Below, piece by piece: positions 1-21,111 of a DNA stretch of 21,111 nt. The stretch is taken from positions 1 through 21,111 of IMG/VR virus record IMGVR_UViG_3300011113_000145. One strand, written 5' to 3'. The DNA comes from a virus. A model generated the notes under the pieces. That model had not been told where the DNA came from. It made no database searches and saw only the letters and a list, made by a program, of their open reading frames with translations. The translations under genes and the position numbers were made by a program. Positions within the stretch are counted from its first letter, which is position 1. Every line of letters starts with the position of its first letter.

Positions 1-239
1 ATGCCGAGTCGCTAGACTTCAAGGAGATAGCCAACTTTCTATCTCTGGGCACGGAGGACGCAGCGAGAATGCGTCACAAGCGTGCAATAAAAAGACTCGT
101 CAATAAACTTGGTGGGCGTAAGCCTTACCTTGACGAGGACTTAGATAAACCAGATAGCAATGAAGGTGATGAGAGCAACAGTAGTGAGTATGGAATTGAT
201 GTCAGTACCACCGAGGAAAGCACAGGTGGAGAGGAATAA
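1..239 (+). CDS. Partial C-terminus of a sigma-70 region 4-like / HTH protein
   Basis: An open frame enters from the left edge (first full codon at base 3) and ends at TAA 237-239, giving 78 visible residues. The first ~40 residues contain DFKEIANFLSLG followed by ARMRHKRAIKRLVNKLGG. This has the spacing of the helix-turn-helix in sigma-70 region 4 (recognition helix, then an R-A-x-x-x-L tail). The remaining ~35 residues are an acidic, Ser/Glu-rich, probably disordered tail. From family knowledge, phage sigma-like proteins redirect host RNA polymerase to middle or late promoters; that role here is inference because the core-binding region 2 lies outside the window. A generic HTH regulator is the alternative. 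It is transcribed towards the leftward operon and ends 17 bp before that operon's last gene. Confidence 0.55.
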   Translation, partial: AESLDFKEIANFLSLGTEDAARMRHKRAIKRLVNKLGGRKPYLDEDLDKPDSNEGDESNSSEYGIDVSTTEESTGGEE

Positions 240-243
240 CATC

Positions 244-258
244 GAAGTCCAATACTTC
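244..258. terminator. Small hairpin between convergent genes, possible bidirectional terminator
   Basis: GAAGT-ccaat-ACTTC forms a perfect 5-bp stem in the 17-bp gap between the rightward gene ending at 239 and the leftward gene ending at 257. The stem is short and has no T-tract on either strand, so intrinsic termination is only suggested by its position. Confidence 0.22.
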
Positions 259-718
259 ACCAAGACTCGCTCTCATCAAAACCAATAGCGTCTCCGCCAC
301 TCATAAGTGCGTCGACATATTCATCTTCACTTGCGAACTCAGGATACCATTCAAGTATCTGAGCACCGATAGATATATCTAGGTCTGCTACATCTACATC
401 TATACCAGCACTATGGTCTGCGTAGTTCTCAAACCCTAACTTCAATAGGGATAAGTCATACTGAAACACACCATCGGGGGTTACTGCTATAAATAGTGGG
501 GTAGATTCAGAGCTACTCGCACCAGTTAGAATGTTATCGTAGTCCTCTTTAGTTATAACAGGCTGACCTTCGGTGAAGGCTATTACATAGCCGTATAATT
601 TATCAGAGTTGCTACTGATAACTGAGTATCCATTTAGGTTAGTTATCTGTAAGTCATCGCAGAGATGTGCCTTGATTAAGTTAGCCACATCCTCTGTGTT
701 CAAGTTGTAAGTTATCAT
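257..718 (-). CDS. Hypothetical acidic protein, 153 aa
   Basis: I do not recognise a family. The 153-residue product is soluble-looking and strongly acidic, especially in its C-terminal third (repeated Asp/Glu around IDVDVADLDISIG and the end GFDESESW), with no membrane segment or cysteine motif. The ATG start at 718 directly follows the TAA of the upstream FmdB-like gene. The Shine-Dalgarno GGAGG lies inside that gene's last codons (GGAGGATAA-ATG), so the two are probably translationally coupled. It is the last gene of the leftward operon. Confidence 0.8.
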   Translation of the reverse strand: MITYNLNTEDVANLIKAHLCDDLQITNLNGYSVISSNSDKLYGYVIAFTEGQPVITKEDYDNILTGASSSESTPLFIAVTPDGVFQYDLSLLKLGFENYADHSAGIDVDVADLDISIGAQILEWYPEFASEDEYVDALMSGGDAIGFDESESW

Positions 719-901
719 TTATCCTCCAGTCTTGTAGAAGCCAGTACCCTTGAACTGAATACCGACTGCGTTGTATATTCTTGTTGAGCTAAAACCGCAG
801 GTGCAAGTGACTGGTTCGTCACGCTCATCTACGCTTCGGGAAAGTATAGTAAGTGACTCGCACTTACCACATCTATATTCATATGTCGGCATCTTGCTCA
901 T
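719..901 (-). CDS. FmdB-family zinc-ribbon protein
   Basis: This small protein of about 60 aa has the FmdB-family signature. MPTYEYRCGKC gives the first CxxC knuckle, CTCGF gives a second cysteine pair, and the end FKGTGFYKTGG matches the usual FmdB ending (F-K-G-x-G-F-Y). The family is a putative regulatory or metal-binding zinc ribbon of unclear function, common in bacteria and seen in phages. ATGs occur at 901 (MSKMPTYEYR) and 892 (MPTYEYR, the canonical family start). I prefer 901 because AGAAGGG lies 4 nt upstream of it; 892 is possible. The start overlaps the end of the upstream zinc-ribbon gene by 23 nt, indicating operon coupling. Confidence 0.85.
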   Translation of the reverse strand: MSKMPTYEYRCGKCESLTILSRSVDERDEPVTCTCGFSSTRIYNAVGIQFKGTGFYKTGG

Positions 902-1118
902 CAAACCCTTCTGGGGTAGGCGCAGTAGCTAGTGTGCCACATAGAGCGCACTCCATATCAAGGAAATACATATCAATCTTACCTGTTTCCTGCTCAAATA
1001 TTGTCTTGAGATTCCACATCTTCGAACCGCACGGACATATCGTGGTTGGTATCCCACGGATATCCATCGCTTCCTGATAAGTTATCTCCATCTCTGATAC
1101 TTCTATTGGTTCTTCCAT
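879..1118 (-). CDS. Small zinc-ribbon protein, 79 aa
   Basis: The 79-residue product carries a CxC pair at about residues 28-30 (ICPCGSK) and a CxxC pair at 57-60 (ECALCG), spaced as in a single zinc ribbon. No catalytic motif is visible. The start at 1118 is supported by GGAGG six bases upstream (GGAGGCGCA-ATG). It overlaps FmdB at its 3' end and the upstream frame at its 5' end. The family is not recognised; a nucleic-acid or protein-binding role is the usual expectation for a free zinc ribbon. Confidence 0.75.
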   Translation of the reverse strand: MEEPIEVSEMEITYQEAMDIRGIPTTICPCGSKMWNLKTIFEQETGKIDMYFLDMECALCGTLATAPTPEGFDEQDADI

Positions 1119-1305
1119 TGCGCCTCCAATCTTTAATTAAGTCAGGTGCGTTAGCACATTCGGTTGGTGATGTATGATATGCCCACTTAAATACTTTACT
1201 ATTTAACTTGTTAGGTATCATTATGCTCTCACCTACGATAGGTTTATCGCATGTTGAGCAGATTAAAATACCCCTTGATTGTAGTAATGTCAAAGATTTA
1301 CCCAT
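994..1305 (-). CDS. Putative zinc-finger-like protein with unusually long 3' overlap
   Basis: The 103-aa reading starts at ATG 1305, which overlaps the TGA of the upstream lysozyme gene (TGATG). AGAAAGG lies 9 nt upstream of it; an upstream in-frame start at 1338 would overlap lysozyme more. The first ~60 residues look like a real domain: CSTC at 16-19, then H44 and C50, a possible CxxC...H...C metal site, followed by a basic segment DWRRN. From about residue 62 the frame runs for 125 nt inside the next gene, passing through that gene's ribosome binding site, and the residues become low in character. The original stop may have been lost by an indel, so the true C-terminus is uncertain. No function is recognised. 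Confidence 0.55.
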   Translation of the reverse strand: MGKSLTLLQSRGILICSTCDKPIVGESIMIPNKLNSKVFKWAYHTSPTECANAPDLIKDWRRNGRTNRSIRDGDNLSGSDGYPWDTNHDMSVRFEDVESQDNI

Positions 1306-1706
1306 CAATGCCAACCTTTCTTTTTGAAGTGAGCCCAAGCTTGACAGGGAGTATCGTATCTATGATAGATATACTCAAGCCCCCTGTCAATCTGCTTGGT
1401 TGGGGGTGTTGCTGGGTCTAGCCCTAGTATCTGTGGGATACCGCCAGCATTCTTGCCCATAACTTTTATTTTATTGTATGCGCTGGGCTTCCATGCTGAT
1501 TCCTTACCCCACAATTTACTAAGGCAGGACATCTGTTTATCGCGCCACTCGGATAGCCTGTTGTAGGCGTAGCCTTTGCTATCCTCTACTGTCCAAGTAT
1601 CCTTCTTAGAATACTTGTGCGGTGTGGCTAGTGGCTCTACTATAACGATAGTAAAGATGATTGTAAATACTAATGCTCCTATGTAGTTAGTGATATGCCT
1701 TGCCAT
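1305..1706 (-). CDS. Membrane-anchored transglycosylase/lysozyme-like protein
   Basis: The 133-aa product has an N-terminal hydrophobic segment (about residues 8-24, ending VIVEPLATP), a signal anchor or signal peptide. A lysozyme-like domain follows: LWGKESAWKP places the predicted catalytic Glu at residue 69, then GGIPQILG, QIDRGLEYIYHRY and CQAWAHFKKKGWH. This motif series matches the small transglycosylase-like (SLT/aggregation-promoting-factor-like) domains of actinobacterial cell-wall proteins, so it should cleave host peptidoglycan glycan strands. It may be the endolysin, or an entry or superinfection protein. The start at 1706 has a strong SD (AAAAGGAG 7 nt upstream), although it overlaps the end of the whiB-like gene by 28 nt. 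No holin is recognisable beside it; the membrane segment could make it a self-exported (SAR-type) enzyme, which is inference. Confidence 0.8.
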   Translation of the reverse strand: MARHITNYIGALVFTIIFTIVIVEPLATPHKYSKKDTWTVEDSKGYAYNRLSEWRDKQMSCLSKLWGKESAWKPSAYNKIKVMGKNAGGIPQILGLDPATPPTKQIDRGLEYIYHRYDTPCQAWAHFKKKGWH

Positions 1707-2002
1707 ACTCTTACTCCTTTTGCGAAGGTGATAGCATCGCTTCGGATGGTTCGGTTAGTAGGTATGCCAGCCATGAGTATTCTCTCACCTGCTAGCATGC
1801 CTCCCCATATTCCGTGCTCTATGTTCTCAGGCTTCATGCCTTCGGCTAAACACTCTGCTTTGATGGGGCAATCTTGGCAGATACCAATAGCAAGCATAGC
1901 ACTATCGGCAAGTCTTTTACGCTTAGCCATAGTGGGTCTGCCCTTAGGTTGTTCAGGGAACCACATGTCTGGGTTCGGGTGGGTAGAGCATAAGCCCTTC
2001 AT
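1679..2002 (-). CDS. whiB-like: WhiB-family iron-sulfur transcriptional regulator
   Basis: The 107-aa protein has the complete Wbl signature: Cys5, Cys42, Cys45 and Cys51 (C...CxxCxxxxxC) to hold a [4Fe-4S] cluster, then HGIWGGM at 63-69, the family's sigma-interacting turn, and GERI with a short basic C-terminal part (TNRTIRS). Wbl proteins are essentially restricted to actinobacteria and their phages and act by binding the housekeeping sigma factor region 4. Phage copies such as that of mycobacteriophage TM4 can down-regulate host wbl genes. The start at 2002 is preceded by GAGGAG, which lies in the last codons of the upstream 46-aa gene. This is the best evidence for the host phylum. Confidence 0.92.
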   Translation of the reverse strand: MKGLCSTHPNPDMWFPEQPKGRPTMAKRKRLADSAMLAIGICQDCPIKAECLAEGMKPENIEHGIWGGMLAGERILMAGIPTNRTIRSDAITFAKGVRVWQGISLTT

Positions 2003-2003
2003 A

Positions 2004-2144
2004 TTACTCCTCTAATATCTTGTAGGTTAAATCATCAGACATGCCAGAGTCCATGAAGTCGGCAATCCAACTGTCTAATGACCCTATGAAGTCGTCATAG
2101 AAAATAGAGCTGGAGAACATAAACTCAATTACTATCTTCTTCAT
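2004..2144 (-). CDS. Small acidic hypothetical protein, 46 aa
   Basis: ATG 2144 to TAA 2004-2006 encodes 46 residues beginning MKKIVIEFMFSSSIFYDDF and ending LTYKILEE. The product is acidic, with amphipathic hydrophobic stretches and no known motif. The ribosome site AGGGGGT lies 7 nt upstream, within the last codons of the preceding gene. The gene ends 1 nt before the whiB start and carries that gene's SD (GAGGAG) in its last codons. The tight packing on both sides supports it as a real, coupled gene. Confidence 0.65.
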   Translation of the reverse strand: MKKIVIEFMFSSSIFYDDFIGSLDSWIADFMDSGMSDDLTYKILEE

Positions 2145-2148
2145 TTAT

Positions 2149-2373
2149 CTACCCCCTGTTGTGGGTTGTCTGATAGACAGGGTGTATCGTTACGATACCG
2201 CTCAGCAACTCAGCCCAATCTTGAGCCTTGTCTAAGGTGTCGAACATGCCATAGAATAGCGAGTTCGTAGCAGTGTCCTCTGGAAATACTAGGACTACAT
2301 AGCCAGCCACCAGCATACCTGCTAGTGGCGTGGCTACGGCAACTCTATCGTTAGAAGGAGTCGAAGATGACAT
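2149..2373 (-). CDS. Hypothetical protein, 74 aa
   Basis: The 74-residue product has one recognisable pattern: a beta strand YVVLVF, then LFYGMFDTLDKAQDWAELL, then IVTIHPVY. This resembles the small single-domain phage proteins in which a strand, a 'F-D-T-x-E-x-A' helix and a final strand form a compact fold; no biochemical role is known. The start at 2373 overlaps the upstream gene by 23 nt and has no strong SD. An internal ATG at 2316 (residue 20, MLVAGYVV) would remove a disordered N-terminus and is a plausible alternative start. Confidence 0.68.
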   Translation of the reverse strand: MSSSTPSNDRVAVATPLAGMLVAGYVVLVFPEDTATNSLFYGMFDTLDKAQDWAELLSGIVTIHPVYQTTHNRG

Positions 2374-2617
2374 CTACATACCCATCAAGGCGTTCGTGCT
2401 TGGCAATCAAGCCCTTCTTGCCTGTCAAGTGCTTGTAAGTGCCATCTCCCAATGACACCCATAATGACTTGGGCTTGAAGCGGGTCTGATTAGGTCTTGC
2501 TTTTACGATAGTTCCTAGTGGAAGGATACTATCACTTGTATCAACCGCTGTCTCAAGTAGAGAAGCGATATCACGCAATTCGTCAGCTAAGCCAACGATT
2601 AGTGTGTCGTTCGTCAT
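2351..2617 (-). CDS. Hypothetical protein, 88 aa
   Basis: The 88-aa protein has an acidic N-terminal helix (about residues 8-25, LADELRDIASLLETAVD) and a basic beta-rich remainder (VKARPNQTRFKPKSLWVSLGDG...HLTGKKG). No motif identifies a family. A weak SD (AGAAAG) lies 10 nt upstream of ATG 2617. It follows the amidotransferase gene by 25 nt on the same strand and overlaps the next gene. Confidence 0.72.
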   Translation of the reverse strand: MTNDTLIVGLADELRDIASLLETAVDTSDSILPLGTIVKARPNQTRFKPKSLWVSLGDGTYKHLTGKKGLIAKHERLDGYVDVIFDSF

Positions 2618-2642
2618 GGCAGTTTATCTTTCTGTTAGTTGG

Positions 2643-3554
2643 TTAGTAAGGTAGTGCTTGTTGTTCTTTATTATACACTCTCACCCATTGATTGTCAAAG
2701 TCAAACTCTCTTGACTTTGGCTTGGCGGAGTAGGGTGTGTAGCACATACAATCATTGTGATGTGCGCCACATGACACGCATGCCTCGCAGTATTGGCAAT
2801 AATCTGCGGACAGTTCTATGTCAATCAGGGCTTCACACATAGGACACTCATCTATGATGGCATAGCTATCTAACTGCGCTTGTAGTTCTGCGTAGTAGGC
2901 TTGCTCATCAGCAAAGTCTGCCTCTGCGAAAGCACCCGTATCAGCGATAGGTTTAGGTGCTGGGTTGTAATAAGAGTATTGCGTGGCTACTGCCCGTTTA
3001 TAACTCGAATTACTCCACCATACACCATTGTCGTCCCAAGTTCCAAGTCTTTCATTGATTAGATAGAGTTGGTATTGGGCTTGTGGATTGGTGGTGAGAA
3101 CGGCAATCTTGCTACCGCTTGCCCACCCCTCAATCATACGATAGATATTCTCGTCCTCTAAGGCGAGAACACCACCGAGTTTAGGTAGCGTATCCTCAGC
3201 AAAGACACGCGTATCGCTACGCTTATCGTCCTTGCTGATGAAGGTATCTAGCACACCATTGTGCGCTAGAAATGTATTGGTATCATCACCCACTTGATAT
3301 GGGTGGCAGTTGTCCTCGTTCTTTACACCATGCGTAGCGTATCTGGCATGCCATATAGCATAGCCACTAGGATACTGCTCGCGTAGTTCTAAGAACTTAG
3401 ACACCGACTTCTTGGCACTCATTGTGCGATAGCGGATAACCTTGCCATCAGCTACGATAGCAAAGCCAAAGCCATGTGGATTAGCGCATGTTCCCTCGGT
3501 AAGTTCCTCACGCTTTGGTATAGCGTTGGGCTTACATACTACTAATAGACACAT
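2643..3554 (-). CDS. Class II glutamine amidotransferase (Ntn hydrolase)
   Basis: The 303-aa protein starts MCLLVV, placing Cys2 as the N-terminal nucleophile after Met removal. Class II glutamine amidotransferase motifs follow: ANPHGFGFA (25-32), WHARYATHG (68-76, with the Arg that binds the glutamine carboxylate) and FLAHNGVL (95-102, the Asn-Gly oxyanion loop). The Ntn domain covers about residues 1-175. The C-terminal ~60 residues hold eight or more cysteines (CPMCE, CQYCEACVSCG, CMC), suggesting a zinc-binding tail. The expected activity is glutamine to glutamate plus ammonia. Its gene starts 10 nt after the amidoligase stop (TAGGGGGTGTTAT-ATG; the stop is part of the SD), so the pair is co-translated. 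It probably supplies ammonia to, or edits the product of, the amidoligase (inference). Confidence 0.88.
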   Translation of the reverse strand: MCLLVVCKPNAIPKREELTEGTCANPHGFGFAIVADGKVIRYRTMSAKKSVSKFLELREQYPSGYAIWHARYATHGVKNEDNCHPYQVGDDTNTFLAHNGVLDTFISKDDKRSDTRVFAEDTLPKLGGVLALEDENIYRMIEGWASGSKIAVLTTNPQAQYQLYLINERLGTWDDNGVWWSNSSYKRAVATQYSYYNPAPKPIADTGAFAEADFADEQAYYAELQAQLDSYAIIDECPMCEALIDIELSADYCQYCEACVSCGAHHNDCMCYTPYSAKPKSREFDFDNQWVRVYNKEQQALPY

Positions 3555-3564
3555 ATAACACCCC

Positions 3565-4788
3565 CTAGGCGTTGATTGTTAGCATTGGAGTTGATAAGGA
3601 TACACTAGGCACTTTGGACATGCGTAGGTATAGGTTAGGGTAAAGTCCATTGTTAGTGGCTACCCAATCGGCGAACCACTCCCACTTGAGCATGCCCAAC
3701 TTTACATCAGACACACTCATGTTGCGAGTATATTCTACCGAAGCGTGGCACAATTCTAGGGCGGTCATTATGCCCTCGCGCTTCATATTGCCACGAAAGA
3801 AGCGCAACTCTAGTGTGTAGTCATTGTTAGTATTGACCGCGCTATATCGCTCGGTCATACCACCACCATGAACTTTATCTCGCAAGTTGAATTGTGGGAT
3901 ACCCCACTCATCAGGCTTATAGACATCATCAAAGCGAGCAAAGCGCGAGTTCTTGCGCCCAGCTAACTTCATCATCTCCTTAGGATTGCGATAGATTAGA
4001 GATAAGAATCGGTGCGTGTGAGCGCCCGACTTGAAAGCACTACGCGACACATGGACATGAAGCCCACAACTTGTAGTGTCCCAACTTCTAGCGCCCTTAT
4101 TGCGACATGCCTCTATGTAATTCCATAGGTCGGTGGCTTGCTCATACGCGTGTAGAGTATGTGGGTGTGATACTAACTCATAACCCCAACCCTCAATAGA
4201 ACCATCTTGCTTGAGATAGCAGATATCTGCTTTCTCTAGTTCTAGCACATCAGATACGGCGGTTCTATAATCACTTCTATCTGGGTTATCACCGAAAGAC
4301 ATCTCAAGTTCAAAGCCCATGTAGAGATTATTATCGTTGCCACCATGGAATACAGGATTAGGCTTGTATGAATACTGATGGACTACGCCCTCATTGTTCT
4401 GATTACATGAGCATGTATCATGCTCAGGATAGTATTCATCACACTCATCACAATAGGTGGCGTTATCGCCTACGCAATCCTCGCACCAATACTCACTGCC
4501 TACTCTTGTGCCACCATCTCTATCGGAGTTGGCAGTATAGTCGCAACGATTACAAGTGAAAGAGTTATTCTCCCAACAGTATTCGCACCAATGCTGACTA
4601 CCTACACTATACCAATCATCATTGATGGTGTATATCTGCTCGCAGTATTCGCATACTTGGATACAATCCGAGCATACTACTGTGCTATCGTTGGTAGTGA
4701 AGGAATCCTCTGGATTCAACTCATTACCACACCCCTCACAACTGATAGGTGGATTATCATCTAGCGTTATCTCATTATTATCTGGCAT
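3565..4788 (-). CDS. Zinc-ribbon / glutamine-synthetase-fold amidoligase
   Basis: The 407-aa protein has two parts. Residues ~17-128 contain eight cysteine pairs (seven CxxC plus CSC), a tandem zinc-ribbon array. Residues ~155-360 match the GS-like amidoligase family (Amidoligase_2): MGFELEM (157-163), DGSIEGWGYELVSHP (195-209), CGLHVHVS (241-248), ERYSAVN (313-319) and TLELRFFRGN (325-334). The Glu/His/Arg residues correspond to the metal, ATP and carboxylate-binding residues of the GS fold. The family joins a carboxylate to an amine using ATP; the substrate is unknown, and the zinc array may recognise a protein or nucleic acid. The SD AAGGGGGTG precedes ATG 4788. It lies directly upstream of a class II glutamine amidotransferase, a neighbourhood described for phage amidoligases. 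Confidence 0.87.
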   Translation of the reverse strand: MPDNNEITLDDNPPISCEGCGNELNPEDSFTTNDSTVVCSDCIQVCEYCEQIYTINDDWYSVGSQHWCEYCWENNSFTCNRCDYTANSDRDGGTRVGSEYWCEDCVGDNATYCDECDEYYPEHDTCSCNQNNEGVVHQYSYKPNPVFHGGNDNNLYMGFELEMSFGDNPDRSDYRTAVSDVLELEKADICYLKQDGSIEGWGYELVSHPHTLHAYEQATDLWNYIEACRNKGARSWDTTSCGLHVHVSRSAFKSGAHTHRFLSLIYRNPKEMMKLAGRKNSRFARFDDVYKPDEWGIPQFNLRDKVHGGGMTERYSAVNTNNDYTLELRFFRGNMKREGIMTALELCHASVEYTRNMSVSDVKLGMLKWEWFADWVATNNGLYPNLYLRMSKVPSVSLSTPMLTINA

Positions 4789-4827
4789 TATCTCACCCCC
4801 TTAGGTGTTATCGTTGCCTTCATCTTA

Positions 4828-5028
4828 TCATACCTTAGACTTGTTATCAAGTCTATTGTATGTGTGTTCAATCATCATGTTGCTAATCTTATCTCTAAGA
4901 TTATCGGTGTGGGTCTTTAACCCCTCAAAGCCTTGTCGCTTACATCTATCGCTCTCGGCGCGTAGCGCGGTGCGAATAGTATCTAACTCATTGGGAGTTA
5001 ATACTAGCAGATAATCGCTATTACTCAT
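4828..5028 (-). CDS. Hypothetical protein, 66 aa
   Basis: The 66-aa product is charged and mainly helical: LTPNELDTIRTALRAESDRCKRQGFEGLKTHTDNLRDKI. The pattern resembles short phage helical-hairpin proteins but I cannot assign a family. The start at 5028 overlaps the upstream 44-aa gene by 8 nt. A perfect 8-bp inverted repeat (4836-4855, TAGACTTG-TTAT-CAAGTCTA) lies over its last codons. That hairpin has no T-tract and is probably coding coincidence, although it sits just before the amidoligase leader. Confidence 0.72.
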   Translation of the reverse strand: MSNSDYLLVLTPNELDTIRTALRAESDRCKRQGFEGLKTHTDNLRDKISNMMIEHTYNRLDNKSKV

Positions 5029-5155
5029 TATCGCCTGATAACTTCTCAGCTATAATCTTGCTGATAATCTCCCAATCTTTATCAGTAGTCGGTGTGGCTT
5101 GATAAAGCCCTAGCGACTTTACTGTGAAGGTGGCGGTATCTCTTAGAATTGCCAT
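5021..5155 (-). CDS. Small hypothetical protein, 44 aa
   Basis: ATG 5155 to TAA 5021-5023 encodes 44 residues from MAILRDTATFTVKSLG to EKLSGDNE, with a beta-like N-terminus and a helical middle (TDKDWEIISKIIAEKL). The SD AGAGAGGA lies about 8 nt upstream and is shared in form with the SD of the gene at 5877. It overlaps its downstream neighbour by 8 nt and follows its upstream neighbour by 4 nt. No family is recognised. Confidence 0.65.
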   Translation of the reverse strand: MAILRDTATFTVKSLGLYQATPTTDKDWEIISKIIAEKLSGDNE

Positions 5156-5159
5156 CTGC

Positions 5160-5306
5160 TTATCCTCTCTTGTGCTTGATAACCTTGCGGGCTATCATAG
5201 CACCTATCGTGGCAATTACTAGCCACCATTGAAGGTTGAAGTATAGCGGTGCGCTTGAGAAGGTAATTCCCCAAGTGCTTACGCTAAACTCTAGCATGTT
5301 GTCCAT
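5160..5306 (-). CDS. Small single-pass membrane protein, 48 aa
   Basis: ATG 5306 to TAA 5160-5162 encodes 48 residues. An N-terminal polar/amphipathic part (MDNMLEFSVSTWG...) precedes one hydrophobic segment (about residues 25-39, LQWWLVIATIGAMIA). It ends in a basic tail, RKVIKHKRG, so an N-out/C-in orientation is expected by the positive-inside rule. Size and topology would suit a holin-like or host-membrane-modifying peptide, but there is no family evidence and the lysozyme gene is 3.5 kb downstream in the operon. The SD AGGA lies 9 nt upstream. Confidence 0.62.
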   Translation of the reverse strand: MDNMLEFSVSTWGITFSSAPLYFNLQWWLVIATIGAMIARKVIKHKRG

Positions 5307-5404
5307 AGGTTTATCCTATTCTTACCTAGTGCGTAGCCTTGTGCTATCGCGTGTCGCGCTAGGGTCATGAACCCTCGCACCCTTGCGGTGTGCGCGACTA
5401 TGTT

Positions 5405-5590
5405 CTATTGAACTCTACTCTCTAACTCTATCTGAATCATCTCTATCTTTGCTTCATATTCCTCACGCTTGCTAGGGCTACCTTGCTTTAAGGCTTTGGC
5501 TAGTGCGTGTCTATAACCTGCTCTCATCTCTTTGAGCATTGGGGTATCTACCCCGTTTAGGTCGGTATCTATAAGGTTTATCTCTCTCAT
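5405..5590 (-). CDS. Small helical hypothetical protein, 61 aa
   Basis: The 61 residues are charged and helical (MLKEMRAGYRHALAKALKQ, then REEYEAKIEMIQIELESRV), probably a helical hairpin or short coiled coil. ATG 5590 overlaps the TGA of the upstream basic-protein gene in an ATGA arrangement, so the two are translationally coupled. No family is recognised. The 98 bp between its end and the next start (5307-5404) hold no gene that I can support. Confidence 0.68.
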   Translation of the reverse strand: MREINLIDTDLNGVDTPMLKEMRAGYRHALAKALKQGSPSKREEYEAKIEMIQIELESRVQ

Positions 5591-5877
5591 AGGTAATCGC
5601 CCCTCATCTCGCGTTCTAATCGTGCTTGTGCTTGCTTGAACGCCTCTTGGCGCTCGGCTAGTGCTATTGCTTGCTCATCTTGCTTTGATACTTGCGCCCC
5701 CACTTTCACCAATTGCTTGGCTACTCGCTTGGACTTTGGCTTGCGCTTGGCTACTCTCTTACCCGTTGGAGCGACTACGAATCGCTCGCCGTTGGGCTTG
5801 ATAATAGTGATGGGGAAAGACACTCTAGGTGTCTGACGCGCCCATGGTCGCGATACTCTCACGCGCTTGGTTGCCAT
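5587..5877 (-). CDS. Basic Lys/Arg-rich protein, possible nucleic-acid binder, 96 aa
   Basis: I place the start at ATG 5877 (MATKRVRVSRPWARQTPR), because AGAGAGGA sits 6-8 nt upstream. An in-frame ATG at 5946 would add 23 residues but has no SD and would translate through two leader hairpins. The protein is strongly basic in its middle (residues ~50-75, GKRVAKRKPKSKRVAKQ) with a helical C-terminus (EQAIALAERQEAFKQAQARLEREM). It could bind nucleic acid; that is inferred only from charge. It is the first gene of the leftward operon. Confidence 0.65.
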   Translation of the reverse strand: MATKRVRVSRPWARQTPRVSFPITIIKPNGERFVVAPTGKRVAKRKPKSKRVAKQLVKVGAQVSKQDEQAIALAERQEAFKQAQARLEREMRGDYL

Positions 5878-5900
5878 CTCTCTATCCTCTCTAGTCGGTT

Positions 5901-5949
5901 TAGGGCTTGGCTTAGCCCTAGTGGATAGATGGGGTATGACCCCCATCTA
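5901..5949 (-). promoter_or_regulatory. Tandem hairpins in the leader of the leftward operon
   Basis: Two perfect inverted repeats lie just upstream of the first leftward start: TAGGGCT-tggctt-AGCCCTA (5901-5920) and TAGATGGGG-tatgac-CCCCATCTA (5926-5949). In a leftward transcript they form adjacent 7-bp and 9-bp hairpins before the SD of the gene at 5877. They lack a following U-tract, so they look like leader structures (stability, translation control or antitermination) rather than terminators. Confidence 0.45.
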
Positions 5950-5978
5950 CCCGCGCCTATTGGGTAGAGAACTCACCG

Positions 5979-5995
5979 CGCCCCTACATGGGGCG
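5979..5995. repeat. GC-rich hairpin CGCCCC-TACAT-GGGGCG
   Basis: A perfect 6-bp stem with a 5-nt loop. Almost the same hairpin (CGCCCC-GCAT-GGGGCG) recurs at 6240-6255. The two therefore flank the GC-rich structured block and may be related copies. Confidence 0.4.
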
Positions 5996-6033
5996 GGCTT
6001 GCGCCCTACCTTCTAGGCGGTGGAATAAATGCG

Positions 6034-6288
6034 ACTAGACACACCCCGCTATCCATGCGCCCTATTCCCGCGAAAGCGGGGGAATCGTAAGCGGTATCGC
6101 TCACAGTTCTTTAGGGCACACCCTTAAAGGGTGCTGGCGGTAAATAATCTGGCGAGAACTGGAAAGAATCGCGGGGGCGGACACCCGACCCGTTGAACCA
6201 GCACTCGCGGTTCTTTCAACCGCGTTGCGGGGCAAAGAGCGCCCCGCATGGGGCGAGCGTATCACAGGGGGGCGGGGGCGTGTCTAGT
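6034..6288. other. GC-rich structured element bounded by a 14-bp inverted repeat
   Basis: The stretch is noncoding and bounded by ACTAGACACACCCC (6034-6047) and GGGGCGTGTCTAGT (6275-6288), complementary at 13 of 14 positions. Inside are a bulged hairpin with a GAAA loop (6064-6085); a palindrome CACCCTT-A-AAGGGTG (6119-6133); a 7-bp long-range pair GTGCTGG/CCAGCAC (6131-6137 with 6198-6204); a 12-bp stem (6162-6173 with 6206-6217); hairpin 6206-6224; and an 8-bp hairpin TGCGGGGC/GCCCCGCA (6226-6248) overlapping hairpin 6240-6255. Several of these exclude each other. It could be a structured noncoding RNA, an origin or packaging structure, or a small inverted-repeat element. No tRNA T-loop or cloverleaf was found. 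Confidence 0.5.
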
Positions 6289-6328
6289 TGATACCCCCTA
6301 AATGGGGGGAAAAGTTGAGCGTGTAAAT

Positions 6329-6344
6329 TGTGATGTCCATCACA
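6329..6344. promoter_or_regulatory. CRP/GlxR-type operator 1 (TGTGA-N6-TCACA)
   Basis: TGTGATGTCCATCACA matches all ten fixed positions of the CRP-family consensus TGTGA-N6-TCACA, used by Escherichia CRP and actinobacterial CRP/GlxR proteins. The outer arms extend the symmetry to TGTGATG/CATCACA, and the flanks are A/T-rich on the left (AAAT). The site is 112 bp upstream of an identical-class site at 6441. Binding by the host regulator is inferred from consensus only. Confidence 0.65.
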
Positions 6345-6358
6345 CTTTGGGCACTACG

Positions 6359-6370
6359 CCTAGAACTAGG
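6359..6370. promoter_or_regulatory. Palindrome CCTAG-AA-CTAGG
   Basis: A perfect 5+2+5 palindrome between the two CRP-like sites; the next bases (GC.../...GC) continue partial symmetry. Operator-like in form; the cognate protein is unknown. Confidence 0.35.
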
Positions 6371-6401
6371 GCGAATCGGACATAATGGGATAGATAAGAC
6401 A

Positions 6402-6416
6402 TGACCTATTAGGTCA
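6402..6416. promoter_or_regulatory. Palindrome TGACCTA-T-TAGGTCA
   Basis: A perfect 7+1+7 palindrome in the centre-right of the region between the two CRP-like sites. A one-base spacer makes an RNA hairpin unlikely, so it is best read as a dimer-binding operator, for example for a phage repressor or a GntR/TetR-type host protein (inference). Confidence 0.45.
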
Positions 6417-6440
6417 AGCCGACACGCCGACAATTCCCAA

Positions 6441-6460
6441 AGTGTGAGCCAATTCACACT
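6441..6460. promoter_or_regulatory. CRP/GlxR-type operator 2 (AGTGTGA-N6-TCACACT)
   Basis: AGTGTGAGCCAATTCACACT has perfect 7-bp arms around a 6-bp spacer and matches all ten fixed positions of TGTGA-N6-TCACA. Its left part continues a 12-bp inverted repeat with site 1 (TCACACTTTGGG at 6340-6351 against CCCAAAGTGTGA at 6436-6447), so the two sites face each other symmetrically. Its right end abuts the SOS-box-like palindrome. Confidence 0.68.
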
Positions 6461-6475
6461 AGAACAGATGTTCTA
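6460..6475. promoter_or_regulatory. SOS-box-like LexA operator (GAAC-N4-GTTC)
   Basis: TAGAACAGATGTTCTA is a perfect 7+2+7 palindrome with the core GAAC-AGAT-GTTC (6462-6473). This is the Gram-positive/actinobacterial LexA box core (GAAC-N4-GTTC), and the inner bases fit the RNRY spacer preference. The flanks are A/T rather than the usual C/G. It abuts CRP-like site 2, so LexA and a CRP-family protein could compete or cooperate here. Confidence 0.55.
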
Positions 6476-6520
6476 TGACTTACGCCACATGGGGCTAATG
6501 GGGTGGGGAGATAGTCGCTC

Positions 6521-6553
6521 ACTCAGGAAACACTCAGCCAATTCTCAGATTTA
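6521..6553 (+). repeat. Iteron cluster 1: three 11-bp direct repeats
   Basis: ACTCAGGAAAC, ACTCAGCCAAT and TCTCAGATTTA follow one another with no gap, so CTCAG recurs at 6522, 6533 and 6544, exactly 11 bp apart. That is about one helical turn, which puts all units on the same DNA face. Such arrays are typical of replication-initiator iterons or of binding sites for OmpR/PhoB-family response regulators. Confidence 0.65.
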
Positions 6554-6576
6554 TTTATTACAAAATGTTATAGATA

Positions 6577-6604
6577 CCCCTACCCCCTACCTACCCCACC
6601 CCCC
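6577..6604 (-). other. G-quadruplex motif on the minus strand
   Basis: The plus strand has C-runs CCCC (6577-6580), CCCCC (6583-6587), CCCC (6594-6597) and CCCCCC (6599-6604). On the minus strand these give four G-runs of at least four with loops of 1, 6 and 2 nt, satisfying the canonical G3+N1-7 motif. It lies exactly between the two iteron clusters. Confidence 0.5.
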
Positions 6605-6612
6605 TACACCAT

Positions 6613-6656
6613 ACTCAGCCAGCACTCAGGCAACTCTCAGGATACTCTCAGGAATA
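6613..6656 (+). repeat. Iteron cluster 2: four 11-bp direct repeats
   Basis: ACTCAGCCAGC, ACTCAGGCAAC, TCTCAGGATAC and TCTCAGGAATA are contiguous, with CTCAG at 6614, 6625, 6636 and 6647, again an exact 11-bp period and the same orientation as cluster 1. The consensus is WCTCAGSNAWN. The array runs directly into AT-rich DNA (AATATATTTT), as expected where an initiator array abuts an unwinding element. Confidence 0.68.
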
Positions 6657-6785
6657 TATTTTGAGGGGGTATTGTATAAATTACGCGTCAGTATAATATT
6701 ATGTCTCACCCAATAATTTTCTGTTATAAGCCCCCCAATATATATACAAATCGGACATATTACCCCCTAAAATAAAATATATTTA

Positions 6786-6820
6786 GGAAACCTGTTCGGT
6801 TTCCCGATTTGAACAGGTTT
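6786..6820 (+). terminator. Alternative hairpins with terminator-like 3' end
   Basis: AAACCTGTTC (6788-6797) pairs perfectly with GAACAGGTTT (6811-6820), a 10-bp stem followed by a short T-run (6818-6821, then CT). A competing 7-bp hairpin, GGAAACC-tgttc-GGTTTCC (6786-6804), uses the same left arm. Only one can form, so this could be an attenuator-like switch or a weak terminator for a rightward leader transcript. Confidence 0.35.
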
Positions 6821-6867
6821 TCTATATATGTAATAATAAATATTTATTACATAGGAGCTTGCTCCGC

Positions 6868-6907
6868 TTGAACTACGCAAGCTCTTATATAATATAATAT
6901 ATATAAT
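6868..6907 (+). promoter_or_regulatory. Candidate promoter for the rightward virion operon
   Basis: TTGAAC (6868-6873) resembles a -35 box, and TATAAT occurs at 6893-6898 (19-bp spacer) and again at 6902-6907, 68-83 bp before the terminase start. Because the surroundings are almost pure A/T, TATAAT matches are partly expected by chance; a phage sigma-like factor may use other sequences. Confidence 0.32.
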
Positions 6908-6926
6908 ATATATATGGGGAAGCTAT

Positions 6927-6944
6927 GCCCGTTTTATGACGGGC
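6927..6944 (+). promoter_or_regulatory. Leader hairpin upstream of terminase gene
   Basis: GCCCGT-TTTATG-ACGGGC forms a perfect 6-bp GC-rich stem followed by GTTATTT, 31 bp before the terminase start. It could protect the 5' end of the mRNA or act as a leaky terminator separating leader transcripts from the virion operon. Confidence 0.35.
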
Positions 6945-6974
6945 GTTATTTCTGTGATTTAACGGGGGACACTG

Positions 6975-8843
6975 ATGGGTAGAAAGCCTGGCAAGGTAGA
7001 TATACCGATGCATGAGGCTAAGGAGAAAGTTCTCCTGATGCTAGCCCAAGGTAGCACTATAGCCCAGGCAATGGGCTCAGTCAACCGCAATGAGGTAACC
7101 TTTAGGCAGTGGTCCATGAAGGATACTGACTTCAAAGACAGGGCCGACAAGGCCCGCCTCGAAGGCAAAGGTATCAAGGCTGACTTTAAGAATCTAAAGG
7201 ATATCAGCTTTGAGGACTTCTCCCAGCAGTTTCTAGACACCAGCCTCTTTGACCATCATAAGGACTGGATTGACTTGATTGAGGGGCGCGAGCCCCGCTA
7301 TCTTCACCCTGCGATGACATACGAGCCAGGGGCCTCTAACCGAGTCCTGATTAACGTACCCCCTGAACACGCTAAGTCCACCGTGGTGACGATTAACTAT
7401 GTTACCTACCGACTAGCTGTAGACCCGAATGTTAGAATCATTATCGTCTCTAAGACTCAGGGCATGGCCCGCAAGTTTCTCTCGGCGATTAAGACAAGAC
7501 TCTCACACCCGAATTGGATAAAGCTACAGACAGCCTTCGGTCCGCAGGGCGGATATAAGGCTGATAGCCAAACCTGGAGTGCTGATATGATTTACCTTGG
7601 CACTGGTAGGGACTCTGGCGAGAAGGACCCTACAGTACAAGCCCTTGGTTTTGGTAGTCAAATTTACGGTGCTCGTGCCGACTTGATTATCCTCGACGAT
7701 GTTGTGATGAACTCCAATTCCCACGAATGGGAGAAGCAAATTGAATGGCTTCAAAAAGAAGTCATCACACGCTTAGGACGACACGGGAAACTACTTATCG
7801 TAGGGACCCGTGTTGCTCCAGTAGATTTATATAAAATGATTCGGGACGGTCAACAATGGACAGGTGGTAAATCTCCCTTTACCTACTTTGCCCAGCCAGC
7901 CGTACTGGAGTTTGATGAAAACCCGAAGAACTGGAAAACGCTTTGGCCATGGACGGATAGGGCTGAAGGCGATAAAGATGAGGCTAATGCCGAAGGACTT
8001 TACCCTAAGTGGGACGGTCCTTCACTTTTTACTCGGCGTAGTGAAGTGGCACCTTCCATATGGGCGATGGTCTACCAGCAAGAGGACGTCACCGAAGATT
8101 CAATCTTTTCACCCACAGCAATTGCAGGATGCGTTAATGGTATGCGAAAGCGTGGGCCACTCAAACCAGGAGTCCCAGGACACCCAAAGCACTTAGAGTC
8201 TGCTTATACGGTTATAGGCCTAGACCCAGCGATGACTGGTAATACTGCTGCGGTAGCTATTACTTACAACCGCAGTGATAGTATGATTTATGTTTTAGAT
8301 GCTGTCAATATGACAGAGCCAACCCCTGCGAAGATTCGTGCCCTTATCGAAGATTGGGTACAACGCTATAAGCCACAGGAATTACGAATTGAAATCAACG
8401 CACACCAGAAAGCATACGCACTCGATGATGAACTGCGTAACTGGCTTTCGATGTACGGCTGCCAACTCAACTCTCACTTCACTGGTAAGAACAAGTGGGA
8501 CACTTCTTTTGGTGTGGCTTCTATGGCGAGTTTATTTGGCAGTATTAGAGATGGACGATTTCAAGATAACAACTCGATAGAGCTACCTTCTAACGAAGGA
8601 AGCGAAGGCCTTAAGGCTTTAGTACAACAGTTGATTACTTGGAAGCCTGAGACTAGAAACCCTACAGACTGTGTAATGGCTCTCTGGTTTGCAGTCATTC
8701 GCGTCCGCGAGTTAATGCAACAACACTCACAGTCAGCAAGATGGATGCAAAACCGTTGGGCAACAAGAGCTCAAACGGAGAGAAGATTCTCAATTAACTT
8801 AGATGAAGCTGTTGCAGAGCAATGGCAACAGACATACGGTTAG
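6975..8843 (+). CDS. terL: Terminase large subunit
   Basis: The 622-aa product is the phage DNA-packaging motor. An N-terminal HTH-like region (about 15-65) precedes the ATPase domain. That domain has a Walker A variant VPPEHAKST (128-136), the Walker B DLIILDD (236-242, acidic pair D241/D242) and the coupling motif GTR (277-279). The RNase H-like nuclease follows, with Asp417 in GLDPAMTGN and Glu473 in RIEIN. Length and motif order are usual for TerL of tailed phages. GGGGGA lies about 6 nt before ATG 6975. It is the first gene of the rightward virion block; no separate small terminase is visible, and the N-terminal HTH may partly compensate or the small subunit may be encoded elsewhere. Confidence 0.93.
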   Translation: MGRKPGKVDIPMHEAKEKVLLMLAQGSTIAQAMGSVNRNEVTFRQWSMKDTDFKDRADKARLEGKGIKADFKNLKDISFEDFSQQFLDTSLFDHHKDWIDLIEGREPRYLHPAMTYEPGASNRVLINVPPEHAKSTVVTINYVTYRLAVDPNVRIIIVSKTQGMARKFLSAIKTRLSHPNWIKLQTAFGPQGGYKADSQTWSADMIYLGTGRDSGEKDPTVQALGFGSQIYGARADLIILDDVVMNSNSHEWEKQIEWLQKEVITRLGRHGKLLIVGTRVAPVDLYKMIRDGQQWTGGKSPFTYFAQPAVLEFDENPKNWKTLWPWTDRAEGDKDEANAEGLYPKWDGPSLFTRRSEVAPSIWAMVYQQEDVTEDSIFSPTAIAGCVNGMRKRGPLKPGVPGHPKHLESAYTVIGLDPAMTGNTAAVAITYNRSDSMIYVLDAVNMTEPTPAKIRALIEDWVQRYKPQELRIEINAHQKAYALDDELRNWLSMYGCQLNSHFTGKNKWDTSFGVASMASLFGSIRDGRFQDNNSIELPSNEGSEGLKALVQQLITWKPETRNPTDCVMALWFAVIRVRELMQQHSQSARWMQNRWATRAQTERRFSINLDEAVAEQWQQTYG

Positions 8844-8849
8844 GATAAA

Positions 8850-10631
8850 ATGGCACTTACAATTGAACAGATTGCAGCACGAGTTGACTCGTTGCGCTTT
8901 CGTAATGCAGATAGGGACGCTCGTAATCAAGACGTCCTTGCTGTCCGCAAAGGTCAGATTGCCAGCGTATATCCTGACTTCTTTCCAGATGGGGTAGATG
9001 CAAATGTCGTTGCGAATTTTATTGACATTGTTGCTAGAGACTTATCTGAAGTCATGGCGCCTCTGCCTGCGGTCAACTGCTCCGCGGCGAATTCGGTTTC
9101 AGACAGGGCTCGCAGCTTTGCTGACAAGCGTACTCGTATTGCGAGCAATTACTTTGCCCATTCGGATATGGCTGTGCAGATGTACTCGGGAGCGGACTGG
9201 TATATAACCTACGGCTTCCTACCATTTGTAATTGAATTAGATTCAGAAGCTAAGCTACCTCGTATTCGTCTAGAGAACCCAGTTGGTTCATATCCAGAGT
9301 TTGATAGATACGGACGATGCGTAGCATTTGCTAAGCGTTACTCTATGACTCTTGGTGAGCTTGTTGCACAATTCCCTGAGTATGAGCGTGCGCTCCTTGG
9401 TGGACTTGGATACAAGCAAGAGTTAAACTCTCTTATCGAAATGGTTCGTTACTATGATAAAGACCAATCGGTAATCTATCTACCAGATAAAAACAATCTT
9501 ATATTATCTCAAGCTAAGAATCCTCTTGGTAAGATGATGATTGTTGTAGCCCGCAAACCATCTATTGATGGTGAGCTGCGTGGACAGTTTGATGACATAT
9601 TAGGTATTCAGTTGCTCCGCAACCGCTTTGCTCTTCTTGCTATGGAAGCAGCAGAGAAATCAGTACAAGCTCCTATCGTACTTCCACAAGATGTACAAGA
9701 GCTACAGCTTGGTGGCGATGCGGTTATCCGTACATCAAACCCAGCTGGTGTACGCCGCGTAGAGCTTACACTTCCACAAGGCGCATTCACTGAGCAGACT
9801 CTGCTTAATCAAGAATTGCGTGTTGGAGCACGTTACCCTGAGGGACGTACAGGTAACATCAATGCATCGGTTGTCACGGGTCAGGGCGTACAGGCTCTCA
9901 TGGGTGCATTCGATACTCAGGTCAAATCTGCACAGGCAATCTTTGCCAGCGCCCTCCGTGACGTCATTCAGGTTTGCTTCCAAGTTGATGAACTTATCTT
10001 CCCAGAAGAGAAGACAATTCGCGGTGTAGACGCTGGTGCTCCTTACGAGATTAGTTATAATCCTAAAAAGGACATCAAGGGTGATTACTCTGCAGATGTT
10101 CGCTACGGTATGCTTGCTGGTCTTAACCCAGCACAAGGTTTGATATTCATGCTACAGGCACTTGGTGGTAAATTAATCTCCAAGGATATGGCAATGCGTG
10201 AACTACCATTTACAGTTAACGTAAGTCAAGAAGTTGAGAAGATTGAAATTGAAGATATGCGTACAGCTCTTCTTGCTTCGCTTCAAGCATACACCCAAGC
10301 AATCCCACAGATTGCTGCAACGGGTGGAGATGCAAGCCAGATAGTATCTAAGATTGCACAGGTAATTAGAGCTCGCCAAAAGGGACAAGCGATAGAGGAT
10401 GCGATTGAAGAAATCTTCGCACCTGTCGAACAGGTTCCTCCTGCTGGTGCCCCGATGGTTGAGCAACCGTCCCCTGCTCCCGCTGGCGCTCCAGTAGGAG
10501 GCGCTCTTGCTGAAGAACAAACACCAGTTCCTACAGTAGAGCAGGGACGCCCAGATGTCATGAGTCTTCTTTCAAGCCTTACAGGTAGTGGAGAAGCTAA
10601 CGCAAGTGTAAGAACTATTCGCCGACGATAA
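8850..10631 (+). CDS. Portal protein
   Basis: The 593-aa protein begins 6 nt after terL, with AGGA 5 nt before its ATG. Its layout fits a portal: a helical N-terminus (LTIEQIAARVDSLRFRNADRDARNQDVLAVR), a beta-rich wing with YITYGFLPFVIELD and RIRLENPVGSYPEFDRYGR, a long helical stem/clip region (ILGIQLLRNRFALLAMEAAEKSVQAPIVL), and a C-terminal helical crown (EDMRTALLASLQAYTQAIPQIAA). The last ~75 residues are a Pro/Ala/Gly-rich disordered tail. The portal ring forms the DNA entry channel at one capsid vertex and docks TerL. The assignment rests on position after terL, size and fold-like pattern more than on a single motif. Confidence 0.82.
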   Translation: MALTIEQIAARVDSLRFRNADRDARNQDVLAVRKGQIASVYPDFFPDGVDANVVANFIDIVARDLSEVMAPLPAVNCSAANSVSDRARSFADKRTRIASNYFAHSDMAVQMYSGADWYITYGFLPFVIELDSEAKLPRIRLENPVGSYPEFDRYGRCVAFAKRYSMTLGELVAQFPEYERALLGGLGYKQELNSLIEMVRYYDKDQSVIYLPDKNNLILSQAKNPLGKMMIVVARKPSIDGELRGQFDDILGIQLLRNRFALLAMEAAEKSVQAPIVLPQDVQELQLGGDAVIRTSNPAGVRRVELTLPQGAFTEQTLLNQELRVGARYPEGRTGNINASVVTGQGVQALMGAFDTQVKSAQAIFASALRDVIQVCFQVDELIFPEEKTIRGVDAGAPYEISYNPKKDIKGDYSADVRYGMLAGLNPAQGLIFMLQALGGKLISKDMAMRELPFTVNVSQEVEKIEIEDMRTALLASLQAYTQAIPQIAATGGDASQIVSKIAQVIRARQKGQAIEDAIEEIFAPVEQVPPAGAPMVEQPSPAPAGAPVGGALAEEQTPVPTVEQGRPDVMSLLSSLTGSGEANASVRTIRRR

Positions 10632-10645
10632 TCTAGGAGGGGACA

Positions 10646-11191
10646 ATGACAACGATTATTGGAGTCGAATACAAAGATAAGTCTGTCATTGTTGCTGACA
10701 GTCGCATTACAGATGATAGTGGTAAAGCTTACTCACATCCATTTATGCGTAAGATATCATCACGCGGCGCGTTACTAATAGCAGGAGCAGGAGAAGTATC
10801 TCCCTGCGACATTGCCCAGAACATTTGGATTCCACCAGTATTCTCAGCGAAAGATAAAAAAGATGTCTATCGCTACATGATAGTCAAGGCTATGCCTTCT
10901 CTTCGTAAGTGTCTTACAGACAATGGTTATAACTTTGATGAACCTCATGACAAGAATAAAGATGGATTAAGATTTCAATTTCTCATCGCAGTAGGTGGTG
11001 AGCTATTTGATGTTGACCAAGATTTGGCGGTAATGAAAAGTGAAGAAGGATTCTACGCAATCGGAAGCGGTGGTAGTTACGCTCTTGGAGCGCTTTACGC
11101 GGGCAGCGATGTCATCGGTGCAATGGAAGTGGCTGCACGAATTAGTGTATACACAGCACCACCATACCAAGTAGAAGAGCAACTCAAATGA
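10646..11191 (+). CDS. HslV/proteasome-beta-like Ntn peptidase
   Basis: The 181-aa protein has the proteasome beta/HslV pattern. MTTIIGVEYKD exposes Thr2 as N-terminal nucleophile. Numbered from that Thr, VADSR puts Asp at 17 and MRKIS puts Lys at 35, matching the Thr1/Asp17/Lys33 triad with a 2-residue insertion. LIAGAGE (44-50) and FYAIGSGGSYALGAL match the conserved glycine loop that carries the SGG motif. The SD AGGAGGGG lies 3-5 nt upstream of ATG 10646. Its slot between portal and capsid is where phages normally encode the prohead maturation protease, so that role is plausible but inferred. Alternatives are an infection-specific protease or a non-catalytic virion component. Confidence 0.85.
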   Translation: MTTIIGVEYKDKSVIVADSRITDDSGKAYSHPFMRKISSRGALLIAGAGEVSPCDIAQNIWIPPVFSAKDKKDVYRYMIVKAMPSLRKCLTDNGYNFDEPHDKNKDGLRFQFLIAVGGELFDVDQDLAVMKSEEGFYAIGSGGSYALGALYAGSDVIGAMEVAARISVYTAPPYQVEEQLK

Positions 11192-11427
11192 GCAAGTTTA
11201 GTCAAGCCATTGATAAGGCTATGAGAGTACTTGCTGAAGAGTTAGAAGATTCAGAAAGCCAGATATGTACTGGCTGGGTATTAGTAAGTGAGTGGAGTGA
11301 CTACGAAGGCACACGCTATCTTATGACAGATGTAAGTGAAAACATGAATCCTTGGTTAGCCAAGGGTATGCTGCTATCAGCAGAAGAATATTCTTATGTT
11401 CCTGAGGAGGATACAAATGGCCGTTGA
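11188..11427 (+). CDS. Hypothetical protein, 79 aa
   Basis: The acidic 79-aa protein has an amphipathic N-terminal helix (FSQAIDKAMRVLAEELED) and a compact beta-like remainder (GWVLVSEWSDYEGTRYLMTDVSENMNPWLAKGML). ATG 11188 overlaps the stop of the peptidase gene (ATGA), so its translation is coupled to the peptidase. It could be a partner or inhibitor of the peptidase by position only. The family is not recognised. Confidence 0.72.
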   Translation: MSKFSQAIDKAMRVLAEELEDSESQICTGWVLVSEWSDYEGTRYLMTDVSENMNPWLAKGMLLSAEEYSYVPEEDTNGR

Positions 11428-11872
11428 GAATCGTGGTGGCCCGCGCCCTACAGCGCCTCAGTATAATCCAGCCAATGTCAATGGCCTTGGTGGAAACGGA
11501 CAAAGCGGTATGAATACTGACTATTCAGGCTTTACCTATGGAATGAATAAAGCTGTTAATGAACAGCGTTCCGCTGCTCCTATCAAACCAACTGCTCCTA
11601 CAGGACAAATGGGTATCGCTAGAGAGCTTGTACAAGAGCCTTTAATTCCATTAGATGCACCAACACAGCGTCCTGATGAACCAATTACTTATGGTGTAGA
11701 TGCAGGCCCAGGTCCTGGTACTGAAGTATTAAACCTACCACAAGGCGTTGGTATGGGACAAGATGTAGATAGCGGTATTCAAGCTATTCGTGCCATGTAT
11801 ATCCGCGACCCACGTAACCAGGATTTGCGTCGCATCCTAGAATTGGTAGACCAGCAGATAGGTAACATGTGA
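11417..11872 (+). CDS. Pro/Gly-rich hypothetical virion-region protein, 151 aa
   Basis: I take ATG 11417 (MAVENRGGPRPTAPQYNP) as start because GAGGAGG lies about 6 nt upstream; an earlier in-frame ATG at 11396 would place that SD inside the gene. Most of the protein is Pro/Gly/Asn-rich and probably disordered. A short helical C-terminal segment (about 120-149, SGIQAIRAMYIRDPRNQDLRRILELVDQQIG) could be a docking helix. It overlaps its upstream neighbour by 11 nt and its downstream neighbour by 4 nt. No family is assigned; a head or internal-virion accessory role is inferred from position. Confidence 0.75.
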   Translation: MAVENRGGPRPTAPQYNPANVNGLGGNGQSGMNTDYSGFTYGMNKAVNEQRSAAPIKPTAPTGQMGIARELVQEPLIPLDAPTQRPDEPITYGVDAGPGPGTEVLNLPQGVGMGQDVDSGIQAIRAMYIRDPRNQDLRRILELVDQQIGNM

Positions 11873-14800
11873 GTCAGCCAGCAGTAAAAAAGAATCCAGA
11901 TGGTACCTGGACAATCACTGGCGTACAAGAGAACAGGCTTACGCAGAATCAGGCTGACTATCAACAGTTAGTTAAAGCTTCAGAGCTACTTACTGGTGAG
12001 GAAGGCGAGAAAGCTCGCCGTTTAATTACGCAAACTCCTACCCTTTCTGGTGGATTACTTGCTAGCTTGGCTTCATATGGCGCAGTTCCTAACAATAATC
12101 TCGTTAAGACACTTGCTGACATTGATGCACAGACTCGCGCCCAGCGAGAATTAGATGCTTTTGCTGAAGCACAACGTATTTCTAATGAAAAGTTTAACAG
12201 TAAGTTCCGTGGTAAACTATGGTCAACCCTAAAAGGTCTTGTTCGTGGCGTTTCTATTATAAGCGAAACCCCAGGAGAAGCAATACAGGCCTCTGCTCGT
12301 ACCTTAAAAGAAGATATTGATGCAGCAGTACGCGGAGATATTAATTTCTGGACTCGGCAACCTACTGACCCAACTAAAACTCGTGAAGATTTAGGACTAT
12401 CTAGCGGGCCTGGTTCTATATTAAACCAGTTAAAGCTTACTCAGGTTGCTAAACAGCTTGTTGCTGAGAAAAAAATAGATTTAGGTGCAGGATTTTTCCC
12501 ATCTGAAGAGTCAGGTGCAGGCTTTGCAGCGCGTAAAGCACAGATGGATGTAGCTGCAGTCAATGTTAAGGTGGGCAACAGGACTTATCAGCGTCCATTC
12601 TACCTAGCTGACCCAGTAGTTAATGCTATTACCTTTGGTAATGCTGATACTAGCTACGGTAACGTAATGGTTGCTCTAGGAAACCTAGCTTTTGCTATCA
12701 AGACTGACACTTTTATTGTATATAATAGAATAAAGAATGCATCAAGAGAAGCAGAGCGTGTAGCTAGAACATCAACTGGTGTAAAAGCTGCTAAAGCTTA
12801 CCAGCAAAAAGCCATTCTTGACGCAGAAATTGAAGAGCTTACAGCTAGAATGAATCAGGCGTCTAGAGAATTAGATAATTTAGTAGGGCCTGAAAGAGCT
12901 GCTAAGCAAGATGAGTTTGTTACTGCTCTGAATGAAAGAGTTCAAAAGTCGGACGAGTATGATAACATTGTCTATGACCCTGAAGCAGTAGCTGGATTCT
13001 TAAGTAGCTCTGCGGCAGCCCCTGCTATTGATGCTCTTTCTGAGATTACAGACTGGAAAGAAATCTGGCGTTTAGGTAAGTCAGCAGGTGGACGTGGTGG
13101 CTTTAATGTTGAGCAAGCAAAGGCTATTGCTGCTGCATCTAACCGTGAAGAAGTATTAAGCGCCTTAGCTCCTTTTATTGCCAAGGGAACAGTAGCTGCT
13201 GGTGTACTTGATAGAGGTACTGCAACAGGAAAAGCTGTTGGAGAGATGCTTAGTTCCAGAATTGTTCCTGGTCAGGTAGCTCAGATTGTTGATTCAATCA
13301 AAGGCCTTGGAGCTCGCGGCTTTCGCAAGATGCCATTCTATAATAAAGTTGTAGATGCTTACAATAAAGGTTTAACAGTTGTACCTAGAGGTAAGGCTAT
13401 TCATGCCTCTGATAAAGATGGATTGATTGACGCAATTTACTCTTATGGTCGTATTACAAATGTATCTGCTGCTAAGTTAGATGAGCTAGCTGACATTGTA
13501 GCCCTAACAGATGATGCTTCTGAGGCAGGTTATACTGCTTCTGCTAGACTCTTTGATGAGATATTAGCTGCTAATATAGATAAGAAGTATATCAATCCAG
13601 AGCTACTCAAAGAAGTAACCCGTATATTTAGAAGCGGTAAAGACCAGATGTCAACCTATTGGTCAGCCCGCCACGCAGCTGGAGCTAAAATAGATTACGT
13701 ACTTTCTGGAAATAAGAAAGTAACTATTACTGGTCCGCACCTAGACTCTGAATATCTTAATTCAGTAGTATATTTGCCTGATGCTCGTGAGTTATTAGAT
13801 GTAATTTCTTCTGTAAATAAGCTTGGAAAAGTCACAGAAAATACCAAAGAGTTAACAGACTTTTTAACTAATACTGTTTGGAAGCGTATCGTACTTGTCC
13901 GCCCAGCATATATTATGCGTAACATTGCCGAGGAACAGATTCGTGTTTTAGGTACAGGGCATATATCATTCTTTAACAACCCACTTATGGCTATGGGTAT
14001 GTGGTTAGGTAGAGACGGTGGCTCCTCTTGGCGTGCTGTATTAAATAAGTTTGACCCATTTAAGAATACAGTAACAGATGAAAGTTTTAAACTAGGTTCC
14101 GCTAAGGATGAATTCGTGGCAGAAGTTGCTGCTCACGACGCAACTGAATCATATATTAAGTTTATGACTTCTGGAGTAAGCGGCATAGATAATGACGCCC
14201 GTAGCGTTATGTCATTTGCTGGATTCCAGCCTAGAGCATTTGGACATCCCCGTTGGTGGGAAGGTCTTGCTAATGAAATTCGCATTCTTAGCAACTCTAT
14301 TGCAGGTAGAGCGGTAGCTCGTACTGGTCCTACTTTAGATAATCAGATGGCTACAGTAGATTACTTACTTGCTGGTGCTGGTAAAGATGAGTGGACTCAG
14401 TTTGCTAAACTTCAGAAGCCTGAGATTCGTGACTGGTTACTTAGCCCAGAAGGTGCTACGACCTATTTGTTTACTGGTGTAGACGAAAGTGGTAAAGCAG
14501 TATCCCTTCTTGCACGTATCGAAGAAGCTGCAGGTATGGGTGGCGAAGCTTCTCAAGCAATTAAGAATCTAATTGCCTTTGGTAGAATCGATAAACCAGG
14601 ATTTAAGATTGAAGTACCTAAAGGTAGGCAGTCAGCAGAGAATTCAATTCGTAATGCTGCTGCAATGTCATCTGGTAAGAAAGCCCTCAAGGATATTAAC
14701 GAAGAGTTTGCAGATATATTAAAGCAATCTTTTGATGGCAAAGGCAATTGGGACGGATTGCTTATGAATGTCCCTGAAGCTAAGTTTCAAACCACAGGTA

Positions 14801-17268
14801 AAATTGGCGAGATATTTACTCGTGTATCTGAGGGATTCTTTAACTTTGCTGTTAAACTTGAGAAGACATCAACGATGGGCCCAGAGTGGCGTCAGTCATA
14901 TTGGGATGCTATCTATGATATCTCTGGTGCGCTAGATGCTGAAGCTGTTGCAAAGCTAGGTAGTGTTGCTAAGAAGTCTTTGACTCCATTAACAACCTTT
15001 AAAGGACAGCCAATAGGCAAAGAGCATGCAGTATGGAAAGCATTTAAGACTGCAGAAGAATCTGCCGCAAAAGTGTCAAGAGAGGAACTAGCTGAAGCTC
15101 AATCATATATCAATAGATTCCCTAATTTGCAGGAATATAAAGACGGTGGCAGTGGTGGAATTGTTGGAACTAGAAGCGTCGTTGGTTTCGTAAAAACTTC
15201 TGCCTTAAAAGACATGTCTGGAAATATTGCTGGGAACAAAGAAGCAATAGAGTTCTACCGCAAATCCTTGCGCGAAGGTAAAGGCTTTAGTAAACAATTT
15301 CGTGATGAAACATACAATGAACCAATTATGGTTGTCTATGACAATGAAACAGGGTTAGCATATATTGGAGAAGGTAATCACAGGCTTCAGGCAGCTCTTG
15401 CCGAAGGTATAGGTTATGTACCAGTAAGAGTGGTTAAAGGTAACAAAAAAGAAATGGTTACCGATTTAGAAGCTGGAAGATTTCCAAAGCAAATTAAGAA
15501 TAATAAGAAACCACAATTCCCAGAAACTTATGGGCCGAACGCTGGTAAAGTACGTGATGAAAATTATGTTCCACCAGAGATGCACCCGAGCTATGTGTTC
15601 GATAAAGAATATACTTTAACTGAAAGCGTTGAAGCTGCTAAAAAGTTTGGCAATATCACTGCAGCTGAAGCCCATGAGTATGCTTCCTTTGTAGCTAGCA
15701 AGCGTGTTGCAGATTTATTCTATGATGCTTCTCGTAAGCGTTTAATATTCCATCAGCTACGTTTGATTGCACCATTCGGTGCAGCTTGGGAAGATACTAT
15801 TCGTAAGTGGGGCCAGATTGCTCTGGATAACCCAATGGAAGTATACAAGATTCAGAAGAGTCTACAATGGCTCACAAAGCCAGAGTCATCAGCACTGTAT
15901 TCTTTAACAGATGCTAAGGATTATTATGACCCTAACCAAGGTTTCTTCTTTAATGACCCATTAGATGGGCAACGCAAGTTCTTTATTCCGTTCCTAGGCA
16001 CTGGTCTTAACTTCCTATCAAACCTAAGGACTGGCCAAGGGTTGAGCAAGCAAGGCCCTTATGCTATTGCTGCTACACCACAATCATTGAACTTCGCATT
16101 TGCATCAGGTAGCATCATGCCAGGTTTTGGCCCAGGACTACAGATGTCGGTAATAGCATTAGATGAATTGGGTGTTAACCCAATCAACATTGCGCCGATT
16201 GGTATGCGAGACGGTATAAATAAGATAATTTTTCCATTTGGTGAGCCTGACTTAAAACAAGGCGTACTTGAAGGATTCCTTCCTGGTAATTGGCGTAGAC
16301 TATTAGCCTTTTTCCCTGGACAAGAAGAATCATATGCAGCTGCTTTTGCTCCTGTTATGAACTATCTAGCTAGCGGTGGAAACTATGACTTAAATGACAT
16401 AGAAGACCAAGCTCAGTTAATGAGAGATACTGATAAGTTTGCTAAATGGTTTACAGTATTCCGCGGTTTATTTGGATTAGTTTCTCCTTTCCCGCTACAA
16501 CCACAAGGATTAAGCACTCTTGATGATGGAAATGTTGTACTATCTACCGCTTTGTATAATGACTTCAAGCAGTTAGAAGTAGCAGCTGGTGGTAATTACA
16601 ACAAGGCTTATGCTGACTTCTTAGACTTATACGGACCAGAAGCTATATTTGCTATCATCAATACATCTTCAGGCGCCCCTACTAACTTGATGACATACGA
16701 GTTAATTCAGCGAGAGCCAGAAGTTGTGGACTTATATCCTGAGACTTATGGATATGCATACCCTGCTGGTGGATTTTCTACAGAGTTATATCGCTGGCAA
16801 CGCCGCGCTGGTAATAAAGAAAAGTTTGATTCTAAACAATTAGTGCAAAGAGCTACAAGTTTACGCTTCTATGCAGCTGATGATAGGCTAATGGCTCGTC
16901 TAATATCTGGCGACTTTAGTGAGGAAGAGTACGAAGAAGCCCGTAAGAACCTTCGTGATACCTTTATTAAAGCAGGTCTCAGTATAGAGACTGACCCATA
17001 TAAGAAGGCTCGTGTTAAAGATGAGCTTCGTAGAATGGCAACAGATATACGCTTTGAAGATTCAGACGCTGTAGCAGGACTTCGTGACTATCTATATCTA
17101 AGGGATAAAGCCTTAGAAGCAGCTAACATAGATAACGATAGTCTAGCTAAGAAGGGTGCACTACCTCAGCGTGAATGGTTAGCAGGACAAGTTAAACAGA
17201 TTCTACAAAGAAATCCAGAGTTCTATAAATTTTATTACAGGTTCTTTAAAGAGGAGTTAGAAGGATAA
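11869..17268 (+). CDS. Giant (1799 aa) putative internal virion protein with ParB/Srx-like insert
   Basis: Translation starts at GTG 11869, overlapping the previous stop (GTGA), with a weak SD (AGG) about 7 nt upstream. The 1799-aa protein is mostly helical. It has an early alanine-rich coiled-coil region (about 300-350) and a conserved-looking core (RPAYIMRNIAEEQIRVLGTG). The C-terminal half holds hydrophobic/Gly/Pro stretches (FIPFLGTGLNFL, GSIMPGFGPGLQ) that could be membrane-active. Around 1110-1200 lies a ParB/sulfiredoxin-like segment: YIGEGNHRLQAALAEGIGYVPVRVV (G1167-L1177 and onward), with the GxGNHRLxAA motif. Flanking residues (~1030 and ~1260) read like one helical domain split by this insert. 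Size and place between portal and capsid suggest an ejected inner-core protein or a polyvalent-type protein; this is inference. Confidence 0.8.
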   Translation: MSQPAVKKNPDGTWTITGVQENRLTQNQADYQQLVKASELLTGEEGEKARRLITQTPTLSGGLLASLASYGAVPNNNLVKTLADIDAQTRAQRELDAFAEAQRISNEKFNSKFRGKLWSTLKGLVRGVSIISETPGEAIQASARTLKEDIDAAVRGDINFWTRQPTDPTKTREDLGLSSGPGSILNQLKLTQVAKQLVAEKKIDLGAGFFPSEESGAGFAARKAQMDVAAVNVKVGNRTYQRPFYLADPVVNAITFGNADTSYGNVMVALGNLAFAIKTDTFIVYNRIKNASREAERVARTSTGVKAAKAYQQKAILDAEIEELTARMNQASRELDNLVGPERAAKQDEFVTALNERVQKSDEYDNIVYDPEAVAGFLSSSAAAPAIDALSEITDWKEIWRLGKSAGGRGGFNVEQAKAIAAASNREEVLSALAPFIAKGTVAAGVLDRGTATGKAVGEMLSSRIVPGQVAQIVDSIKGLGARGFRKMPFYNKVVDAYNKGLTVVPRGKAIHASDKDGLIDAIYSYGRITNVSAAKLDELADIVALTDDASEAGYTASARLFDEILAANIDKKYINPELLKEVTRIFRSGKDQMSTYWSARHAAGAKIDYVLSGNKKVTITGPHLDSEYLNSVVYLPDARELLDVISSVNKLGKVTENTKELTDFLTNTVWKRIVLVRPAYIMRNIAEEQIRVLGTGHISFFNNPLMAMGMWLGRDGGSSWRAVLNKFDPFKNTVTDESFKLGSAKDEFVAEVAAHDATESYIKFMTSGVSGIDNDARSVMSFAGFQPRAFGHPRWWEGLANEIRILSNSIAGRAVARTGPTLDNQMATVDYLLAGAGKDEWTQFAKLQKPEIRDWLLSPEGATTYLFTGVDESGKAVSLLARIEEAAGMGGEASQAIKNLIAFGRIDKPGFKIEVPKGRQSAENSIRNAAAMSSGKKALKDINEEFADILKQSFDGKGNWDGLLMNVPEAKFQTTGKIGEIFTRVSEGFFNFAVKLEKTSTMGPEWRQSYWDAIYDISGALDAEAVAKLGSVAKKSLTPLTTFKGQPIGKEHAVWKAFKTAEESAAKVSREELAEAQSYINRFPNLQEYKDGGSGGIVGTRSVVGFVKTSALKDMSGNIAGNKEAIEFYRKSLREGKGFSKQFRDETYNEPIMVVYDNETGLAYIGEGNHRLQAALAEGIGYVPVRVVKGNKKEMVTDLEAGRFPKQIKNNKKPQFPETYGPNAGKVRDENYVPPEMHPSYVFDKEYTLTESVEAAKKFGNITAAEAHEYASFVASKRVADLFYDASRKRLIFHQLRLIAPFGAAWEDTIRKWGQIALDNPMEVYKIQKSLQWLTKPESSALYSLTDAKDYYDPNQGFFFNDPLDGQRKFFIPFLGTGLNFLSNLRTGQGLSKQGPYAIAATPQSLNFAFASGSIMPGFGPGLQMSVIALDELGVNPINIAPIGMRDGINKIIFPFGEPDLKQGVLEGFLPGNWRRLLAFFPGQEESYAAAFAPVMNYLASGGNYDLNDIEDQAQLMRDTDKFAKWFTVFRGLFGLVSPFPLQPQGLSTLDDGNVVLSTALYNDFKQLEVAAGGNYNKAYADFLDLYGPEAIFAIINTSSGAPTNLMTYELIQREPEVVDLYPETYGYAYPAGGFSTELYRWQRRAGNKEKFDSKQLVQRATSLRFYAADDRLMARLISGDFSEEEYEEARKNLRDTFIKAGLSIETDPYKKARVKDELRRMATDIRFEDSDAVAGLRDYLYLRDKALEAANIDNDSLAKKGALPQREWLAGQVKQILQRNPEFYKFYYRFFKEELEG

Positions 17269-18524
17269 TGAGTATCACAACCCCACAGCCAAGCGCCTCT
17301 CCAGCTCCTTCCCCAAAACCTTCTGGCAACCTTGGCCCATCTGCTGAAGCTGAGAAAGCTGCAGCTACTGTAACAACAACTACCGCAGATACCAAAAAGA
17401 CAGGTCTTACTGGCGTCCCTGTTGGTACTCCAATAATTACTGGCGAAGAAGTCATCAGAAAGCCAAGACCAAAAACTAAAAAGTATTATGATGTTACCAA
17501 GAAGACTTATGGGGTAACTCAATATGCTCCTGGTGATGGTGCCAGAATATTTGGAACATTAAATAATGAGCAGAAGGTTGAACTCCTAGCAAAACTTGCT
17601 CAGATACCTGGTCTGTATAGTCGAAACAAAGCACCAAACCAAGACTATCTTTTAAGATTAGTTTCTGCTGGCGGAAACATAGCCGTCAGAGAAGAAGATA
17701 TGGACGCGCTAGAAAATGTCATGCGCTATGCTGACACTACTGGTGATAGCTATGGCACTGCTGTAGATAAGTTAGTTGCTAACCCAACCGTAGCCCAAGG
17801 ATTCTTTGACTTAGCTGGCACCAAGACTGGTGCTGCTCGTAAGATTGCTTTAACTCCAGCTGATGCTTTAGTAGTGGAACTACAACAGTCCCTTCTTGAT
17901 TATCTAGATGTTAAGGCTAGCAAGAAAGAAGCTCAAGACTATGCTAAGAAAATTAATGAGCTAGAGAAGAAGCGTAAGGGACCATTAACCCAACTAGAGC
18001 GTCAACAGTTACTTCTTGATACAGTTCAAGATAAAGCAAAAGAAGTATTTAAAGATGGCGTTGACGAAGCAGATAGCTTGTTGATGCGTAAGGGTGCCCT
18101 TGGTGGTACTTACAATGCCCTGCGCGAAGAGTATAAAGACTATGGTATTCCTATTGATGATAAGTCTTTATATAAACTAGCTATCAATTCAATACGCAGT
18201 AAGCAGGCGCTAGAGAATAACCTTAGTAAGATTAGACTTCAAGCAGAGGTTGCTATGCCTGCCCTCAAAGATTACATTCAACAGGGCCTAAGCCCTAAAG
18301 AAGCACTAGGAACCTACCTAGCTGCTTACTCTAGATTTACAGGAATTCCTCAGAATCAAGTAGACTTGACAAGGCTTGCTCCAGTATATTCAGGGGATAA
18401 GGTTATGCCATTTAATGATTGGGAAAAATATTTGTACACCCTTCCTGAAGCTAAGAATTCACCAGTAGTAAGAGAGCAGCAGTTAAGTGATGCTAGAGCT
18501 CTTATTAGAAACTTTATCGGATAG
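17268..18524 (+). CDS. Putative virion-associated protein, 418 aa
   Basis: ATG 17268 shares its A with the previous TAA (TAATG) and has GAAGGA just upstream. The first ~75 residues are Pro/Ser/Thr/Lys-rich and disordered. The rest is helical with a central coiled coil (about 220-260, AKKINELEKKRKGPLTQLERQQLLLDTVQDKAKEVF) and a globular C-terminal helical region. No catalytic motif is visible. It sits between the giant protein and another coiled-coil protein, and the three could form an internal core or ejection complex. I do not recognise a family. Confidence 0.75.
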   Translation: MSITTPQPSASPAPSPKPSGNLGPSAEAEKAAATVTTTTADTKKTGLTGVPVGTPIITGEEVIRKPRPKTKKYYDVTKKTYGVTQYAPGDGARIFGTLNNEQKVELLAKLAQIPGLYSRNKAPNQDYLLRLVSAGGNIAVREEDMDALENVMRYADTTGDSYGTAVDKLVANPTVAQGFFDLAGTKTGAARKIALTPADALVVELQQSLLDYLDVKASKKEAQDYAKKINELEKKRKGPLTQLERQQLLLDTVQDKAKEVFKDGVDEADSLLMRKGALGGTYNALREEYKDYGIPIDDKSLYKLAINSIRSKQALENNLSKIRLQAEVAMPALKDYIQQGLSPKEALGTYLAAYSRFTGIPQNQVDLTRLAPVYSGDKVMPFNDWEKYLYTLPEAKNSPVVREQQLSDARALIRNFIG

Positions 18525-18531
18525 GTAGGAT

Positions 18532-19887
18532 ATGGCTAGAAAATTTAAAACAGACGCTCAAAAAGATGCTGAGCTAGGCATATCACGAGGCAGAACAGAC
18601 TCTGCTGCTTCTGTTGGAGAATCTGGTACTATAACCGCTATTCAAAAAGAAAGACCTTATGAAGTTCAAAGAGCCCTTGAGGGATATGACCCTAGTAAGG
18701 TAGTCGACCCTGCAAAAGCAGCCATTGCTGCGGAGACTACTAAATTAAAAACATCTGTTGATGAAGCTATTACTAAGGCAGCAGATGATTTAGCTGCTAT
18801 CATGGCCCAGGCCGAGGCTGATATTGCAGAAGCGGAAAGATTAGCAGAAGAAGCTAAACGTTTCGCAGCTGAAGGTGAAAAAGCTGAAGCTGAAGGCGAT
18901 AAGATTATAACTGATGCTATTGCATCTGGTCAGTTTAACTATATGGAATTGCCTACTGTATTTAAAACAGTTGTCAATGAGCAGCCACAATATGCAACTG
19001 CCTCTGATGCAGGACTTGCAGCCGCTGCTGCAGCTTTGAGCGCTGTTGGGGTAGAAGGCCTTGTAGAAGTAATGGCTGAGATTCGTAGGTTATACCCTGG
19101 TATAGCTTCAGAGGATGCACTAAATCTTCTTAAGTTTGACAAGCGTTTTAATACCGCATATCTTACTCGTTTTGCTGGAAACAAAAAGCTTCAAGACGCA
19201 GGCTTTGCAATGCTAGATGATAAAACATATCTTGCTACCGAAGCAGCTTACAGTAAAATCTTTAATGCTTATGGCTTGAAACAGTTTGCTAACCGCGATA
19301 AGTATAGCAATCTAATTGGTAGCATGGTATCAGCTGATGAGCTAGCAGGGCGCGTATCTGCTGGATACGACAGAATTGTTAAGGGCGCTGCAGTAACAAA
19401 AGATGCTTTAAACAAGCTATTCCCTGAACTAAACGATGTAGATATTTTAGCCTACGTTATTGACCCTGTTAATCAGCTACCAGCTATTCAGCGCAAGATT
19501 CAAGCTGCTGAAATTGGTGGAGCTGCCCTTGCTCAGAACCTAAGTATCGGACTAACACAAGGCCCAACCGATGCATCTGGATATACAAATGTCAGCCGTC
19601 AAGGACTTAGTATTGAACAACTACAGGCTCAAGGTATTGACTTAGAAGAAGCCCGTAGAGGATATGCTGCAGTAGCTAGCGTACTACCAACTGGAGAGAA
19701 ACTAAGTTCAATTTACGGTAGAAGCTTGGGACAATATGGTCGCAAACAAGCTGAACAAGAAGCATTCTTAAATTTAGCAGAAGCTAAAGCTGCTCGTGAG
19801 AAACTATCTGCTAGAGAAATCGCAGAGTTTTCTGGCGAAGCTGGAATGCTTAAGTCACAACGCCGAGCAACAGGCGGCTTAGTATAG
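18532..19887 (+). CDS. Coiled-coil virion-associated protein, 451 aa
   Basis: The 451-aa product begins 7 nt after the previous gene with AGGTAGGA before ATG 18532. Residues ~65-125 are a long Ala/Glu/Lys coiled coil (ADDLAAIMAQAEADIAEAERLAEEAKRFAAEG). A helical globular region follows, containing YPGIASEDALNLLKFDKRFNTAYLTRFAGNKKL, and the C-terminus is again helical and basic (REKLSAREIAEFSGEAGMLKSQRRATGG). It resembles the long helical internal proteins found beside giant ejection proteins, but no named family is evident. It is the last gene before the scaffold/capsid pair. Confidence 0.75.
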   Translation: MARKFKTDAQKDAELGISRGRTDSAASVGESGTITAIQKERPYEVQRALEGYDPSKVVDPAKAAIAAETTKLKTSVDEAITKAADDLAAIMAQAEADIAEAERLAEEAKRFAAEGEKAEAEGDKIITDAIASGQFNYMELPTVFKTVVNEQPQYATASDAGLAAAAAALSAVGVEGLVEVMAEIRRLYPGIASEDALNLLKFDKRFNTAYLTRFAGNKKLQDAGFAMLDDKTYLATEAAYSKIFNAYGLKQFANRDKYSNLIGSMVSADELAGRVSAGYDRIVKGAAVTKDALNKLFPELNDVDILAYVIDPVNQLPAIQRKIQAAEIGGAALAQNLSIGLTQGPTDASGYTNVSRQGLSIEQLQAQGIDLEEARRGYAAVASVLPTGEKLSSIYGRSLGQYGRKQAEQEAFLNLAEAKAAREKLSAREIAEFSGEAGMLKSQRRATGGLV

Positions 19888-20004
19888 AATCCTGACATGG
19901 ACCCATCGGCCCCATGCAGCGTATTAGACCGATAGCAAGAGCCAACCCATTACCCCGAATGGACTTGAGGCTTGCGACTAACAACGAATAGAAGGGTGGT
20001 TGCT

Positions 20005-20487
20005 ATGAGCAACAACTACTGGGATGAAGAAGACGACGACCTAGATACAGAATCGCAGTCGTTTGGTGCAAGTGAGAGTGACTTACTAAAGAAACTCCGC
20101 AAGGCTAAACGTTCTGATGAGAAGCGTATCAAGGAACTGACTGAGCAACTTGAGGGTTTAACCAAGGTGCAGCGTGAGCGAGTTGTCAAAGAAGTCCTAG
20201 AAAAAAAGGGTGTTAATCTAAAGGCCGCACGCCTTGTATTAAAAGACTTGGATGATGTTAACGAGGAGTCAGTTTCTAATTGGCTCGATGATAACGCAGA
20301 CTTGTTTGGAATCAAGGTAGCGGAACAAGAAGCACCAGTAAATCAACAGGAGATTGCTCGGCTTCGCCAGCAAGATATCCTGACACAAGGTGCTCTAACA
20401 CCTGACAGAGGACTAGATGTAGAACAGCGTATGAACCAAGCTGGTTCAGCCGAAGAGCTACTGTCTATCCTTCAGTCACAACAATAA
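20005..20487 (+). CDS. Putative capsid scaffolding protein, 160 aa
   Basis: I choose ATG 20005 (MSNNYWDEEDDDLD), with GAAGGGTGG upstream; a TTG at 19972 in frame lacks support. The protein has an acidic N-terminus, a charged coiled coil (about 25-60, LLKKLRKAKRSDEKRIKELTEQLEGL), a middle helical domain and a Gln-rich C-terminal helix (SAEELLSILQSQQ). Small, highly charged coiled-coil proteins directly upstream of the major capsid gene are typically scaffolds that are removed during head maturation. If so, the Ntn peptidase upstream is a candidate for that removal (inference). Confidence 0.75.
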   Translation: MSNNYWDEEDDDLDTESQSFGASESDLLKKLRKAKRSDEKRIKELTEQLEGLTKVQRERVVKEVLEKKGVNLKAARLVLKDLDDVNEESVSNWLDDNADLFGIKVAEQEAPVNQQEIARLRQQDILTQGALTPDRGLDVEQRMNQAGSAEELLSILQSQQ

Positions 20488-20517
20488 TCCGTTCATAGTC
20501 AAGGAGACTAAAAACTA

Positions 20518-21111
20518 ATGTCACAATATACATCAACCGCGAGCACATCTCTCGGTGGTACAGTTGGTGGCGCAGGTCTCGTACAGAAGGCGTATGACCG
20601 TCTTCTCGAGTTCGCTCTCCGTTCAGAACCACTACTTCGTTCTGTAGCAGATAAGCGTCCTGCCCGTCAAGCAATCCCAGGTTCAACCGTAGTGCTACAG
20701 CGCTATGTTGATTTGGATGCAAAAACTTCAACACTAACAGAGACAACTGACCCAGATGCAGTTGCTCTAACAACTCCGACATCAGTAACCATTACTCTTA
20801 ACGAGTACGGTAATGCTGTCCTAGTAACCCGTGCTCTTGAGCTATTCTCACTAGCAGATGTAGACCCAGCTATTGCAAACATCATTGCATACAACCTTGC
20901 TGATTCTATCGACCAGGTTGTTTCAACAACTCTAACTGGCGGAACTAACGTAATCTACAGCGGAAGCACTGCTACAAGCACTGCAACAATCTCTGCTGCA
21001 GCAACAATTGATTCAGCAGACATCCGTAAGGCTGTTGCTAAACTCCGTGCTAATAAGGCCAAGGCTCGCCGTGGTTCTTACTACTGGTGCGGAATCCACC
21101 CAGAAGTTTCC
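20518..21111 (+). CDS. Major capsid protein, N4-gp56 family (3' end cut by window)
   Basis: ATG 20518 follows AAGGAG (about 11 nt upstream); 198 codons are visible and the gene runs off the window. The pattern fits the N4-gp56 capsid family (HK97 fold): an N-terminal helix GLVQKAYDRLLEFALRSEPLLRSVADKRPARQAIPGSTVVLQRY, then a 'TLTETTDPDAVALTTPTSVTITLNEYGNAVLVTRALELFS' beta/helix stretch, then DPAIANIIAYNLADSIDQVV...LTGGTNVIYSG. The subunits form the icosahedral head shell. No N-terminal delta domain is present, consistent with a separate scaffold gene immediately upstream. Confidence 0.87.
   Translation, partial: MSQYTSTASTSLGGTVGGAGLVQKAYDRLLEFALRSEPLLRSVADKRPARQAIPGSTVVLQRYVDLDAKTSTLTETTDPDAVALTTPTSVTITLNEYGNAVLVTRALELFSLADVDPAIANIIAYNLADSIDQVVSTTLTGGTNVIYSGSTATSTATISAAATIDSADIRKAVAKLRANKAKARRGSYYWCGIHPEVS

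Follow-up and report, generated by a model that had tools for sequence, protein, structure and literature searches.

Which reaction would be catalyzed by an amidoligase of the glutamine synthetase (GS) fold and a class II glutamine amidotransferase (GAT) that stand side by side in a phage, and on what target? The pair was found in a 21,111-base IMG/VR virus record, the whole of which is called the window here, with terminase, portal, and head genes at its right and a leftward operon at its left. This operon also holds a WhiB-like gene (1679-2002, minus strand), and the window terminase shares 45% identity with Streptomyces phage terminases, which together suggest that the host of the virus, as predicted from its phage genes, is probably actinobacterial. 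The underlying classification of amidoligases was reportedly founded by Iyer et al. in 2009.

The pairing itself had been noticed earlier in comparative studies, as the initial annotation of this DNA stated. In published reports, the pair of OM43 phages was named and two guesses were offered for it, cell-wall change and secondary metabolites (PMC10580990), while amidoligase, GAT, ATP-grasp, and AIG2 genes were listed for UFV-P2 (PMC3890496). Other reports list prophage amidoligases with γ-glutamyl cyclotransferase (GGCT) (PMC11318856), describe for Arthrobacter phages of cluster AL an amidoligase that adjoins an AIG2-like gene (PMC5513430), and propose an aid to nitrogen use in Phage-ZRK32 (PMC10945688). 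A literature search, judged by titles and the first part of abstracts, found no experimental test of both enzymes of such a phage pair, in agreement with the annotation that no substrate is known for it. Amidoligase/GAT pairing is thus already in print, and the window pair adds cysteine arrays that are more elaborate than those of the named pairs with which it was compared.

The ORF at 3565-4788 on the minus strand encodes a 407-aa protein with a cysteine array at residues 17-128, a conserved linker from H137 to F147, and a catalytic domain at about residues 151-395. It matched Amidoligase_2 (PF12224) with an E-value of 6.4e-8 and 33.2 bits against the Pfam cut-off of 22, and the GS-type motifs ExE, DxS...GxE, HxH, and TxExR are all present. 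In a 13-row alignment spanning 20-76% identity to the window protein, 19 columns are invariant, including E160, E162, D195, E204, H244, H246, R278, E327, and R329, and the invariant columns lie in the expected family motifs except for the neighbors of R278. When the set was extended to 178 amidoligases (93 from viruses, 80 from bacteria, and 5 from reference phages), no aligned row deviated at E160, E162, D195, H244, H246, R278, T325, or E327, and E204, N319, and R329 had one exception each. The mismatch of catalytic residues that the initial annotation had considered was therefore not encountered, these residues being conserved in practically all 178 homologs. We take them to be equivalents of the metal and substrate ligands of GS, the enzyme in which these motif roles are known.

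Structure prediction pointed in the same direction. The AlphaFold2 model, built from 31 sequences with a mean pLDDT of 77 and a pTM of 0.65, matched the glutamine-synthetase superfamily over residues 151-396 with Foldseek E-values down to 8e-6. Its best fold match was YbdK (Z 12.0, 222 residues, 4.1 Å), and further matches were mammalian GS (Z up to 11.9), plant glutamate-cysteine ligase (GCL, 11.4), GmaS (10.8), and Dop (10.8); GatB was absent among the rows shown of the fold-match lists. Whole-length TM-scores were low (about 0.3), in part because the cysteine array has no counterpart in the matched structures. By sequence, the amidoligase domain found no close solved structure; the only matches, to LIM domains and a single zinc domain of ClpX, fell on the array and did not go beyond E 0.04. 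A profile comparison with YbdK alone was weak (probability 6.7), yet it aligned the HVHV motif. With PF12224 above cut-off, an intact catalytic set, and GS-superfamily fold matches, the assignment first made for this ORF stands: its product is an Amidoligase_2 protein whose modeled domain has a GS fold, predicted to act as an ATP-dependent amide ligase.

The amidoligase is directly followed by the GAT gene, as annotated, 10 bases downstream on the same strand. The interval 3565-4788 first given for the pair fits the amidoligase, and the GAT sits at 2643-3554 (minus strand). The 303-aa class II (Ntn-type) protein carries the Cys2 nucleophile, the motifs HxRxxTHG, N-x-HP, HNG, and SDT, and a cysteine-rich tail at residues 237-271, and it matches PF13522 and PF13230, both above cut-off. 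Among 171 GATs, every aligned row agrees at Cys2, H69, R71, T74, H84, P85, H98, N99, and G100, and Cys2 immediately follows the initiator Met in 92/92 viral, 75/75 bacterial, and 4/4 reference rows. These residues are presumably equivalents of the GlmS substrate ligands. The GAT model (pLDDT 69, with residues 183-209 and 263-303 below 50) matched the GlmS glutaminase domain with E 5e-8, followed by EgtC structures as the second distinct match (E 3e-6). The best NCBIfam models were glmS/purF; identity with GlmS was rejected, since the score was 33.6 bits against an equivalog threshold of 418, the match was limited to residues 30-111, and the isomerase half was not found. The product is a class II glutamine amidotransferase and a predicted glutaminase. 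Both genes of the pair are under purifying selection: in pairwise comparison of the window with 11 relatives, dN/dS was 0.16-0.25 in the amidoligase gene and 0.09-0.32 in that of the GAT.

At the junction of the two genes (3555-3567, minus strand), the amidoligase stop codon TAG is overlapped by the Shine-Dalgarno-like AGGGGGTG of the GAT, that is, the stop codon lies within the stretch CCTAGGGGGTGTTATATG. This overlap suggests that the two genes are translationally coupled.

The N-terminal array of the amidoligase (codons 4405-4740, minus strand) contains CxxC pairs at residues 17, 39, 46, 68, 79, 102, and 113 and a CxC at 126/128, so that the eight cysteine pairs first reported are seven CxxC plus one CxC, a number that is right if the latter is counted. 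Spacing groups them into four putative four-cysteine modules, 17/20-39/42, 46/49-68/71, 79/82-102/105, and 113/116-126/128, of which the second and third are detectably repeats of one another (P 1e-8). None of the cysteines in pairs 1-7 varies among the viral homologs (91-92 of 91-92 aligned rows), and the last two cysteines are kept in 90/92 and 87/91. Bacterial loci usually lack the first module, where just 9/80 rows aligned, but retain the remaining three in 78-80 rows. This conservation was read from the alignment, as a regular-expression count of CxxC failed for 29 of the 123 viral loci. The cysteine-rich C-terminus attributed to the GAT was likewise confirmed: the tail (codons 2742-2846, minus strand) holds cysteines 237, 240, 253, 256, 259, 262, 269, and 271, and all eight are invariant in the 89/89 viral GATs that reach it. 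Because their cysteines are invariant or nearly so among the viral homologs, the arrays are not due to chance. The amidoligase array would form four zinc modules, judging from its cysteine spacing; in comparisons with LIM domains, the best PDB sequence matched with E 0.037 and LMO2 with E 8e-3 in Foldseek, the latter ranked after the GS matches.

Zinc ribbons on both partners had been taken as a sign of a shared target or mutual docking, which was not borne out. The two arrays have no detectable homology, and a zinc module shared by both partners was rejected, as the hhalign value of 13.05 was no higher than column shuffling can produce (30 controls, mean 9.8, maximum 14.4). They also come and go separately across lineages, with no co-variation. 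Amidoligases of bacterial loci mostly have at least 6 CxxC, while 68 of 80 GAT entries of these loci lack a tail CxxC; in Marvin, the GAT tail is present despite a reduced amidoligase array.

Genome comparison showed how constantly the two genes travel together, in contrast to the lack of co-occurrence that the initial annotation had entertained. Viral relatives were collected in two scans, the first giving 43 loci and the second the best 80 of 580 matches, and the resulting 123 loci comprise 93 distinct amidoligases. Of these 93 nearer relatives, 92 have a GAT behind the amidoligase, and the one miss is cut by the contig end. By profile, the GAT was detected in 41/43 loci of the first scan and in 78/80 of the second (best 80 of 580), the misses again being the contigs of L019, which ends one base past the amidoligase, and L026, where tblastn found the first 45 GAT residues. 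For bacteria, the best 80 of 109 matches were used, so that the counts again cover nearer relatives: the GAT was present in 75/80 loci by profile and in L176 by eye, about 76/80 in total. Two of the other contigs end too soon to show a GAT (L133 and L206), and two have room for it, yet the GAT is absent (L137 and L146). With crude ORF limits, 70 of the 75 bacterial pairs lie on the same strand and at most 400 bases apart.

The survey from the GAT side gave 43 phage records. Nineteen mycobacteriophages were shared with the amidoligase search (one inspected), 13 more records were inspected, and 6 Bifidobacterium, 2 Rhizobium, 1 ChaoS9 duplicate, and 2 Acinetobacter glmS records were set aside. 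By profile or annotation, the GAT has an amidoligase in its vicinity in the 19 records of the Marvin group, MEP401/402, ctgrD200, MT835576, PV036454, StenR_269, RHph_N3_13, C75C1, and BA720P3, and the pair also occurs in a gut phage. A divergent amidoligase upstream of the GAT is plausible in ctfjg026 (hhalign probability 80). In the haloarchaeal ChaoS9, short motifs of a divergent upstream partner are visible, but the hhalign probability was 1.8 and no partner is claimed; SA 1306 Kay was rejected as a paired GAT since its protein is a complete GlmS. Bifidobacterium phage BP742P1 has an intact GAT (L221:3447-4498) beside an amidoligase remnant with a 48-residue match to the BA720P3 protein, and Clostridioides phage AR1086-1 has an amidoligase without an adjacent GAT. 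No true amidoligase-GAT fusion was seen among the loci examined; a candidate at L134:4797-7043 was rejected as a frameshift between overlapping genes by comparison with L132 and L133. In C75C1 and ctfjg026 (L213:4001-4894 and L212:4001-5215), the GAT is fused to a C-terminal γ-glutamylamine cyclotransferase (GGACT) domain, and these proteins are annotated only as γ-glutamyl cyclotransferase. The ctfjg026 fusion protein has an additional CxxC ribbon-like end.

The pair is optional cargo in its phage group, because the close relative ct2KA10 (L211) is without it. In this phage, the terminase and portal are 78% and 82% identical to those of the window, and the WhiB, transglycosylase-like, and FmdB-like genes recur; neither amidoligase nor GAT gave a match, and their place is taken by other leftward ORFs, one of them nuclease-like by eye. 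Downstream of the pair, the window operon (257-2617, minus strand) encodes many small cysteine proteins, including WhiB, an FmdB-like protein (719-904), and the products of 879-1118 and 994-1338, all on the minus strand; several are conserved in most relatives. Outside the operon, an HslV/proteasome-subunit-like gene lies right after the portal gene (10646-11191, plus strand; phrog_1040 E 1e-25, PF00227 above cut-off), and a link between it and the pair was dropped, as the gene also occurs in ct2KA10. A 1799-aa protein (11869-17268, plus strand) had no match at E 1e-5 among 50,697 phage records, and its middle third contains a borderline ParB-like patch (E 0.00099). A PADLOC search for defense systems gave zero matches, and the counter-defense role and the cell-wall and nucleotide targets offered by the initial annotation are conjectural.

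An 88-aa ORF directly after the GAT (2351-2617, minus strand) was considered as a third core gene. It is present in 85 of 93 relatives of the phage group and absent from distant pairs, with no match in the bacterial-genome, Marvin, MEP402, ctgrD200, Clostridioides, faecal, L042, and L044 loci; it is probably a companion and not a core part. What lies downstream of the bacterial pairs differs between loci: among the 75 with a profile GAT, the most frequent ORF cluster is recombinase-like (16/75) and another is DUF3846-like (6/75), both names being tentative. A scan of nine window ORFs, namely the two of the pair, 2351-2617, and six between 257 and 2002, found no ATP-grasp or GGCT gene. Over 79 of the 93 loci, the pairwise distances of amidoligase and GAT correlated with r = 0.86, against 0.69-0.75 with the WhiB or transglycosylase-like gene, and the partial r was 0.67. 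Between the 88-aa neighbor and the amidoligase, the partial r was still 0.52, and linkage therefore explains part of the co-inheritance. For the 39 loci compared with the terminase, the values were 0.87 for the pair, 0.82 for amidoligase-terminase, and 0.70 for GAT-terminase.

Known pairs place the window among more and less elaborate forms. GatB-GatA and MurT-GatD also combine an ATP-activated carboxylate with a separate glutaminase subunit in a comparable working, and their ligase or glutaminase folds differ. In Marvin (Marvinvirus), gp105 and gp106 (33% and 29% identity) are likewise an amidoligase and, after it, a class II GAT that ends in the same cysteine tail, whereas the amidoligase array is reduced, a C-terminal part is added, and the gap is 79 bases. 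Marvin gp105 and its relatives (L045:3920-5281) are labelled 'glutamine amidotransferase domain protein', though gp105 is the amidoligase and gp106 the GAT. The OM43 (Methylophilales) phages MEP401 (gp05-06) and MEP402 (gp06-07) share the adjacent genes, which overlap in their case; unlike in the window, the MEP402 amidoligase is nearly without a cysteine array and its GAT lacks the tail. The LUZ24-like cluster (UFV-P2 ORF21-29) and StenR_269/RHph_N3_13 also unite Amidoligase_2 and class II GAT in one cluster but add a COOH-NH2 ligase or GS-like gene, an ATP-grasp enzyme, and/or AIG2/GGCT, so that the window represents the minimal two-gene form. The pairs of Firmicutes/Coriobacteriia genomes (e.g., L139 and L132) have the same order and an N-terminal CxxC-array amidoligase, yet they are usually without the first cysteine module and the GAT tail, and most of their GATs start with MC(C/S)LFG instead of MCLLVV.

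With a probability that we place only slightly short of even, the two proteins constitute a two-subunit glutamine-dependent amide synthetase, an accessory cassette of the phage in which the GAT supplies ammonia to the amidoligase. The GAT, through its N-terminal Cys2, would hydrolyze glutamine and free ammonia; the amidoligase would phosphorylate a carboxylate of the target with ATP and join the ammonia to the activated carboxylate to form an amide, while the cysteine array would most likely recognize the target. Glutamine-fed amidation is the best reading because a complete glutaminase and a complete GS-type ligase occur in fixed order, apparently coupled and co-inherited, and the target is probably a host molecule because no third gene accompanies the pair across lineages. 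Ammonia transfer is opposed by the lack of a true fusion, the bacterial loci L137/L146 without GAT, AR1086-1 without an adjacent GAT, and BP742P1 with a GAT and an amidoligase remnant, as well as by other phages that pair an amidoligase with γ-glutamyl cyclotransferase and show no ammonia donor (PMC5513430, PMC11318856).

The same partners could also write and erase a γ-glutamyl mark, which we regard as possible if rather doubtful: the amidoligase would link the side chain of glutamate to an amine of the target or a metabolite, and the 'GAT' would be a γ-glutamyl hydrolase removing or trimming it. YbdK/EgtA/PuuA-type enzymes perform γ-glutamyl ligation, EgtC removes γ-glutamyl, and EgtA/EgtC, PuuA/PuuD, and BtrJ/BtrG are precedents. 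The nearest folds of the modeled amidoligase include the γ-glutamyl ligases YbdK, GCL, and GmaS beside GS itself, EgtC comes second among the distinct structures matched by the GAT model (E 3e-6), C75C1 and ctfjg026 have GAT-GGACT fusions, and amidoligases elsewhere adjoin GGCT genes; a γ-glutamyl amide bond is the common denominator of these partners. The GlmS glutaminase nevertheless beats EgtC as a match (5e-8 vs. 3e-6), no EgtC family model was listed for the GAT at E up to 0.01, the window's GAT lacks a GGACT domain, and an eraser requires neither tight co-inheritance nor coupling with its writer. A role in the nitrogen metabolism of the infected cell as auxiliary metabolic genes appears quite improbable, since hosts already possess GS and GOGAT and a large conserved cysteine array is unexpected for a plain metabolic enzyme. 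Its source is the proposal for Phage-ZRK32, which came from growth with added phage (PMC10945688) and is not a test of these genes. Superinfection exclusion, with the cell wall or surface of the host being amidated, is an idea published for phiEco32 and taken up again for OM43 phages and C. clostridioforme prophages; it would suit the optional status of the pair and the transglycosylase-like gene in the same operon (1305-1706). That gene remains in ct2KA10, where the pair is absent, and is thus not specifically linked to it, and neither protein shows a signal peptide or membrane segment by eye; we hold this reading to be very improbable.

Beyond glutamine-fed amidation as such, it is conceivable, though unlikely, that the pair is an array-guided tagging enzyme, whose zinc modules would pick a host protein or RNA to which an amide or γ-glutamyl group would be added, reprogramming the host. 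If so, it would represent a phage modification so far undescribed, distributed across phages of Actinobacteria and Proteobacteria and gut Firmicutes genomes. Since the pair is so widespread among phages and bacteria and its active sites are fully conserved, its product must be a defined amide. Which amide this is has become a testable question through the minimal form of two apparently coupled genes, the natural plus/minus comparison offered by ct2KA10, and the GAT-GGACT fusions that hint at the chemistry.

Follow-up and report, generated by a model that had tools for sequence, protein, structure and literature searches.

Why should a phage carry, between its two divergent gene blocks, two perfect copies of an operator of the CRP/GlxR type, and whose regulator would read them? 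The window, by which we mean the whole stretch of DNA that was analysed, is the 21,111-base IMG/VR record IMGVR_UViG_3300011113_000145. An intergenic control region of about 1 kb (5947-6974), in which no plausible ORF was seen, separates a leftward block from a rightward block. The leftward block begins at the ATG at 5946 with a basic protein of 119 amino acids (5587-5946, minus strand; an alternative ATG lies inside), which has no match in Pfam or PHROG, and further includes genes for an amidoligase-like protein (3565-4788, minus strand; Pfam PF12224, 6e-8), a class II glutamine amidotransferase-like protein (2643-3554, minus strand; Pfam PF13522, 1.5e-6) and a WhiB-like protein (1679-2002, minus strand; Pfam PF02467, 2e-10, and PHROG WhiB families), WhiB being an actinophage marker. 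The rightward block starts at the ATG at 6975 with the terminase large subunit gene (6975-8843, plus strand; phrog_38, 2.4e-66, and Pfam PF17289). No tRNA was found in the intergenic region, and no Rfam family reached its gathering score there; a tRNA, an Rfam family or another structured RNA was thus rejected as an explanation of the region, with nothing at threshold.

Both operators that the first-pass annotation had placed between the divergent blocks are exact, and both lie inside the intergenic region, with the leftward genes on one side and the rightward terminase on the other. Predicted operator 1, TGTGA-TGTCCA-TCACA (TGTGATGTCCATCACA), occupies 6329-6344, and predicted operator 2, TGTGA-GCCAAT-TCACA (TGTGAGCCAATTCACA), occupies 6443-6458, where its symmetry extends to perfect 7-bp arms, AGTGTGA/TCACACT, at 6441-6460, again as annotated. 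The annotation had also called two such sites within 130 bp very unlikely to be random, and the shuffles agree: dinucleotide-shuffled versions of the whole window contained on average 0.04 matches to TGTGA-N6-TCACA and never the two that are observed. The 21 kb contain no further exact copy, and copies with one or two mismatches occur at chance level. The actinobacterial GlxR consensus is TGTGANNTANNTCACA (PMC4254451), and the spacers of CRP boxes across the phage family lean towards it, with T as the third spacer base in 65% of 27 dereplicated sites. The window's own spacers, TGTCCA and GCCAAT, are without the central TA of that consensus.

The cluster holds three elements that the first-pass annotation had omitted. 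The first is a predicted LexA/SOS-type operator, TAGAACA-GA-TGTTCTA (TAGAACAGATGTTCTA, 6460-6475), a perfect palindrome with the core GAACAGATGTTC at 6462-6473, which abuts CRP operator 2 and starts where the 7-base arm of that box stops. The second is a degenerate CRP-like box with two mismatches (TATGA-CTTACG-CCACA, 6474-6489), which overlaps the LexA box at its right edge; a relative, L208, has at the same place a CRP-like box with one mismatch, TATGACTTACATCACA. The third is a 12-bp inverted extension that joins the two CRP boxes, with one arm, TCACACTTTGGG, at 6340-6351 and the other, CCCAAAGTGTGA, at 6436-6447. In five relatives (L004, L005, L009, L030 and L033), a CRP box with one mismatch likewise abuts a LexA box, and a consensus promoter adjoins the pair. 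Across the phage family, the LexA-type motif reads T(C/A)GAACA-NN-TGTTC(G/T)A, with the outer T in 89% and C or A beside it; in the window, the second letter of each arm is A rather than C. The LexA consensus measured in Streptomyces venezuelae is tCGAAC-N4-GNNCGa (PMC9380542), and both the family motif and the window's own box agree with it in the GAAC-N4-GTTC palindrome. To the right of CRP box 2 in the close relatives L002 and L003/L121, the LexA box is replaced by two copies of another palindrome, GAGAATCGTTCTC.

To which phages does the window belong, and which host do they infect? Its terminase shares 78% identity with the terminases of OX376640 and OX376641, the phages LanE43AprE7 (E7) and LanE43AprF5 (F5), which were isolated on 'Ca. 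Planktophila' LanE-43, of the order 'Ca. Nanopelagicales', and lyse this host (PMC10202952). On the strength of this terminase identity, the window phage very probably infects Actinobacteria of 'Ca. Nanopelagicales'; a search for the phage in genome assemblies, made to identify the host, gave no match. These freshwater bacteria are among the most abundant of lakes. Relatives of about 39-40 kb have genes of the DnaB-type helicase, primase and exonuclease families. A tyrosine integrase (PF00589) was found in 0 of 32 records and a serine recombinase (PF00239) in 0 of 27, and no repressor family appears in the Pfam listings of non-structural ORFs from G001 and E7. A temperate lysis-lysogeny switch was rejected on these grounds, integrase, serine recombinase and repressor all being absent from the records tested. 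With no integrases found and with lysis by E7 and F5, the window phage family is most likely virulent.

If the operators matter to these phages, their arms should outlast their surroundings, and 80 terminase-related loci were gathered for comparison. In most cases, the exact or one-mismatch CRP boxes of the relatives precede the terminase start by 470 to 720 bases, and their spacers differ. An unbiased palindrome scan upstream of the terminase in 49 relatives, covering all 1024 five-base arms at each of the 13 spacings from 0 to 12, put GAACA-N2-TGTTC at the top, with 24 loci, followed by TGTGA-N6-TCACA with 20; when the letters of TGTGA were arranged in 29 other orders with the spacing unchanged, the score was 0 for 27 of them and 1 and 5 for the other two. 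After dereplication, an exact CRP box stands upstream of the terminase in 16 of 43 loci (shuffle mean 0.01) and an exact LexA-type box in 19 (shuffle mean 0.03), so that 28 loci have one or the other and 15 have neither, while no exact copy of either box occurs in 520 kb of sequence that follows the terminase starts. The closest relatives differ from the window at 10% of CRP-arm and 11% of LexA-arm positions, versus 40% of CRP spacer positions and 33% of positions elsewhere; conserved arms and drifting spacers, as anticipated in the first-pass annotation, are therefore what the family displays. At operator 1, the arms are kept and the spacer is changed in seven relatives (L002, L127, L160, L166, L121, L006 and L110); at operator 2, six keep the arms (L127, L146, L160, L166, L002 and L121), three of them with a changed spacer (L127, L160 and L166). 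A chance origin of the boxes was rejected on the shuffles, the arm permutations and the relatives together. Neither box is indispensable, since operator 1 is missing from L001/L135 despite an essentially identical terminase, and since E7 and F5, the phages cultured on 'Ca. Planktophila', each contain two exact CRP boxes but no exact LexA box. The second exact CRP box of E7 (locus L084, 1435-1450) precedes by 77 bases the leftward gene that opens a block in which an ArdA anti-restriction protein is also encoded.

The same comparison bears on whether the palindromes are operators at all. They could instead form a DNA or RNA structure such as an origin, a packaging site or a hairpin built from TCACACTTTGGG and CCCAAAGTGTGA, a thought encouraged by the way in which the 12-bp inverted repeat joins the boxes (6340-6351 / 6436-6447) and by the position next to the terminase, a frequent place of cos and pac sites. 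However, the inverted extension is lost in L003, L006, L009 and L030, where the 5-bp arms are kept, the fixed six-base spacing and the central-base bias match GlxR, and LexA boxes accompany CRP boxes in unrelated phages as well. We therefore hold a purely structural role to be highly implausible and treat the boxes as operators. A hairpin does exist outside the operator cluster, in the terminase leader (6788-6820, plus strand), with arms AAACCTGTTC...GAACAGGTTT / CTGTTCGGTTT...GAACAGGTT. Of 43 dereplicated relatives, 31 keep the arm GAACAGGTT, which usually falls between -139 and -186. Terminator-like matches lie near the hairpin, which is possibly a terminator or a leader structure.

Who, then, binds the operators? 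A cAMP- or cNMP-binding domain (PF00027) was found in 0 of 18 family records by a search that does match the positive control, the actinobacterium C. glutamicum, and an S24/LexA peptidase (PF00717) in 0 of 13 records. The Crp-type HTH (PF13545) is likewise absent from the window family, and three unrelated records with CRP-LexA pairs match it weakly, below the cut-off. A phage-encoded CRP or LexA was rejected because none of these three domains was found in the family records tested. For the same reason, host regulators are the simplest binders, and we infer that the proteins in question are those of the host: CRP and LexA of the host are likely to bind the operators predicted here. CRP and LexA are taken to be present in 'Ca. 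Planktophila' from what is generally known of Actinobacteria; the literature on either protein in 'Ca. Planktophila' yielded nothing useful. The first-pass annotation had ascribed the sites to a CRP/GlxR-type host regulator, and this part of its reading stands, with CRP/GlxR-type operators conserved and no phage-borne binder domain found in the family records tested. It was incomplete in that it missed the LexA input, and its 'direct metabolic-sensing switch' is a hypothesis.

The operators might nevertheless serve regulators of the phage's own, with CRP-like and LexA-like specificity, that together form a phage-internal switch. Phage repressors typically use palindromic operators in divergent control regions, no domain is known for many phage ORFs, and the weak, sub-cut-off Crp-type HTH matches come from three unrelated records that bear the composite. 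On the other hand, cNMP, Crp HTH and S24 domains were not found in the window family records tested, the Pfam listings of G001 and E7 show no repressor-type domain in non-structural ORFs, and both motifs are known host consensus motifs that recur in phages without nucleotide similarity. Such an internal switch thus seems quite improbable, and we continue with host CRP and host LexA as the likely binders.

How far does the pairing reach? A scan of all viral contigs for a CRP box followed within 0-30 bases by a LexA box returned 111 stretches, versus 1 with the CRP arms reversed and 4 with the LexA arms reversed. When 80 of the 111 were compared by nucleotide similarity, 54 were linked to the window family and the remaining 26 fell into 18 unlinked groups; some of the 54 are linked only via shared genes, since several terminases are about 25% identical. 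WhiB is encoded in 14 of 30 CRP-LexA records tested. A claim of helical phasing, suggested by apparently clustered gap lengths between the CRP and LexA boxes, was dropped, as these loci cannot be counted as independent. A pair of exact CRP boxes separated by 85-115 bases, for example in L216-L287, occurs in at least 119 viral stretches versus 3 for reversed arms, and CRP-type operators may on this count be widespread in phages.

What the boxes would do depends on the promoters around them. Near-consensus sigma-70 promoters are clear in nine relatives (L004, L005, L009, L011, L012, L013, L030, L031 and L033); no consensus sigma-70 promoter was recognised beside the boxes of the window, and such promoters are rare beside CRP-LexA composites in other phages. 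The promoter geometry cannot be generalised because of this rarity, and for the window it could be transferred only by analogy. In L009, L011, L030 and L033, a leftward promoter has a CRP box at about +16; for L009 and L011, this box is at the same time about -64 relative to the leftward promoter that follows, and L013, L030 and L033 show comparable -64 positions. Upstream of the first leftward promoter in the relatives come the LexA box, at -67.5, and a second CRP box, at -53.5. The rightward promoters of L004, L005, L009, L011 and L012 also have the LexA box at -67.5, with the CRP box at -53.5 in L004 and L005. In E. coli, -53.5 is not known as a standard activating position of CRP.

The geometry in these relatives fits a proposed gating mechanism. 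On entry, host LexA and CRP-cAMP would occupy the cluster of about 160 bp between the leftward and rightward blocks. LexA would repress the adjoining promoter until DNA damage leads to cleavage of the host's LexA, and CRP would activate or block neighbouring promoters depending on cAMP. A single CRP dimer could in this way block the first promoter and activate the next, with LexA holding the upstream promoter until the SOS response, and lytic development would be set by carbon and energy status together with DNA damage. That the region is a composite of host CRP and host LexA sites gating divergent early transcription in an apparently virulent actinophage is, in our view, probable.

The phage could also be using its host in a simpler manner. 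CRP may act as a strong, near-constant activator of the early promoters, with the LexA box only lowering initial expression and with no sensing or timing involved. The boxes at about -64 from near-consensus leftward promoters in the relatives are in a class I-like position, E7 and F5 retain CRP boxes without an exact LexA box, and GlxR is mostly an activator (PMC4254451), all of which would fit. But the LexA box is as common in the family as the CRP box (19 vs 16 of 43 loci), it accompanies the CRP box far more often than chance allows (111 vs 1 and 4 stretches), and the CRP box that could activate from -64 is also placed so as to block another promoter, at about +16. We regard simple hijacking as unlikely overall. 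Whether the composite of host CRP and LexA sites truly gates transcription by host state, rather than simply using host activators, is a question on which we are evenly divided. The CRP-LexA pairing recurs in many other phages without integrase genes, and the timing of infection may therefore follow the state of the cell. That unrelated virulent actinophage lineages share a two-input code, in which host CRP (cAMP) and host LexA (DNA damage) gate lytic transcription, is a tentative proposal that we hold slightly more doubtful than not.

The co-option of host regulators by phages is already known for CtrA, Spo0A and LexA, and the CRP-LexA combination would be a variant of it. Closest in outline are the CtrA sites in phages of Alphaproteobacteria, which stand for the concept of 'lytic deferment' (PMC9437464): there, too, conserved intergenic sites for a global regulator of the host are found in unrelated phages of one host group, several of which are considered virulent. 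However, those sites serve a single cell-cycle regulator, CtrA, whose binding has been demonstrated, whereas here predicted CRP and LexA sites occur together, in actinophages. An experimentally established precedent, summarised in the same source, is the Bacillus phage phi29 (PMC9437464), which is virulent and has several promoter-associated sites for a master regulator of its host, Spo0A, that suspends the lytic cycle; unlike the regulators considered here, Spo0A is a sporulation regulator, and the host belongs to a different phylum. The Bacillus thuringiensis phage GIL01 shares SOS boxes in its control region, which are bound by host LexA, but it is temperate, relies on phage co-factors and has no CRP component, whereas no integrases were found in the phages studied here (PMC4551915, PMC6182141). 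In coliphage T1 (PMC6737242), a regulatory promoter of the phage is under the control of the host's cAMP-CRP, which ties lytic development to the metabolic state. T1 is an enterobacterial phage capable of lysogeny in which CRP acts as a repressor of pir, whereas here conserved paired CRP boxes stand next to a LexA box. E7 and F5 belong to the same phage family as the window and share with it a WhiB gene and exact CRP boxes in the control region, but differ in having no exact LexA box; the available part of their publication text reports no operators (PMC10202952). In the literature searched, we found no report of combined CRP and LexA operators, or of either in these actinophages, and no work on 'Ca. 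Nanopelagicales' phages responding to host physiology.

The CRP-LexA pair in phages without integrases suggests that the outcome of infection can depend on carbon status and on DNA damage, for instance by sunlight, without lysogeny. If this is true, phages regarded as obligately lytic would read the energy and damage state of their host and defer or speed infection accordingly. Lytic deferment of this kind can be put to the test in culture, with 'Ca. Planktophila' LanE-43 as the host and E7 and F5 as its phages. The composite motif could also serve as a sequence signature that links uncultured phages to actinobacterial hosts without CRISPR spacers.

Some further repeated elements were seen in the control regions. 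In another phage group (L100, L104, L116, L125, L130, L136, L147, L149, L164 and L173), a third palindrome, GTTAGG-N4-CCTAAC, e.g. TTAGGTTAGCCTAACA, sits close to the CRP and LexA boxes or in the gap that separates them, with a varying N4. It resembles DtxR/IdeR iron boxes, with 3-5 mismatches of 19, and is possibly a third input in some lineages; WhiB was confirmed in the record of L149. In the window, GGGGAGATAGTC lies to the right of the operator cluster (6505-6516) and recurs as GGGG.?GATAGT in 17 of 43 relatives, E7 and F5 among them. Lastly, AATCGGACATA occurs twice in the intergenic region (6374-6385 and 6750-6760), with its core also in several relatives; E7 encodes a phage sigma factor, and the element could be a promoter element for such a factor.
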